This document shows positions 1 to 64,000 of a stretch of 64,000 nt of DNA, in pieces. The stretch comes from Candidatus Magnetocorallium paracelense (GTDB taxonomy: Bacteria > Nitrospirota > Thermodesulfovibrionia > Thermodesulfovibrionales > Magnetobacteriaceae), in the NCBI GenBank assembly GCA_029001845.1, contig JAREWP010000087.1, positions 1 through 64,000 on the forward strand. The letters are read 5' to 3'. Each line of letters starts with the position of its first letter. The first letter of the stretch is position 1. A model generated the notes under the pieces. That model ran no database searches and was not told where the DNA came from. It worked only from the letters and a program-made list of their open reading frames with translations. The translations under genes were made by a program, and so were the position numbers.

Positions 1-1555
1 GCGCGCTCTCCCACAATATCCAGAGCGTATGAGACATAACCCATACCACTAAAATGATAAGAACATGACGTCTGAAAAAATCCGCCATCTTCTTTAACAT
101 ACGCGGCCGTTTCTTTTCTCTCTTCAGGCTCTTTCCAATATCCGCTCCGTACGCCACGACCCTGCCCCTTGGATATTTGTACTCAAAAGGTTCCAGGGGC
201 ATTCCAAAGGCGTCGAGATACTCACGATTGGTGTCGTCTGCATAAGAGATGACGACCTCTTCGTCATACACTCCTGTTTTAGCAATATAATTTGCAAACC
301 TCAGAGGTGTTTTGTTCAAGGGATATTTATAATAGAAAACGACTTCAAAATTACAGGCCCTCGCATAATCCTCAATGGCCTGTTTGATTATAAAAGGCTT
401 GATCGCATTTGAACCCTCGACGGCATCCACAAAGAGGGCGCATTTCTCCGTTCCCTCCTTCTCTTTATATATGACGGCTCCCACCCTTACCCGTACGATT
501 CTTCCGTCTCTTGTCGAAAAATCGAGGGCTGACATACTCTTGTTTCTCAGATAGCCGAATGTCCCAAGTCTTCCTTTGGCCCCTTTTCCGAATAACTTTA
601 CCCCCCTCAATGACGCAGAGCTGTAAAACTCCTCCTGATAGGTCAGATCCACCCATGGGTCGCGTCTCCATATCTCCGCCTTACACATATCGCCCGTCAG
701 ATAATCACCTCTACTTATTGCCTGTATGTACTCTTTCAGCCTCTTCTCTCCCTGGGATTCATCTATTAGATAATCGTCAATCAGGGCCTGCAGCATCTCC
801 AGAGACTCCCCTGCGCTTAGGTTTCTCTCCTTATTCATATTGATCTGACTTTGATATTTTTTTACAAAAGAGGTTATGGACTTCTTTCCCTTCTTTAGGC
901 TTTTATGGTATCGTCCGGGGCGATGCGTCCTGTTTTCATCCTTATACCCCAGGAACTCCCTCAAAATCCGCTGTACATAATCGTAATGGTCCTCTGCCTC
1001 AACCCTTTCGGCCTTTCCCTCTTGCAGTTGGTATCTTGCCTGATACTCAGGATTATCCCAATAGTTAGTAACGCCCTGTTCTTTCAATTTCTTTATAACC
1101 GCCGACGCTGTTTCTCCTTCTTCAAGCCGGTTCCTGTAATCCCTTTCTCTCAACATGGCAGCCAGATCAATGGCCATAATCTTCTCCATGGGATGAACAA
1201 AATACCTCTGCGCCATCATAACAATGTACCAGAACAAAAGCACCATATCCATGCCGTATATAACACCTATAATCCTTTGCACTGCTATATTCCCCGGTTT
1301 GATGTATAAAAAGATATTGACACCATAAAGATAGCCGCAAAAGGCGATTATAATGGAAATAATCAGCATTAATATGGGGTGCGAAATCAATGCGCCCATA
1401 TGCTTTGCCCTCAATCTCTCAACCTGCCCCTCATTAATCGAATCATGGGTAATATTCAATCTCCTGAACTTGGCCCAGTGTCTTCTCATCTCAGGAAAAC
1501 CGAATTCTTTCATCCGATCTTCAATTTCCTTAAGTGTGTAATATTCCCTATTCAT
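1..1555 (-). CDS. Large membrane protein of unknown function, C-terminus cut by window edge
   Basis: The minus strand is open without a stop from an ATG at 1555 to base 1, giving at least 518 codons; shorter plus-strand frames here are shadows. The protein begins MNREYYTLKEIEDRMKEFGF. It has a hydrophobic segment around residues 60-85, a second around 95-120, a long charged coiled middle, and another membrane segment at the visible C-terminus (VLIILVVWVMSHTLW). The part between the membrane segments (about residues 330-480) looks like a folded alpha/beta domain but I recognise no family in it. The true 3' end lies outside the window. Coding status is well supported by the length; function is unknown. 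Confidence 0.8.
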   Translation of the reverse strand, partial: MNREYYTLKEIEDRMKEFGFPEMRRHWAKFRRLNITHDSINEGQVERLRAKHMGALISHPILMLIISIIIAFCGYLYGVNIFLYIKPGNIAVQRIIGVIYGMDMVLLFWYIVMMAQRYFVHPMEKIMAIDLAAMLRERDYRNRLEEGETASAVIKKLKEQGVTNYWDNPEYQARYQLQEGKAERVEAEDHYDYVQRILREFLGYKDENRTHRPGRYHKSLKKGKKSITSFVKKYQSQINMNKERNLSAGESLEMLQALIDDYLIDESQGEKRLKEYIQAISRGDYLTGDMCKAEIWRRDPWVDLTYQEEFYSSASLRGVKLFGKGAKGRLGTFGYLRNKSMSALDFSTRDGRIVRVRVGAVIYKEKEGTEKCALFVDAVEGSNAIKPFIIKQAIEDYARACNFEVVFYYKYPLNKTPLRFANYIAKTGVYDEEVVISYADDTNREYLDAFGMPLEPFEYKYPRGRVVAYGADIGKSLKREKKRPRMLKKMADFFRRHVLIILVVWVMSHTLWILWESA

Positions 1556-1679
1556 AATTAAATAGTGTATTATAGCATAATGCAGGTTTGACCTATTCCG
1601 TCATATTCTACCAGGCTATCACCCCTACTCTCAGGATCGTGATTATACAGAGACTGGTCGTTGATTTGATTGTATTTAT

Positions 1680-1735
1680 CTAAGGGTCGAGTCAGAAATA
1701 AGTTGTATATTTAAAGAGACAAATTGGCATTGGAA
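1680..1735 (+). repeat. Family M2 repeat, single end
   Basis: The stretch matches the left end of the full element at 11617-11826 (GGTC-GTCAGAAATAAGTTG, then TATATTTAAAG-GACA-ATTGGCATT). Only one end is present, and it runs up to the start codon of the downstream gene, so the element may supply that gene's leader. Confidence 0.7.
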
Positions 1736-2616
1736 TGGATATTGTTCATCACACACTCATCGGCGGGGCCGTTTATTTAACAGCGTCATCCAATGGATAT
1801 CCAGAGGCAGGGGCTGCATTTGTCGTCGGTAGCGTGTTTCCTGATCTGGATGTTTTTTTCATGCTTTTTGGAAAGAGATTTTATCTCAAACACCATCAGG
1901 CCATTACTCATTCTGTTTTCTTGTCTCCTTTGTATGCGATTATTATTATTTCGCCATTGATTTATCTGCTCGGATTCGATCTGTTAATCTTTTTAGCTGC
2001 TTTATTCGGTATCTGGCTGCATATTGTATTGGACCTTCTCAATACTTTTCGCATCTCGATTCTGTCACCTTATAATAGAAAAAGGTTTAGTTTCGACTCT
2101 CTCTTTTTTATTGACAGCGTCGCTTTGACATTAACCGGCATTTATTATATTGCCGCTATTTTGTATAGATCAAATTTTGTTTTTTATGCCTATTCTGTCA
2201 TTTTTGCAGCCTATATTGTTTTTAAAGTGCGGCTGCATAATAGAGTTACAAGAGATTTAAAACCTTCTCACGCAATTCCGAGCAGCCTGAATCCCTTTGA
2301 ATTTTATATTTTGGAAGAAGATGGAGAGGGATTAACAACATATCTTTACAATAGTCTTTCAAAAAAATCAAAGGAGAGAATACGGCACGGACAATTTCCG
2401 GAAAAATATCACCAACTCGCGGATAAAAGTACAGTCTATAAGGAAATGCAAAAAATAACCAGGGCCTTACACATTACAGATGTGATTGAAGAGAGCAATT
2501 ACATAACCATAACAGCCTCAGACCTGGCAGTGAGGAACTTTGGAGGTAAATTCGGGAGGACTCTGTTAAAGTTCGATAATAAAGGCGGGCTCATCCATGA
2601 AAGCGCCAATGTATGA
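1735..2616 (+). CDS. DUF457/YdjM-family inner-membrane metal-dependent hydrolase
   Basis: The 293-residue protein starts MDIVHHTLIGGAVYL and contains the conserved polar residues of the YbcI/YdjM (DUF457) family: an N-terminal His pair (HH, residues 4-5), the FPDLD motif near residue 38, an HHxxxTHS motif near residue 57, and an HxxxDLLNT motif near residue 105. These lie between four or five hydrophobic segments, fitting an integral membrane protein with a predicted metal site. The C-terminal ~100 residues are soluble and charged. Known members are predicted phospholipid or membrane hydrolases, some of them SOS-regulated; no LexA box is evident here. The start abuts a dispersed repeat and lacks a clear Shine-Dalgarno sequence. 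Confidence 0.8.
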   Translation: MDIVHHTLIGGAVYLTASSNGYPEAGAAFVVGSVFPDLDVFFMLFGKRFYLKHHQAITHSVFLSPLYAIIIISPLIYLLGFDLLIFLAALFGIWLHIVLDLLNTFRISILSPYNRKRFSFDSLFFIDSVALTLTGIYYIAAILYRSNFVFYAYSVIFAAYIVFKVRLHNRVTRDLKPSHAIPSSLNPFEFYILEEDGEGLTTYLYNSLSKKSKERIRHGQFPEKYHQLADKSTVYKEMQKITRALHITDVIEESNYITITASDLAVRNFGGKFGRTLLKFDNKGGLIHESANV

Positions 2617-2637
2617 GCCAATTGCCGCCAACCGGTT

Positions 2638-3009
2638 ATGAAATGGTTGACATGTAAGATAAAAAGAGAGCCAGGATTTCGTTTTAACGTAATAGATTTG
2701 TCTTTTCTCATTATACTGACAGCTCTGTCATATCTGATTTACTCAATTACAGTGGAACATGGACTCTTCTTGCTCCCCATATATATCGGTATAACCTTCT
2801 TCCTCTTTTGCAATGTTTTCAGAATCGGAAACAGACTGGAAGCATTATGGTACATTCCCTTTACGATTACAGTTATCTATGGATTCTTCTCCAATATTGA
2901 GAATCTATGGACTTCGGTTTTGTGGATATGCGAACCCCTTAAAATAGTATTGATTATCTATCATATAATAAAGGGGCCTTATGAAGGAATATTTTATAAA
3001 AAAATATAG
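2638..3009 (+). CDS. Small hypothetical membrane protein
   Basis: This 123-residue ORF lies 21 bp after the upstream hydrolase gene on the same strand. It has three or four hydrophobic segments (about residues 22-40, 45-62, 72-86 and 95-112) and a short basic N-terminus. I recognise no family. There is no clear Shine-Dalgarno sequence, so translation may be coupled to the upstream gene. Its position and membrane character suggest a partner of the DUF457 protein, but this is inference. Confidence 0.5.
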   Translation: MKWLTCKIKREPGFRFNVIDLSFLIILTALSYLIYSITVEHGLFLLPIYIGITFFLFCNVFRIGNRLEALWYIPFTITVIYGFFSNIENLWTSVLWICEPLKIVLIIYHIIKGPYEGIFYKKI

Positions 3010-3168
3010 CTAAAATATTACCTTAAAACAGAGACGTCAATGTTAAGGCAAAGGCTTACTGATCAATAGGCAGAGAATTATGATAAACCTGATAAAAAAT
3101 CCTGTTAATCCTGTCTAAAAAGTTAAGATGGACAAAAATTCATTCTGAAATCATGTGTTTAGTTTTCA

Positions 3169-3312
3169 GGGATTGCCGGTCTGTATAAAGAGATTTGCCT
3201 TATTTTTCTCTGTAGGAACTCCAAAAAGGTGGAAATTCCGATTATGCTCATAAAAAGTCCCTTTTACCTTCAATTGACCTCTGACCTCGGATCACAGTGA
3301 ACAGTTATAAAA
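3169..3312 (+). repeat. Family E dispersed repeat, copy 1
   Basis: About 145 bp, from CAGGGATTGCCGGTCTGT to GATCACAGTGAACAGTTA, match the reverse complement of about 52737-52882 along their whole length, with scattered substitutions. No ORF runs through the element. Confidence 0.75.
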
Positions 3313-3321
3313 AAACATTTG

Positions 3322-3500
3322 GATATCAGTTATCATCTTCTTAATTTCAACACTTTACGCTTCAAAACGTATTCACCCATAAGGGTCTGAGTCAAAATAA
3401 GTTGTCCATTTTGCATCTCGTCTTCAGGTCATCTTTGAACGATCTTCAATCACAAAAGCCTCAAAATAGCTCTGCTATTCCTATGTTTTTGCTCACTCAG
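3322..3500 (+). repeat. Chimera of a partial family B and a partial family M2 repeat
   Basis: Bases ~3322-3382 (TATCAG, TTAATTTCAACACTTTACG, TTCAAAAC) match the left half of family B copies such as the one at 31733. They run directly into GGTCTGAGTCAAAATAAGTTG, the end of family M2, whose internal part (about 3455-3480, reverse strand) resembles 11700-11745. Two elements appear to have recombined or inserted into each other. Confidence 0.55.
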
Positions 3501-3656
3501 ATCGTCCAAATCCACTCTAACCAGAGCCTGTCCCATTGCGTGTGATGCAGAGGGTAGGAGGCGATTTGGGACTGAAAGAAGCAGTGAGTTTGTCGGATTA
3601 TGAATTCAAACAACTTTGAACACCGATTTTTATAGAAGTATAATAGGGTCAACTTT

Positions 3657-3914
3657 TCAGGTTGTATTTTGAGTTAAAAACCGCAAGGAGAAATTATTTA
3701 GCCATGGTATTTTCATTTGTTTATTAAATATTTCCGACCCCATAATGATCGGATTATGGGCCTTTTTTAGCATTTTAACCACGACCTCACCCTGTTTTAT
3801 TTCAATATCAGCACCATTATGGATAAAATTTATATATAATGATGGTGTTTCTTTTTCATGCCCTGTCAGTTTTTTAGCTAACAATCTATAAAGAGTATTA
3901 GCTAAAATAGTCAT
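3657..3914 (-). pseudogene. C-terminal remnant of a DDE transposase
   Basis: An 85-residue minus-strand frame reads like the extreme C-terminus of an IS4/IS1634-like transposase: a helical NTLYRLLAKKL segment, a strand-rich part with IEIKQGEVVVKM, and a terminal AHNPII...IPWLNN pattern. The catalytic DDE part is missing, and the frame collapses in a run of Ts just upstream of the apparent start. The flanks hold other broken frames, so this is a decayed insertion sequence rather than a gene. Family assignment rests on motif memory. Confidence 0.55.
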
Positions 3915-3931
3915 GGTTAAAAAAAAAATGA

Positions 3932-4012
3932 TGATGATAACGCCTTAGAGCTTTACGATATGAGTTTGGATGAAGCTGCGAAAAAAATCATCGAAATAAA
4001 GAAGATGTATTG
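3932..4012 (+). pseudogene. Short C-terminal gene remnant of unknown family
   Basis: An open frame reads DDDNALELYDMSLDEAAKKI...KKMY followed by TGA. It looks like the acidic, helical end of a protein, has no start, and abuts the transposase remnant. No family is recognised. Confidence 0.3.
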
Positions 4013-4269
4013 ATATTGAGATGATCTAAACCGAAAAAAAATCTGTTAAACCATTACAGCAGGCAAGTTTAAATTAATCCATTTCTATTTTACTAATTAT
4101 TCCGGTTTTATGGAGTTATGGAAAGCTTGGCAATAGATGAAAGAATGAGCTTGTATGAGCAGAAGACAAGACACAGTGTTAGCGGTTTTTTTACAAAGCG
4201 ATCGTTGGTTTTACAGGAGATAGAAAAAGGAATCGTATTCTTTTTGATTGAAGAGAAGGAGAAAAAATT

Positions 4270-4353
4270 ATGTCACAGGCTATTATTAATATACCTGACA
4301 ACTACCCACAAGACAAACTTAGAGAAAGGATTAAATCTCCAATTAAAAATTAA
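4270..4353 (+). CDS. Possible 27-residue peptide or antitoxin remnant
   Basis: ATG at 4270 is preceded by AAGGAG at good spacing. The peptide begins MSQAIINIPDNYPQDKLRER, reminiscent of the N-terminus of small antitoxin-type proteins, but it ends after 27 residues. It lies in a region of broken genes, so truncation is more likely than a functional peptide. The overlapping 95-residue frame at 4118-4405 has no support. Confidence 0.25.
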   Translation: MSQAIINIPDNYPQDKLRERIKSPIKN

Positions 4354-4523
4354 TTGCTTTCTTTACTGTCGGCTATGTATAATTGACATATCGGATAACG
4401 AATAAAGGGATTCCTGATTATGGAATTATCCGACAACCGGTATCGATGTTTTTACACTACATATACATTTTCTTTAATTCCTGAATCCCTCTTAATAATT
4501 TTTTTCTGCCACGGAGGTGCATA

Positions 4524-4811
4524 ATGAAGAGATTACGGATTTTTTCGTTTTTTTTACTGACTATTTTAATAATGCTTGCATCTGTTCAAACGTCATTTTC
4601 CAAGGAACGTACGATTACTCTAAACGTTCCGGGCATAACATGATCCGCATCGGCAAAGAGAGTAAGTTCTGCTCTCAAAGAAGTTGAAGGTGTTATTAGT
4701 GCAGATGCTCAGGTGGAAACAAAAGCAGCTACCGTTACATTTGACGATTCTAAAACAAACATGGAAAAGCTAAAAGAAGTGCTTATGGATAAGGGATTTG
4801 CCGTAAAATAA
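4524..4811 (+). CDS. Predicted selenoprotein: periplasmic HMA (MerP-like) metal-binding protein with UGA-encoded metal ligand
   Basis: From ATG 4524 (good Shine-Dalgarno GGAGGTG at 4513-4519) the frame runs 96 codons to TAA at 4809, interrupted only by TGA at 4641-4643 (codon 40). Residues 1-26 form a signal peptide ending near QTSFSK. The rest is a complete HMA/MerP-type ferredoxin fold: TITLNVPGIT-U-SASAKRVSSAL, then EVEGVISADAQVETKAATVTFD, and LMDKGFAVK at the end. In the family the motif is GMTCxxC; here the first Cys is UGA and the second position is Ser. A hairpin with loop AGUUC follows the UGA at bacterial SECIS distance and matches the one in selD of this window. Coding continuity on both sides of the UGA, the domain match and the shared hairpin argue for Sec rather than a stop. 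A recent nonsense mutation in a MerP gene is the alternative. Confidence 0.8.
4641..4676 (+). promoter_or_regulatory. SECIS-like element of the HMA selenoprotein
   Basis: UGA (4641-4643) is followed by a stem of GAGAGUA (4658-4664) with UGCUCUC (4670-4676), including one U-G pair and closing an AGUUC loop (4665-4669). The loop starts 21 nt after the UGA with G as its second base, which fits the known bacterial SECIS rules. The apical AGUUCUG string is also present in the selD hairpin. Confidence 0.75.
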
Positions 4812-4912
4812 TATTGTAAAAGATCGGCTCGATAAAGATAGGAAGCTTTGTTTGTTCACCGCAAAAGGATTTAGGACGTAAAGTTAAAGATAGCCCGTTC
4901 TATAAAAGACAG

Positions 4913-4934
4913 TGCTTAATAAGCAGGCTTTTTT
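4913..4934 (+). terminator. Weak candidate terminator
   Basis: TGCTT-AAT-AAGCA (4913-4925) is a 5-bp stem followed by GGC and six Ts. It lies about 100 bp after the HMA gene, on the same strand. The stem is short, so confidence is low. The rest of 4812-5081 shows no feature I can identify. Confidence 0.3.
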
Positions 4935-5081
4935 ACTCCGTTACGAATGAAATATCTCTATCTTACGTATGTAACGACTTTACGGCAAATGATTACTATT
5001 AAAATCATCAATATATTCATATATATAATGGCGCTCACAGGAACAGGAAACTTCCTTGGAAGGAAAAAACAGTCAGCATAG

Positions 5082-6074
5082 ATGAGACTCTTTATCTTTG
5101 CCGGTTCATCTCATATCAAAAACGCTCTCAAGGAAGTCCTTACTTCTTTGGGCTGTAATGACACTGTTTTCCTGAATCCTAACGATAATCCGCCAACTGT
5201 CCTGAAAGAGGAAGTTAATGATCTCTTTTTACAAAATAGTGTTATATTTGTAGAAATCAATGATCAAGATTTAAATGGTATCGAATTATACAGAGAGCTT
5301 GGAAAAGACTCTTCTTTCAGAAATGTTCCGGCAATCGCATTAGTTCATTCCACGGTAAAGGATCATATTATATGCACTGCCTTTGAGGAAGGCTTCTTCG
5401 ATCTCCTTGCGTATCCTTTCCAAAAAAGAGAGATTCAGGCTCGACTCCATGCCTCAACCAGGCTTAACAGGGAGAGAGAGGCAAGAGTATCCTGTGAGAA
5501 AGATATCATATCATTAACAGAGGGTGCAGAAAAGAGAGGATTACAATACAGTCATAATGTTGATCTGTTGAAAGATGTTTCAGGCGTTGACGATCTGACC
5601 GGAATCCTGAATCATGCTTCCTTCCTCAAATTACTGGATAAAGAGTGGAAAACTGCGACAAGATTTTCCAGACCTGTCTCTCTTGTATTGGCTGCTTTGG
5701 ATTTCTTTAGAATCTTCAATGAAACCTATGGCTCTGATAAGGGAGATCGATGCCTTAAAGATGTTGCGATGGCGATGAAAAGGGCTATTAAAAGACCGGG
5801 AGATGTTGTAGCAAGGTATGGCGGTGATCAGTTTGCCATTATATTACCGGAAACTTCCCATGAGGGCGCCTATCACATGGCGGATATTATTCGGTCTTCC
5901 GTAAAATCACTTGAAATTAAAAATAATAGATCTCCCATTAGCAACTTCCTGACTGTCAGTATCGGGGTTGCGTCTGTTATGATTACAACAGGGTCGGATA
6001 TGGAATCTTTGGTAAACACCGCAAACAGGGCGCTTCATCAGGCAAAAACGGAAGGAAGAAATCGTATTTGTTAA
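5082..6074 (+). CDS. Receiver-like/GGDEF-family protein with GGDQF motif
   Basis: The 330-residue protein has an N-terminal receiver-like domain (about 1-125) and a GGDEF domain (about 165-330). The receiver looks degenerate: where the phospho-acceptor Asp is expected the sequence is FVEINDQDLNG (Glu instead of Asp), and the usual Lys-Pro pair is AYPF. The GGDEF signature reads RYGGDQFAIILPE, with Gln in the fourth position. The DDLTGILNHASF start of the domain and the later SIGVAS strand are intact. Known active cyclases mostly carry GG(D/E)EF, so activity is uncertain. The protein could be a phosphorylation-independent cyclase or a c-di-GMP/GTP sensor. It is 47 bp upstream of gmd with no obvious terminator between. 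Confidence 0.85.
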   Translation: MRLFIFAGSSHIKNALKEVLTSLGCNDTVFLNPNDNPPTVLKEEVNDLFLQNSVIFVEINDQDLNGIELYRELGKDSSFRNVPAIALVHSTVKDHIICTAFEEGFFDLLAYPFQKREIQARLHASTRLNREREARVSCEKDIISLTEGAEKRGLQYSHNVDLLKDVSGVDDLTGILNHASFLKLLDKEWKTATRFSRPVSLVLAALDFFRIFNETYGSDKGDRCLKDVAMAMKRAIKRPGDVVARYGGDQFAIILPETSHEGAYHMADIIRSSVKSLEIKNNRSPISNFLTVSIGVASVMITTGSDMESLVNTANRALHQAKTEGRNRIC

Positions 6075-6121
6075 GATTGTAATGTATTTTATAAAGGGGG
6101 CATCTTAAGAAAGGCTGAACA

Positions 6122-7135
6122 ATGAAAAAAGCTATCATTACAGGAGTTACAGGACAGGACGGCGCGTATTTATCCAAAGTTCTTCTTAATAAAGGATATA
6201 AAGTGTACGGCGCTTTTAAGAGGAATTCAACTTTCGATATGACCAGATTCAGGGAATTGAAAATAGAAAACAAAGTGGAGCTGATACCCTTTGACTTACT
6301 GGAATTTACCAATATTTACAGAACAATAAAAGACATCGAGCCCGACGAACTTTATAATCTTGCGGCGCAAAGTTTTGTTGGCGTCTCCTTCGAACAACCA
6401 CTGCTCACCAACGATATAAACGGAATGGGTACTTTACGTGTGCTTGAAGCATTGAGAACGGTCAGTCCGAAAACAAGATTCTATCAGGCTTCGACATCGG
6501 AGATGTTCGGCAAGGTGAGAGAGACACCACAGAAAGAGGATACGCCTTTTTATCCGAGAAGCCCCTATGCATGTTCTAAACTCCTCTCCCATTGGGCGAC
6601 AATAAATTACAGAGAGTCATACAACATGTTCGCTTGCTCGGGCATTCTCTTTAACCATGAATCCCCTTTACGTGGCATGGAATTCGTTACAAGAAAAATT
6701 TCTTACGCTGTTGCAGGTATAAAAAAGGGACTACAGGATAAATTAATTCTGGGTAATCTCGATTCCAAAAGAGACTGGGGGTATGCTGCTGAATTTGTGG
6801 AGGCCATATGGTTAATGCTCCAACAACCCGAGCCTGATGATTTTGTTATCGCCACAGGTGAAGCTCACTCTGTACGGGAGTTTATAGAACATGCCTTTAA
6901 TTATGTAGATATTGAGATCGAATGGACGGGCAAAGGAATAGAAGAAAAAGGTATCGATAAAAAAACAGGAAAGGTTTATGTGGAATTATCTCCTGATTTT
7001 TTCAGGCCTGCTGAGGTGGATATTTTAATCGGAGACTACAGCAAGGCAAAGAGAATACTTGGATGGTCGCCTAAGACGAAATTTAAAGAGCTCGTCGGGC
7101 TTATGGTGGATGCCGATATGAGGCGGACCGAATAA
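6122..7135 (+). CDS. gmd: GDP-mannose 4,6-dehydratase
   Basis: The 337-residue extended short-chain dehydrogenase converts GDP-D-mannose to GDP-4-keto-6-deoxy-D-mannose, the precursor of GDP-fucose or GDP-rhamnose sugars for surface polysaccharide. It has the N-terminal Rossmann motif TGVTGQDGAYL (about 8-18), the catalytic STSEMFG stretch (about 124-130), the YxxxK pair as YACSK, and the family marker GILFNHESPLRG. Length fits the family. The next gene makes the GDP-mannose substrate and lies 200 bp downstream, separated by a family A palindromic element. No epimerase or reductase for the next step is in the window. Confidence 0.95.
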   Translation: MKKAIITGVTGQDGAYLSKVLLNKGYKVYGAFKRNSTFDMTRFRELKIENKVELIPFDLLEFTNIYRTIKDIEPDELYNLAAQSFVGVSFEQPLLTNDINGMGTLRVLEALRTVSPKTRFYQASTSEMFGKVRETPQKEDTPFYPRSPYACSKLLSHWATINYRESYNMFACSGILFNHESPLRGMEFVTRKISYAVAGIKKGLQDKLILGNLDSKRDWGYAAEFVEAIWLMLQQPEPDDFVIATGEAHSVREFIEHAFNYVDIEIEWTGKGIEEKGIDKKTGKVYVELSPDFFRPAEVDILIGDYSKAKRILGWSPKTKFKELVGLMVDADMRRTE

Positions 7136-7164
7136 ATTTACATTTGTTATTTTAATTCAAAGCT

Positions 7165-7298
7165 CAATGTCATTAACTTAAGGGGTAAAGCGCCATCCGC
7201 CTTCAGCGGCTAAACTCAAAGGCTCCGCTTCACTCCGCCTTCTCAAACATGACCCGCTTCTGTCGGAAGGCGCTTTACCCCCTAAGTTAATGGTATTG
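7165..7298 (-). repeat. Family A palindromic element, copy 1 (134 bp, expanded)
   Basis: The ends are inverted repeats (CATTAACTTAAGGGGTAAAGCGCC with GGCGCTTTACCCCCTAAGTTAATG). Its reverse complement aligns with copies at 24893-24997 and 47669-47773, with about 29 extra internal bases. It occupies most of the gap between gmd and the manC-type gene. Confidence 0.85.
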
Positions 7299-7337
7299 AT
7301 TCAAAATTTATAATTTTTTGATTTCACAGGAGGTTTT

Positions 7338-8771
7338 GTGAAGGCGATAATTCTTGCCGGCGGAAGTGGTACAAGGCTATGGCCTCTTTCGAGGAGAAAC
7401 TATCCGAAACAATTTCTAAAACTCAATAAATCAAGGAATGAGTCCAAGAGCGCCTTTGAAAGAGGTTCTTTGATCCAGCAAACAGTATTGCGGCTTTTAA
7501 ACGCTGTTGCGGTGAAGGATATCGTCATTATGACGAATGATGAATATCGCTTTCACGTCAGTGCAGACATTCAATCAATAGACAACGGGATAAACGATCA
7601 TATGGTGCTTGAGCCATGCAGGAAAAACACTGCTCCCGCTATAGCTCTTGCCGTGCGATATTGTGTCGAAATGTTGAACTGCAAAAAAGAAGAAGTGATT
7701 TTTGTCTCTCCGGCGGATCATATTATAGAAACAGATGAAGAATTTACTGCCTGCCTCAAAAAAGCGGAATCAATCGCCAAGGAGGGTTTCATTGTAACTT
7801 TCGGGATAAAACCTTCCTATCCGGAAACAGGATTCGGCTACATTAAGAGCGGAACGTCGGGGAAATTAAAAACCGACAACTCTATTGAGTTCTCAAAAGT
7901 AGAACGATTTATAGAAAAACCGGACAAAGAGACGGCAGAGGGATACTTAAAGGAGGGAGGTTTTTATTGGAATTCCGGGATGTTCGCTTTTCAGGCAGGC
8001 GCCATATTGGAAGAATTCAAAAAGTATTCGCAAGATATTTACGATATATATGAACTCGGTTATGACCTTATGCTCTCGTCCTTTGACAGTATGCCCGACA
8101 TATCCATGGACTACGCAGTAATGGAAAAATCGGAAAAAGTCGTTACACTGCCGATAGATATCTACTGGAACGATGTCGGTTCGTGGGACTCTATTTTCGA
8201 TGTTTTCGAGAAAGACGAATACGGAAACGTAAAAACAGGAGATGTCGTAACCCGTGATACAAAAGATTCTCTCATAATGAGCGAAAGCCGCCTGATTACA
8301 ACGGTGGGAGTCGACAACCTCCTGGTTGTGGAGACCGATGACGCATTGCTTGTGACAAAAAGAGGAAACGCTCAAAAAGTAAAAGAAATTGTCGATAGCC
8401 TGAATGCCATGAAGCGCAAAGAAGCTGCTGAACATACGACCATTTACCGCCCTTGGGGACAATACACGGTGCTTGAAGAGGGGGAAAGATATAAGATTAA
8501 AAGAATAGTAGTCAATAGTAAAGAGAAGTTAAGTCTACAGATGCACTACCACCGCAGCGAGCACTGGGTGGTTATAACCGGAACGGCAAAGGTAACCATT
8601 AACGAGGATGTCCGATTTATCCATGAAAACGAGAGTATATATATTCCAAAGTCCACATTACACAGGCTTGAGAATCCGGGACGAATACCGCTTGAGATCA
8701 TAGAGGTTCAAAACGGTGAATATGTTGCTGAAGACGATATTGTAAGAGTCGACGATTCATATGGAAGATGA
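7338..8771 (+). CDS. manC: Mannose-1-phosphate guanylyltransferase / mannose-6-phosphate isomerase
   Basis: The 477-residue bifunctional enzyme (ManC/AlgA/CpsB type) makes GDP-mannose from mannose-1-P and GTP and can also interconvert Man-6-P and Fru-6-P. The nucleotidyltransferase part carries ILAGGSGTRLWPLSR at the N-terminus, FVSPADHII near residue 130 and FIEKPD near 195. The C-terminal cupin (about 365-470) has RPWGQYTVLEEG and the metal-site region LSLQMHYHRSEHWVV. Start is GTG at 7338 with Shine-Dalgarno AGGAGGT at the right distance. It supplies the substrate of gmd upstream. Confidence 0.93.
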   Translation: MKAIILAGGSGTRLWPLSRRNYPKQFLKLNKSRNESKSAFERGSLIQQTVLRLLNAVAVKDIVIMTNDEYRFHVSADIQSIDNGINDHMVLEPCRKNTAPAIALAVRYCVEMLNCKKEEVIFVSPADHIIETDEEFTACLKKAESIAKEGFIVTFGIKPSYPETGFGYIKSGTSGKLKTDNSIEFSKVERFIEKPDKETAEGYLKEGGFYWNSGMFAFQAGAILEEFKKYSQDIYDIYELGYDLMLSSFDSMPDISMDYAVMEKSEKVVTLPIDIYWNDVGSWDSIFDVFEKDEYGNVKTGDVVTRDTKDSLIMSESRLITTVGVDNLLVVETDDALLVTKRGNAQKVKEIVDSLNAMKRKEAAEHTTIYRPWGQYTVLEEGERYKIKRIVVNSKEKLSLQMHYHRSEHWVVITGTAKVTINEDVRFIHENESIYIPKSTLHRLENPGRIPLEIIEVQNGEYVAEDDIVRVDDSYGR

Positions 8772-8909
8772 GAAAAACAATAACATCATATGTTCAGCCA
8801 TAGCCAAACAAGCTTGTTTTTACATATAACGCCTGTTTTACATAAATTGATACAAAATTTGCATAACCTGTGGATATGCAAAAGACATTAAAACTACCGG
8901 GGGAAGTAC

Positions 8910-9950
8910 ATGACAAAGGCGGTTGCGCTTTTATCCGGCGGACTGGACAGTACACTGGCCGTGTTGGTATTGCTGAAACAGGGGATCGATGTAACAGCAA
9001 TTACTTATCTGACACATTTTGGTTGCGATGTATCGGATTCCTCATCCTGTTCGGGAGACCCCTATCCGGCGGCTGAACAATATGGATTCCAGGTAAAGCT
9101 CTCTCACCTTTCAGATAAATTTATCAATATAGTCAAATCTCCAAAGTTCGGACATGGAAAGAATATGAATCCCTGTATAGATTGCAGGATTCTTATGCTC
9201 AAAGAAGCAAAGACATATATGGAGTTACAGGGCGCCGATTTTCTGGTTACAGGAGAAGTGTTGGGTCAGAGACCGATGAGCCAGAGGAAAGATACATTCC
9301 CGGTGATTGACAGAGAGGCCGGTGTAAAGGGCCTTGTACTGAGGCCGTTGAGCGCTAAGCTGTTAAAACCGACTCTTGCTGAGACAAAAGGTTTGGTTGA
9401 CAGAGATCGATTATATGGATTTAACGGACGATCCAGAAAACCTCAAATAGCTTTGGCTGAAGAGTTCGGACTGAAAGAGTATCCGCCTCCGGCAGGAGGA
9501 TGTCTTCTTACTGAGCCTAATTATTCTTACAGATTGAAAGAGCTGATTTCACATAATCCGGACTTTTCCCTTCGCGACATCAGTCTGCTGAGAGCAGGCA
9601 GACACTTCCGGCTTTCAGAGGGGTGCAAAGCCATCGTAGGAAGAGACGAAGCTGACAATGGAAGGATTGAATCCCTGCTCACGGATCGTGATATAACAAT
9701 GATCGTAGAGGATGTGGGAAGCCCTGTTACTCTCCTCACAGGCGATGTCAGGGAGAGCGATATCCGCACTGCCGCCTCATTAACAGCCAGATACTCCGGC
9801 GCCAAACACTTACCGGAAGTCGAGGTCTCGGTCTTTAATAATGTAAGCGATTTTTTGTATAAAATAAAGACACCCCCTGCCTCTGACTATCTGCTCGATT
9901 CTTTGCATGTGATAGAGAAAAAGGCGGCAGGAGTAAAAGTTTCGAATTAG
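8910..9950 (+). CDS. MnmA/ThiI-like PP-loop tRNA thiolation-type protein with C-terminal NFACT-R-like domain
   Basis: The 346-residue protein opens with the ATP-pyrophosphatase P-loop LLSGGLDSTLAVL (residues 7-19), followed by MNPCIDCRILML near residue 90 and GEVLGQRPMSQ near 115, like the catalytic region of tRNA 2-thiouridylases or 4-thiouridine synthases. The MnmA C-terminal barrel is absent. Instead residues ~215-330 resemble the small RNA-binding NFACT-R module seen on other thiouridylase-like proteins. The likely role is tRNA sulfuration, but the target base cannot be read from sequence. xseA begins 4 bp downstream, so they are probably co-transcribed. Confidence 0.75.
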   Translation: MTKAVALLSGGLDSTLAVLVLLKQGIDVTAITYLTHFGCDVSDSSSCSGDPYPAAEQYGFQVKLSHLSDKFINIVKSPKFGHGKNMNPCIDCRILMLKEAKTYMELQGADFLVTGEVLGQRPMSQRKDTFPVIDREAGVKGLVLRPLSAKLLKPTLAETKGLVDRDRLYGFNGRSRKPQIALAEEFGLKEYPPPAGGCLLTEPNYSYRLKELISHNPDFSLRDISLLRAGRHFRLSEGCKAIVGRDEADNGRIESLLTDRDITMIVEDVGSPVTLLTGDVRESDIRTAASLTARYSGAKHLPEVEVSVFNNVSDFLYKIKTPPASDYLLDSLHVIEKKAAGVKVSN

Positions 9951-9954
9951 ATAA

Positions 9955-11316
9955 ATGGAAAATCGAGTTTTTACTTTATATGAATTCAATATGATTCTCA
10001 GAGACGCCTTATCTCTCACTTTTCCCGAAAATTACATGATAACCGCCGAAATATCTTCGCTCAGGCAGGACACAAAGGGGCACTGCTATCTGGATCTTGT
10101 GGAAAAAGAGGAATCTTCGATTATCGCACGAATCGAGGCCAGGATATGGTCGTCTGCTTATAAAGGCATATCCTTGAGATTTCAAAAGGCCACCGGCGTA
10201 ACTCTTTCCAAGGGGCTTAAAGTCCTTGTAAAGGCATCTCTCAATTTCCACGAACGTTATGGACTGAGTCTTTTTATAAACGATATCGACCCCTCCTACA
10301 CACTTGGAGAGATGGCCAGGAAAAGACAGGAGGTCATTGCAAGGCTTACAAAAGAGGGGCTTATAGACAGGAACAAAAGACTTCCTTCACCGCCTGTTCC
10401 ACAAAGAATCGCAGTAATTTCCTCGAGTCGCGCCGCCGGTTACGAGGATTTTATAAATCATCTTACAAATAATTCCTATGGATATACTTTTAAGGTAAAA
10501 CTTTTTGAGGCTATCATGCAAGGTGACGGAGCAGAGGCATCGATAGTAAGAGCCCTCTCGCTTTGTGAGGCTTCCTATAATGAATTCGATGTTGTAGTAA
10601 TTGTAAGAGGAGGAGGCGCCACATCGGAACTCGATTGCTTCGACAGCTATGAAATCGGCAGGAAGATCGCTTTAATGCCTGTTCCCGTGTTTTCCGGCAT
10701 TGGTCATGAAAGGGACAGAACGGTTATCGATGAAACCGCTCACACAGGTGTTAAGACTCCCACCGCTGCCGCCGCACTTTTTATAGAGAAACTAAAAACC
10801 TTCGAAGAATTGCTGGATTCCTGTGAAAACAGAGTGATAACCGGCGCCGGCAAAATCAGGGAAGACAGGTTAAAGGATCTGATCATGCTGTCCGGGATGC
10901 TGGAGACAGCTGCATTATCCGTAATTTTAAAGAGTAATTTCACGATCCGAAGTTTACTTAAAGGTTTAAAGAGCGCACTGCCATATTTAAAATCTCATAA
11001 ATCGAGGTTAACAGGACTATCGGAGAAATTCAGACTTATTGCTTTAAATCAAATTAAAATTGAGGAAAGCAGAATGGCGGCACTCTCTCACTCCGTTGCA
11101 ACAGGGACGGCTCTTTTTTTATCGAGGCAAAATGAGATGCTGCAATCCAAGTCAGCGACAATCGATCATCTCGATCCTCTAAATATCCTGAAACGGGGCT
11201 ATTCTATTACCAAATATAATGGACGTGTATTGAAATCCGTTGACGGAGTGTCGGTAAACGAAATTATTGAGACGGAATTACATGATGGTATTTTGAGAAG
11301 TCGTATGATAGATTAG
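9955..11316 (+). CDS. xseA: Exodeoxyribonuclease VII large subunit
   Basis: The 453-residue protein has an N-terminal OB-fold domain (about 5-105, with EISSLRQDTKGHCYLDL) followed by the catalytic core with PVPQRIAVISSSRAAGYEDF, VVIVRGGGATSELDCFD and GIGHERDRTVIDE. A helical C-terminal part ends with ILKRGYSITKYNG. It degrades single-stranded DNA together with XseB, encoded 25 bp downstream. Length fits the family. Confidence 0.95.
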   Translation: MENRVFTLYEFNMILRDALSLTFPENYMITAEISSLRQDTKGHCYLDLVEKEESSIIARIEARIWSSAYKGISLRFQKATGVTLSKGLKVLVKASLNFHERYGLSLFINDIDPSYTLGEMARKRQEVIARLTKEGLIDRNKRLPSPPVPQRIAVISSSRAAGYEDFINHLTNNSYGYTFKVKLFEAIMQGDGAEASIVRALSLCEASYNEFDVVVIVRGGGATSELDCFDSYEIGRKIALMPVPVFSGIGHERDRTVIDETAHTGVKTPTAAAALFIEKLKTFEELLDSCENRVITGAGKIREDRLKDLIMLSGMLETAALSVILKSNFTIRSLLKGLKSALPYLKSHKSRLTGLSEKFRLIALNQIKIEESRMAALSHSVATGTALFLSRQNEMLQSKSATIDHLDPLNILKRGYSITKYNGRVLKSVDGVSVNEIIETELHDGILRSRMID

Positions 11317-11341
11317 ACACGATTCAGGTGAATGTTCTAAA

Positions 11342-11602
11342 ATGAGAAAAGCGCAATCTTACAGCGACGCACTGAAGGAGATTGAGACCATTGTCTCTGA
11401 AATAGAGAGCCAGTCGGTAGATGTCGATCTTTTATCGGAAAAAGTTAAAAGAGCCATAAAGCTGATTAAACACTGTAAGCTCAAATTAAGAAATACCGAA
11501 AAAGAGCTCGATGGCGTATTAAAGGAATTTGATGACCCCGAGAACGATGTTAAGGAGTCCGATCCGGATACGCAACAGGGTAGTACTCTCTTTGACGACT
11601 GA
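11342..11602 (+). CDS. xseB: Exodeoxyribonuclease VII small subunit
   Basis: The 86-residue acidic protein has the XseB helical hairpin: YSDALKEIETIVSEIES followed by VDLLSEKVKRAIKLIKHCK. It is the structural partner of XseA directly upstream. Length is typical, and the C-terminal ~20 residues are a disordered acidic tail. Confidence 0.92.
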   Translation: MRKAQSYSDALKEIETIVSEIESQSVDVDLLSEKVKRAIKLIKHCKLKLRNTEKELDGVLKEFDDPENDVKESDPDTQQGSTLFDD

Positions 11603-11616
11603 TTGTTACTCACCCC

Positions 11617-11826
11617 TTTAGGGTCAGGTCAGAAATAAGTTGTATATTTAAAGTGACAGATTGGCATTAGATTTGGTTAAACCAATTGAACAAAACCGCA
11701 GGCGCAGCAGAGCTACGTTAAGGATTTTGTGATTGAGGTTTGATCGAAGCCTGTGCTGAACTTGATTCAGTAATGATGTCAATGTGTAACCTTTAAAATC
11801 ACAACTTTTTTCTGACCTGACCCTTA
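11617..11826 (+). repeat. Family M2 element with ~25-bp terminal inverted repeats (MITE-like)
   Basis: The left end TAGGGTCAGGTCAGAAATAAG and the right end (reverse complement of TTTTCTGACCTGACCCTTAG) form inverted termini about 25 bp long enclosing about 160 bp without an ORF. Related ends occur at 1680-1735 and 3383-3500. The structure suggests a non-autonomous element. Confidence 0.75.
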
Positions 11827-11854
11827 GTAAAAAAAGATAATAGGAGAGATAAGA

Positions 11855-12244
11855 TTGATCAGGTTATTTTTTATTGTACCGATATTTCTTTTTTTGCTTT
11901 CCTGCAGCGGAAGCGTTATGGAAAAACAAAGCGACAGCGGGAAGTATACGATAATTCTCTCCCATAAAGGCAAGGAACTGAAAAAAGGCAGGAATTCCGT
12001 AAAATTGAGAATTGTCGATTCCAAAGGCGTCAGAGTCGAGGGCGCCGTTGTGGAGTTGTCTCCATGGATGCCGGACATGGGACATGGAGTTATGTTGATT
12101 CCGGAAGTTACCGATTTAAAAAATGGTGATTATCGTATAGAAAATATCTTTTTCAGCATGGAGGGTCTCTGGGAGTTGAGAATAAAAATACTCAAAGGGA
12201 ATTTGGAAGAGAGTGCAATATTTGAATTTCCTGATATTACATAG
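11855..12244 (+). CDS. Small lipoprotein with YtkA/FixH-like domain
   Basis: TTG at 11855 is preceded by AGGAGA. The 129-residue product has a signal peptide with lipobox LLSC (Cys about residue 17), then a beta-rich domain of the YtkA/FixH type, with the characteristic ELSPWMPDMGHG (about 68-79) and MEGLWELRIKI near the end. It is expected at the outer leaflet of a membrane. The motif PxMPxMGH often occurs in proteins near copper or cytochrome oxidase genes, but no such genes are present here. It ends 9 bp before the glycosyltransferase gene. Confidence 0.75.
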   Translation: MIRLFFIVPIFLFLLSCSGSVMEKQSDSGKYTIILSHKGKELKKGRNSVKLRIVDSKGVRVEGAVVELSPWMPDMGHGVMLIPEVTDLKNGDYRIENIFFSMEGLWELRIKILKGNLEESAIFEFPDIT

Positions 12245-12253
12245 AGCCTGTTT

Positions 12254-13204
12254 ATGAGAATTTCAGTCGTTATACCATTATATAATGAGGAAGAGAATGT
12301 CATACCATTGCACGAACAGCTCAGCGAAGTGCTTACATCAATGGTTGACAAAACCTATGAAATTATCTACGTAGACGATGGCAGCACTGACAATACACTC
12401 TCCCGATTGCAGGATATTCAAACCAACGATAAAGATGTCGTTGTTTTAAGTCTTAGAAGGAACTTTGGTCAGACAGCAGCATTTGCCGCAGGGTTCGATT
12501 TTGTCAGAGGAGATATTATCGTCACAATGGACGGTGACCTGCAAAACGATCCCCATGATATCCCGAAGCTCATAGAAACAATAAAGGATTACGATCTCGT
12601 AAGCGGTTGGAGAAAAAACAGAAAAGATCCTTTTTTCAGCAGACGCCTCCCTTCCATGATAGCCAACTGGATCATAAGCAGAGTTACAGGTGTGAGACTT
12701 CATGACTATGGCTGTTCTCTTAAGGCTTATAAAAGGGATGTAATTAAAAATTTGAACCTCTATGGTGAAATGCACAGATTCATACCTGCCGTGGCGAGCT
12801 GGTATGGCGTAAGAGTCGGCGAGGTAGAGACAACTCACCGTGCGCGCATGAGGGGTAAATCGAAATACGGGCTTTCCAGAACGATGAAAGTCGTTCTCGA
12901 TTTGATAACCGTAAAGTTTCTTCAGAGTTTTTCCACAAAACCGATTCAGTTTTTCGGGCCAATGGGCCTTTTGAGCGTATTCCTGGGTTTTATTATATCT
13001 ACTTATCTTGCATTCAGGAAATTTTTCTTTATTGAGGACATAGGGGGCAGGCCTCTTCTTCTGCTTGGTGCGCTTTTAATAATAGTGGGGATACAATTAA
13101 TAGGGATGGGGCTGATAAGCGAGATATTGGTCAGGATATATCACGAGAGTCAGCGAAAACCTATATATGTAATAAAGAAAATTCTTGGCACTGAAAACAG
13201 GTAA
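12254..13204 (+). CDS. GT2-family membrane glycosyltransferase (GtrB/DPM1-like)
   Basis: The 316-residue protein has a GT-A domain (1-230) with VVIPLYNEEENV, the YVDDGSTDNT motif, and the metal/sugar motif MDGDLQNDP near residue 95. It is followed by two transmembrane helices (about 233-255 and 270-295). This architecture matches polyprenyl-phosphate glycosyltransferases that make lipid-linked sugar donors. The next gene overlaps by 20 bp and encodes a flippase-like protein, consistent with a lipid-linked sugar pathway. The donor sugar is unknown. Confidence 0.9.
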   Translation: MRISVVIPLYNEEENVIPLHEQLSEVLTSMVDKTYEIIYVDDGSTDNTLSRLQDIQTNDKDVVVLSLRRNFGQTAAFAAGFDFVRGDIIVTMDGDLQNDPHDIPKLIETIKDYDLVSGWRKNRKDPFFSRRLPSMIANWIISRVTGVRLHDYGCSLKAYKRDVIKNLNLYGEMHRFIPAVASWYGVRVGEVETTHRARMRGKSKYGLSRTMKVVLDLITVKFLQSFSTKPIQFFGPMGLLSVFLGFIISTYLAFRKFFFIEDIGGRPLLLLGALLIIVGIQLIGMGLISEILVRIYHESQRKPIYVIKKILGTENR

Positions 13205-14129
13205 GAAGAGTCTCTTTACATTAAAGCTGTTCATCAGTGTAACAGTCATATACATTCTCTTTTCCCGTTCCAACCTTAATTTAATAGCTTCATCTCTGCG
13301 AGGAATTAATTCCGTTTTCTTTCTTGCCGCTATAATTTTAAATTTCATAACTATATATTTTTCGACTCTCAGGTGGAGGTTGTTGATTAAATCTGAAATA
13401 TCGCTGAAAAGAGTGTTCTCCCTATATATGACCGGTTGTTTTTTCAATACCCTTCTTCCGGGAGCAATGAGCGGAGACGCCGTTAAGGTTTATTATCTCT
13501 ATAAAGGCACCGATAAGGGCGATTTAGCAGTAGGGTCCGTCTTTATGGACAGGTTTACAGGATTTGTAATGCTTATGACCATAGCTCTTTTTGCATCTCT
13601 GTACAATAGTGACAGGCTGAAAGGGACAGGCATCGATTGGCTTCTGCCTTTGGCGGTTATCGTTTTTTTTACGACCCTCTATGTCGTGTTTCGATTCAGA
13701 ATATTCGGTCATGTCAAAAAAATAAAAAGTTTTTATGACTATTTTCATGGTTATATAAAAGAAAAAAGAATCATTGTTATCGCCCTTTTCTACTCGATCA
13801 TGGTTCAAATATTAAGTATGGCTTCAGTATACATGATCTCTCTGGGATTGCATTCTTCTATTACATTTGGCGATATAGTTGTTTTCCTGCCAATCGTAGT
13901 AACACTGACTACCATACCGCTGTCCCTTTCCGGGATCGGCGTCAGAGAGGGAGCTTTTGTTTTTCTTTTCGGACTTATCGGAATTGGTAAAGAAGAAGCC
14001 TTGACTGTCTCGCTCGCCTGGTTCTTGTCTGTCGCGTTAACCAGTTTCTTTGGTCTCTTTTTTTATTTAAGATACAAGGCGGAGATACCGGAAGAGGAGA
14101 CCAGAGGGAATTTCTTCGAAATTCCTTAG
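13185..14129 (+). CDS. Flippase-like integral membrane protein (UPF0104/LPG synthase TM family)
   Basis: The 314-residue protein starts at TTG 13185, inside the 3' end of the glycosyltransferase gene, so translation is probably coupled. It has about seven or eight hydrophobic helices and the family motifs TLRWRLLIK, NTLLPGAMSGDAVKVYYLY and PLSLSGIGVREGAFV typical of the UPF0104/AglD-type fold. Members are transporters or lipid-modifying proteins; I infer a role in moving or using the lipid-linked sugar made by the upstream enzyme. Confidence 0.85.
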   Translation: MALKTGKKSLFTLKLFISVTVIYILFSRSNLNLIASSLRGINSVFFLAAIILNFITIYFSTLRWRLLIKSEISLKRVFSLYMTGCFFNTLLPGAMSGDAVKVYYLYKGTDKGDLAVGSVFMDRFTGFVMLMTIALFASLYNSDRLKGTGIDWLLPLAVIVFFTTLYVVFRFRIFGHVKKIKSFYDYFHGYIKEKRIIVIALFYSIMVQILSMASVYMISLGLHSSITFGDIVVFLPIVVTLTTIPLSLSGIGVREGAFVFLFGLIGIGKEEALTVSLAWFLSVALTSFFGLFFYLRYKAEIPEEETRGNFFEIP

Positions 14130-14147
14130 TGTTAAATCAAACCTGCT

Positions 14148-14177
14148 TTGTTTCAGCTTGCCGGGTTAGGTTATAAT
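14148..14177 (+). promoter_or_regulatory. Candidate sigma-70 promoter of the NACHT operon
   Basis: TTGTTT (14148-14153), an 18-bp spacer and a perfect TATAAT (14172-14177) lie 43 bp before the first ATG of the three-gene operon and after the stop of the preceding gene. Confidence 0.4.
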
Positions 14178-14220
14178 TAGAGTTGTCCCGTAATCCTGAT
14201 CGAATAGGTGTAAAATAAGT

Positions 14221-14775
14221 ATGTTCGACTTCCATGTTAAGCAATTGAAGGAGTTTTATCCTGACAAAGACGCCTATCAGTTGTTTCTTATCCCTGTTGT
14301 CAGACGATGTCGCGAGTTTGTTAACAAAAAGGAAAGTAGCACGGCATTCAGGTTTTCGGCGACTCTTAAAGAAGAGGACTTAAATGAAGATATGACTATC
14401 CGATGGGACAGCACCTCCGAAATTCCGATCAGTTCGACTCCTGAGGAGAAAACCGTTACAGAGCATGCTTCGCTGGGAATCGCCCATCTGATTTTTCCGG
14501 GTATTATCGATAGAGAGATCGGAGAGAGAGCCAAAATCGGAAGCAGGTGCGACTATTGGCTCGGGTATGAAAGGGAAACGCTCCTTGAAGTTTCGGGCAT
14601 ATATAAAACAGAAGAGAAACCGGAAGCAAGGATCAGGCAAAAAATTCAGAACCTCGAAAAAAGCCCCTTTTACAACGGTCGCCTCGACAGTGTAGACAGT
14701 TATATCTCTGTAACCCATTTTAAGGAAAAACGATCTCTTGTACAATATGTACCCCGGAGGCGGGATGATCGATAG
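14221..14775 (+). CDS. Hypothetical protein A of the NACHT operon
   Basis: This 184-residue soluble protein matches no family I can name. Residues ~85-150 show an order of elements loosely like a PD-(D/E)XK nuclease core: a helix with Glu (VTEHASLGIAHL), an Asp in SRCDYWLGYE, then a strand ETLLEVSGIY with a Glu but Ser in place of the usual Lys, then a charged helix. That reading is speculative. The ATG is at 14221. The 3' end overlaps the start of gene B by 11 bp, so the three genes are co-translated. The context suggests an effector or sensor partner of the NACHT protein. Confidence 0.75.
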   Translation: MFDFHVKQLKEFYPDKDAYQLFLIPVVRRCREFVNKKESSTAFRFSATLKEEDLNEDMTIRWDSTSEIPISSTPEEKTVTEHASLGIAHLIFPGIIDREIGERAKIGSRCDYWLGYERETLLEVSGIYKTEEKPEARIRQKIQNLEKSPFYNGRLDSVDSYISVTHFKEKRSLVQYVPRRRDDR

Positions 14776-15208
14776 AAATCTTATATCCGAACGTCAGGCT
14801 TTGCAAAAGATCAAGACATCGATATTGATAAAGGCGGAAGAGGGTGAAAACGAATTTAAAAGCGGTAATGTTCCATACAAATATGTCAGACACTGCTATT
14901 TACGAGCAGCGGCATTGGAGGTGGAGATTACGGAAATGTTGAAGCAGGAAGGTAAGGATAGTAAAATTCACCCCGGAGTTATCAGCGCTATATCCTGTTA
15001 TCTTAAGGCTGAGGACTACAGCAATGCAGTAAAACTGCTAAAGGAGTACTACCCTAAGGGAGACAGCAAATATTCCGATGTGGAGATAATCGATGAGTTA
15101 CGAAAAGGTGTGGAAGAGCTATTCCGTAAACAGGATTTGAAGGGGGCCCAAAGTGATCTGAAAGTCCTTCCCTTTCCTCTGTTCGGGAATAAAAAAGCGG
15201 CGGCGTAA
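14765..15208 (+). CDS. Hypothetical helical protein B of the NACHT operon
   Basis: ATG 14765 is preceded by GGAGG (14756-14760) and is preferred to an upstream ATG at 14738. The ~147-residue product is helical and charged. Residues ~15-60 (EAENEFKSGNVPYKYVRHCYLRAAALE-like) and ~75-105 (ISCYLKAEDYSNAVKLLKEYY) look like TPR-type helical hairpins, suggesting an adaptor. The stop TAA shares its last A with the ATG of the NACHT gene (TAATG). Function is unknown. Confidence 0.75.
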   Translation: MIDRNLISERQALQKIKTSILIKAEEGENEFKSGNVPYKYVRHCYLRAAALEVEITEMLKQEGKDSKIHPGVISAISCYLKAEDYSNAVKLLKEYYPKGDSKYSDVEIIDELRKGVEELFRKQDLKGAQSDLKVLPFPLFGNKKAAA

Positions 15209-17508
15209 TGAAAACTTTCAACTTTCACGATAGATTGATAACCCTTTCCACAAGATTATCGGGTAACTACAAAATCTCTCTGCCCCAAAACCGGATAAAG
15301 GAAAACCTGACATCCGTTTACACGAAGATTTACGACTCTCTCTCCTATGTCAGCATTCTCAAAATGGCCGAACCCCTTCCGCTGACTCGCTTATACATCC
15401 ACCTCAGGCTTTATCCGGAGCGGATTGTTTTGGACCCGGAGATACTTAAGGAAAGAGACCCCGCTAAAATCGAAGAGTTGTTGCTATCGCTGAGAAAAAA
15501 GGAAGATTCAGACAGGGCGGGAGACGGCGTAGAGATGTTTTTAAAGCACAGAAAAGCGCTTGTTCTCGGAGGTCCGGGCTCAGGGAAAACGACCTTTGGC
15601 AGATACTTATGTAAAATTTTTCTTGAAGGCGCTTTTTTCGATAATCCCAAATTCGCAAAAGCGATTCCCCTTTTTTTGCCTTTTAAAGATTTGATAAAGC
15701 AGGAAAATAGCGGCAATACAATAGATATCATCGCTCTGTGCCGTAAATATTTAAGTGACTACGGAATGATCGAAGAGTTAAGCGAGCCTTTTATGAACTA
15801 TATATTACATCAGGGAGAAGCCTTTTTGGCCTTTGACGCCTTTGACGAAACCGATCCCGATATTCGATCCGCTCTTTTGAACAGCCTTGCCGCTTTTTTT
15901 GAGCAATATTCGGACAATATATTCCTTCTCACCAGTCGTCCTGCTGCTATTGATGAAAAGAATATAGAAATGAAAGGTTTCAGAGTAATGGAGATCGACG
16001 GTTTTACAGAGGAGGAGTCCATCTCTTTTGTTCAAAGCTGGTTTCACAACAGGCCCGATAAGGCAGGGAAGCTGACATCGCATTTTAATAAAAATAGGGC
16101 TCTCTTTGACCTGGCTGAAACGCCTCTGCTCTGCGCCTTTATCTGTATCGCCTTTGAGAGGAACCTCACTCTACCAGATTCGCGAGTAATGCTTTACGAT
16201 CTTATTATCGACCTTCTGATAAAACAGTGGCGCGTGGAAAAGGATCTGGAGCCTGATCTGGCTATAGAGAAGATGATTTATCAAAGTTTAAGATCCCTTT
16301 TGAACTACCTTGCCTACAATTTATTGAATAGAAATAAGAAGATATTTAAAAAAGAGGAAGTTGTGCAGATTTTCAGGGAGTGGCTCGACAGATTCGGGCA
16401 CAGAACCGATGGAGTGGAAAATGCGCCTTCCGAGATAGAGGAGTCTACAGGGCTTCTTCAGGAAAGGGCGGAAGGGTGGTACTCCTTTTCTCATCTAACG
16501 CTCCATGAGTTTCTTGCAGCGGAATATCTGGCCAGAAGCAGTGAAACAGCAACGGAGTGCGCTCGAAAACACGAAGATAAGGAAGGGTGGCGGGAGGTCT
16601 TTATGCTTGCCGCGCCCCAGATGAACGACGCTACCAATTTCCTTGAAATCTTGTGGGAGAAAGACAGAGCAACAGTACTAAAAGCACTTCACTCGCCTCT
16701 GCCATGCAGCCGTGATCTACGTCTGCAATTTCCTAAAGAAGTAATAAATAAAATGACCGACTTTTTAGAAATTTTTCCTTTTTTTCATTTTTATAGAAAG
16801 AGAGACCTGAGAGACCTGAGAGGCCTGAGAGGCCTGAGAGGCCTGATAGACCTGATAGACCTGATAGACCTGAGATACCTGAGAGACCTGAGATACCTGA
16901 GAGACCTGAGAGACCTGAGATACCTAAACTATATACTTAATGAAACTGAAAAAACGGCAAACCTAATGATTCGACTTGGAGACAAAACGGACATATCCCC
17001 TTATCTGAATAAGCTTGAAGAATATAATAAAAAATTCCCAGATACGGATTTAACGGATCTTCTTCCCGGTACTCTCACCGGATATGCCTATGAGGCCATT
17101 CTCGAACATTACGATTCAATGAAAAATAAACATTGGGACTTCCTTTATATGGCTGCCGACTGTGTTGACGGAAATGCATGGGAAGACTTTTATTTACGAT
17201 TTTTACAGGCCAACGATTTTAACGAAAAGTGCATATACGCCAATTTGCTCCTTCAGTCGAAGCACACTCCCGCCTTTTCGACGATTATGGAGTGGGTTGA
17301 GACCGTGTCCGAACCTCAAGGGGTAGAGATATATCTCTATTTCACCACAATATTGTATTTTGAAATCGCCTTTGAAAGAGACAGCGAGCATACCGGGGAA
17401 CTGACGCTTTTGAAGGAGAAAAAGAGATCACTAAACAAAGAACTCCTCACAAAGCTCGAATACAGCGAAAATTGGGAGAAACTGTTGGGTTTATATGAGT
17501 GGAAATGA
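15208..17508 (+). CDS. NACHT-domain STAND NTPase with tripeptide-repeat region
   Basis: The 766-residue protein has an N-terminal helical region (1-110), then a NACHT NTPase: Walker A GGPGSGKTT (121-129), Walker B AFLAFDAFDETD (205-216), sensor motif LLTSRP (240-245) and the helical-domain signature FSHLTLHEFLAAEYLA (427-442). Residues 532-573 are 14 tandem tripeptides of form (R/I)(D/G/Y)L, encoded by a 9-bp DNA repeat. A helical C-terminal domain of about 190 residues follows. STAND proteins with NACHT domains act as signal-triggered switches, and many bacterial ones are phage-defence sensors; the C-terminal part usually detects the trigger. The start overlaps gene B by one base. I infer a three-component defence system, not matched to a named type. 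Confidence 0.9.
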   Translation: MKTFNFHDRLITLSTRLSGNYKISLPQNRIKENLTSVYTKIYDSLSYVSILKMAEPLPLTRLYIHLRLYPERIVLDPEILKERDPAKIEELLLSLRKKEDSDRAGDGVEMFLKHRKALVLGGPGSGKTTFGRYLCKIFLEGAFFDNPKFAKAIPLFLPFKDLIKQENSGNTIDIIALCRKYLSDYGMIEELSEPFMNYILHQGEAFLAFDAFDETDPDIRSALLNSLAAFFEQYSDNIFLLTSRPAAIDEKNIEMKGFRVMEIDGFTEEESISFVQSWFHNRPDKAGKLTSHFNKNRALFDLAETPLLCAFICIAFERNLTLPDSRVMLYDLIIDLLIKQWRVEKDLEPDLAIEKMIYQSLRSLLNYLAYNLLNRNKKIFKKEEVVQIFREWLDRFGHRTDGVENAPSEIEESTGLLQERAEGWYSFSHLTLHEFLAAEYLARSSETATECARKHEDKEGWREVFMLAAPQMNDATNFLEILWEKDRATVLKALHSPLPCSRDLRLQFPKEVINKMTDFLEIFPFFHFYRKRDLRDLRGLRGLRGLIDLIDLIDLRYLRDLRYLRDLRDLRYLNYILNETEKTANLMIRLGDKTDISPYLNKLEEYNKKFPDTDLTDLLPGTLTGYAYEAILEHYDSMKNKHWDFLYMAADCVDGNAWEDFYLRFLQANDFNEKCIYANLLLQSKHTPAFSTIMEWVETVSEPQGVEIYLYFTTILYFEIAFERDSEHTGELTLLKEKKRSLNKELLTKLEYSENWEKLLGLYEWK
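16801..16926 (+). repeat. In-frame 9-bp minisatellite (14 units) inside the NACHT gene
   Basis: Fourteen consecutive 9-bp units vary around AGAGACCTG: AGA-GAC-CTG, AGA-GGC-CTG, ATA-GAC-CTG and AGA-TAC-CTG. They begin exactly on codon 532 and stay in frame. Gains or losses of units would change the protein by three residues without a frameshift. Confidence 0.95.
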
Positions 17509-17517
17509 ATGAAAAAA

Positions 17518-17603
17518 CTCTGCGTCCTCTGCGTCCCTGCGTTAAAAAACATAACGAAATGGATATGGATAACAAAAGGAGTTTAACGCAGAGAACGCAG
17601 AGA
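17518..17603. repeat. Inverted repeat of CTCTGCGT type after the NACHT operon
   Basis: CTCTGCGTCCTCTGCG...GCGTTAAA (17519-17545) is mirrored by TTTAACGCAGAGAACGCAGAG (17583-17603), enclosing about 37 bp. It may terminate the NACHT operon transcript but lacks a clean T-run; it looks like a dispersed palindrome. Confidence 0.6.
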
Positions 17604-17696
17604 AAAGAAGCTGACAAGTCTGGTTTTACATTTAAATCAATAAAATCGATAGACGCTCTTTACTGAATGTTCACGAATTATAATGGAGATACATTT

Positions 17697-18749
17697 ATGG
17701 CATTTTTTAAGAAGAAAACATTGACAGGGCTTGCCCGTACCTGTGGTTGAGCCGCCAAATTAGGTCCGACAGTTCTGTCGGACGCGCTTGAAGGACTCGA
17801 ACCACCTGATGACGACAACCTGTTGGTAGGTTTTGAAACCTCTGACGATGCCATGGTTTATCGGTTAAGCGATGAAATCGCTATGATTAACACTGTGGAT
17901 TTCATTACTCCCCCTGTAGATGATCCCTATTGGTTCGGCCAGATTTCCGCAGCCAACTCCATCTCCGATGTATATTCAATGGGTGGCAGGCCGCTTACAG
18001 CTCTCAATGTAGTGATGTTTCCTTCAAAACATCTGGATTTGGGGCTGCTTCGAGATATCCTGCGGGGCGGGCACGATAAGGTCGAGGAAGCCGGGGGCTG
18101 TCTGGCGGGCGGCCATACAGTAGACGACGAAGAGCCCAAATACGGTCTCTGCGTCAATGGCGTCGTTCATCCCGATCGCATTATCACCAATGCCGGTTCC
18201 CTTCCAGGGGATGCCTTACTGTTGACCAAACCACTCGGTTCAGGCGTGTTGTTCAATGCGGTGCGCTCCGGTAAATTTTCCTTTCAGGAGCTGGAAAAAA
18301 ATATTCTTCCCTCTCTGGCGGCCCTGAACGGGCCTGCCATGGAGGCGGCCCTTACATTCGATTTACATGCCTGCACGGACATTTCAGGCTTTGGCATTCT
18401 CGGTCATCTGATGGAAGTGGCTTACGGCAGCGACGTTAGGATCGTTTTGCGCTATAAGGACTTACCCTTTTATCCCGGTGCGATCGAGATGTACAGGAAA
18501 GGCGAAACAACGGGCAGCAACAAAGCAAATCGCGCCATGGTTGCGAAACACAATCTCTACATGGCAAAACAGTTGTCAAAAGCAGAGGAGGAACTGCTTT
18601 ATGACCCCCAGACATCGGGAGGACTCCTTCTTTCCGTACCGGGCTCCCAGGCTGCCGATTTGCTGACGGCTCTCAATCAAAGCGGAATCTTTGCTGCTGT
18701 GCAGATCGGTGAAGTGACGGACGAGCCGGTCGGAATTGTACTGGAATAG
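17697..18749 (+). CDS. selD: Selenophosphate synthetase, itself a selenoprotein
   Basis: From ATG 17697 (GGAGA upstream) the frame runs 351 codons with a TGA at 17748-17750 (codon 18). The local sequence is GLARTCG-U-AAKLGPTVLSD: Sec replaces the catalytic Cys three residues before the essential Lys, as in many known SelD proteins. Downstream are FETSDDAMVYRLSDE, VDFITPPVDDPYWFG, LAGGHTVDDEEPKYG, ALLLTKPLGSGV, DISGFGILGHL and the DPQTSGGLLLSV motif of the AIRS-like fold. The enzyme makes selenophosphate from selenide and ATP for Sec-tRNA synthesis and possibly tRNA selenation. A simple ORF call would wrongly start the gene after the UGA, near 17823. Confidence 0.97.
17748..17783 (+). promoter_or_regulatory. 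SECIS-like element of selD
   Basis: UGA (17748-17750) is followed by a perfect 8-bp stem GUCCGACA (17764-17771) / UGUCGGAC (17776-17783) with loop GUUC (17772-17775). The loop starts 21 nt after the UGA and its first base is G, as expected for a bacterial SECIS. Confidence 0.9.
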
Positions 18750-18761
18750 TACAATCTATCG

Positions 18762-20090
18762 TCATTGCATGCCTGACTTTTCTATAAAGCACCTCAACGC
18801 CCTCTCATTGCTTCCGAAATGTAAATGTACATAACTTGCCAGACAATTTTTGATCTTATATCCCTGAACAGGATACTCGCTCTTATAAACAGGGCTGACA
18901 TGACCGGGCATTTCGCTTACAGTAGAGTAGTGAAACTCATGGCCCTTTAAAATATCCCCATTTTTGCCTATAACGCAATCTTCGGTTAACTCGATTTCCC
19001 GATAACCCAGTCTTACACGCCTTTTAGACATCTCGGCTTTCACGGGATAAACGCCGACCATCGGGAAATATCGATTCTCCATAGTTTTTAGTCCCTCCGT
19101 GAGATACATAAATCCGCCGCACTCGCCATATACAGCACCGCCTGAGTCTACAAACTCTTTAACAGACTTTAACATTCCCTTGTTTTGCGATAAGCTCTCG
19201 GCGTAAAGTTCCGGATATCCGCCGCCAAAATATAATCCGCCAACACCTTTTGGAACCTCTTCATCCTGTAAGGGACTGAAATATACAATATTTGCTCCCT
19301 GTCTCCTTAAAATATCAATATTGTCGTGATAATAAAAACAAAAGGCCCTATCCTTTGCGACTGCTATGGTGGTTTTCGGTTCTATACAAGCAGGTTCTTT
19401 TCCCGGCAGCTCCTCAAATCCCTCAAACGCCATTTTGCAGAGAAAATCGATATCCATATACTTCTCTGCAATATCCGCCAGCCTGTCCTGCATCTCTTCA
19501 GTGATCGGGTTTTCCTCTGAGGTGTGAAGACCAAGATGTCTTTCGGGGATATTTATTGTCTCCTCGCGGGGAATAAATCCGACTGTTTTTATACCGGAAT
19601 TTCCCGAAAGAGCGCCTTTTATCAGCTCTATATGCCTTTCGCTGCCTGTCATATTGAAAATAACCGCACTTATATACAACTTGTTGTCGAATTCGGCGAA
19701 TCCCTTAAGTACTGCGGCAGCACTCTCTGCCATGCTCCTTGAGTTAATTATGAGGACAACAGGGATATGTAACACCTTTGCAAGCGAGGCGGATGAAGAA
19801 ATACCTCCGTCAAAAAGGCCCATAACACCCTCTATAACGGAAATATCCGCTTTACAGGACAACCTAAAAAACAGGTTCTTCACATATTCCGGGCTACACA
19901 TTTTTAAATCCAGGTTTCTCGATGTACTGCCGGCGACCAGGCCGTGAAGACCGGGATCTATATAATCGGGTCCGACTTTAAAGGGCTGCACGTTGAGACC
20001 TCTCCTCTTCAAAGCAGCAAGGATACTTAACGTAATGGTTGTTTTCCCGCTGCCGCTGTGCGTACCTGCTATTAAAAAGCCTTTATTCAT
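18762..20090 (-). CDS. cbiA: Cobyrinate a,c-diamide synthase
   Basis: The 442-residue protein (CobB/CbiA family) amidates the a and c side chains of cobyrinate in cobalamin synthesis using glutamine and ATP. It has the N-terminal P-loop IAGTHSGSGKTTITL (residues 6-20), VGPDYIDPGLH, and the ISVIEGVMGLFDG dethiobiotin-synthetase-like motif. A C-terminal glutamine amidotransferase domain has GGLYFGGGYPELYA and the nucleophile Cys in GAVYGECGGFMYLTEG. It ends 12 bp from the end of selD (convergent). No other cobalamin genes and no B12-box are seen nearby. Confidence 0.95.
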   Translation of the reverse strand: MNKGFLIAGTHSGSGKTTITLSILAALKRRGLNVQPFKVGPDYIDPGLHGLVAGSTSRNLDLKMCSPEYVKNLFFRLSCKADISVIEGVMGLFDGGISSSASLAKVLHIPVVLIINSRSMAESAAAVLKGFAEFDNKLYISAVIFNMTGSERHIELIKGALSGNSGIKTVGFIPREETINIPERHLGLHTSEENPITEEMQDRLADIAEKYMDIDFLCKMAFEGFEELPGKEPACIEPKTTIAVAKDRAFCFYYHDNIDILRRQGANIVYFSPLQDEEVPKGVGGLYFGGGYPELYAESLSQNKGMLKSVKEFVDSGGAVYGECGGFMYLTEGLKTMENRYFPMVGVYPVKAEMSKRRVRLGYREIELTEDCVIGKNGDILKGHEFHYSTVSEMPGHVSPVYKSEYPVQGYKIKNCLASYVHLHFGSNERALRCFIEKSGMQ

Positions 20091-20145
20091 ATCCCGTAAT
20101 GACTTTGAACAATGATTTCTTACTTGTCAATACAAATCTTGTTTT

Positions 20146-20291
20146 GTAACTACTTAGATGTATAAACTGAAGGCTGTTAGGTAAAACATGCGTTATCAAC
20201 AAAAACATTAAGATTTCTACCGGCCGACACACTCAAGTCATTTAATTTTTTGCTTCAACCTTCAGCCTTCAGCTAAATACTGAGTAGTTAC
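20146..20291 (+). repeat. Family B palindromic element, copy 1
   Basis: TAACTACTTAG...CTGAAGGCTG at the left is inverted at the right as CAGCCTTCAGCTAAATACTGAGTAGTTA. The inner CTGAAGGCTG / TTTAGC words are shared with elements at 30601, 31733 and 53878. It lies upstream of both cbiA and the methyltransferase. Confidence 0.6.
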
Positions 20292-20404
20292 CTTGTTTTT
20301 ACATATTATATTCCCTTCACCTCGGCTCAATCAAGATTCTACCTCCATCAGGATTTAAAAAATTTCCGGGTTTAAAAGCTCATCTCTGAGTTTCCCGTTA
20401 ACGA

Positions 20405-20518
20405 TTACAGCTCAAAGGTTTTAACGATATTTATTCTCTCAAAATCCTTCTCAACGAGACGTCTTGGAATCTTAATCATCTCTCCAGGAAGATTAAACTT
20501 CCGTTCTTCCTGTCACAT
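20405..20518 (-). pseudogene. C-terminal gene remnant upstream of the methyltransferase
   Basis: A minus-strand frame reads KFNLPGEMIKIPRRLVEKDF then NIVKTFEL and stops (TAA at 20405-20407). It is closed upstream by a TGA about 38 codons earlier, with no start. It looks like the end of a lost gene. The family is unknown. Confidence 0.35.
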
Positions 20519-20563
20519 AATGTAGAATAGTAATACCTGACACTCCATTCATTGGAAACATCC

Positions 20564-21832
20564 ATGAAGTATACAAACATCAAAACGAAAGTAGATTACA
20601 TTGATGTTAACAATATTAATGTTGACAGTAAGCAATTAACGGTTGTCAGTCTTTTTAGCGGCGCCGGCGGTTTGGACATCGGGCTTGAACAAGCCGGTTT
20701 TGTTACTTCTGTTTGTGTAGAGAACGATATAAACTGTCGTGAAACATTGAAACATAACAGGCCGGAATGGAAAGTTTTCGAAAGTCCTCATTGGGTGAGA
20801 GATGGTGTTATGAGGGAGAGAGAGCCCGGTGATATCCGGTCTATCGATGCAGACGAGCTGATGACTTTCGCCGGTCTAAAAAAGGGGGAAGTTTCATTAG
20901 TTGTCGGTGGCGCCCCATGTCAACCCTTTAGCAATATCGGAAAAAAGGAAGGCAAACACGACAAAGAGAACGGCGATTTGTTTTTGGAGTTTGTCCGAAT
21001 GGTTAAGGGTGTACAACCAAAAGCATTCGTTTTTGAGAATGTTACCGGTATCGCACAGAAAAAGCACTCTGACATTATCGGATACATGTGTGAGAAGTTT
21101 GAGGGCGATGGATACGGAATTTCTCATGCCATTTTGAATGCCGCTGATTATGGCGTACCCCAGAGACGAGAGCGGTTTTTCCTGGTCGGGATAAAAGGGG
21201 TTAAAAAACCGGCCTTTCCCATGCCTACGCATTGTAAGGATGATAATGCCTGGAGATATTATATCAATGAACTCAATGACAAACCGGATTACAAACCCGG
21301 GAAATGGGTAAGCGTGAAGAAAGCATTTTCAAAAATCCCTGCTAATGCTAAAAATCGTCCTGATTATGTCGTAATGAACATCTCTCGAAAAGTAGTTGAC
21401 AGAATGAAGTTGATAAAACAAGGTGAAAATTTCAAGGTCCTTCCAATGAATATGAGGCCTAATTGCTGGAAAAACGGCAAACATCAGGGTGCAGATACGT
21501 TTGGGCGACTTGTAGCGGACTTACCCTCTGTGACAATCAGAACGGCAGCCTACAATCCGGCGAAAGGCAGATACATTCATCCCTTTGAAAACAGAGGATT
21601 GAGCACAATCGAAATGGCGATGTTACAGGATTTTCCGGAGGATTGGATTTTTAAATGTCATGACAGGAAGCAGCTAACCCTTGTCAGCGGCGGAAGACAA
21701 ATCGGAAATGCCGTTCCTCCGAGACTTGCGAAAGCTTTGGCGCTGGCTATAAAAAAACAGATTCTTGAGGCTGAAGTGAAGACTGGGAAAGAACCTGTGC
21801 AAGAGCAGCGTAAGCTTGTTTTAACGAATTGA
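20564..21832 (+). CDS. DNA (cytosine-5) methyltransferase of a type II restriction-modification system
   Basis: The 422-residue enzyme has all main C5-MTase motifs in order: motif I VVSLFSGAGGLDIGLEQAGF (about 24-43), motif IV GGAPCQPFSN with the catalytic Cys at about residue 119, motif VI FVFENVTG, motif VIII QRRERFFLVG, a target-recognition region around 215-330, then motifs IX-X ending SGGRQIGNAVPP. ATG 20564 follows GGAAA; a TTG at 20552 is a less likely start. It protects against the endonuclease encoded convergently downstream. The two genes overlap by 86 bp at their 3' ends. An N-terminal extension of about 23 residues precedes motif I. Confidence 0.93.
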   Translation: MKYTNIKTKVDYIDVNNINVDSKQLTVVSLFSGAGGLDIGLEQAGFVTSVCVENDINCRETLKHNRPEWKVFESPHWVRDGVMREREPGDIRSIDADELMTFAGLKKGEVSLVVGGAPCQPFSNIGKKEGKHDKENGDLFLEFVRMVKGVQPKAFVFENVTGIAQKKHSDIIGYMCEKFEGDGYGISHAILNAADYGVPQRRERFFLVGIKGVKKPAFPMPTHCKDDNAWRYYINELNDKPDYKPGKWVSVKKAFSKIPANAKNRPDYVVMNISRKVVDRMKLIKQGENFKVLPMNMRPNCWKNGKHQGADTFGRLVADLPSVTIRTAAYNPAKGRYIHPFENRGLSTIEMAMLQDFPEDWIFKCHDRKQLTLVSGGRQIGNAVPPRLAKALALAIKKQILEAEVKTGKEPVQEQRKLVLTN

Positions 21833-22619
21833 CCTCAAATACTTCATCTACCGCTGCTTGCGGTAAACTGTGAACAGTCGTGATTGAATGGGTAGCAACC
21901 GTTCTCAATGCATTCCTGTCTTTCGGCCCGACCTCAGTCGCCATGGCATAGTATTTTAAACCCTTGGGATTAAGTATCCATTGGCGGGTTTGCAGGTGGA
22001 TATAGAGTGCTTTCATCAAACTGCCTTCATGGGCAATCTGCAATCTTCTGTCCGGCCGGAAAGATGTTTTCACCGATACGAATCCAACGATATCATTAAA
22101 CTTGCAAAGCCCGATTAGTTGTTGGTAAAGAGTTTGAAGTTCCGCAAGTGTTTCCTGTGTTATTACAGTTATCGGCTTCTCCTTTGCAAATGTTTTTTCG
22201 GCAATTTCACTATCAATGATAACAAAGTCAGGGTTTGAAGAAATCAATTCAACATCAGAACTATTTGATACTTTTTCTCTTAAATCCTCAATCAATTTGT
22301 TCAACTCGTCAATATAAAGTTTTGTAACGTCAAACTGACTGACATTGGGAAGCAGAATTGCCAAATTGGATTTATTGTTGGTTATGAAGTGGTTCCATGC
22401 AGAAATCGCCAATAGCCACTCATACCAATCACCGTGAACATTGTTCAATGCTCCTGTAGTAATTCTGCTATCGATATCCTGGAGTTGTTTGTCGAATTCA
22501 CAAAACAGATCATTAAATTTTTCGCTCTCATCGGGAAGGCTCGATTTTAAGAGGGAACAAAAAGCAAGGTCTTTTATAATTTGTGACTTTCCCGATGAGA
22601 GCTTTTTAATATAATTCAT
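21747..22619 (-). CDS. Type II restriction endonuclease, Cfr10I/Bse634I/NgoMIV-like
   Basis: The 290-residue protein carries the active-site pattern of the CCGG-cutting group: Glu in HGDWYEWLL (E67), PD at 130-131, SVK at 182-184, and Glu 14 residues after that Lys (E198, in RRLQIAHEGS). The K-to-E spacing of 14 equals Cfr10I K190/E204 and NgoMIV K187/E201. SFRPDRR in between matches the RPDR element that reads CCGG in this group. I therefore infer a recognition site with a CCGG core; flanking bases cannot be predicted. The gene is convergent with the methyltransferase and overlaps its end by 86 bp. Confidence 0.85.
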   Translation of the reverse strand: MNYIKKLSSGKSQIIKDLAFCSLLKSSLPDESEKFNDLFCEFDKQLQDIDSRITTGALNNVHGDWYEWLLAISAWNHFITNNKSNLAILLPNVSQFDVTKLYIDELNKLIEDLREKVSNSSDVELISSNPDFVIIDSEIAEKTFAKEKPITVITQETLAELQTLYQQLIGLCKFNDIVGFVSVKTSFRPDRRLQIAHEGSLMKALYIHLQTRQWILNPKGLKYYAMATEVGPKDRNALRTVATHSITTVHSLPQAAVDEVFEVNSLKQAYAALAQVLSQSSLQPQESVFL

Positions 22620-22668
22620 TTTTCAAATTAGCAGGAAACCTAAAAGGCAGGAAGCAGTTGAAAATAAT

Positions 22669-24861
22669 TCACCTGTTTACTTTTCTGATATTCAACGCCT
22701 CGAGCATTTTATCAATCTCATTGGTCGGAGATTTACAGGCATAGTTCAGGCACACATAGGCAGTGGCTTTCCCATTGACAGGCGCCTGGTATTTTACGAA
22801 ATTCGCTATATCGATTATCATCGGGGTTTCCTCATTTGAAGGGCGAAAGAGTACGACCTTATTTGGAGCGAACTGCCTTCTCAAAGCCCGTATCATCTCT
22901 TTTGTATCCTCCCCTTCCGGATCACCGGTTATGACGACTTCATAAGAGGGGCCGAAACCAAAATCCAGGGCAGTCATAAGAAACGTATGTGCAGAGGCGA
23001 CGCGGTTCACGCTGCCTGAAAAGGCGGAACCGATTCGGGACGCCCTTTTATCGAGATCGTGATCTCCCGTCATCCTCGATAATCTCAGAAGATTCAGCAT
23101 TGCGACGGAATTGCCCGAAGGAACGGCGCTGTCGTATATCTCCTTTTGACGGGTCAGAAGCTTCTCTCCGTCATCTGCGGTAAAATAAAAGCCTCCCTCT
23201 TTGTCATCGTGGAAGTATTTTATGAGATCCCGGTTCAGATCGAGCGCCGTTTTCAGCCAGGCAGTATCAAAGGTCCCCTCATAAAGATTTATAAGACCCC
23301 AAATGAAAAAGGCGTAATCATCAACTGTACCCATAATCTCGGAACTCCCCTCCCTGTGCCTGTGAAGGAGCCTGCCCGAAGAATCTCTCATATCCTTCAG
23401 TATAAAGGCCGCCGCCTTCCCGGCCGCCTCTGTATAGACAGGCTCGTCAAAGGCCTGTCCCGCTCCGGCAAGGGCCGCTATCATAAGTCCGTTCCAGTCC
23501 GTTAATATCTTATCGTCCTTATAGGGATGCACTCTCTTTTCACGAATATCAAAAAGCTTCTTTCTTGCGGACTCGATGATCTCAGCCCTCTCCTTACCTC
23601 CCCTTTCGGCTGCCAAATCCTGTAAGGATTTCTTCAAATGAAGAATATTCGTACCGCTCTTACGACCTGTGGCTTCGTCATGAAAATTACCCTCACTCTC
23701 TATATGATAGAGCCTCACTATCATATCGGCCTCTTTTTCCGTCAGTACCTTCTCTATCTCCTCCTTTGTCCAAACATAAAACTTACCCTCCTCTCCCTCG
23801 CTGTCAGCATCTTCGGCTGAGTAAAAACCGCCTTTTTCATCGGTCATGTCCCTCAGTACATAGGTAAATATCTCTTTTGCAGTCTCTTTGTACTCCTCTT
23901 TCCCAGTTGCCTGAAATGCAGATGTACAGGCCATTGCTATCAACGCCTGATCGTAAAGCATCTTTTCAAAATGGGGAGTCAGCCAATCGGAATCCGTTGA
24001 GTATCGGTGAAATCCGAATCCGATGTGATCGTAAATACCTCCCCTTCTCATGGCCTGCAGAGTACTCTCCACCATCTCAAGGGCCTCTTTATCACCGGTA
24101 TCGTTCCAGTAACCAAGGAGAAAAAGAAGATTATGGGGAGTCGGAAATTTGGGCGCTCTGCCAAAACCTCCCTTTTCTCTGTCAAAACGCTCTTCCAGCT
24201 GATCGTACGCTCTCTTCAATATCGACTTCTCCAACTCACCTCCGGGAGAAGAACCCGATATCTGCTGCAGCGATGTGGTCACCGATTCCGCTGTCTTCAC
24301 TATCTTCTCCCTATCACTCTTCCAGACCCTCTCTATCTCAGGGATAAGCTCCATCATTCCGTATCTTCCGAATCTCCTTTCTTTCGGAATATAGGTGTCC
24401 GAAAAAAACGGCTTCCCCTCCGCCGTCATGATGATGGTCAACGGCCATCCGCAGTTGCCTCTCATCATCTGACATACTGTCATATAGATGTTATCTATGT
24501 CAGGACGCTCCTCCCTGTCCACTTTTATTGACACAAAAACTTCATTCATCAGTTTCGCAACTTCTTCGTCCTCAAATGACTCATGCTCCATCACATGGCA
24601 CCAGTGACATGTGGAATAACCGATAGAAAGAAATATCGGCTTATCCTCTTCTACGGCCTTCTGAAACGCCTCCTCAGACCAGGCATACCAATCTATCGGA
24701 TTGTCAGCATGCTGTAGAAGGTAGGGACTCTTCTCAAATCTCAGCCTGTTGCTTCCCTTATTATTATCCAAACCATATGCCATACTAATTACACCCCCTT
24801 CCGGTATTGTTAATATTAATAAATATAAAAAAATCTTCCCTATTAGTTTGTTTACAGACAT
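22669..24861 (-). CDS. DUF255 (YyaL/SSP411-like) thioredoxin-fold protein with signal peptide
   Basis: The ~730-residue protein has an N-terminal thioredoxin-like domain with [13 protein letters not shown] and [17 protein letters not shown] (CxxC near residue 75), followed by an (alpha/alpha)6-barrel region like that of N-acylglucosamine epimerases: [46 protein letters not shown] and [10 protein letters not shown] hydrophobic N-terminus ([20 protein letters not shown]) suggests export, less usual for the family. ATG 24861 follows GGGGGATAGG and is preferred over GTG 24873. The biochemical role of the family is not settled. Confidence 0.88.
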
Positions 24862-24892
24862 CCTATCCCCCACATCCTTTCTAAAATAATAT

Positions 24893-24997
24893 CAATACCA
24901 TTAACTTAAGGGGTGAAGCACCTTCCGACAGAAGCGGAGCCTTCGAGTTTAGCCGATGAAGGCGGATGGTGCTTTGCTCCTTAAGTTAATGACATTA
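24893..24997 (+). repeat. Family A palindromic element, copy 2 (105 bp)
   Basis: CATTAACTTAAGGGGTGAAG and CTTTGCTCCTTAAGTTAATG form inverted ends. The sequence differs from copy 3 (47669-47773) at only a few bases. GCACC/GGTGC pairs here where copy 1 has GCGCC/GGCGC, a compensatory change. The rest of the 24862-25240 gap shows no gene. Confidence 0.9.
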
Positions 24998-25240
24998 ATA
25001 ATAATATACAAAATATCTGTATCTTCAGTAAACCGACGGAAAAGCTCTTTCGTAAAGCGTCAAAGCAACTGCCCTCTCTACGTTATCCTAATAATATATG
25101 CTATAATTGTTAGGTTTGCTGAACAAATTTTAAACCACAGACTTCACCGGTAACAGAGATTATAAAAACAAAAGAAATCGTTGCAATCTACAGTTAAAGA
25201 TAAATATCACGGCTTTTTTCAAACGATGTAAATATCTGAA

Positions 25241-25807
25241 ATGATTGGTTATAAAACAATTTTTAGTTTCGTTGCAGCTGTTTTTACCCTAATTATGTCT
25301 GTGACCTGCCTCAATGCAGCTGAAATCGAAAAGCCTATTATAGCGTTAAAGGGAAATAATGTAAATATCGACATAAGGCTCACTCTGGATGAGGCCCAGA
25401 TTGGCATGATTAGTGACGGAATTCAGATGGAGCTGATTTTTTATATTAATCTCTTTAAAAAGTGGGATATTTGGCCTGACGAGTTTATTAAGGGAGAGGA
25501 GATTACCAGAATTATCAAAGCGGATACGGTAAAAGGCGAGTTTACTGCAACCTCGCAAAGAGGACTTACTATCATTGAAAAGAGATTTAAATCATTCGAT
25601 TCAATGCTGGTGTGGGCTTTGAATATAAAAGGTCTGACCTTTACAATTGATAATAACGATTCAATGGATTCTGACTCCTACTTTGTCAGAGTAACCGTAG
25701 AATCGCATAAACGAAAGCTGCCCAAAATATTCGGTTATGTCCTCTTTTTTATAAATGACAAGGAATTTAAAATAAAAAAAGAGTCTTCCTATTTTAATGT
25801 CAGGTGA
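25241..25807 (+). CDS. DUF4390 exported protein upstream of ntrY
   Basis: The 188-residue protein has a signal peptide (residues 1-25, ending LNAAEI) and a beta-rich domain with LKGNNVNIDIRLTLDEAQIG, FYINLFKKWDIWPDEF and SYFVRVTVES near the C-terminus. It matches the DUF4390 pattern, which commonly sits directly before NtrY-type sensor kinases. Its stop lies 3 bp before the GTG of the kinase gene. The role is unknown; a periplasmic accessory to the kinase is plausible. Confidence 0.75.
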   Translation: MIGYKTIFSFVAAVFTLIMSVTCLNAAEIEKPIIALKGNNVNIDIRLTLDEAQIGMISDGIQMELIFYINLFKKWDIWPDEFIKGEEITRIIKADTVKGEFTATSQRGLTIIEKRFKSFDSMLVWALNIKGLTFTIDNNDSMDSDSYFVRVTVESHKRKLPKIFGYVLFFINDKEFKIKKESSYFNVR

Positions 25808-25810
25808 TCT

Positions 25811-27865
25811 GTGAAGAAAATCGCTGTTCTCTTGTTTATTCTTCTTTCTGCCGCTATTCTGGCTGCTGCCGTATTTTATAAGTCCTTTGTCACTGAGTTA
25901 CAGGTTGGTGTCGATACAAAAGTGATCGTGCTAACTGTCTTTGCAATCACTATTCCGGCTTTATTTATTCTTGCCTTTTTTGTAACAAAAAATCTGTTGA
26001 ATCTCTATTTGGAAAAAAAGAGGAAGATCGCCGGCTATAAGTTTAAAACGAAGTTGGTAACTATTTTTGTAGGTATCACTATGGCGCCTTCAGCTTTACT
26101 TTTTATTATTGCAGGCGGACTTGTAACCAACTATATAGACAAATGGTTTACCCCTCAGATCAGCAAGCCCCTAAACGAGGCCCTCTATCTTGCTAAACAT
26201 GTGTATGAAGATATACGTAAAGACACTTTGGAAGATGCGCTGTTAATAAGTAAGGGAGTCGATATGTCCGAAAAATATGTTGTTCGTTGGTACACCTCTG
26301 TAGAGCCCGGCATGTCAGAGACCTTTAAAGATGCCTTTAACGGGAAAAAGGGGACTGAAGTCATTACTACCAAAGGCGGAGACATTGTCAGAGCTGTGGT
26401 TCCGGTTATAAATGTCGGGCGTTTTACGGAAGTACTGAGTGTAGAGAGGAATATTCCCATAGATCTCTCAATAAGTACAGAGGAGATACAGAAAGCCTTT
26501 AAAGAGTATATCAGCATAAAGGCTTTTAAGCTGCCTATAAAGGCTAATTATTTGTTTATATTAGGTTTCTTTACCTTACTGATAGTATTTTTGGCGCTTT
26601 GGATCGCATTGAAAATTTCAAAGGGGATTACAGAACCTTTGGAAAGCCTGGCTCAGGCTACTGCTAAAGTGGCTCAGGGAGATCTGAATACTGTTGTAAA
26701 GGCCAGGGGAGAGGATGAAATAGGCATGTTGATAGATTCTTTTAACAAGATGATAGCAAAAATTAAAGACGCCGAGATTTCGCTTCAAAACGCCTATCTG
26801 GAATCGGATGGAAGAAGAATATATGTGGAACATATTATAGACAATATTAATGCAGGCGTTATCTCTTTAGACAGCGAAAACAGAGTGATAACGATTAACG
26901 ACGCCGCGTGCAATATCCTGAATATCCATGCCGAAGATGTGCTGAGCAAAAATTATACCGACCTTATCGGACATATTGCATCCGATGAATTAAGAAAATT
27001 TATCAAAGAGATAAATCTCCATAACTTTCACAGCAAAAAAGATCAGTTAAAGGTCTCTATAAACGGCAGGGATATGGAATTACGAATTTTTATAGTCCGT
27101 CTTGAGGATATTTCCAAAAACGCAGTCGGTTATGTTCAAAGGCAACTGGGGCTCCTTGTCGTTTTCGATGATCTAACAGAACTGATTCAGGCTGAAAAGG
27201 CCCTTACATGGCAGGATGTAGCCAAAAGGATCACTCATGAAATCAAGAATCCCCTTACGCCTATCAAGTTGTCAGCCGAGAGACTTCTTAAAAGGTGGAG
27301 GAATAAGGACGAGAATTTCGATAAAATTATCGAAAAAGCCACAAGCACGATAATCAGAGAAGTCGATGGTTTACAGAGACTTGTCAATGAGTTCTCTCAG
27401 CTGGGGAAAATGCCGGATATCGAAATAAAGCAGGCCGATATCAAAAGCCTGATAAACGATGTTATAGACTTGTACAGGGATTATGAAGGTGTTGCAATTA
27501 CTTTAGACAACTATGATGGCGTTAAAGAGATACCAATGGACCAGGAACAGATTAAACGGGTGTTTATAAATATTATCGATAATGCGATCCAGGCAATGGA
27601 CAAAAATGGTAAAATAGATATAAAAATCAGAGAAGAGGACACTTTAAACAACCTGATAGTAAATATCTCCGACAATGGAAGAGGCATATCCAAGGAGGAT
27701 AAAGAGAAGCTCTTCCAACCTTATTTTTCAAAACGTAAAAACGGTACAGGGCTCGGGCTTGCCATATCCCACAGAATTATAAAAGAACATAAAGGAAGTA
27801 TATCGGTTAGCGATAATAAGCCGAATGGAACTGTATTCAAAATTGCACTTCAACTGAGAGGTTAA
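25811..27865 (+). CDS. ntrY: NtrY-type membrane sensor histidine kinase
   Basis: The 684-residue kinase has an N-terminal membrane region with three helices (about 5-25, 35-58, 75-100), an extracytoplasmic domain (about 105-240), a fourth helix (about 245-270), HAMP (LESLAQATAKVAQGDLNTVV), PAS (about 340-460), the H-box AKRITHEIKNPLTPIKL with His at residue 476, and an ATPase domain with INIIDNAIQAM, NGRGI and GTGLGLAIS. GTG start at 25811, Shine-Dalgarno AGGTGA. The stop is 3 bp before the ntrX ATG, so the pair is one operon. The inducing signal is not evident. Confidence 0.9.
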   Translation: MKKIAVLLFILLSAAILAAAVFYKSFVTELQVGVDTKVIVLTVFAITIPALFILAFFVTKNLLNLYLEKKRKIAGYKFKTKLVTIFVGITMAPSALLFIIAGGLVTNYIDKWFTPQISKPLNEALYLAKHVYEDIRKDTLEDALLISKGVDMSEKYVVRWYTSVEPGMSETFKDAFNGKKGTEVITTKGGDIVRAVVPVINVGRFTEVLSVERNIPIDLSISTEEIQKAFKEYISIKAFKLPIKANYLFILGFFTLLIVFLALWIALKISKGITEPLESLAQATAKVAQGDLNTVVKARGEDEIGMLIDSFNKMIAKIKDAEISLQNAYLESDGRRIYVEHIIDNINAGVISLDSENRVITINDAACNILNIHAEDVLSKNYTDLIGHIASDELRKFIKEINLHNFHSKKDQLKVSINGRDMELRIFIVRLEDISKNAVGYVQRQLGLLVVFDDLTELIQAEKALTWQDVAKRITHEIKNPLTPIKLSAERLLKRWRNKDENFDKIIEKATSTIIREVDGLQRLVNEFSQLGKMPDIEIKQADIKSLINDVIDLYRDYEGVAITLDNYDGVKEIPMDQEQIKRVFINIIDNAIQAMDKNGKIDIKIREEDTLNNLIVNISDNGRGISKEDKEKLFQPYFSKRKNGTGLGLAISHRIIKEHKGSISVSDNKPNGTVFKIALQLRG

Positions 27866-27868
27866 AGA

Positions 27869-29212
27869 ATGAGTGACGCCACAGTTTTAATAGTCGATGA
27901 CGAAAAGGGTATCAGAGAGACGCTGTCCGAGATATTCGAAGACGAGAACTTTAAAGTTCTGTCTACGTCAACAGGTGAAAAGGCGCTGGAAATATTGAGC
28001 AGGCAGACTCCGGACGTTATGTTTCTCGATATATGGTTACCGGGGATAGACGGCATAGAAACCCTGGAAGAGATTGTAAAGATACATCCCCATTTACCTG
28101 TCATTATGATTTCAGGGCACGGTAAAATAGAGCAGGCCGTGAAAGCAACAAAAGCCGGAGCGTATGACTTTTTAGAAAAGCCATTGTCTCTGGAAAGGGT
28201 GCTTCTTACGGCAAAGAGGGCGATAGAGAGAAAAGACCTGGAACTTCAGAATGAGTTATTAAAGAGAGATCTGACAAAAAAATGGCGTATGATAGGCGAC
28301 TCTAAAGCTATTGTAGAGTTAAGAGAGAAAATTTTTATTGCAGCCAAGAGTAATGCCAGGGTGTTGATTATGGGCGAAAGCGGGGTCGGAAAGGAGTTGG
28401 TCTCCAGAAATCTTCACCTTCTAAGCGACAGATCGAATAAACCCTTTGTGGAAGTAAACTGCGCCGCCATACCTCAGGAATTAATTGAGAGTGAGCTTTT
28501 TGGACACGAAAAGGGTTCCTTTACAGGAGCCTTTGAGAAAAAAAAGGGAAAGTTCGAACTTGCCCATGAAGGTACTCTGTTCCTTGATGAGATTGGAGAT
28601 ATGTCCCTTACTACACAAACGAAAGTTTTAAGAGTAATTGAGACTCAGGAGTTTCAAAAGGTAGGAGGCAGCAAAAATATAAAAGTGGACACAAAAATTT
28701 TGGCTGCAACGAATAAAGACCTCAGAGTGGAGGTAAAGGAGGGGACATTCAGAGAGGATTTATTTTTCAGATTGAATGTCATACCCTTCATAGTTCCCCC
28801 TTTAAGAGAGAGAAGAGAAGACATACCTCTGTTAATAGATCACTTTATGGGATTGTTCGCCGCTGAATATGGTAAACCATCGGTACTTATCGAACCCGAT
28901 GCTGTCAGGGTTTTACAGAGCTATGACTGGCCCGGCAATGTGAGGGAGCTGAAAAACACCATGGAGCGTTTGTTTATAATGACTATGTCGGATAAGATAA
29001 CGAGCAAGGATATCTCTCTCACAGAGAACGACACGACCGACTACTTCTCCCTTAGTACATTAAAAGAAGCACGCGATAAATTCGAGAAAGATTTTATTAC
29101 GAAAAAACTCATGGAGTTCAGATGGAATGTCTCAAAAACGGCAGAGGCTCTACAAATAGAAAGAAGTAACCTCCACAGGAAAATTAAGGGATATGCAATA
29201 GAGATTCCATAG
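27869..29212 (+). CDS. ntrX: NtrX-type sigma-54-family response regulator
   Basis: The 447-residue regulator has a receiver domain (phospho-acceptor D54 in MFLDIWLPGIDG), an AAA+ domain (Walker A GESGVGKE near 170, then LFGHEKGSFTGAFEKKKG, LFLDEIGDM) and a C-terminal Fis-type HTH (WNVSKTAEALQIERSNLHRK). The loop that contacts sigma-54 reads GSFTGA instead of GAFTGA; this Ser variant occurs in NtrX-type and other regulators, so activation of sigma-54 is plausible but not certain. It is partnered with the kinase immediately upstream. Candidate sigma-54 promoters lie before flgF and flgN. Confidence 0.92.
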   Translation: MSDATVLIVDDEKGIRETLSEIFEDENFKVLSTSTGEKALEILSRQTPDVMFLDIWLPGIDGIETLEEIVKIHPHLPVIMISGHGKIEQAVKATKAGAYDFLEKPLSLERVLLTAKRAIERKDLELQNELLKRDLTKKWRMIGDSKAIVELREKIFIAAKSNARVLIMGESGVGKELVSRNLHLLSDRSNKPFVEVNCAAIPQELIESELFGHEKGSFTGAFEKKKGKFELAHEGTLFLDEIGDMSLTTQTKVLRVIETQEFQKVGGSKNIKVDTKILAATNKDLRVEVKEGTFREDLFFRLNVIPFIVPPLRERREDIPLLIDHFMGLFAAEYGKPSVLIEPDAVRVLQSYDWPGNVRELKNTMERLFIMTMSDKITSKDISLTENDTTDYFSLSTLKEARDKFEKDFITKKLMEFRWNVSKTAEALQIERSNLHRKIKGYAIEIP

Positions 29213-29258
29213 GGATTGATGATTGTCGATTGAGTATTGACTATTTAAGGAGTTGAAA

Positions 29259-30587
29259 ATGAGTAAAAAGAAGAATAAAGAAACTAAACTTTTCGGACCA
29301 AAGCAGTATTTCATATTGTTCTCCATAATAACGGTTTTTATTGCCTCCTTCCTTGTTTACAGAATTTATTTTGTAAAAAAGCCTGTTGTAACAGGGTTGG
29401 AGGCTTTGGAAAGGCTGCCCATTGTAAAGGATGTAAAGGTTACGGTGGAAAGTAATCTGGCTGTGAAATCGATTGAGATATCCATCGTTCAGGGGAGTGA
29501 GAGCATTTTTATTGTAAAAGACAATCCCGAGCTTTCTCGCAAAAAGTTTGACCTGAAAATAAACCCAAAGAAGCTCGGATTAAAAGACGGAGAGGCTGAT
29601 GTTCATGTAAAAGCAAGTGCAGGATTGTTTTCCGATTGGAACTATTCCTTTAAAACAACGATAGATACCATACCGCCGACGGTTATGGTAATTGACAGCT
29701 CATACCTGGCTCATCAGGGATCGTCGGCTGCTGCTTTAATCCGCTCCCGCGGCGCCGATTCGGTATATTTAAAGATCAATGAAGAGGTATTTCCTGCCGC
29801 AAATACTGTTTCCGGCGATGACACTCTCTATTTTGTATTGTTTCCCATAAGCTTCGACCTGCCTGTGGATTCCCCGATTCATGCAGTTGCCGAAGATTCG
29901 GCGGGCAACATCTCATTTTCAACTGTATCGACAAGACTGAAAAAAAAGGTATTTAAGAGAGATACGATCAAAATATCTGACAACTTTATCTCTTCTAAGA
30001 TAAATCCTCTGCTTGCCTCTGTTGGAGAGACTCTGTCTCCTGTGGAAGCTTTTAAAATGATAAACGAAAAGTGGAGGCGCGATAACGAAAGCAAGATCAA
30101 GGAGATTGCCGAAGTTTTTACGGACAAAATATTATGGAAAGGCAGATTCATTCAGATGAAAAACAGCAAGGTCTTTTCTAATTTCGCTGATATAAGAGAT
30201 TATCTGTATAATGGCGAGATTATCAGTAACAGCAGACATTACGGCTATGATCTCGCTTCCGTTAAAAATGCGAAGATAGAAGCCGCAAACAACGGGAATG
30301 TCGTATTTGCAGGAGATATGGGCATATACGGCAATTTAGTTATGCTTGATCACGGTTTGGGTTTGATGACAATGTATGCTCATCTCGCTTCCATAGATGT
30401 GAGTGAAGGTGACAGCGTAAAAAAGGGGACGACAATCGGTCTTTCCGGTAAGAGCGGGCTGGCCGGAGGAGATCATCTCCACTTCGCCGTACTGCTCCAC
30501 GGTCATTATGTTTCTCCGCTTCCCTGGTGGGACGGGAAATGGATAAAAAAGAGAGTCCTCAATGTTTTACATAATAAATCCGGATAA
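29259..30587 (+). CDS. M23-family membrane-anchored peptidase
   Basis: The 442-residue protein has an N-terminal transmembrane anchor (YFILFSIITVFIASFLVYRI), a long beta-rich extracytoplasmic region and a C-terminal LytM/M23 domain. Zinc-site motifs are RHYGYDL near residue 330 and GDHLHFAVL near 405, with MYAHLASIDV between. It cuts peptidoglycan peptide cross-links, or scaffolds another hydrolase if inactive. ATG 29259 has AAGGAG at proper spacing; a TTG at 29253 is less likely. It follows ntrX by 46 bp and is probably co-transcribed. Confidence 0.9.
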   Translation: MSKKKNKETKLFGPKQYFILFSIITVFIASFLVYRIYFVKKPVVTGLEALERLPIVKDVKVTVESNLAVKSIEISIVQGSESIFIVKDNPELSRKKFDLKINPKKLGLKDGEADVHVKASAGLFSDWNYSFKTTIDTIPPTVMVIDSSYLAHQGSSAAALIRSRGADSVYLKINEEVFPAANTVSGDDTLYFVLFPISFDLPVDSPIHAVAEDSAGNISFSTVSTRLKKKVFKRDTIKISDNFISSKINPLLASVGETLSPVEAFKMINEKWRRDNESKIKEIAEVFTDKILWKGRFIQMKNSKVFSNFADIRDYLYNGEIISNSRHYGYDLASVKNAKIEAANNGNVVFAGDMGIYGNLVMLDHGLGLMTMYAHLASIDVSEGDSVKKGTTIGLSGKSGLAGGDHLHFAVLLHGHYVSPLPWWDGKWIKKRVLNVLHNKSG

Positions 30588-30600
30588 AATGCAAACAAAA

Positions 30601-30748
30601 AGCTGCTGAAAGCAATAAGCTATCAGCCTTCAGCAAAAAAAAGTATTGATCTTATGCCAATAATAAGCTTCAACTTACGGGTGAATGTATTTAGAACCGT
30701 AAGTGTTGCAATTTAAAAGCTGAGGGCTGACAGCTAAATACTTTTTTT
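30601..30748 (-). repeat. Family B palindromic element, copy 2 (inverted)
   Basis: The reverse complement (GTATTTAGCTGTCAGCCCTC, CAACACTTACGGTTC, GCTGAAGGCTGATAGC) aligns with the copy at 31733. It ends 5 bp before the stop of the MDR-family gene. Confidence 0.85.
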
Positions 30749-30752
30749 AGAT

Positions 30753-31727
30753 TCAATACACCACCAAAGGATTAAATTCAATTCTGTTGCCTGCATACAG
30801 CACTTTCATAAAATCCGGCAACTCGCGGAAATTCACGCCCTCCCCGAGCAACACATCCAATTTCTTGTCATCGAGCAGTTTAAAAACCTCTTCAGCGCGT
30901 TGGCTGTAAGTGAATTGATTTCTGTAGTTTTCGGAAATTGTCGATACATTGCTTGAGATGATCCGTTTCCTGTCGTAATGAAACGAGCCGCCCAGGCTGA
31001 CCGTCACCTTTTCAGTTCCGTACCAGCTAAGTTCGATTAAAACGCCTTCAAATCCCAAATTATCAAGAGCAAACTGTAACCCCGATGAAGTTGCCGAAGT
31101 ATGAAAGACATGAGTAAATTCAACCTTTTGTTTTTCATATGGGTAAATGGCGTTCAGCACCCAGCTCAACCCATCTGCCTGCTTCAACCTTTTTTTCTCA
31201 GATTCAAAGACAATCGCTTTTACACCATATTTCTTAAATACTACATAAGCCGTCAAAAGTCCGACAATCCCTCCGCCTACAACAGCGACGCTACTATCGG
31301 AAGATAAACCGGAATCCCATACAGCATTCAAGGCAGTCTCCATATTGGGAAACAATACAGCCCTGTGAGGTGGTAAAGAGAGAGGAATTCTATATGTATG
31401 ATCCACAGGTACAAGTGCATAATCCTGGTGAGGGTGCATAGTAAAGAAATAGCTGTCAGCCTCACCACTTTCCAAGGATTGACCTACAAGAGAGTAGCCA
31501 TATTTAAGAGGAAACCTGAAGGTCCCTCCCATGTACCTGCATGCCATTCGTTCAAAGCAATCTTCAGGTACTCTGCCTGAAGCGACAAGACGTTCAGTCC
31601 CCGGACTAACGCCTGAAAAGAGAGTGCGGATTAAAGAAAATCCATCTATAGGGATAAGTTTGTTTGTCTCTTTTTTTATAATCCCTTCGAAGGGTTTGAC
31701 AAGCCAGTAAGCATTTGGACAGATCAT
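30753..31727 (-). CDS. Medium-chain (zinc-type) alcohol dehydrogenase-like protein
   Basis: The 324-residue protein has the medium-chain dehydrogenase layout: an N-terminal GroES-like part with FSGVSPGTERLVASG, and a Rossmann part with VAVVGGGIVGLLTAYVV near residue 150. Catalytic Cys/His zinc ligands are not conserved in an obvious way. Similar proteins accompany RibD-type reductases in other bacteria, and a RibD-reductase gene lies 170 bp upstream on the same strand. The substrate is unknown. The gene is bracketed by inverted copies of repeat family B. Confidence 0.75.
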   Translation of the reverse strand: MICPNAYWLVKPFEGIIKKETNKLIPIDGFSLIRTLFSGVSPGTERLVASGRVPEDCFERMACRYMGGTFRFPLKYGYSLVGQSLESGEADSYFFTMHPHQDYALVPVDHTYRIPLSLPPHRAVLFPNMETALNAVWDSGLSSDSSVAVVGGGIVGLLTAYVVFKKYGVKAIVFESEKKRLKQADGLSWVLNAIYPYEKQKVEFTHVFHTSATSSGLQFALDNLGFEGVLIELSWYGTEKVTVSLGGSFHYDRKRIISSNVSTISENYRNQFTYSQRAEEVFKLLDDKKLDVLLGEGVNFRELPDFMKVLYAGNRIEFNPLVVY

Positions 31728-31732
31728 TTAAC

Positions 31733-31892
31733 GAAAAAACATTTAGCTCTCAGCAGTCAGCTATCAGCTTTTTAATTACAACACTTTACGGTTCAAAACA
31801 GATTCATCCGTAAGGTGAAGTCTGTTTTTGGTATAATACCAATATTTTCCTCAGCTGAAGGCTGAACGCTGATAGCTTATTGCTGTTTTTTT
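31733..31892 (+). repeat. Family B palindromic element, copy 3
   Basis: It runs from AAAAAACATTTAGC...TCAGCTATCAGC to CTCAGCTGAAGGCTGAACGC and TTATTGCTG, and is about 160 bp. It begins 6 bp beyond the start codon of the MDR-family gene, in opposite orientation to copy 2. Confidence 0.85.
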
Positions 31893-31895
31893 AGT

Positions 31896-32996
31896 TTAAA
31901 CAGCATTAAGCTCCAAAAGGATTTCATCATCCAGATTGAAATGACACATGGAAAAACGTCTTCCCTCGGATATCGAGGATACTGTAGGGAGAATAAAACC
32001 GGGTCTGCCGGAGCCGAGTATTATGGGTGCAATATGTAAATGAATCAAATTGATGAGACCAAATTTCAAAAAATGAGAAATCGTTATACCTCCCCCTTCG
32101 ATGAAAAGCGAATTGAAACGCCTCGATTTAAGAGCTTTAAGAATAGATTCAGGACTCATAAAACTCTCATTGCCCTGATTGTCGGGATCAAAGGGGATAA
32201 TTATACGCATAATGTCAGGCGAAAGAGTTTGTTCTCTCTCTTTATCGTATCCTCCCGACAAGAGTAAAAGAGTTTTCCCTTTTCCCGACAGTTGACGCAT
32301 ATTGTAGGATTGAAAGGCTTTTCTTCCCTCTATGATAACTCGAACAGGATTATCTCCCGAAACTTCACGAACATTTAATCTGGGTTCGTCTAACTTAAAA
32401 GTATTCGCGCCGACCATAACACAGTCATGGAGAGCTCTCATTCTGTGTGCATGTTTTCTGTTGGCGCTGTTACCTATCCATTGTGAACTTCCAGATTCAG
32501 CGGCTATTTTACCGTCAAGCGTCTGAGCCAAATGGATGCTTACGAACACCTTATTCTTCTGAATTGCAAAATACTGTCTGATAAGAACAGAAACATAAAG
32601 AGAGAGAAAATTGAAAATCTCTTTTTTCAATGGTTGGTTGCTGTTTCCGATGTAATGAAAATCTACATTATCTGAGTCCGATTTTACCGAGACAATTGCA
32701 AAACCGCTGCCCGGAGGTATGGGTCTGACGTTTGCGTCAACTGAAAAGTCATTGAAATCAATCATCATGGCAGATGAAAATCCTGGAATATCCGGAAAAT
32801 TATGGATCTCGGCAAATTGCCACTCTCCACCCTTTTTAGGCGAATAAAAAAGCCAGGGATCGATCTTTTTTATCTCTCCGTTATCATGCTCCCTATTGAG
32901 ACTGCCTTTACAAATCAGACGCCTGCACTGTAAAATCGCAGGCCATACCTGCTCTGTATCATCAATATGACAAGTGTCCGTTAAATTACGTATCAT
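31896..32996 (-). CDS. RibD-type (pyrimidine/dihydrofolate) reductase with unrecognised N-terminal domain
   Basis: From ATG 32996 (GGAG five bases upstream) the product is about 366 residues. The C-terminal ~220 residues match the RibD reductase fold: VSIHLAQTLDGKIA, SQWIGNSANRKHAHRMRALHD, VMVGANTFKLDEPRLNVR and LFIEGGGITISHFL. The zinc deaminase domain of RibD is absent. The N-terminal ~140 residues (ICKGSLNREHDNG...FAIVSV) match nothing I recognise. The enzyme probably reduces a pyrimidine or pterin intermediate with NAD(P)H; pairing with the MDR gene suggests a small modified-pterin or flavin-like pathway. Confidence 0.8.
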   Translation of the reverse strand: MIRNLTDTCHIDDTEQVWPAILQCRRLICKGSLNREHDNGEIKKIDPWLFYSPKKGGEWQFAEIHNFPDIPGFSSAMMIDFNDFSVDANVRPIPPGSGFAIVSVKSDSDNVDFHYIGNSNQPLKKEIFNFLSLYVSVLIRQYFAIQKNKVFVSIHLAQTLDGKIAAESGSSQWIGNSANRKHAHRMRALHDCVMVGANTFKLDEPRLNVREVSGDNPVRVIIEGRKAFQSYNMRQLSGKGKTLLLLSGGYDKEREQTLSPDIMRIIIPFDPDNQGNESFMSPESILKALKSRRFNSLFIEGGGITISHFLKFGLINLIHLHIAPIILGSGRPGFILPTVSSISEGRRFSMCHFNLDDEILLELNAV

Positions 32997-33062
32997 TTTT
33001 ACTCCGAAAATAACCGGCATTGTGCCGGAATGAGCAGCAATATTGTTAAATATCAAATTTCA

Positions 33063-33190
33063 AAGCTCAAATGCCAAACCAATGCCAAAGCTCAAATGTC
33101 AAAATAAAGCTCGAAAGCAGGTTTTGACATTTGGTCATTTGGATTTGATTTGACATTTGAATTTTGTCATTTCTCATTTGTTTTTCATAT
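33063..33190. repeat. AAATGTCAAA-type palindromic repeat region
   Basis: Direct repeats of CAAAGCTCAAATG and an inverted partner (TTTGACATTTGGTCATTTGG, TTTGACATTTGAATTTTGTC) fill the gap between the reductase and the membrane transferase gene. No ORF is present. Confidence 0.6.
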
Positions 33191-33211
33191 ATTTTGAGAT
33201 GATTGAAAAAA

Positions 33212-34849
33212 TCACTGTTTTCTGCTCAGTGCTCTGAAAAAAATACCTGTAAAATCCTCCATTGGAACAGAGGGCTTTTCAAGGTCAGGGAACATTCCTG
33301 CAGAAAGTCCCTCTCTTATAAAAGCCCTGGTCACAGATTCGTCTCTGCTTAATATTTGAACAGGCACATCGTAGGTTTCCGTTCCTGGCAAAAGCGTAAA
33401 GGGCTGATGATCTCCAAGAATAATGAACAGGCCCGGTCTCTTTATATCGTTAATTATAAAATCGAAAATCGATTTAAGGGAATACTTTAAAGCAGTGGTA
33501 TAACCTTCCGCCGGTTCGTTTAATTTATGCCAGTCATTATCAAATTCAATAGCCGGCGTATTCTTGTACACATCAAGGAGTCTTGCGGAATCGGCTTTGT
33601 CCTCGTAAGGCGGTATGCTGTTAAAAGGGGAATGACTGCTTGTCAAAACAATATCAAAATACATTGGCCTGCCGGAGTTGTCAATCGCCTTTTCCTTTAA
33701 TACCTGTAATACATACTGATCGGGTATTAATGACCAGTTGAACCTGGGCCCGTCATAACCGAAGTCATGATACCAATAATCCTCGGAAAAAGAAAAGAAT
33801 TTTCGCTCTGTCCAAAGCTTCTCTTTGTCAGGCCCCTTATCATAGGCTTCTTCACTATCGAAATCCTTTAAAGCAGGCATAACACTGATTGTGCGGTACC
33901 CCCTTTGCGTAAAATATGCAGGTAAAGGCTTCAGATCGCTCTCTAACAGAGCGGAGAGATAAAGATCGTTATTTACTTTAAAACCTGTGATAAATGTCGT
34001 ATGAGCAAACCACGACCCCCCTGCTTTAACAGGAGATGTAAAGAAACCGGACGCCGCACTGTATCCCTTTGATCTCAACTTATCGCTCCACTGAGACAAA
34101 AAAGGGCTGAATAGTCTCAGATTGTTCGGATCATCCCACAACGCTCTGCCATAGGATTCAACGTAAAACACATACACATCACGCCCCTCAATGACTCTCA
34201 TATCCGACGGCAGGGTTAGAAGATGAAAGGAACGCTCGATTATCTCGTTGTCTATATTGTCTTTTTCAGAAACGAACTTTTTAAAATCCATAACCTGTTT
34301 CGCAAAGTCAAATATGTGGGATTTAGCTTTGTAGACATTTGCATCCGCCTCTCTGCCATGTACATGGAAAGCAAAAAAAGTGAAGTAAGCGGCGCCGGTC
34401 AAAATAAATAGAATAAACGCCACAGGAGAGTTTAATAAAATAACGCTTTTTCTTATTAAGAGATAGAGGAGAAATACAAACAAAAAGCAGACACCCGAAA
34501 ATAAAAACAATGCTGTTATCAAAATCCCGGTTGAATAAGTGTGTTCAAGAAGATCGACCAGGTTGGGAATCATAAGAGCATCATGACGCAGAATTATTTC
34601 TCGCCCGAAGAATCTGAAATAAAGAAGATTGCCTGTTTTATAAAAGAGGCAAATAAATAGAATAAAGGCGCCCGATGCAGCGATCACTCTGAACATACCT
34701 GCACCGGCAAAGCTCACAATGCCTGCAATCCCCAAGACCACGAATCCGTCGGGGCTTATATGAAGCACTGTTTCCGGTAAGGAAATGTTCAGTACAAGCA
34801 GTGTATTGACAGTCAGCAGACAAAGCAGAGGGGTCGTGTATCTTGACAT
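33212..34849 (-). CDS. Membrane-bound sulfatase-fold phosphoglycerol/phosphoethanolamine transferase (LtaS/OpgB-like)
   Basis: The 545-residue protein has five N-terminal transmembrane helices (within 1-165) and a periplasmic alkaline-phosphatase-superfamily domain: VYVFYVESYGRALWDD with the metal-site Glu, GSWFAHTTFITG holding the candidate nucleophile Thr, FDIVLTSSHSPFN, and LFIILGDHQPF with metal-site Asp-His. This matches the LTA-synthase/OpgB group that moves phosphoglycerol onto glycans or lipids. In a diderm the likely acceptors are periplasmic glucans or surface glycans. It is monocistronic in appearance. Confidence 0.85.
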   Translation of the reverse strand: MSRYTTPLLCLLTVNTLLVLNISLPETVLHISPDGFVVLGIAGIVSFAGAGMFRVIAASGAFILFICLFYKTGNLLYFRFFGREIILRHDALMIPNLVDLLEHTYSTGILITALFLFSGVCFLFVFLLYLLIRKSVILLNSPVAFILFILTGAAYFTFFAFHVHGREADANVYKAKSHIFDFAKQVMDFKKFVSEKDNIDNEIIERSFHLLTLPSDMRVIEGRDVYVFYVESYGRALWDDPNNLRLFSPFLSQWSDKLRSKGYSAASGFFTSPVKAGGSWFAHTTFITGFKVNNDLYLSALLESDLKPLPAYFTQRGYRTISVMPALKDFDSEEAYDKGPDKEKLWTERKFFSFSEDYWYHDFGYDGPRFNWSLIPDQYVLQVLKEKAIDNSGRPMYFDIVLTSSHSPFNSIPPYEDKADSARLLDVYKNTPAIEFDNDWHKLNEPAEGYTTALKYSLKSIFDFIINDIKRPGLFIILGDHQPFTLLPGTETYDVPVQILSRDESVTRAFIREGLSAGMFPDLEKPSVPMEDFTGIFFRALSRKQ

Positions 34850-34927
34850 AGAATAATTTTTATGGGGGTCGATAGCGATAAAATCAGAACTATGATTATG
34901 ATAAGGAGAAAAAAATCAAAAACTGCA

Positions 34928-35203
34928 TCACCCTTTCATTGCATCCTTTTTCTTACTCAGAGAATAAATAAAAGCAAGTATTTCCGCCACCGCTTTGTAG
35001 AGGTCCGGGGGGATTTCCTGATACAGATCCAGAGAAGAGAGGATTTCAACCAATTTTTTATCTTCCCTGATGGGAATATCGCACTCTTTCGCAATATCTA
35101 TAATCTTTTTAGCAACCTCACCTCTACCTTTGGCCACCAGTTTAGGGGCCCTGTCCTTTCCTTCATTATATTTTAACGCAGCGGCTTTAAACGATTCCTT
35201 CAT
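34928..35203 (-). CDS. FlhB C-terminal domain homologue (FlhB2/YlqH-like)
   Basis: The 91-residue protein corresponds to the cytosolic C-terminal domain of the flagellar export switch FlhB: AAALKYNEGKDRAPKLVAKG, then IAKECDIPIREDKKLVEIL and YQEIPPDLYKAVAEILAFIY. It lacks the membrane part and the NPTH autocleavage motif. It lies 2 bp after the FliK-like gene; FlhB-C and FliK proteins cooperate in substrate-specificity switching in known flagella. A full flhB is not in the window. Confidence 0.88.
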   Translation of the reverse strand: MKESFKAAALKYNEGKDRAPKLVAKGRGEVAKKIIDIAKECDIPIREDKKLVEILSSLDLYQEIPPDLYKAVAEILAFIYSLSKKKDAMKG

Positions 35204-35205
35204 GT

Positions 35206-36975
35206 CTATACCTTTACGCTCAGTCCCTTTGGCTTGGGGTTTCCGAATTTCACTTCATGCTTCAAGCCAACGGTTATACTCTTTAAAGGCAATTCAACAT
35301 CGTGAAATCTTTTTTCCAAAGCACTTCTTTCTGCACCGATCATTGTTCTGGTATCCTCCTGCTCGGCCTGAAAAGAAACATAAAACTCGCCATCATACAT
35401 AGTCGTCGAAATGCTTACCTTACCCATATCCTCAAGGTCGAGATTAATATCACAGGTGTAAGATTTTTTCCCGCTGTATTTATTTCTCCTGAATAACAGC
35501 TCTCCATCCTTTAATTCATGCCATGACAGAGGCAGGAAGGTGTATAAGACATCATTGGCCTTTGAAGTCAGTTGAAAGTACTCGATATTCTTTACAAACT
35601 TATCCACCGTCTCCAGCAGGTCCCCCTGCCTGAGACCCGACTCTTTCAGGATTTCATTCATATTGTCATTTTGTAAAATTTCTTTTATTTTTAGCAGTAA
35701 TCCTTTCTGATCTTCCCCGGCTCGATTCAGAACCTCATTTAAAACCGAAGATTTTGTAACATCACCCTTTTCAGCCTCCTTACCTAAAGAGGATATTATC
35801 GCAGACTCAATGGTCTTTTCTCCCTGAGCAGGTTTTTCTATAACGTTCTCCTGCCCCTTTATAAGAACCTCCCCCTGCGCTCCTCGTAATATCTGACTCT
35901 CTTTCATTGTTGTTTCATTTGGAACGGCTTTATCCATTGCCGGCCTTTCGGAATGAGCACTCTCCCTTGACAGCAGACTCATTAACTTTTGAAAATCCTC
36001 TCTGCCAATACTCACTTGTCTTAAATCTCCCGATCTTTCCCCTTCGTTCCATTCGACATAAATCCCCATACCCGATAAAACCGATCTTAATTGACTTGCA
36101 TTGTTGCTGCTCATATTCTGCACAGCCCCGGTCAGCGTTTCCGGTTGGCTATTGGCTGACAACGAAATACCCGATTGCTGTAAAACATTTTTCAATACTG
36201 CCACATTATCGGTTATCCCTTTACCGGCAGCGCCGGAGGAATCCATAGTCTTTAACGCACCCTCCATTCCGCTTCCCTTAACAACTTCCCCGCCCTTTAT
36301 CAAACCAGCCCCTGCTTCAGCCTGATTAGGCAAAGCAGCACTTATATTCCCCTGCAAAGTATCTTTCATGGTCAGAAGCTTCAATTTCGTCTCGAAAAGC
36401 ACGCCCGACCCTTCCACACTTTGTCGGAGAAGACGATTATTCAGATTTTCGATTCCAGGCAGGAGTTTTTCGAATGCCCTAAATTCCGGATGAGCAAATT
36501 TTACACTCTCAGGAAGTGAGTTAAATGCATTTTTTATTAATTGAAAGTCACTGCTTTTAAGTCGTGAACCTGACAACTCCGACAACATCTTCATTATTTC
36601 CCGTGGCAGATTCTCGGTTCCCAGCGGCTGATTCGTCATCATCCCCTTTGCAGTGCCGATAAATCTCATTTGTATCTCTTTGCCTGCGCCCATTATCTCA
36701 AGGAGAACCTTATCGCCTTTGCTCATGGCGATATCACTTTTCGCCCTGAAAACGAATGGCGGATGTGTTCTTTCACCGGGCGCCTTTGGATCGCCTGAAG
36801 ACTCGGCTCTGGAAGAAGGGGGAATAATGCGGAGAGTAATCATGCCTGATTCAATAATATCCATAACATCGGCCATAACAATATCACCCACCCGAAAGGC
36901 GGTCTGCTCGCTTCCGTCAGCCTTTATTAAGGGAACAAGATTATTCGGATTCGTTATTGCAAAACTTTCTATCAT
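35206..36975 (-). CDS. fliK: FliK-like flagellar hook-length control protein
   Basis: The 589-residue protein has a long low-complexity, Gln/Ser/Glu-rich middle (about 120-430) and a globular C-terminal domain (about 470-580) with FLPLSWHELKDGELLFRR, LDLEDMGKVSISTTMYDG and FVSFQAEQEDTRTMIG. This resembles the FliK C-terminal fold that contacts FlhB. The N-terminal part (ITNPNNLVPLIKADG) is not a standard FliK start, so it may be a FliK-like paralogue. The FlhB-C homologue follows directly. Confidence 0.75.
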   Translation of the reverse strand: MIESFAITNPNNLVPLIKADGSEQTAFRVGDIVMADVMDIIESGMITLRIIPPSSRAESSGDPKAPGERTHPPFVFRAKSDIAMSKGDKVLLEIMGAGKEIQMRFIGTAKGMMTNQPLGTENLPREIMKMLSELSGSRLKSSDFQLIKNAFNSLPESVKFAHPEFRAFEKLLPGIENLNNRLLRQSVEGSGVLFETKLKLLTMKDTLQGNISAALPNQAEAGAGLIKGGEVVKGSGMEGALKTMDSSGAAGKGITDNVAVLKNVLQQSGISLSANSQPETLTGAVQNMSSNNASQLRSVLSGMGIYVEWNEGERSGDLRQVSIGREDFQKLMSLLSRESAHSERPAMDKAVPNETTMKESQILRGAQGEVLIKGQENVIEKPAQGEKTIESAIISSLGKEAEKGDVTKSSVLNEVLNRAGEDQKGLLLKIKEILQNDNMNEILKESGLRQGDLLETVDKFVKNIEYFQLTSKANDVLYTFLPLSWHELKDGELLFRRNKYSGKKSYTCDINLDLEDMGKVSISTTMYDGEFYVSFQAEQEDTRTMIGAERSALEKRFHDVELPLKSITVGLKHEVKFGNPKPKGLSVKV

Positions 36976-37072
36976 AACACTCTGTTACATCGCCATTCAC
37001 CGGCTCAAAGGATCGTTGACTTTTTTTACCACAGATTTATACAAATTAGCGTCTTCGCGGACTTCATAAATA

Positions 37073-37098
37073 TAGCCGCAGGCTTCAGCCTGCGGCTA
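37073..37098. repeat. Perfect 12-bp palindrome, dispersed-repeat or terminator-like
   Basis: TAGCCGCAGGCT / AGCCTGCGGCTA form a perfect stem with a 2-base centre. On the plus strand it is followed by CATTTTTTG, but the genes around it run on the minus strand, so a terminator role is doubtful. Confidence 0.6.
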
Positions 37099-37187
37099 CA
37101 TTTTTTGCCAGTAGCCCGAAAACCCGCATAAAATAGATTAAAATTCCTGTGCATTTAAGTTAACGTTGTTTTTTTGTAAACGTCCAT

Positions 37188-37254
37188 GCCCCTCCGGGCC
37201 ACCACAAAGCATGAAAATATTAGGAAGTACGCATTCGTCTATTTTCGGGATTAA
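37188..37254 (+). repeat. Family C flanks without the hairpin core
   Basis: CCATGCCCCTCCGG-CACCACAAAGCATGAAAAT and ACGCATTCGTCTATTTTCGG match both flanks of the elements at 47905-48215, but the ~85-bp hairpin is missing between them. The remainder of 36976-37404 shows no gene or clear promoter. Confidence 0.75.
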
Positions 37255-37404
37255 GTTACCTGTTACTAACTTAACACGATAAAGGGAAATAAGTGAAGTA
37301 AATATGGAAATCCGGAATATTATGGAAGATTTTTTTGAGGTTCTGTTAGCTCTGGTTCAGTATTTGCGACTCACGGGGCACTATCGATTTGCCGGTCAGC
37401 GATT

Positions 37405-37806
37405 CTATTTCTTAGAATTATTGGGTTTGTCCAGTACTACCTGGATGCCTTTCATGATTGCAGCATTTAAAAAAATAGGCCCTCCAAAATTGGCGGCAAT
37501 TTTACCGGCTTTTACCCTGATAATCACCAATACGGCAAGATCCTCGCTCTTTTCGATTTCAAGGAATCTTTTAGTAGTAAAATCGGGCTCAATAGAGACA
37601 TTCGGATCAATAAGGGAAGGTTCGGAAACGATAAATGCAATATCAGGGTCATCGACAGCTTGAAGCCATTTGAGAGTCGTATCTTTATAGTCAAGCAGGA
37701 TATAACGAGAGAGTCCCTGAAAACCCAACAGGCCTTCCGGGAAATTTATAACCCTGTCTTCCTCGACCTCGATCATACCAAATCTTGTTGTATCGAAGCT
37801 AATCAT
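37405..37806 (-). CDS. fliW: FliW flagellar assembly factor, CsrA antagonist
   Basis: The 133-residue protein has the FliW pattern: INFPEGLLGFQGLSRYILLD near residue 18, FIVSEPSLIDPNVSIEPDF near 60, and VLVIIRVKAGKIAANFGGPI near 90. FliW binds CsrA and flagellin, coupling flagellin synthesis to export. The start overlaps the csrA stop by 8 bp, the classic csrA-fliW arrangement. Confidence 0.95.
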   Translation of the reverse strand: MISFDTTRFGMIEVEEDRVINFPEGLLGFQGLSRYILLDYKDTTLKWLQAVDDPDIAFIVSEPSLIDPNVSIEPDFTTKRFLEIEKSEDLAVLVIIRVKAGKIAANFGGPIFLNAAIMKGIQVVLDKPNNSKK

Positions 37807-38032
37807 CTTTCTTTAACGTATCCTTCAATTTTGTAAATTCATCCATAGACATGCCGGCGGATAATATATTCTCCGATTTAATCTTGTCATACAGCTCTTT
37901 CCTGTATACCCTTACACTGTTAGGCGCCTCTATACCCAGCCTGACGGAATTACCTTTAATCTCGATAATCGTAACGGTTATATTATCCCCGAGCTTAATG
38001 GCCTCTTCAGACTTCCTTGTCAATACGAGCAT
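37799..38032 (-). CDS. csrA: Carbon storage regulator (RNA-binding translational repressor)
   Basis: The 77-residue protein begins MLVLTRKSEEAIKLGDNIT and continues ITVTIIEIKGNSVRLGIEAP and YRKELYDKI, matching CsrA including the key Arg and Leu of strand 1. A GGAGGCAGG Shine-Dalgarno region precedes the start. It sits after flgL and before fliW. The C-terminal extension (IKSENILSAGM...) is longer than E. coli CsrA but common in csrA-fliW genomes. Confidence 0.97.
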   Translation of the reverse strand: MLVLTRKSEEAIKLGDNITVTIIEIKGNSVRLGIEAPNSVRVYRKELYDKIKSENILSAGMSMDEFTKLKDTLKKDD

Positions 38033-38100
38033 CCTGCCTCCTTTTTACTTTAAGATATTTCATCTGTATATATTAACAATAAAAGCACAAATATTTAAAT

Positions 38101-39114
38101 CTATCTGAGAAAATCCATTAAAGATTGTTGCATGATCTGTGCCGATGACTGTCTCAGCGCCTGAAGAGCGGTTTCCGATTTGGCGATTTCGGAAATCACA
38201 TCACTCATATCGGCGTCCTGCGTTCTGGAAAGAACCTCCTTAACACTTAAAGAAATATCCTCGTTGTTTACATTTTCTTCATGAATGAACTCAAGTCTCG
38301 CCCCGATTTCGGCCCTTGTAAAAACAACCTGATCCATGGCGTCGGTAACCGAAACGGTTAACGCCTTTATCTTGTCCACATTGTTTGTATTAAAAGCGTC
38401 TTCAAGCTGATAAAGCATCTCCATAAAATTATCGTAACTGAAATTGTCAGTCATCGTTCCTGTTGAATCGAATATCTGCACAGTAATGGAAGTGTCGGTG
38501 CCGGGAGTATATGTAGCGTAAGCGCCGTTGTCAAGTGTCACGTTCTGTACCGAATCGAGACTGTAAACAAAGGCGTCCGTTCCGGGAATATTTTCTACTA
38601 CGCCTGCGTTTCTGTTTACATCGACACTTATCGTTCCCGAATCTCCCTGAAAGGTATAGGTGTCTGACGCAGTGTTTATAAAGGCCGAAGTCGTCGTTTT
38701 AAATCCTGAAAAGATATTTCTCCCTCTAAAGGAGCTGTTGGAATAGGAAAAAATCGCATCCCTTATTACCGAGACCTCCCGTCCCACAGCCAGAAGATCC
38801 TCGGGATTTCTGGTGCCGGCCATTCCGTCTACGGCAAGTTCTCTTACACGCTGGAGATTATCCAGCACAGATGACAACACAGAATCGGAGTACTCCAAAA
38901 AAGTAGTGGCGTCGTCCATATTTCTTCTGTACTGATTGTTTCTGCTTATCTCGAGCTTATAATCCATACTCTTGGAAATGGCGACGATATCGTCGGAGGG
39001 CCTGTTCACTTTCCTGCCCGAAGCGAGCATCTCATTGGAGTCAAAGAGCTTTCCGTAATTATCCTGAAAAGTCTTTGTCATCCTGTTATATATTAAATTC
39101 GTCGCTACTCGCAT
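38101..39114 (-). CDS. flgL: Flagellar hook-filament junction protein FlgL (HAP3)
   Basis: The 337-residue protein has the flagellin-like N-terminal helix (MRVATNLIYNRMTKTFQDNY, then NRPSDDIVAISKSMDYKLEI) and C-terminal helix (LSRTQDADMSDVISEIAKSETALQALRQSSAQIMQQSL) with a variable middle. It joins the hook to the filament together with FlgK. It follows flgK with a 10-bp gap. Confidence 0.95.
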   Translation of the reverse strand: MRVATNLIYNRMTKTFQDNYGKLFDSNEMLASGRKVNRPSDDIVAISKSMDYKLEISRNNQYRRNMDDATTFLEYSDSVLSSVLDNLQRVRELAVDGMAGTRNPEDLLAVGREVSVIRDAIFSYSNSSFRGRNIFSGFKTTTSAFINTASDTYTFQGDSGTISVDVNRNAGVVENIPGTDAFVYSLDSVQNVTLDNGAYATYTPGTDTSITVQIFDSTGTMTDNFSYDNFMEMLYQLEDAFNTNNVDKIKALTVSVTDAMDQVVFTRAEIGARLEFIHEENVNNEDISLSVKEVLSRTQDADMSDVISEIAKSETALQALRQSSAQIMQQSLMDFLR

Positions 39115-39124
39115 AATTCAACCC

Positions 39125-40846
39125 CTACTGCCCGAGATTAACCAAAATATCCATTACCTCCTCAGAGGTGTTTATCATTCTGGCCGCGGCCTGATAAGAT
39201 TTTTGAAATTTAATTAAACTCATTGCCTCCTCATCGAGAGAAACACCGGATATGGAGTCTCTCTTTTGCTCCATCTCGAACAAAAGCTTCTCTTCAAATT
39301 CGAGATTATCCTTAGCCGACCTGCTGTAAGCTCCCGATTCAATTACAATATTGTCATAAAACTCCGTAAAGCTCGTTATATCCGTGGCAGTAAAGAAACC
39401 GCCCCCGGTCCCTTCATGGAGAGTCAATATCTCAAGAGCATTCCGGTTATCACCGGGGCCTCCGAATACGCCTGCACCTGAAGCCGTATCCGACCTGGCG
39501 GCTGCAATCCTTCTTGCATCGGTTATGGCCACATTAAAATCGCTTACTGCGTTTTCTATGGGTGAAATAGTAAATGTATCGCCATTGACGAGGGTGTTGC
39601 TGATTGTTACATCCAGTCCGTCAAATGTAATTGCGCCGCCCGACGAATAACTTCCCGAGTAAACAACGGAATTGGTCGTGACATCCGTAATTTGCAGCGT
39701 ATTTGTGGAGCCGGTGTAAACAGCCTCGTACTCAGTGGCCCTTATTGAGTTATATGCAAGAGGCGGCGTCACGGAAGAGGTTGCCGATGCGCTTATCGTA
39801 CCGTTCCCAAGATTATCGGTATGTGCTCTTGCAGCCGGAAGAACTACATCAAAAAAATTTCCTCCGCTGTTGCCATCGAGATCAAAGGTATTGTGTCCGT
39901 CATAACTGCTGTGCAACGTATCGTTATGGAGTCTGTTGGTCTCGAAAATAATCGTACCTGTCAGACGCCTTAAATCCAGTAACGAATCGTTAATAAGAGT
40001 ATTCTCTGCATCGATAAGACCGGAAAGCCTGCCATTGGAAATTCTGTCCGTGATATCGATATCGTCGAGACGAATCGAAAACTCGTTCTCCCTCAACTCT
40101 ACCGCTTCCATTGTATTGGCTTTATCGAAGCTTACAAGATTCCTGAATCCCACCGTAACGGTCAACATTCCCGTATCTCCCTCAAAGCTCTGAAAATCCA
40201 CCAGTTCGGCGAGATTCCTCAATTCCGCTTCTCTACTGTCTCTGAGATCATTGGCCTGTACTTTAGAATCTCCGCCCTCTACATTGGCTATCTTCTGATT
40301 TAACTGATATATGTTTTCCGCTATAGCATTGATTTTGCTGACAGTATTGGGAATCTCCTCTGAAGTGGAGGATAAGATATCTTCTAAACGTCTTTCTATT
40401 TCCTTAGTCTCTGTAGCAAGATTATTTGCTCTCTGCAGCAAAACAACCCTCTGCTCATAAGACTGGGGATTGTTGGCCACTTCCTGCCAGGAATCGTAAT
40501 ACTCGGAGAGTTTATCGCCCAATCCGAATCCCATCGGTTCGTTAAAAACTTCCTCAAGGCGGTAATAGGCATCCTCCAGCACCTCGGATTTTCCGAGATT
40601 TTGATTCTGCACCAGAATCTGGCCGTTGAGGTAACTGTCAAAACGCCTCCTTACATCGGAGACATTCACGCCTCTGCCCATTTGACCTATATGAGTCGTC
40701 ACAGGATTTGCTATCTCCAGTATGGCCTCCTGCCTGGAATAGCCCTCTGTGTTGACGTTGGCGATATTATTGGCTGTCACATCAAGGCCGCTCTGGGCCA
40801 CAGACAGGGCTGATCTGCCGATTTCAAAAAGAGCGATAGTTGACAT
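39125..40846 (-). CDS. flgK: Flagellar hook-associated protein FlgK (HAP1)
   Basis: The 573-residue protein starts with the rod/hook motif ALSVAQSGLDVTANNIANVNTEGYSRQ and ends with the family tail VSLDEEAMSLIKFQKSYQAAARMINTSEE. The middle is a beta-rich variable region. GGGAGG upstream supports the start. It is exported before filament assembly with the FlgN chaperone encoded just upstream. Confidence 0.96.
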   Translation of the reverse strand: MSTIALFEIGRSALSVAQSGLDVTANNIANVNTEGYSRQEAILEIANPVTTHIGQMGRGVNVSDVRRRFDSYLNGQILVQNQNLGKSEVLEDAYYRLEEVFNEPMGFGLGDKLSEYYDSWQEVANNPQSYEQRVVLLQRANNLATETKEIERRLEDILSSTSEEIPNTVSKINAIAENIYQLNQKIANVEGGDSKVQANDLRDSREAELRNLAELVDFQSFEGDTGMLTVTVGFRNLVSFDKANTMEAVELRENEFSIRLDDIDITDRISNGRLSGLIDAENTLINDSLLDLRRLTGTIIFETNRLHNDTLHSSYDGHNTFDLDGNSGGNFFDVVLPAARAHTDNLGNGTISASATSSVTPPLAYNSIRATEYEAVYTGSTNTLQITDVTTNSVVYSGSYSSGGAITFDGLDVTISNTLVNGDTFTISPIENAVSDFNVAITDARRIAAARSDTASGAGVFGGPGDNRNALEILTLHEGTGGGFFTATDITSFTEFYDNIVIESGAYSRSAKDNLEFEEKLLFEMEQKRDSISGVSLDEEAMSLIKFQKSYQAAARMINTSEEVMDILVNLGQ

Positions 40847-41320
40847 TTAAACCTCCCTTGCCAGGAAAACGCCTCTGCTTCCCGGGTCCTGAGCTATACC
40901 GTAACTGTTAAAAAAATTGGTATTGCTTGAGATATAGCTGAGAGAACGATCAATCAAAAGACGATTGCATTCATTCATCTCTCTGATGCTCTGAAGCATT
41001 GATTTCAGTTTTAAACGCATTTCCCTGAATTCGTCCATTCCCGTAAGTTTCCACAGCACTTCAAGAGTCAGCTCCGTGCCTTCCGTTACGGTTCCGCTTT
41101 GAGTCAATTCATTCGTGAGTTTCCGTATAAGCCTCTTTCTCTCATCTTCAAGCAGCCTTATCCTCAGCACCATTGTATCCTTCTCTTTGGAAATCGAATC
41201 AATCTCTTCAGCATTAAATTCCATAAGAGAGGTCTTCTCTCTCTGCAAAATATCCAACAGCTTGGAATAACTCTTCAACAATTCATTAAGAACATGTTTT
41301 ACTGCATCTGTACTACTCAT
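40847..41320 (-). CDS. flgN: FlgN-type flagellar export chaperone
   Basis: From ATG 41320 (preceded by GGTGGGG) the product has about 157 residues, all-helical, with LNELLKSYSKLLDILQREKTSLMEFNAEEIDSISKEKD and a later VLWKLTGMDEFREMRLKLKSML. This fits the FlgN family (chaperone for FlgK and FlgL). It ends at the flgK start. A sigma-54-like promoter is 118 bp upstream. Confidence 0.85.
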   Translation of the reverse strand: MSSTDAVKHVLNELLKSYSKLLDILQREKTSLMEFNAEEIDSISKEKDTMVLRIRLLEDERKRLIRKLTNELTQSGTVTEGTELTLEVLWKLTGMDEFREMRLKLKSMLQSIREMNECNRLLIDRSLSYISSNTNFFNSYGIAQDPGSRGVFLAREV

Positions 41321-41437
41321 GCCCCACCTGACCTTTAATTGTAAATAATAGTTTGACCGGCCTTTTGAGAAAAATTTCCGGCCCCCATGTCTCAATATCT
41401 TTAATCATTTCTGCTTTTTTCACCTTGCAAATATTTA

Positions 41438-41453
41438 TGCAATTTCAATACCA
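41438..41453 (-). promoter_or_regulatory. Candidate sigma-54 promoter for flgN-flgK-flgL-csrA-fliW
   Basis: The minus strand reads TGGTAT-TGAAA-TTGCA, matching the -24/-12 consensus TGGCAC-N5-TTGCA with exact spacing and intact GG and GC. It lies about 118 bp upstream of the flgN ATG. The rest of 41321-41726 has no other feature I can name. Confidence 0.55.
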
Positions 41454-41726
41454 ATACACTCAACGCATAAAAAAAACATCTTATCTCAAAAAAACACAAT
41501 TAAATTGGCCGAAAATTTACGAATATTGTAAGAAAATAGAGACAATTTCTATTTAAAAGAGATGAAAAAGTTTTCTATTAACGATTAAGGAAAAAGCAGG
41601 TGACAAATAGGTGAGGAAAAATTTTCTTTTTCTGGAAATTCTTGCCAGGTGCGGTAGTCGGTGCTTAAAGATAAAATCCCTGAAATAAACGCCGTGATGG
41701 AAATATGCCGATTCGATGAAACCGTA

Positions 41727-42020
41727 TTAAGCGCCTTCTTCCAGCATCCTGGCTGCAATACCCATGGAGTTAATTTGATAAGTACCCGACTGGATAGCCT
41801 CTCTGATCTCTTCTATCTTCGACTCTCTTGTTTCGGGAAGCCCTCCGATAAAGTTTCTCATCTCTTCGATATCTTTTGCCCGTTTTGAAAGATTTACCCT
41901 GTCGGAACCTGTTGAGCCTTCGACTCTGCCTTTATCTTTCAGAGTCTTTTCGTCTTCCAGTTTTTGAGACCTTAGAAAAACGCCCTGGCTGTCCGGCGGT
42001 TTGTTATTGTGTATATTCAT
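41727..42020 (-). CDS. flgM: Anti-sigma-28 factor FlgM
   Basis: The 97-residue protein has a disordered N-terminus (NNKPPDSQGVFLRSQ) and the FlgM C-terminal pattern GSDRVNLSKRAKDIEEMRNFI followed by RESKIEEIREAIQSGTYQINS and MAARML-like helix. It holds FliA inactive until the hook is complete, then is exported. AGGAGG precedes the start. A sigma-28 promoter lies 34 bp upstream. Confidence 0.93.
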   Translation of the reverse strand: MNIHNNKPPDSQGVFLRSQKLEDEKTLKDKGRVEGSTGSDRVNLSKRAKDIEEMRNFIGGLPETRESKIEEIREAIQSGTYQINSMGIAARMLEEGA

Positions 42021-42053
42021 GATTTTGCCTCCTGAAAGAAATGCTTAGTTAAT

Positions 42054-42081
42054 TTATCGGTAAATCCAACCGGTTTCTTTA
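42054..42081 (-). promoter_or_regulatory. Candidate sigma-28 (FliA) promoter of flgM
   Basis: The minus strand carries TAAAG, 15 bases, then ACCGATAA; the consensus is TAAA-N15-GCCGATAA. Seven of eight -10 bases match and the spacer is one base longer than ideal. It is properly placed before the flgM Shine-Dalgarno region. Confidence 0.65.
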
Positions 42082-42095
42082 ATCCCCACCTTATA

Positions 42096-42824
42096 CTATA
42101 TTACCTCTTTTTCGCTTTTTAATGCTACTATCTTAACAGGATCGATACTGTCGCCATTGTATCTGACCTCAAAATGGAGGTGCGGCCCCGTCGAATTCCC
42201 CGATGCGCCCACCTCGGCGATAACCGTGTTCTCCTCTACGGACTCGCCTGCAATGACGTGATTGACTTTGTTATGAGCGTATTTACTAATAAATCCGTCT
42301 CCATGGTCGATCTCTACAATATTACCATAACCGTACTGTTCTCCGCTGAATATTACTTTCCCGGCTCTCATAGGAGTAATTGGCGTACCTTCCACAGCAG
42401 CGATATCCACGCCATGATGAAACCTGCTCTCGCCGGAAACCGGATGTATTCTCAGACCATATGACGAGCTCACAGTACCTTTCACCGGCATTGAGGCGTC
42501 TTCTGTGGAAATATCTTGCTCCTCTTGTGCGGAGTCGATGCCTGCAAGCCTGCTCGCTTCTTTATAAAAAATCTCCTTAAGCCCGAGACCGCGTTCTGCA
42601 AATAGTTTGGACATCTCTATATCGAACATCGTCATGTAGGGATTACTTTGAGCACTGCTGTCGAATAACACGCTGTTTGCATCCCTCATCGATTTAATCA
42701 TGTAGTATGCAAAATTCGCCTCCATGTCCTCGGAAGCATTCATAAGAGTTTCTTTCTCTTTCGCCTCTTTATACTTCTCTATATCGGAAAAGGAATAAGT
42801 AGATACACTGTGTAAAGAATTCAT
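42096..42824 (-). CDS. flgJ: FlgJ-type rod protein fused to an M23 peptidase domain
   Basis: The 242-residue protein has an N-terminal rod-binding domain (about 25-90: MEANFAYYMIKSMRDANSVLF, then MTMFDIEMSKLFAERGLGLKE) and a C-terminal LytM/M23 domain with SSYGLRIHPVSGESRFHHGVDIAA, the YAH motif, and GPHLHFEVRYNG. In enterobacteria the C-terminal domain is a glucosaminidase; here an endopeptidase replaces it. It caps the growing rod and would open peptidoglycan. The start overlaps the flgI stop by one base. Confidence 0.9.
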   Translation of the reverse strand: MNSLHSVSTYSFSDIEKYKEAKEKETLMNASEDMEANFAYYMIKSMRDANSVLFDSSAQSNPYMTMFDIEMSKLFAERGLGLKEIFYKEASRLAGIDSAQEEQDISTEDASMPVKGTVSSSYGLRIHPVSGESRFHHGVDIAAVEGTPITPMRAGKVIFSGEQYGYGNIVEIDHGDGFISKYAHNKVNHVIAGESVEENTVIAEVGASGNSTGPHLHFEVRYNGDSIDPVKIVALKSEKEVI

Positions 42825-43933
42825 CAGATTATCTCCAACTCGGCCTTAAGAGCCCCTGCCGCCTTGAGGGATTGTAATATGGCGATCAGGTCTCTCGGCG
42901 TTACTCCCAGTTTATTCAGGGCGTTTACGATTTCACTCAACGTGACACCTCCGATCTTGATCAAAGAGGCCTGTTGCTCTCTGACATCGACTTCACTGCT
43001 TGGGGCGACTACTGTTTCCGCGCCTTCAGGCGCCAATGGCGGAGGTTGGGAAACCTGCATATCCTTCCTGATCTCTATAGTGAGGCTGCCGTGCGATATG
43101 GCGACAGGGGAGAGCTTTACGTTTTCTCCGATGATAACAGTACCTGTCCTCTCATTTATAATTACCTTTGCCGCCTGATCAACGGAAACATTTAATGACT
43201 CTAAAAATCTTACCATATCTACAATCCTGTTTTTATAGAGAGGGGGAACGGTTACCTCAACAGAGGAAGGATCGGGAGAAATCGCATAAGAGCCGTTAAG
43301 AGCCTTGTTGATTACATTTTTCAGATTGGATGCAGTCGTAAAATCGGGGTTGTTAAGCACCATTGGCAGCACATCGACTTTTGAGATGTCGAAATTTATC
43401 TCCTTCTCGATCGTTACTCCATTGGGAATCTTGCCTACTGTGGGATGATTTTTCTGCACTCCCGTGCCGCCCGAACCGGCGGCAAAACCTCCAATAGATA
43501 TAGGTCCTTGCGCAAGAGCGTAAACCTTACCGTCAGGTCCTTTCAGAGGAGTGAGAAGGAGAGTGCCTCCCTGAAGGCTTTTTGCATCGACCAAAGCAGA
43601 GACAAGGGCGTCTATTTTATTACCGGTCTTTGCAAAAGGCGGTAATGTGGCTGTAATCATAACCGCTGCCGCGTTCTTTGTCTTAATATCCTTTTTCTCC
43701 ACGGCAAGCCCCATCCTGAAAAGCATGTTCATAACGCTCTGCAAAGCAGCCCCGCTTTTGTCCCCTGTTCCGTTTAGACCTACGACAAGCCCGTAACCGA
43801 CAAGTTCATTTTCCCTCACTCCCTGAATGGAAGCGATATCCTTGACCCTCTCGGCCGATACCGAATTAGCCGATAAGAACCAACTCAGGGCTAAAACAAA
43901 GCTCATTGAAATAAAAATACTTATTTTTTTCAT
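42824..43933 (-). CDS. flgI: Flagellar P-ring protein FlgI
   Basis: The 369-residue protein has a signal peptide (FISMSFVLALSWFLSANSVSA), then ERVKDIASIQGVRENELVGYGLVVGLNGTGD, AAAVMITATLPPFAKTGNKID and the ending GVTPRDLIAILQSLKAAGAL. It assembles the P-ring in the periplasm around the rod. Length fits the family. flgH lies 11 bp upstream. Confidence 0.97.
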   Translation of the reverse strand: MKKISIFISMSFVLALSWFLSANSVSAERVKDIASIQGVRENELVGYGLVVGLNGTGDKSGAALQSVMNMLFRMGLAVEKKDIKTKNAAAVMITATLPPFAKTGNKIDALVSALVDAKSLQGGTLLLTPLKGPDGKVYALAQGPISIGGFAAGSGGTGVQKNHPTVGKIPNGVTIEKEINFDISKVDVLPMVLNNPDFTTASNLKNVINKALNGSYAISPDPSSVEVTVPPLYKNRIVDMVRFLESLNVSVDQAAKVIINERTGTVIIGENVKLSPVAISHGSLTIEIRKDMQVSQPPPLAPEGAETVVAPSSEVDVREQQASLIKIGGVTLSEIVNALNKLGVTPRDLIAILQSLKAAGALKAELEII

Positions 43934-43944
43934 ATGTCAACCTG

Positions 43945-44652
43945 CTAAAAGGGCCACACCTGATCCGCCATTCTTCCGAGCCAGCCCGATGTCTGCTGCT
44001 CGGTGATGATCCCGTCTCCTACCAGATAGAGCCTGGTATCGGCTATTTTATCGCTTATTATCGTGTTATCCGCCAGGATATCGTCCGGTCTTATCACTCC
44101 CTGCAAGACCAAAACCTGCTTTTCATTATTAATAGTTATCTCTTTTCTCGAGTCGATCACCAGGTTACCGTTATTCTGCACCGACACAACCCTTGCCGTT
44201 ATTGTTCCCGTCAAAGTCCCTTCCTGTGTCGTCTCGCCGGAACCGTCAAAGGAGTTGGTCGAGGAGTATGACAACGAGGTGGAAACATCATCGTCAGTAC
44301 TGATAAGGTCTGCATTATACAGACTTTCCAAACCGGACGACGAAATCCCCAAATCCCTTGTCGAGCTTTTGTCGGTAACAGTATCCGCCTTATTGGACCC
44401 CGATATGTTCTCCGATATTTTAATAGTAATCAAATCGTTGAGTCTTCTGGCTCTCCTGTCTTCAAAGAGACTGGCTCTGTCGGTCCACAGTGAACCGGGA
44501 GCGGGTCTTGTCTCCTCTATATTGCCGTAAACAAAAGCAGGTGATGGAGGAGGAAGCTGCTTTACAGGTTTGGCGCACCCGTATTGTACGACAAAGAGGA
44601 GTATAATGAAAAACCTTGACAACAGAACTATATTTTGTCTCGCAAATTTCAT
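43945..44652 (-). CDS. flgH: Flagellar L-ring lipoprotein FlgH
   Basis: The 235-residue protein has a lipoprotein signal ending at Cys 26 (VVQYGC) and the FlgH core: GSLWTDRASLFEDRRARRLNDLITI, then SGSNKADTVTDKSS and LVIDSRKEITINNEKQVLVLQGVIRP, ending WLGRMADQVWPF. It forms the outer-membrane L-ring and confirms a diderm envelope. Confidence 0.96.
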   Translation of the reverse strand: MKFARQNIVLLSRFFIILLFVVQYGCAKPVKQLPPPSPAFVYGNIEETRPAPGSLWTDRASLFEDRRARRLNDLITIKISENISGSNKADTVTDKSSTRDLGISSSGLESLYNADLISTDDDVSTSLSYSSTNSFDGSGETTQEGTLTGTITARVVSVQNNGNLVIDSRKEITINNEKQVLVLQGVIRPDDILADNTIISDKIADTRLYLVGDGIITEQQTSGWLGRMADQVWPF

Positions 44653-44653
44653 C

Positions 44654-45280
44654 TTAATTACTTATCCTCACGACATTGTTGCCTACAATTGTACCTACGA
44701 GCTGTTTGTTGGAGGCCGAGTTCCTTACAACAATCGTCTCTCCGATGAGACCGCTCTCCTTGGCTACTCCGTTTGTTGAAATACTGAACTTCTCGTCGTC
44801 GAACATTATCAATACGGCCTGCCCCTTTTCCACATCAGGAACGCTTTTCAGACTTCTTTCGCTAAAGACCCTGTTTACGCTCATCGACCTCTTCGCCATT
44901 CTGCCGACTATATTCTCTTTTTTGGTTACGGCCCCCTTGGGAATACGACCTACTTCCATTAATGTCTTATAGATATCACTATCTTTAATCACCGCACCCT
45001 TTTTAATAGCCCTTTTGTTTTTCAACACCCAGTCAAAGGCCTTTACCCGTGCGGAGTACTCAATACTTTTACCGTCAGGGAAAGTCAAAAGAAACTTTGT
45101 CCTCCCTGGCAGGCCTTTTAGTATAATGATTTTTTCCGGCGGGCTGTCGGGAAATTTTTTCTTATACCGAAAAGACTGTACCTCTACTTCAGGCCAGGGA
45201 TAATTCTCCATAAGATAACTTCTTAATACTTCCTCGGGCGACCATGTAAGCATAAACATGGAAAGTAATAACGCTGTCAT
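44654..45280 (-). CDS. flgA: Flagellar P-ring chaperone FlgA
   Basis: The 208-residue exported protein has a hydrophobic N-terminus (MTALLLSMFMLTW), a middle domain with KAFDWVLKNKRAIKKGAVIKDSDI and a C-terminal SAF-type part ending GETIVVRNSASNKQLVGTIVGNNVVRI. FlgA assists P-ring assembly in the periplasm. GAGGAGG precedes the start; flgH begins 1 bp after its stop. Confidence 0.93.
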   Translation of the reverse strand: MTALLLSMFMLTWSPEEVLRSYLMENYPWPEVEVQSFRYKKKFPDSPPEKIIILKGLPGRTKFLLTFPDGKSIEYSARVKAFDWVLKNKRAIKKGAVIKDSDIYKTLMEVGRIPKGAVTKKENIVGRMAKRSMSVNRVFSERSLKSVPDVEKGQAVLIMFDDEKFSISTNGVAKESGLIGETIVVRNSASNKQLVGTIVGNNVVRISN

Positions 45281-45283
45281 AGC

Positions 45284-46075
45284 TTACCTCCTCAGGTTAT
45301 TGGCAATTTGCAACATCTCATCAGAGGCCTGTACAGCCTTTGAATTTATCTCATAAGCCCTCTGGCTCACGATCATATTCACCATCTCTTCAACGATATT
45401 CACATTGCTCATCTCTATAAAACCCTGTGTAATCGTTCCGATACCGTCAGCCCCCGGAGTGCCCGTAACCACATCTCCCGAAGCATCTGACTCGAGAAAG
45501 AGGTTCCTTCCTATGGCTCTCAACCCGCCGGGGTTGACAAAATTGGCCAGCTCTATCTGACCGACTTCGGTAGGTGCTATTTGACCTCCCTGAAGAACGG
45601 AGATAATACCGTCGGAACTAATAGTGATATCTATAGCGTCCTCAGGAATCGTTATTTCTCCGGGCCCAAGGGGATAACCGTCGGAATTAACGATAGTTCC
45701 CTCACTGTTTAACTTAAAAGCGCCTGATCGGCTATACCCGGTGCTCCCGTCAGGCATCAATATTTGAAAGAAACCATTGCCCTCTATTACCATATCCAGC
45801 TCATTATCGGTCTGAATAAAGTCTCCCTGCTGAAAAATTTTATTAATCGCCACGGGCTTGACACCGAGACCGACCTGTATACCCGATGGTACATTGACAC
45901 CCTCTGCCGAGGAAGCCCCGGGAGACCTCTCCATCTGGTACAAGAGATCCTGAAAGTCCGCCCTGCTTCTCTTAAAACCCACAGTATTGACATTGGCAAG
46001 GTTGTTGGCTATAACGTCTATATTCAGTTGCATCGCATCCATGCCTGTCGCTGCTATAAATAGTGATCTTATCAT
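45284..46075 (-). CDS. flgG: Flagellar distal rod protein FlgG
   Basis: The 263-residue protein has the rod N-terminal motif [20 protein letters not shown] and [23 protein letters not shown], the family region [19 protein letters not shown], and the C-terminal motif [32 protein letters not shown]. Length is typical of FlgG. GGGGG precedes the start. Confidence 0.97.
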
Positions 46076-46125
46076 TTTATTTTACCCCCTTTCGGATATT
46101 AAACTATCATTTATCGACTCAGCCA

Positions 46126-46836
46126 TCAAATCCTGGCCATTTCATTGCTTACCTTTGCTGCCGCCTCATCGAACATTTGTATGGATTTCTGATATGTTTC
46201 GAACTCCCTCATCGATTTGATCATAAGCACCATTTCGGTAACGGGATTCACATTCGAAGACTCAATGAATCCATGATGAACCGTTGCTTCCGACTCCTCA
46301 GGCGCCTGATCGGTTGTAAACATACCGCCGCCCTGTTTTATTAATGCATTCTGATTTGGAAAATTCACAATGCTTAATGTATCGATTTCAGCATCGTTTA
46401 CGGAGATCTCTCCTCCTGCCCCTATATATACATTTCCCCTTGGCAACTGAATGGGACCGTTTTCTCCGAGAACCTGCTCTCCATCCTTTGTAACCAACAT
46501 CCCTTCACTGTTCAATTGAAAATCGCCCCTTCTGGTATACTTATTTCCTTCGATGGCGAAAAAGCCCTCCCCGTTTAAGGCCACATCAAAGGGATTGTTG
46601 GTTTTTACGATATAACCTTCCGATTGATCTGTATAACGAGCACTCTCTTCACTCATTGTTCTACCGTCAAACCCTTCGTTTATACCGCTCTTTTGTCGTA
46701 TCAGAAAATCCTTAAAAGCCATCCTGTCTTTCTTGTAACCTGTTGTCTTGGTATTGGCAAGATTCTGAGAAATCGTATCCAACTCCTTTTGTTTTAAAAC
46801 AGCCCCTGAAAGCGATATGTAGATTCCTTTATACAT
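46126..46836 (-). CDS. flgF: Flagellar proximal rod protein FlgF
   Basis: The 236-residue protein shares the rod-protein ends: MYKGIYISLSGAVLKQKELD, NLANTKTTGYKKDRMAF, and the C-terminal GFIESSNVNPVTEMVLMIKSMREFETYQK. It is shorter than FlgG and placed first in the operon, fitting FlgF. A sigma-54-like promoter is 28 bp upstream. Confidence 0.93.
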   Translation of the reverse strand: MYKGIYISLSGAVLKQKELDTISQNLANTKTTGYKKDRMAFKDFLIRQKSGINEGFDGRTMSEESARYTDQSEGYIVKTNNPFDVALNGEGFFAIEGNKYTRRGDFQLNSEGMLVTKDGEQVLGENGPIQLPRGNVYIGAGGEISVNDAEIDTLSIVNFPNQNALIKQGGGMFTTDQAPEESEATVHHGFIESSNVNPVTEMVLMIKSMREFETYQKSIQMFDEAAAKVSNEMARI

Positions 46837-46863
46837 CCTTCATTACACCTCGATTAAATTTAT

Positions 46864-46879
46864 AGCAATTTCGTTGCCG
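46864..46879 (-). promoter_or_regulatory. Candidate sigma-54 promoter of the flgF operon
   Basis: The minus strand reads CGGCAA-CGAAA-TTGCT: -24 GG and -12 GC with exact N5 spacing and 9 of 11 consensus bases if A or T is allowed at the last position. The predicted transcript start is only about 17 nt before the flgF ATG. Confidence 0.65.
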
Positions 46880-46893
46880 GTAATATTCTTTTT

Positions 46894-46969
46894 ACCACAA
46901 AAAACACAAAGCACAAGAAAAAGTTATAGAGAACTCCTTAGAAATTCATGGGCTTTGTATTTTTGGTGG
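46894..46969. repeat. Imperfect inverted repeat of ACCACAAA type
   Basis: ACCACAAAAAACACAAAG (46894-46911) pairs with CTTTGTATTTTTGGTGGT (46952-46969) across about 40 bp. It lies between the DUF2802-like gene and the flgF promoter and could separate the two transcripts. Confidence 0.55.
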
Positions 46970-47066
46970 TTTGCATCCTTATCCTGCTTTAAATCTCCCA
47001 ATCTGCGCCCAATCCGTTAAAGTCAAAGCACAGGAAATGATTTCCCCATAAGGAAATACTTGCCTC

Positions 47067-47477
47067 TTATCTGTTCCCAAGATTCAGTATCAGTTCTATT
47101 TCCCCCTTTGGCATGGACATAATACCGGCTATATCGTCGATCCTCATTCCCTTTCTTACAAGGGCCAAAACCTCCTTCTGTCTGTTAAAGCCGGCTGCAG
47201 CAGAAGGCTTTACCGTGTCAGCAGTCTGAAGAAGTCTCTCGAAGGAAGCCAGCTTCTCGTCGACAGAAGCCTCAACGGCCTCAAGAACTTCGATTTTCTT
47301 CTCCAGTCTTTTAAAAACCTTTTTAGCGGTCATCTCGAATTCCGTAAGCTTATGTGTCAAAATATCGACTCTCTCGTCATTAACACTATCGGATGTACCG
47401 CTATTTGTATCGTTATTGCCGCCCATGCTCTTAATAGCACTACTGTTTTCCCATTTCTTTAAAATATCCTTAAACAT
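47067..47477 (-). CDS. Hypothetical coiled-coil protein with C-terminal HTH (DUF2802-like)
   Basis: The 136-residue protein has an acidic coiled coil (about 35-85: LTHKLTEFEMTAKKVFKRLEKKIEVLE) and a C-terminal helix-turn-helix-like part, VLALVRKGMRIDDIAGIMSMPKGEIELILNL. This resembles DUF2802-type proteins often placed near flagellar genes. AGAGGAG precedes the start. Function is unknown; its position just upstream of flgF suggests a flagellar or motility-linked role. Confidence 0.7.
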   Translation of the reverse strand: MFKDILKKWENSSAIKSMGGNNDTNSGTSDSVNDERVDILTHKLTEFEMTAKKVFKRLEKKIEVLEAVEASVDEKLASFERLLQTADTVKPSAAAGFNRQKEVLALVRKGMRIDDIAGIMSMPKGEIELILNLGNR

Positions 47478-47668
47478 AATAAACTCCTCTAAATTGATAA
47501 TGAATTTTTAGCTTTACAGACGCAACACTATATTCAAAAATCTTGCCAAGTCTGTAAAAATCAGTGTTTCCGGCATCTTCATAGAATACTCAGACCTCCT
47601 GCTTCCAAAAATCTCGTCATAATCGTCAAGGTTTTGACACAATATCCAACTACCTGACAGTTTCTTCT

Positions 47669-47773
47669 CAATACCATTAACTTAAGGGGTGAAGCACCTT
47701 CCGACGGAAGCGGAGCCTTCGAGTTTAGCCGCTGAAGGCGGATGGTGCTTTGCTCCTTAAGTTAATGACATTG
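47669..47773 (+). repeat. Family A palindromic element, copy 3 (105 bp)
   Basis: Same length and orientation as copy 2 (24893-24997), with the same TTAACTTAAGGGGTGAAGCA end and inverted partner. The near-identity of two copies more than 22 kb apart points to recent copying or strong conservation. Confidence 0.9.
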
Positions 47774-47904
47774 AGTTTCTTCTTATACTTTGACTTATCT
47801 CATTTATCAAGCCATACTTTAGAGACTAAAAAAACAACAGAGTAAAACTAAAATTCAAGAATTTAGCTAACTTGTTTTATAATACTAAAGATATCGAGAG
47901 AAGA

Positions 47905-48045
47905 CACCATGGCCCTCCGGGCTATCGTAAGAAGCAGCAGTGATGTTCCGCCAAAACAAGGTGGTGTTTGAGTTTACGAGTTTCAGCTTGTTTTGGCGGA
48001 AAATTGCTGCTGCTTCCGGTGCGCATTCGTCTATTTTCGGAACAA
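47905..48045 (+). repeat. Family C element, hairpin unit 1
   Basis: Flank CCATGGCCCTCCGGGC, then arms AAGCAGCAG-GATGTTCCGCC-AAAACAAG (47932-47960) and the inverse (47987-48015, 25 of 29 pairing) around a 26-base loop, then CGCATTCGTCTATTTTCGG. The two units are arranged in tandem with unit 2. Confidence 0.85.
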
Positions 48046-48215
48046 CAAACGCCCATGAACCTCCGGTTCACCACAAAGCATGAAAATTGTCAGAATGAGC
48101 AGTGATGCCCTGATGAAACAAAGTGGTGTTTGAGTCTGCGAGTTTCAGCTTGTTTTGGCAGGACATTGCTGCTCATTTCGGCACGATGCAGGTTATTTTC
48201 AGGATCAAAGAAAAG
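48046..48215 (+). repeat. Family C element, hairpin unit 2
   Basis: Flank CCATGAACCTCCGG-CACCACAAAGCATG, then a hairpin at 48095-48178 whose loop GTGGTGTTTGAGT-GCGAGTTTCAG is nearly the same as in unit 1, then a degenerate right flank. The right end leads into the PilZ gene. Confidence 0.85.
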
Positions 48216-48244
48216 TAACTGTAAATAAATATAAAGTAGAAAAA

Positions 48245-49102
48245 ATGGCCGAGCAGTTTCAGAATCAGTTGGAAGAAAAATCCCAGGTAATCGAATCTCC
48301 TCAAAGTATCAGAGTGTATCTGAACTACGCGTCCTCTTTTAAGGCTGCAATCTATATCAGGAAAGGAGAATCCCTTGTCTATTTAAAGAATGCCAGACTA
48401 TCCCTTGTGAGTACAAAGGATGAAGACTTTATTTTAATAAAAACGGATAAGTCATACAGACCCGTTGTGGAGTATGACGATTTTTTCAGCCTTGTTTTAA
48501 AGGGAAGCCGTATAGATTTTAAATCAACCTGCCTGGCAGTAGGTTTAATTGAGAAGAATACTCATAAATTTCGCTTTCCTTCCAGAGCAGTCGTATATTA
48601 TGAAAGAGAGTTTTTCAGAGTGGCTCCTGCAACACGAGAGCCGATAGCAATAACTTTTTGGGAGACCGACCTGCAGGAAATCTCTGAATCAATTACGGTA
48701 AGAGATATTGGAATGGGCGGTATAGGATTTGAGTTGAAAAACGTCGAAAGTGTCTTAAAATTGGGTCGAACATTTGAATCAATGGAGATTACATTTCCGG
48801 ACGAAACGAGTCTCCTACTCTGCGGACAGGTTAAATCTTTGTCAGGCAACAGATGCGGAATACAATTTATAAAAAATGATAATGAGGACGGACAGGTAAT
48901 TTTTACTTATGTACTAAAAAGAGAGACCGAGATCAGACAGATGTTAAAAGAGGCGCCCGATGAAAAAGAATCGAATCAGGACAGATTGAGAGAAGCTCTT
49001 TTGGGAGAAGACGATATGTCCGAGGATTCTGAAGAGGAATCTGAAAAAACCTCAGGCGAGAGAAGAAGATTCAGCTGGTTAAAACGAAGGAAAAGGGAGT
49101 AA
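48245..49102 (+). CDS. PilZ-domain (c-di-GMP effector) protein
   Basis: From ATG 48245 the product has about 285 residues. An N-terminal YcgR-like beta domain (about 20-120) is followed by a PilZ domain with the YEREFFRV RxxxR-type motif near residue 125 and VRDIGMGGIGFEL near 160. The second motif reads DIGMGG instead of (D/N)xSxxG. A charged, disordered tail (about 240-285, rich in Glu, Arg and Lys) follows. Such proteins adjust flagellar rotation or secretion in response to c-di-GMP. The upstream open frame through repeat unit 2 is not coding. tldD follows 4 bp later. Confidence 0.85.
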   Translation: MAEQFQNQLEEKSQVIESPQSIRVYLNYASSFKAAIYIRKGESLVYLKNARLSLVSTKDEDFILIKTDKSYRPVVEYDDFFSLVLKGSRIDFKSTCLAVGLIEKNTHKFRFPSRAVVYYEREFFRVAPATREPIAITFWETDLQEISESITVRDIGMGGIGFELKNVESVLKLGRTFESMEITFPDETSLLLCGQVKSLSGNRCGIQFIKNDNEDGQVIFTYVLKRETEIRQMLKEAPDEKESNQDRLREALLGEDDMSEDSEEESEKTSGERRRFSWLKRRKRE

Positions 49103-49106
49103 AATC

Positions 49107-50492
49107 ATGTTTAAAGAAAATTTTTGCAACGAGATATTAAAAAAGGCGCTGTCAAAAGGCGGGGAGTATGCTGACGTTTTTTTTGAAAATAAGCTCCCCT
49201 TATCAATTCATCTTGAAGACAACAAAATCGAGAAGATATTTTCAGGCACAGACAAAGGCGCAGGCATCAGGGTTGTCTTTAACGGCAAATCCGCCTATGC
49301 CTACACAAATGAGTTGACACGTGATTCCCTCTTTGAAATGGCGCTTTCCGTAAGCAAAGCCGCCAGGGGAGAGCCGGAAGGAAAGGTGCATCTGAATTTA
49401 CAGAGGCTGCGGCCCCATGTAGATTTCAACATTCTCAAATTGCCGGGATCAACGCCTCTCGCCGAAAAGTTAAAGCTATTAGAAAAGGCCGACACAACGG
49501 TCAGAAAGCTGAGCAGCAAGATACGCCAGGTCAGTATAGGTTACGGAGATGTTGTGCGTACTGTAACAATAGCCAATTCTGAAGGCGGTTTTTGCGAAGA
49601 CGAAAGAGTTTATTCTCTTTTCGCTGTTAATGTGATATCAGCGGACGGAGATATTGTACAAACCGGTTCCGAGACCCTTGGCGGTTTTATCGGCTTTGAA
49701 CTCTTCGATGAGGAGAATACTGAAACGATCGCCCTAACTGCTGCAAAAAGGGCTTTAATGATGCTGAAAGCCAAGAAGATAAAGGGAGGCAGGATGCCTG
49801 TAGTCATCTCTTCGAAGGCCGGAGGCACAATGATACACGAAGCCATAGGCCATGGTCTCGAAGCGGATATTGTACAACAGGGTCTGTCAGTATACTCGGA
49901 CAAAAGAGGTGAAAAAGTCGCCTCCCATCTAATTACGGTAATCGACGACGGAACAATGTCCGGCAAACGTGGTTCCTACAGGTTCGACGACGAGGGATCA
50001 CCTTCACAGAAGACTGTGCTTGTGGAAAGGGGGAAGATAAAAGGGTACATGTATGACCGTATAACCGCCTCGAAGGATGGTGTCAGCCCCACCGGGAACG
50101 GCAGGAGAGAGTCTTACAGGTCACACCCTATTCCAAGAATGACTAACACCTATCTTGCATCGGGAGAATCGTCACCCCAAGAAATTATCAGATCAGTTCC
50201 TTACGGACTATTTGTAAAGAAAATGGGTGGCGGTCAGGTGAACACAGTGACAGGAGATTTTGTTTTTGAAGTACCTGAGGGCTATTTATTAAAAGATGGC
50301 GAAATAACAGAGCCTGTAAGAGGCGCGACTCTCACCGGGAACGGGCCGGAGATTTTGAAATCTATAGATATGGTCGCTTCCGACCTGGGATTTTCCATAG
50401 GAACATGTGGCAAAGACGGACAAGGCGTACCGGTGTCCGATGCGATGCCTACAGTAAGGATACCTGAAATTGTTGTAGGAGGCGAGACATAA
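49107..50492 (+). CDS. tldD: TldD-family metalloprotease subunit
   Basis: The 461-residue protein matches TldD: an N-terminal domain with GGEYADVFFENK and KIFSGTDKGAGIRVVFNGKSAYAYTN, then the catalytic motif GTMIHEAIGHGLEADI (HExxxH, about residues 245-250), and the C-terminal RMTNTYLASGE and GGQVNTVTGDFVFEV motifs. TldD pairs with TldE to trim peptides; no tldE is in the window. GGGAG precedes the start. Confidence 0.95.
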   Translation: MFKENFCNEILKKALSKGGEYADVFFENKLPLSIHLEDNKIEKIFSGTDKGAGIRVVFNGKSAYAYTNELTRDSLFEMALSVSKAARGEPEGKVHLNLQRLRPHVDFNILKLPGSTPLAEKLKLLEKADTTVRKLSSKIRQVSIGYGDVVRTVTIANSEGGFCEDERVYSLFAVNVISADGDIVQTGSETLGGFIGFELFDEENTETIALTAAKRALMMLKAKKIKGGRMPVVISSKAGGTMIHEAIGHGLEADIVQQGLSVYSDKRGEKVASHLITVIDDGTMSGKRGSYRFDDEGSPSQKTVLVERGKIKGYMYDRITASKDGVSPTGNGRRESYRSHPIPRMTNTYLASGESSPQEIIRSVPYGLFVKKMGGGQVNTVTGDFVFEVPEGYLLKDGEITEPVRGATLTGNGPEILKSIDMVASDLGFSIGTCGKDGQGVPVSDAMPTVRIPEIVVGGET

Positions 50493-50605
50493 GTGTGTCG
50501 ATAATACAACAGTTTTATATTGTTTTTTACGCATATTTACGGTAAAGTATTGAATTCACACGACTTGCTGATATGGTATGTAATTTGCATATTTAAACCA
50601 GTCGT

Positions 50606-51496
50606 ATGAGATCGCAACGTACAATAAACAAAATAGTCTTTATCGAAGGTTTCGGGCTGCACACCGGAATGTTTTGCAGAGTGGTTCTTCGCCCGGCGCC
50701 TCAGGACAATGGTATCATATTTCACAGAGTCGATAAAAACGAGACCATACGCTCCCACATTGGGGCAGTAACGGAAACTTCCTTTGCCGTCACCATTGGC
50801 ACCAATAACGCAAAAATCCGTACGATTGAGCACTTGCTGTCCGCTCTGGCCGCTCTTGGGATCGACAATATTATTATTGAAGTAGAAGGCCCCGAAATCC
50901 CGATTCTGGACGGAAGCGCAGCAGGTTTCGTAGATATTATATACGAAGCCGGAATTAAAGAGCAGGACAGGAGAATGCCCTATATAAAAATCCTCAAACC
51001 CGTTATACTCGAAAACGGAGAATCGAGTATAATGGCCTTTCCATACGACGGAAGAAAGATATCCTTCCGTATGCACTTTAAAAATCATTTTCTCGGAGAA
51101 CAGACCTTTTCCATAGATATCGACAAAGAATCCTTTGTAAGAGATATTGCTCCCGCCCGCACATTCGGTTTCCTCAGAGACGTGGAATACTTAAGGGGTC
51201 TTGGTCTTGCCAAGGGCGGTTCTCTGGAAAACGCCGTAGTATTCAGCGATACCGAGGTGTTGAATAAATCGGGTCTCCGTTTTCAGGACGAATGCGTTCG
51301 CCATAAGATACTTGACAGCATAGGCGATTTTTCTCTGATAGGCTTCCCCATATACGGCCATATTATTGCAGAAAAATCAGGGCACACGACAAACATCAAT
51401 TTCCTGATCGAACTTCTCACCAATACGGACAGTTGGGAAGTCATGACAGACGACCCGAAACCCACAAAACCGATTTTTTCCTACAGCTATATATAA
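50606..51496 (+). CDS. lpxC: UDP-3-O-acyl-N-acetylglucosamine deacetylase
   Basis: The 296-residue protein has the LpxC double-fold pattern: GLHTGMFCRVVLRPAP, IRTIEHLLSALAALGIDN with the zinc His, VEGPEIPILDGSAAGFVD, ARTFGFLRDVEYLRGLGLAKGGSLENAVV and DECVRHKILDSIGDFSLIG with the second zinc and catalytic His. It commits UDP-acyl-GlcNAc to lipid A synthesis, confirming an LPS-type outer membrane. No clear Shine-Dalgarno sequence precedes the ATG. Confidence 0.97.
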   Translation: MRSQRTINKIVFIEGFGLHTGMFCRVVLRPAPQDNGIIFHRVDKNETIRSHIGAVTETSFAVTIGTNNAKIRTIEHLLSALAALGIDNIIIEVEGPEIPILDGSAAGFVDIIYEAGIKEQDRRMPYIKILKPVILENGESSIMAFPYDGRKISFRMHFKNHFLGEQTFSIDIDKESFVRDIAPARTFGFLRDVEYLRGLGLAKGGSLENAVVFSDTEVLNKSGLRFQDECVRHKILDSIGDFSLIGFPIYGHIIAEKSGHTTNINFLIELLTNTDSWEVMTDDPKPTKPIFSYSYI

Positions 51497-51619
51497 TATT
51501 ACAAAAATAATTCCGAATTGGAGAATTCAGGAATTGAGTAATTCTTATATCTGATTGTCGCCCCACATACGATAATCTCCTATTACGGATCTTCTTGCGC
51601 AGGACTGAATTTTAAGCGA

Positions 51620-52669
51620 CTAAAGATTCTGATTTAAAAGTATTTCCAGCTTCTGAGCCACTTTATCTGCTGCAAATCTCTTCTTTATAGTTTCAGCCCC
51701 CCTCCAACCCAGGAGGCCGTAAAAAAATCTGTTGCTTAGCACTTTTTTTACTGCACAGTACAAGGCTTCCGTGTCGCACTCAGGGAAAAAAACGGCATAG
51801 TTTTTACTTTTATCGAAACTCAAATAGGAAGGAATATCACTGGCGATCGATGGCAGCCCCGATGCCAATGCTTCTGCAAAGGGCAGGCCGAATCCCTCTG
51901 TTCGTCTTGATGGCGCTATCAATAAATCTGAAGAGCGGTAAAGCGAAGCAAGTTCCTTAGGCGGGATATTGAGATGATATTCATCTATTTTGGTAATGTT
52001 TTGTTCCTTTTCGGACAATGGCAAATAAGAGACTCTGATTAAATAAATCTCCGTCCCCTCTTTTCGCAGCCTCTCTATTGCCGGTAAGGCGACATCGATT
52101 CCCTTCATGGAACTTTCATACACCCCGTACAAGAGTACCTTATAAGGCTCTTTAGGTCCCAGGAAGCGCCTGAAACGTGATACAACGGATGGAGTGCGAT
52201 ATATTTCCGTATCTACGATTTGGTCCACGCATATGACATCATCCGAATTCAGATTGAATTCTCTGACCAACTCCTCAGTCAGCCACTGCCCTACAGTAAG
52301 TTTTTTAAGAGGCAGGCGATAGGTCTCCATGATAAGTTCTCTTTTGTCACGGTATTCAGGTAATGCCCACTCAAATCCCTGTACCAGATGGGCGTGTATT
52401 TTGGAATCGAATTCCGATACATTTGATAATGTTGTCCAGAAGGTACCGATTACAATATCGAAGGAATTATCTTGTTTATACTCGGAGAAGGCGTTAAGAT
52501 AGATGATATCTACATCGTAGTGATACCACAAATGCAGGTGCGGGCCTAATGAAAGAATAGTAACACTATGTCCCCGTTGTTTAAGAACCCTGGCCTGATC
52601 GAAGACTACCCTCACACCTCCGCAGAGTTCGGTGCTGGCAAGTAAATAGCAGATATTTAGTTGTTTCAT
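51620..52669 (-). CDS. GT4-family glycosyltransferase
   Basis: The 349-residue protein has a GT-B fold with N-terminal CYLLASTELCGGVRVVFDQARVLKQRGH and a C-terminal donor-binding site SDLLIAPSRRTEGFGLPFAEALASGLPSIASDIPSY (E-x7-E pattern). It probably adds a sugar to a cell-surface glycan. There are no adjacent glycan genes to show the substrate. ATG 52669 is preceded by AAGGGCC. Confidence 0.9.
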   Translation of the reverse strand: MKQLNICYLLASTELCGGVRVVFDQARVLKQRGHSVTILSLGPHLHLWYHYDVDIIYLNAFSEYKQDNSFDIVIGTFWTTLSNVSEFDSKIHAHLVQGFEWALPEYRDKRELIMETYRLPLKKLTVGQWLTEELVREFNLNSDDVICVDQIVDTEIYRTPSVVSRFRRFLGPKEPYKVLLYGVYESSMKGIDVALPAIERLRKEGTEIYLIRVSYLPLSEKEQNITKIDEYHLNIPPKELASLYRSSDLLIAPSRRTEGFGLPFAEALASGLPSIASDIPSYLSFDKSKNYAVFFPECDTEALYCAVKKVLSNRFFYGLLGWRGAETIKKRFAADKVAQKLEILLNQNL

Positions 52670-52736
52670 ATTAGGCCCTTAAGGAGCCTGTATCGACAAT
52701 TATTTGTCGATCCTGAGTAAAAAAACAAAAGTAACT

Positions 52737-52882
52737 GTTCACTGTGATCTGAGGTCAGAGGTCAGTTGAAGGTAAAAGAGAGTTTTTTTATTGAATTCCA
52801 TGAGCATAATTGGCATTTTCAACCTTTTCTGAGTTATTACTGCGAAAAATAAGACCAATTTTTTTAAACAGACCACCGATCC
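52737..52882 (-). repeat. Family E dispersed repeat, copy 2
   Basis: The reverse complement aligns with 3169-3312, including CTTTTACCTTCAA-TGACCTC and GATCACAGTGAACAGTTA. It lies in the gap upstream of the GT4 gene. Confidence 0.75.
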
Positions 52883-52916
52883 CTGAACTCTGTAAACAGT
52901 TACAAACAAAATATGA

Positions 52917-52956
52917 ATCGACAATCGACAATCGACAATCGAAAATCGAAAATCGT
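52917..52956. repeat. 7-bp tandem repeat (CGACAAT/CGAAAAT)
   Basis: About five or six units of CGACAAT then CGAAAAT follow each other just past the stop of the alpha/beta hydrolase gene. The array is short and probably slippage-derived. Confidence 0.7.
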
Positions 52957-52967
52957 CTATATTGGTA

Positions 52968-53828
52968 TTATATGATCGATTCGATTATCTTTTCCCAGGA
53001 ATCTATTATTGAAAAGTGTCCGCCGCCAGGAAGGAATCGGGCATGAGTTTTTGGGATTTTGTTTTCCATATATTTACCCATCTGAATCGGAGTTACCGGA
53101 TCGTCTTCCCAGTACCAGAGATCGACATTTATTGGGATATCTTCCAGTTTAAACCCCCAGGGAGAGACTATAATTTTTGCTTCCTTTGTCCAGCCTTTTA
53201 CGCCATGCCTGACAGCTTCGGTATAAGTTGCCTTAAACCACTCTTTCACATCGGGATTGCGGAGTACTTTTTTATCGGCGTCGGAAAGGATGGCGCCCAG
53301 TTCAGTAATTGCATCGTCTGGGGTATGAAGAATTTTCTTGGCCTGCATCCAAATCATTAAGCGCAGAATAGAGGAGGGAAGTATTTTACTCATCTCGAAT
53401 GAAGTGCGCCAAGCTTTATTCATACCTTCGCAGGCGCCTTTGCGATCGATCGGTGCGGAGCCGCTGATAATCGCCGCATTTGTAATTCTTTCCGGTATTT
53501 TGTACGCGCATGCAGCTACATAGGGACCTCCTGCGGAAAATCCGAAAAGAGCGAATTTGTCTATATGCAGAGCATCGGCCAATTGCGCGATATCGTCAGG
53601 GAAGTCTGTCAGTTTTCTTTCGGGACAGAAATCGGAAAATCCGTAACCTGGGCGATCGGGAGTAATAAGGCGAGCATTCATCATCAGGACAGTTTCGATT
53701 TCCTTGCGCCGAATCAGGCGTGAACCCGGATTGCCGTGGATAAAAAATACCGGAGTATCATTATTGTCTCCATAATCGGTATACGCCAAGAGGCGACCGG
53801 TTTTTAACTGGATGGTTTTGTCTTCCAT
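52968..53828 (-). CDS. Alpha/beta-fold hydrolase
   Basis: The 286-residue protein has the oxyanion-hole motif VFFIHGNPGSRL near residue 30, nucleophile elbow FGFSAGGPY (Ser about 95), an acid residue in a VDLWYWEDDPVT stretch near 235 and the catalytic His in FLPGGGHFSI near 270. A helical lid lies between about 130 and 200. The substrate is unknown; it is most like general esterase/haloperoxidase-type hydrolases. Confidence 0.88.
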   Translation of the reverse strand: MEDKTIQLKTGRLLAYTDYGDNNDTPVFFIHGNPGSRLIRRKEIETVLMMNARLITPDRPGYGFSDFCPERKLTDFPDDIAQLADALHIDKFALFGFSAGGPYVAACAYKIPERITNAAIISGSAPIDRKGACEGMNKAWRTSFEMSKILPSSILRLMIWMQAKKILHTPDDAITELGAILSDADKKVLRNPDVKEWFKATYTEAVRHGVKGWTKEAKIIVSPWGFKLEDIPINVDLWYWEDDPVTPIQMGKYMENKIPKTHARFLPGGGHFSIIDSWEKIIESII

Positions 53829-53877
53829 AAGATAGTAAGAATAACAGAGTAATTATTAAAAATACAATTTATCTAAA

Positions 53878-54040
53878 AAAAAGCATTTAGCAGTCAGCGA
53901 TCAGCTGTCTTGTTTTTAATTACAACAACTCACAGCTTACATTATACTCATCTGCCGGGTGATGTTTCTTTTTTAGCATAATCTCTGGTATTCCCTCAGC
54001 TGAAGGCTGCCCGCTGATAGGTGACTGTTGTTTTTAGTTA
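53878..54040 (+). repeat. Family B palindromic element, copy 4
   Basis: AAGCATTTAGCAGTCAGCGATCAGCTG...TTTTTAATTACAACA at the left and CCTCAGCTGAAGGCTGCCCG...ATAGGTGACTG at the right match copy 3. It lies between the hydrolase and rpsB. From 54041 to 54329 I see no gene; it must hold the rpsB promoter and leader, but I could not fix a promoter. Confidence 0.8.
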
Positions 54041-54329
54041 TCTCTAAAATAGACTGATATCACTATTCCTTACTTAAAAACTTTTATAACTTGCAGTAAT
54101 CAGGGACACAGGTGTTAATCATCCCAAAATGAAGGGATTCGGATATTAGTTTAAGAAATCAAAATGAGATCATTGAAAAAAAACGATGCTTTATGTTAAT
54201 CTCATGCTTTTAAAACACACGCTAATTCGTTGGCTCTCCTTACAGGACGTCAACCGTTTATATTCGGTCTTTGTTATTTTAAGGTTCTATAAACGTTAGC
54301 AGAGGAAAAACCGTTGAGGAGGATTTATT

Positions 54330-55105
54330 ATGGTCGTATCAATGAAAGAACTTCTTGAGTCAGGTGTTCATTTCGGGCACCAGGTCAAACGATGGAACCC
54401 GAAGATGAAAAGATATATCTTCGGAGAGAGAAATGGTATTTACATTATCGATTTGCAAAAAACGCTGAAAGGTATCGAAGAGGCTTACAACTTCTTGAGA
54501 GATGTCGCCGCTTCCGGTGAGACAGTGCTTTTTGTAGGTACAAAAAAGCAGGCCCAGGACGTAATCGTAGAGGAGTCGAACAGGGCGGGAGCCTTTTATA
54601 TTGACCAGAGATGGCTGGGCGGGATGTTGACGAACTTTTCCACAATAAAAAAGAGTATCGAGAAACTTAAAAAGATCGAAACAAAAAAGGAAGACGGTAC
54701 ATATGAGCGCCTTACCAAGAAAGAGGTTGCAAAACTCGAAAAGGAACGTTTAAAACTTGAAAAGAATCTCGGAGGAATTAAGGAGATGAAGGATATTCCC
54801 GGGGCTGTCTTCGTTATTGATCCTCGCAGGGAAAGTATAGGACTGAAAGAGGCTGTCAAGCTTTCGATCCCCATAGTAGCAGTAGTGGATACAAACTGTG
54901 ATCCCGACAATATCGATTACGTAATCCCGGGCAACGATGACGCCATAAGGGCGATCAAGCTGCTTACATCCAAAATGGCCGATGCAATACTCGAAGGCAA
55001 GGACAAACTGGCTAAACAAATTGAAGAGGAGGCTCAGGCTTCGCAGATCGAAGAAAGGAAGCTTCAGGAGGAAGCAGCAGCAGAAGAAGAAGAGGAGGTA
55101 ACGGA

Positions 55106-55109
<4 letters not shown>
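54330..55109 (+). CDS. rpsB: 30S ribosomal protein S2
   Basis: The 259-residue protein has the S2 signature [32 protein letters not shown], then [14 protein letters not shown] and [13 protein letters not shown]. The acidic C-terminal tail (about 230-259, Gln/Glu/Ala-rich) is longer than needed for the fold. A strong GAGGAGG Shine-Dalgarno precedes it. The stop overlaps the tsf start (ATGA). It leads the conserved rpsB-tsf-pyrH-frr operon. Confidence 0.98.
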
Positions 55110-56423
<1,314 letters not shown>

Positions 56424-56426
56424 ATA

Positions 56427-56984
56427 ATGGATGAAGCCGTTAAAAACAAAACGAAATCACGTATGGACAGCACGATAGAAGCGTTAAAAAAGAATTATTC
56501 CGGCATTCGTACCGGAAGAGCCTCTCTTTCGCTTCTCGATGGTATACGAGTAGATTACTATGGAAGCGAGATGCCTTTAAACCAGGTTTCGACGCTGGGT
56601 ACTCCCGACGCCAAAACGATAACGATACAACCTTGGGATCAAAAGGTTATTTCCGCCATAGAAAAGGCGATTCAGAAGTCGGACCTCGATCTTACACCTA
56701 ACAATGACGGTAAAATGATAAGAATCAACATTCCTCCCTTAACTGAAGAGAGAAGAAAGCAGTTGGTAAAGGTCGTTAAAAAGAAAGCCGAGGAGTCTCG
56801 CGTAGCAATAAGAAATATCAGAAGAGATTCCAATGAAGAGCTGAAACGCCTTGAGAAGGATGAACATATAAGCGAAGATGAGACCAGGAGGGCTCAGAAC
56901 GAAGTACAGCAAATCACCGATTCTTATACAAAGCAAATCGACGAGATACTGGAACATAAAGAGAAAGAGATTATGGAGGTTTAA
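56427..56984 (+). CDS. frr: Ribosome recycling factor
   Basis: The 185-residue protein has the RRF pattern: the N-terminal helix up to IRTGRASLSLLDGIRVDYYGSEMPLNQVSTL, ITIQPWDQKVISAIEKAI, LTPNNDGKMIRINIPPLTEERRKQLVK and the C-terminal coiled coil. It starts 3 bp after pyrH stops. It splits post-termination ribosomes. Confidence 0.98.
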   Translation: MDEAVKNKTKSRMDSTIEALKKNYSGIRTGRASLSLLDGIRVDYYGSEMPLNQVSTLGTPDAKTITIQPWDQKVISAIEKAIQKSDLDLTPNNDGKMIRINIPPLTEERRKQLVKVVKKKAEESRVAIRNIRRDSNEELKRLEKDEHISEDETRRAQNEVQQITDSYTKQIDEILEHKEKEIMEV

Positions 56985-56986
56985 AT

Positions 56987-57139
56987 ATGTATGCCAACTT
57001 CATGGTAAAAGTCGAAGACGCTAAACTCCCTGCCCTTCAAAAGGCGTTAAAAAGCGCAGGAATCAAGGTAAGGAGTATTGTAGAGGTTTATAAAGAGGGT
57101 GATGAAAAGTCCGAGAATAAAGAGGCCGAAGATCAATAG
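56987..57139 (+). CDS. Small conserved-looking protein of 50 residues after frr
   Basis: ATG 56987 is preceded by GGAGGT inside the frr stop region (the genes are 2 bp apart). The 50-residue product reads MYANFMVKVEDAKLPALQKALKSAGIKV and then SIVEVYKEGDEKSENKEAE, i.e. strand-helix-strand with an acidic tail. Half of a ferredoxin-like fold is possible. The strong ribosome binding site and operon position support a real gene. It overlaps the convergent truA end by 7 bp. Function is unknown. Confidence 0.65.
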   Translation: MYANFMVKVEDAKLPALQKALKSAGIKVRSIVEVYKEGDEKSENKEAEDQ

Positions 57140-57894
57140 AAGACCTTTTCCAGGAAGAGCCCCTTTGCCGGTGCAGTAGGGCCGGCAGCCTTTCTGTCTT
57201 TCACGGACAGAATATACTCTATCTCCATTGGAGCGATTCGACCTCTTGCCACATCCATCAGTGTTCCTACAATATTTCTTACCATATACCTCAAAAAGCC
57301 GTTCGCCTCAATAATGATTTTTATACAGTCACAAGACAGAGCCGGAAACAGAGGGATTCCTCCTCGCTCTGTTTTAATATCAAAGATTTCCCTGATAGTA
57401 CTTTTTACATCGCTGCCTGTGCATGAGAATGACATGAAGTCATGAGTACCGATAAGATATCCCGACGCTTCGGTTATTAAATCGGCATCAATCTTTTGCC
57501 TGATATGCCAGGTATAATTTCTAAGAAAGGGGCTGAGAACGGGGCTGTTAGAAATAATGTAAAAGTATCTCTTTTTTTTTGCATCATATCTCGGATGAAA
57601 ATCAAGTGGCGCATCTTGTGCATGAGTTATTCTGATATCTCCCGGAAGTAGTGAATTCAGTGCTTTTCGAAATATCTCCGCCTCAAGTCCGACTGTTGTC
57701 GAGAAAACCGCTGTCTGGGCAATAGCATGCACTCCTGAATCGGTCCTGCCGGAAGATATGACAGCATTATTTTCTCCGGTTATTCTGAAAAGAGCCCGCT
57801 CAATAACTTCCTGAATGGTTACTGCATTCGGCTGCCTTTGCCATCCATGGTACATCGTTCCGTCATATTGAATCTCAAGTAGTATTTTTTTCAT
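57133..57894 (-). CDS. truA: tRNA pseudouridine(38-40) synthase TruA
   Basis: From ATG 57894 (MKKILLEIQYDGTMYHGWQRQPN) the product has 253 residues with the catalytic SSGRTDSGVHA (Asp52), FHPRYDAKKKRYFY, and the C-terminal GFLRYMVRNIVGTLMDVARGR. It modifies U38-U40 in tRNA anticodon arms. A 109-codon upstream extension of the same frame lies antisense to the next gene and is not coding. Confidence 0.96.
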   Translation of the reverse strand: MKKILLEIQYDGTMYHGWQRQPNAVTIQEVIERALFRITGENNAVISSGRTDSGVHAIAQTAVFSTTVGLEAEIFRKALNSLLPGDIRITHAQDAPLDFHPRYDAKKKRYFYIISNSPVLSPFLRNYTWHIRQKIDADLITEASGYLIGTHDFMSFSCTGSDVKSTIREIFDIKTERGGIPLFPALSCDCIKIIIEANGFLRYMVRNIVGTLMDVARGRIAPMEIEYILSVKDRKAAGPTAPAKGLFLEKVFY

Positions 57895-57970
57895 AATTTT
57901 TACTGTAATTTTATCACATCCCATCAAAATTTTAGACAAAATAAATTCATATCTGTTAAAATGTAACGTT

Positions 57971-58624
57971 ATGATTCTATTTGAAAAAAGACTGCACGAC
58001 AATATAAGAGAGGGGAAAATTACTCTTACTTTCAGATTATGGGATACTCTTAAGGTTTTACGGGGGAAAATATACAGGTCCCATAATCTCGGTTTGCTCA
58101 GAGTACTTGATGTTGATTTCAAAAAGATACAGCACATTACACCGGAAGAGGTCAGAAGATGCGGGTACGATACTCTGGACGATTTAAAGACCTCCTTTAG
58201 TAATGACGACGAGATGGACATGGATGACGAATACGAAAGAGTAGTGCGGATCGAGTTCGAATATATAGGCGAGGATATCGAGAATTATAAAAAGGCGATG
58301 GGTAATGTAAAGGACTCAGAGATTTTTAAGATTAAAGAACAACTCCTCGTGCTTGAGCAAAAAAACAAAACCCCATGGATCAGAAAAACTTTCCAGCTCT
58401 TAAAAGATAAGGACTGTATGCTTACAAAAGATCTCGAGGCGGAGTTGGGTATTCCGGCCGAAAGAATCAAGCAATACATGAGGAAGCTGAAGACCCTGCA
58501 CCTTGTCTCAAGCAACAGCAGAAAGGGGTACTCGATTACACCTTTGGGTTCAAAGCTTTTAAAACACTTTAATGCAAGGCATGACAATGAAGATATACTT
58601 GAAGCCGAAAATGAAGAAATCTGA
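57971..58624 (+). CDS. ASCH-like/winged-helix protein
   Basis: The 217-residue protein has an N-terminal ASCH/PUA-like domain (about 1-110: REGKITLTFRLWDTLKVLRGKIYR, then DVDFKKIQHITPEEVRRCGYDTLDDLKTSF), which in other proteins binds RNA. A C-terminal winged-helix part (about 140-200) has DLEAELGIPAERIKQYMRKLKTLHLV and SRKGYSITPLGSKLL. The combination suggests a nucleic-acid-binding regulator. It is divergent from truA with a 76-bp gap and is 51 bp upstream of the DUF1015 gene. Confidence 0.75.
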   Translation: MILFEKRLHDNIREGKITLTFRLWDTLKVLRGKIYRSHNLGLLRVLDVDFKKIQHITPEEVRRCGYDTLDDLKTSFSNDDEMDMDDEYERVVRIEFEYIGEDIENYKKAMGNVKDSEIFKIKEQLLVLEQKNKTPWIRKTFQLLKDKDCMLTKDLEAELGIPAERIKQYMRKLKTLHLVSSNSRKGYSITPLGSKLLKHFNARHDNEDILEAENEEI

Positions 58625-58675
58625 TTTTAAGCCCTTCGAAAAATCCGCCTTAGCGAATAGCCCGGGAGATAATAA

Positions 58676-59914
58676 ATGACGACGAATGTATATCCTTTCA
58701 AAGGACTTTTGTACGATAACAGGAAGATAGATTTCTCCGACGTAATAGCTCCTCCTTATGATATCATTACACCTGAGAAACAGAGCGAGCTCTACGAGAG
58801 GAGCGAGCATAATATCGTCAGAGTTGACTTCGGCAAATCTTATCCCGATGATAATGAAGAGACGAATAAATACACCAGAGCCTCGGAAACTCTGCAGGGG
58901 TGGATAGAAAACGGCATTGTAACATTTTCCGAAAAACCTGCATTTTATCTCTATGAGTCCCGATATAATTTAGGCACGACATCAATAGTAATGAAGGGTG
59001 TCTTCGGTGCGGTAAAACTGGAGGAACTGGGAAACGGAATTTATCCACATGAAGAGACCAGATCGAAGCCTAAGGCTGACAGGCTGAATCTCATGTATTC
59101 CTGCAAAGCCAATCTGAGTCCTGTTTTTTCGCTGTACAATAAACCTGAAAATGCCATATCAGAGATTATGGAAAGGATTTCCAAGTCGAAACCATATATA
59201 GACTGCACCGACGATGAGGGACTAAAGCACAGATGTTGGATCATTGACGATAAAAAAGACATAGATTCAATCATTGAAGACCTGAGGGGAGTGGATATTT
59301 TTATTGCCGACGGCCATCACAGATATGAAACGGCAATGGAGTTTCAGAGGCAACAAAATGAAGGAGACAAAAAGAGTAAAACTGCCGCAAACTATGACAA
59401 TGTTTTGATGTTACTTGTCAATATTGCGGACAAGGGAGTCTCTATATTCCCTACGCACAGGCTTCTGAAAGAGCTTCCCGACGAGCCGATTGATGTACTG
59501 AGAGATTATTTCGACGTGGAACATCATAAAGGCGATAAAGACATTATGAAAAAGATTAACGGGCATCGACACACTTACGGTATCTATCTTGCTGACAGAG
59601 AAGGCTTTTATACAGCCAAATATAAGGGCAACGGTGCAGACGATATCTCCTCGGAACTCAAAGATGTAGGAGTAACGATTCTCCACGAATTAATTTTTAA
59701 AAAGTTGTATAATGTAGAAAGCTTCGAATATGAGATGAGCCCCGACAAAACGATCGAAAAGGTGGATAACGGCGAATTCAAAGCAGCTTTTTTCCTCAAT
59801 GCAACGGGAATCGAAGATATCGAGAAATCGGCGAAATTGAAAAAGAGGCTACCGGCGAAGTCCACATATTTTTATCCTAAAATACCTACAGGTTTAGTGA
59901 TAAATTGTTTCTGA
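58676..59914 (+). CDS. DUF1015-family protein
   Basis: The 412-residue protein matches DUF1015 closely: MTTNVYPFKGLLYDNRKI, DVIAPPYDIITPEKQSELYERSEHNIVRVDFGK, YPHEETRSKPKADRLNL, IADGHHRYETAMEFQR and FPTHRLLKELP. The family is widespread; its biochemical role is not firmly known, although the HHRYET motif implies an enzyme. GGGAGA precedes the start. Confidence 0.92.
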   Translation: MTTNVYPFKGLLYDNRKIDFSDVIAPPYDIITPEKQSELYERSEHNIVRVDFGKSYPDDNEETNKYTRASETLQGWIENGIVTFSEKPAFYLYESRYNLGTTSIVMKGVFGAVKLEELGNGIYPHEETRSKPKADRLNLMYSCKANLSPVFSLYNKPENAISEIMERISKSKPYIDCTDDEGLKHRCWIIDDKKDIDSIIEDLRGVDIFIADGHHRYETAMEFQRQQNEGDKKSKTAANYDNVLMLLVNIADKGVSIFPTHRLLKELPDEPIDVLRDYFDVEHHKGDKDIMKKINGHRHTYGIYLADREGFYTAKYKGNGADDISSELKDVGVTILHELIFKKLYNVESFEYEMSPDKTIEKVDNGEFKAAFFLNATGIEDIEKSAKLKKRLPAKSTYFYPKIPTGLVINCF

Positions 59915-59978
59915 AAGTTGTAAAATAACCTAACCCGGCAAACGGTAACCTAACACGGATTAAGGCATAAGGCAACAG

Positions 59979-60087
59979 GCGCAAGACATAAGTAAAAATA
60001 TTGTGACCATCTTGCGCACGATTTAACTCAAATGTCAATCATGGTTATACAGTGCGTAACCAAAAAAATATAAATGGCGTCGCACTG
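59979..60087. repeat. Two short inverted repeats upstream of gap
   Basis: GCGCAAGA (59979-59986) pairs with TCTTGCGC (60010-60017), and CAGTGCG (60050-60056) with CGCACTG (60081-60087). Both are perfect and lie within the 219-bp gap before the glyceraldehyde-phosphate dehydrogenase gene. They could be operators or hairpins in the leader; no consensus is recognised. Confidence 0.4.
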
Positions 60088-60103
60088 TCGTTCCTTTTTT
60101 TAA

Positions 60104-61138
<1,035 letters not shown>

Positions 61139-61140
61139 TC

Positions 61141-62334
61141 ATGGCTGTAAGTAAGCTTGTTATAACCGATCTGGATATTAAAGGTAAAAATACTTTTATC
61201 AGAGTGGACTTTAATGTTCCTCTCGACGACACGAAGCAGATAACAGACGACACGAGGATTCGTTCGGCCCTTCCGACGATCACAAAGGCCATTGAATCGG
61301 GCGCCAGAGTCATTCTTGCATCCCATTTGGGAAGACCAAAGGGCAAAGTCAATCCCGACTTCAGCCTTAAACCGGTCGCTGAAAGATTATCGGAATTACT
61401 CGGAAAATCTGTTGTCTTTGCTCCCGATTGTATAGGCCCCGAGGTGGAGAAACTCGCCAAAAACCTGAAAGACGGCGATGTTATGCTTCTTGAAAATGTG
61501 AGATTTCATGAGGGGGAAACCAAAAACAACCCTGATTTTGCAAAGGCTCTGGCAGGTCTGGCGGATGTTTTTGTCAATGATGCTTTCGGAACGGCTCACA
61601 GGGCTCATGCATCAACAGCAGGAATTACACAGTTCCTGTCTCAGTCGGCAGCAGGTTTTCTCCTTGAAAAGGAGATAGAATATCTTCAAAATGCAGTGAA
61701 TAATCCTGTAAAGCCTTTTGTCGCGATAGTTGGCGGCGCCAAGGTATCCGGTAAAATCGGTGTGCTTGAAAATCTGGCCGATAAGGTCGATAAGGTAATT
61801 ATTGGCGGTGGAATGGCAAACACCTTCTTTAAAGCCCAGGGCTATGAGATAGGTGACTCGCTGTGCGAAGACGATATGCTTGATGTCGCAAAAGGAATCC
61901 TTGAAAAGATGAAGGCCCATAACGTTGAATTCCTGCTCCCCGTCGACTGTGTAATCGCACAAAACGCAGAAGCCGGTGCAGAAACAAAAACCTCATCTGT
62001 AAAAGAAGTTCCTTCGGGCTGGAAGATTCTTGACGTAGGCCCTGAATCTTCCTCTATTTTTGCAAAGGCTCTTGACGATACGAAGACTATCGTTTGGAAC
62101 GGCCCTATGGGATTATTTGAGATAGAGGAATTCTCTAACGGTACCTATGACCTCGCAAAGGCAGTGGCAAGCTCCTCGGCTACCAGCATTATTGGCGGAG
62201 GAGATTCCGTTCTTGCCGTAAAAAGAGCAGGCGTTACGGAAAAGGTTTCCTTTATTTCCACAGGAGGAGGCGCTTCTCTCGAGCTTCTTGAAGGCAAAGT
62301 GCTTCCCGGGCTGGACTCGTTAACGAATAAATAG
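61141..62334 (+). CDS. pgk: Phosphoglycerate kinase
   Basis: From ATG 61141 (AGGAGG upstream, [20 protein letters not shown]) the product has 397 residues: [89 protein letters not shown] and the ending [16 protein letters not shown]. The enzyme makes ATP from 1,3-bisphosphoglycerate. Confidence 0.98.
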
Positions 62335-62353
62335 TTTTTAAAGATACCTATTT

Positions 62354-62430
62354 AACCACGAAGATCACGAAGATCACGAAAAATGCAAAAAATTCTTTAA
62401 AACGACGTGCCCTTCGTGATCTTCGTGGTT
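62354..62430 (+). terminator. Perfect 19-bp inverted repeat, likely terminator after pgk
   Basis: AACCACGAAGATCACGAAG (62354-62372) is exactly inverted at 62412-62430, followed by AGTTTTTC. The 39-base loop is long, so this may be a dispersed palindrome that also ends the gap-pgk transcript. Confidence 0.5.
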
Positions 62431-62496
62431 AGTTTTTCTTACGATTGTTCTGATTTTAATTCTCTAAATTAGACTCAACTTCAAGTTTTCCTATCT

Positions 62497-63474
62497 ATGA
62501 TTACCTTTCTTTCAAAGAAGTCGGTTGAAATAGCCGTAACACTCCTTGGCATTACATTAATCAGCTTTTTTATAATCCATCTCGCACCTGGTAAGCCCAC
62601 AGATATACTGACCGAATTAAATCCGAAAATTACTCCTGAAGCCAGAGAAATGCTTGAAAAATACTATGGTCTCGATAAACCGATAATCGTTCAGTACGGC
62701 TTGTGGATAAAGAGAATTTTAAAGCTTGACTTTGGCAATTCCTTTTCCACTGACCGCAGGCCGGTTATGGATAAAATAATGGAAAGAATTCCTATTACAC
62801 TTACGATAAATGCGATTTCCATGGTGATTATTTTTATTATCGCCGTTCCTATAGGGATAAGCTCGGCAGTAAGAAGATATTCTCTTTATGACAGAATAAC
62901 GACTGTATTTGTTTTTATCGGTTTTTCTGTGCCCGCTTTTTGGCTGGCGCTCCTTCTTATGCTCCTGTTCGGCATACATCTCGATATTCTTCCAATATCC
63001 GGGATAAAATCTTTGAATTACGAGAATTTCTCTACAATGGATAAGGCAGCGGACCTCATCAAACACCTTATTCTCCCTATCTTTGTTTCATCCTTTGGTG
63101 GTCTGGCCGGAATATCTAGATATATGAGAAGCAGCATGCTGGAGGTAGTAAGACAGGACTATATAACAACGGCAAGAGCAAAGGGGCTTTCCGAAAGCAA
63201 GATAATTTACGGGCACGCTCTTAGAAACGCCTTATTACCTATTATTACTCTACTCGGATTGTCCGTACCTGGTCTGATCGGAGGCAGCGTGATATTCGAA
63301 CAGATTTTTGGTATTCCCGGGATGGGGCAGTTGTTCTATATGTCAGTTATGACAAGAGACTATCCGCTTATAATGGGAATATTGACAATTGGTGCTTTTT
63401 TGACATTAATCGGCAATCTCCTTGCAGATATCGGTTACGCCGTAGCCGATCCCAGGATAAGAAGGCAGGTATAG
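62497..63474 (+). CDS. Dipeptide/oligopeptide-type ABC transporter permease (DppB/OppB family)
   Basis: The 325-residue protein has six hydrophobic helices and the family pattern: [44 protein letters not shown], and the EAA loop [29 protein letters not shown], ending in AVADPRIRR. It forms half of the channel of a peptide or nickel-type importer. The second permease follows directly; no binding protein or ATPase is within the window. Confidence 0.93.
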
Positions 63475-63475
63475 G

Positions 63476-64000
63476 TTGCTAAAAATAGTCTGGCAGAGGT
63501 TTAAATCGAACAGACTTGCCATGACCGGTGCGATTATAGTGTGTTCTCTGTTTTTTGTATCCATTCTTTCACCTTTTCTATCACCTTACGATCCAAGTGA
63601 AATTGACAGATACAATATTCTTTCACCGCCTGATGGAAAACATCTCCTTGGAACAGACGATCTTGGCAGAGACGTTTTAAGCAGAATGATTCATGGTTCT
63701 TCGATCTCCCTTGCCGTAGGGTTGGTTTCAGTAGGGATTGCAACTGTAATGGGAATTGTTTTCGGTTCGATTGCCGGATATTACAGAGGACTTATAGATG
63801 TAACAATAATGCGCTTTGTAGATATTATGCTTTCTATTCCTACTTTTTTTCTAATTCTTGCAGTAATTGCATTTCTGGAACCGGGCATTTGGAATATTAT
63901 GATTGTCATAGGCCTGACTTCATGGATGGGCGTGGCGAGGCTTGTGAGAGCGGAGTTCCTTTCTCTGAAAAACAGGGAGTTCGTTCTGGCTTCCAAGAGT
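63476..64000 (+). CDS. ABC transporter permease, DppC/OppC family (partial, runs off the window)
   Basis: TTG at 63476 starts 1 bp after the first permease gene stops; the frame stays open to the window end (175 codons). The start LKIVWQRFKSNRLAMTGAII, the extracytoplasmic LSPYDPSEIDRY, HLLGTDDLGRDVLSRMIHGS and the later SIAGYYRG and RLVRAEFLSLKNREFVLASKS are hallmarks of the DppC family. The C-terminal EAA loop is only just reached. Confidence 0.9.
   Translation, partial: MLKIVWQRFKSNRLAMTGAIIVCSLFFVSILSPFLSPYDPSEIDRYNILSPPDGKHLLGTDDLGRDVLSRMIHGSSISLAVGLVSVGIATVMGIVFGSIAGYYRGLIDVTIMRFVDIMLSIPTFFLILAVIAFLEPGIWNIMIVIGLTSWMGVARLVRAEFLSLKNREFVLASKS

Follow-up and report, generated by a model that had tools for sequence, protein, structure and literature searches.

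A predicted exported HMA-domain selenoprotein family with a single selenocysteine and no cysteine, and its possible role in binding soft metals

Heavy-metal-associated (HMA) domains usually bind metal by two-thiol chelation. Proteins of this kind that contain selenocysteine (Sec) have already been catalogued. A 2008 Global Ocean Sampling (GOS) study listed a Sec-containing 'Mercuric transport protein MerP' with 2 sequences, and the entry gives no motif and no Cys homologues (PMC2398784). A 2026 review lists a UxxU metal-binding family (NF041115) and C/SxxU mercuric transport families, and it is also in this review that Sec has been proposed as a metal ligand in related metal-resistance selenoproteins (PMC13188914). 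The frame described here lies in a 64,000-nucleotide stretch of DNA from Candidatus Magnetocorallium paracelense (the window) and is predicted to encode an exported HMA protein in which Sec takes the place of the first metal-binding Cys. Its features are listed below, each with its basis in parentheses.

4513..4519, plus strand: Shine-Dalgarno-like GGAGGTG ahead of the ATG (read from the sequence)
4524..4811, plus strand: whole predicted selenoprotein gene, 95 codons and TAA, with UGA as Sec at codon 40 (sequence and homologues)
4524..4601, plus strand: putative Sec-pathway signal peptide, residues 1-26 (positive N-terminus, hydrophobic core, SFS/KE)
4617..4799, plus strand: HMA domain, residues 32-92 (PF00403 and MerP structure matches)
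4641..4643, plus strand: UGA codon 40, predicted Sec replacing the first Cys of GMTCxxC, with Ser43 at +3 (homologues)
4658..4676, plus strand: predicted bacterial SECIS hairpin in the coding sequence, stem 4658-4664/4670-4676, loop AGUUC 4665-4669 (covariation and codon tests)

The ribosome site is strong, the GGAGGTG ending 4 nt before the ATG at 4524, and the frame runs to the TAA at 4809-4811 with a single in-frame TGA, that of codon 40. An earlier note on this DNA had claimed a signal-peptide and HMA frame broken solely by a UGA at the first metal Cys, and this was confirmed by the match of the window protein to PF00403 at 54.2 bits, which is above the curated cut-off of 24.8 (Pfam). The UxxS motif that it had also claimed is present as GIT-U-SAS in the context VPGIT-UGA-SAS, and the rest of the HMA domain is complete. 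With UxxS the window protein does not have the two-Cys CxxC metal site of HMA domains. A profile of the family described below matched MerP structures (1afi at 8e-18 and 1osd at 3e-17), and structure prediction from the single window sequence gave no usable model (pLDDT 52). The signal-peptide cleavage site was placed by eye; the homologues have a hydrophobic leader similar to that of the window protein, and the mature protein would be about 70 residues long. The gene stands alone between a YdjM-like membrane protein upstream (1735-2616) and a GGDEF protein downstream (5082-6074). It is overlooked by gene callers because its key residue, Sec, is encoded by UGA. Other UGA-joined frames in the window were scanned and no convincing second case was found.

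An initial search of 60 related genomes turned up further frames with one internal UGA. Eight such frames were made into a profile, which was run first on 176 genomes of the order and next on 396 of the phylum; a 27-row profile was then searched against 230 genomes of the class. In the class search 27 loci scored at least 77 bits, and the next match below them was an ordinary CxxC protein at 69 bits. Homologues with UGA or Cys at codon 40, which the earlier note had named as a check, are exactly what these loci are: 26 have UGA and one, in genome G153, has Cys at the same codon. The 26 UGA loci are spread over 21 genomes, which belong to six families of the order. Two copies occur in five of these genomes, arranged in tandem in G005. 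All the Sec members inspected come from the order of the window; a lower-scoring phylum match, G178 (57 bits), also has a TGA in its stretch. Only three columns are invariant in the 27-row alignment, namely, the start Met, the Sec/Cys position, and one Gly.

The genome of the window has a paralogue on contig C53 (L120:4019-4318) with a UGA at the same codon, in the motif UPDT. Close to its C-terminus this paralogue has another in-frame UGA (LRDN-UGA-YSTV), aligned with the Gly that precedes the last loop's aromatic residue; since there is no evident SECIS for this UGA it may be the stop. Besides these proteins, an HMA protein from a Chloroflexi MAG (L009:51-239), without a signal peptide, has a UGA at the second Cys (GITC-DG-UGA) and is possibly a different Sec-containing HMA protein.

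One objection is that the UGA ends a 39-residue peptide and that the remainder is decayed or chance sequence, whether because of a pseudogene, a sequencing error or an ordinary stop, and this is the reading that automated callers would give. Against it, UGA occupies this codon in 26 loci from separate assemblies, and dN/dS past the UGA is 0.04-0.30 in 12 pairs of loci. Judged by these values the sequence past the UGA is under purifying selection. The homologues show neither decay past this codon nor an ordinary stop at it, UGA or Cys being conserved.

The hairpin bears on the same question. The earlier note had claimed a SECIS-like hairpin after the UGA, and one is present: GAGAGUA-AGUUC-UGCUCUC has 7 pairs and an energy of -9.6 kcal/mol, and its loop begins 21 nt after the UGA. 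The bacterial SECIS model has a G in the first two loop positions, a loop 16-37 nt from the UGA, a stem of 4-16 bp and an MFE of -7.5 or lower (PMC13188914), and the loop AGUUC, the distance, the stem and the energy of the window hairpin all fall within it. The energy alone is unremarkable (z about -1) and uninformative by itself, a point in favor of the objection. It is covariation across the homologues, not energy, that backs the predicted element. In the family the hairpin has seven pairs and a loop opening with AGU and starts 14 nt past the UGA, a distance that is fixed in nearly all members. Covariation was counted on 25 distinct sequences with 500 shuffles. Helix cells were paired in 84.6% of cases as against 69.8% in the shuffles, double-sided changes numbered 23 as against 8.8, and the covariation score was 0.409 as against 0.190. 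These values were reached by 0/500 shuffles, registers slid by 1-3 columns scored below, and RNAalifold independently recovered five pairs of the helix.

Because the SECIS stem is coding, synonymous codons were permuted within each gene. The stem pairs observed were 153, whereas 2000 such shuffles gave a mean of 124.7 and a maximum of 143. The loop Ser codon is AGT in 22/22 of the Ser-bearing members as compared to 24/189 of the other Ser codons (Fisher 2e-17). In four members (the paralogue in the window's own genome, G100, G166, and G168) the loop deviates from AGU yet retains a G. Of the seven stem pairs, 3-5 are found in ordinary CxxC homologues, all of which lack AGU at the loop site.

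The earlier note expected selB and selC in the genome and both were found, selB at C9:57028-58902 (363 bits) and tRNA-Sec (selC) at C103:97761-97854 (74.6 bits). Of the 21 Sec-bearing genomes, 20 have SelB above the cut-off; the one without such a match is G171, a draft genome whose genus mates have SelB. Purifying selection past the UGA, a covarying SECIS and the presence of selB and selC all argue against an ordinary stop, a pseudogene or a sequencing error, and with the conservation of the UGA they rule it out for practical purposes, the chance left to it being very slight. Reassignment of UGA in another genetic code is also rejected because several members of the family stop at UGA and because tRNA-Sec and SelB are present. 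The frame 4524-4811 almost certainly encodes a selenoprotein. The claim that the protein is a periplasmic selenoprotein, its first metal Cys replaced by Sec and its second Cys gone, is thus strongly supported by the homologues, by selection and by selB/selC.

The mature Sec members contain no Cys (26/26 proteins), the second Cys of the motif being gone in every one, and no conserved His or Met was found in these 26 proteins in place of the lost ligand. Sec is consequently the sole soft ligand or nucleophile common to all members. Since the second Cys is lost, the two-thiol mode is impossible, as the earlier note had argued from the Ser of the window protein. At +3 most members have Ser or Thr, and Ala, Lys, and Asn also occur. 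The only Cys orthologue, that of G153 (L111:3971-4279), has a lone Cys in CxxR. Its genome retains selB and selC, and 6/7 of the SECIS stem pairs are still present and may be a relic of a SECIS; the stem and the retained genes would fit a recent change from Sec to Cys. In the tree G153 lies within a supported Sec clade, and two changes of the Sec label are required, the number that one gain and one reversal would give; short domains and several long branches make this tree indicative only. Selection appears to keep one chalcogen, not two. The suggestion of the earlier note that one selenolate may capture mercury or act in redox is compatible with these observations.

We propose that SelB and tRNA-Sec would decode the UGA at codon 40, aided by the hairpin 15-33 nt downstream, and that the signal peptide would carry the protein across the membrane. 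The mature protein would be a MerP/CopZ-type HMA domain with Sec for the exposed first Cys, that is, with one selenol and no thiol. The selenolate could capture a soft ion, such as Hg(II) or Cu(I), by one protein ligand, and the captured ion could be handed on by ligand exchange or held between two proteins (Se-M-Se). We give a probability of about 0.5 to this reading of the exported, SelB-decoded protein as a periplasmic soft-ion binder that acts through a single selenolate, of which we infer the metal step, and we rank it over its main rival, a redox role. The HMA fold, the GITU loop and the MerP relatives on plasmids all point to soft metals. That the Cys-free domain binds or hands over soft metal by its lone selenolate, either alone or as a Se-M-Se dimer, is put forward more tentatively; we know of no description of single-selenolate metal binding for the HMA fold.

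The soft-metal reading is weakened by the loss of the two-thiol mode with no Cys or conserved His or Met in its place, and it is also weakened by the genomic context. No neighbour of the Sec-HMA genes was found to be conserved beyond the genus level, and no mer or cop genes were found beside the Sec-HMA loci. MerA is above the cut-off in one of the 21 Sec-bearing genomes and has no match at E 1e-120 in the window's own genome, and HgcA is weakly enriched (11/21 Sec-bearing genomes vs 50/155 others, p = 0.09). A tie to the mer operon, to MerA or to HgcA was therefore either not found or weak. At L097, L121, L122, and L123 ordinary MerP-like CxxC relatives adjoin MerR-like and MerA-sized genes in clusters that these loci share among them, unlike the Sec family, and these clusters are likely mer operons.

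That the Sec family has no tie to metal operons is also in favor of the redox alternative, according to which metal binding has been lost and the HMA scaffold now serves a redox selenoprotein. Peroxide, an organic hydroperoxide or some metalloid would oxidise the selenol, and thiols, either of low molecular weight or on a partner, would regenerate it, as in other one-chalcogen UxxS/UxxT selenoproteins. An invariant Sec with the second ligand lost in 26/26 members agrees with such a role, and so does a +3 residue that is most often Ser or Thr, because UxxS is listed for arsenate reductase and for a peroxiredoxin-like family (PMC13188914). However, the Ala, Lys, and Asn seen at +3 show that this residue is not strictly conserved, and no partner redox gene is conserved nearby. 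In addition, no HMA domain is known to us that acts as a redox catalyst. On this balance a redox function is a real possibility that falls short of even odds, and binding of a soft ion is still the reading that we prefer.

In two genomes of one genus (L108 and L109) the Sec-HMA gene lies 23-30 nt after an ArsR-like regulator and a TSUP-like permease follows about 270 nt downstream, both families being named by eye. This arrangement is a possible metal- or sulfur-responsive operon. The same flanking pair, together with a small exported protein that has one Se and no Cys, could also be taken to mean that the protein handles selenium, either storing or delivering it or forming selenosulfide adducts with a partner. 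We consider this improbable because each protein has a single Se, the flanking pair is confined to one genus, and nothing else indicates selenium handling.

What the family offers is a metallochaperone-type fold from which both thiols have been lost and in which exactly one selenol has been kept, in many lineages of a bacterial order. It thereby isolates the role of selenium: either a soft metal can be trapped by a single selenolate, or the fold has become that of a redox protein. The small size of the mature protein makes the choice between metal and redox directly testable. The family escapes gene callers, which leaves gaps in the metal and selenium inventories of these genomes.

Among the known systems, MerP (TIGR02052) resembles the window protein in having a signal peptide and one HMA domain at about the same length. 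The best annotated tblastn matches of the window protein are MerP, on plasmids, at 44% identity, and TIGR02052 ranks top in NCBIfam with 64.7 bits, under its cut-off of 92.55. The difference is that MerP has two Cys whereas the window protein has one Sec, and the window gene lies outside a mer operon. The Sec-containing MerP of the GOS study, compared by description only, is likewise a predicted MerP-type selenoprotein and may belong to the same family. NF041115 is likewise an HMA-type metal-binding selenoprotein but has two Sec instead of one; the window protein scores 40.4 bits against its cut-off of 95, and no match over the cut-off was found among the 22 genomes searched. NF045683, a MerT/CopZ fusion-like heavy metal transport selenoprotein, matches the HMA part of the window protein (39.9 bits, cut-off 375). 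This family and the putative C/SxxU mercuric transport protein (PF02411) are similar to the window protein in that Sec occurs in a metal-transport protein, but unlike it they have a MerT part. The earlier note had regarded the lone selenolate as a novel idea, and this holds only in part because Sec-MerP and UxxU proteins were already listed (PMC2398784, PMC13188914, NF041115, NF045683). A literature search of partial coverage turned up no exported HMA family with a single Sec and no Cys. What would set the Sec-HMA family apart from the catalogued Sec-MerP and UxxU proteins is that it is a Cys-free monoselenol.
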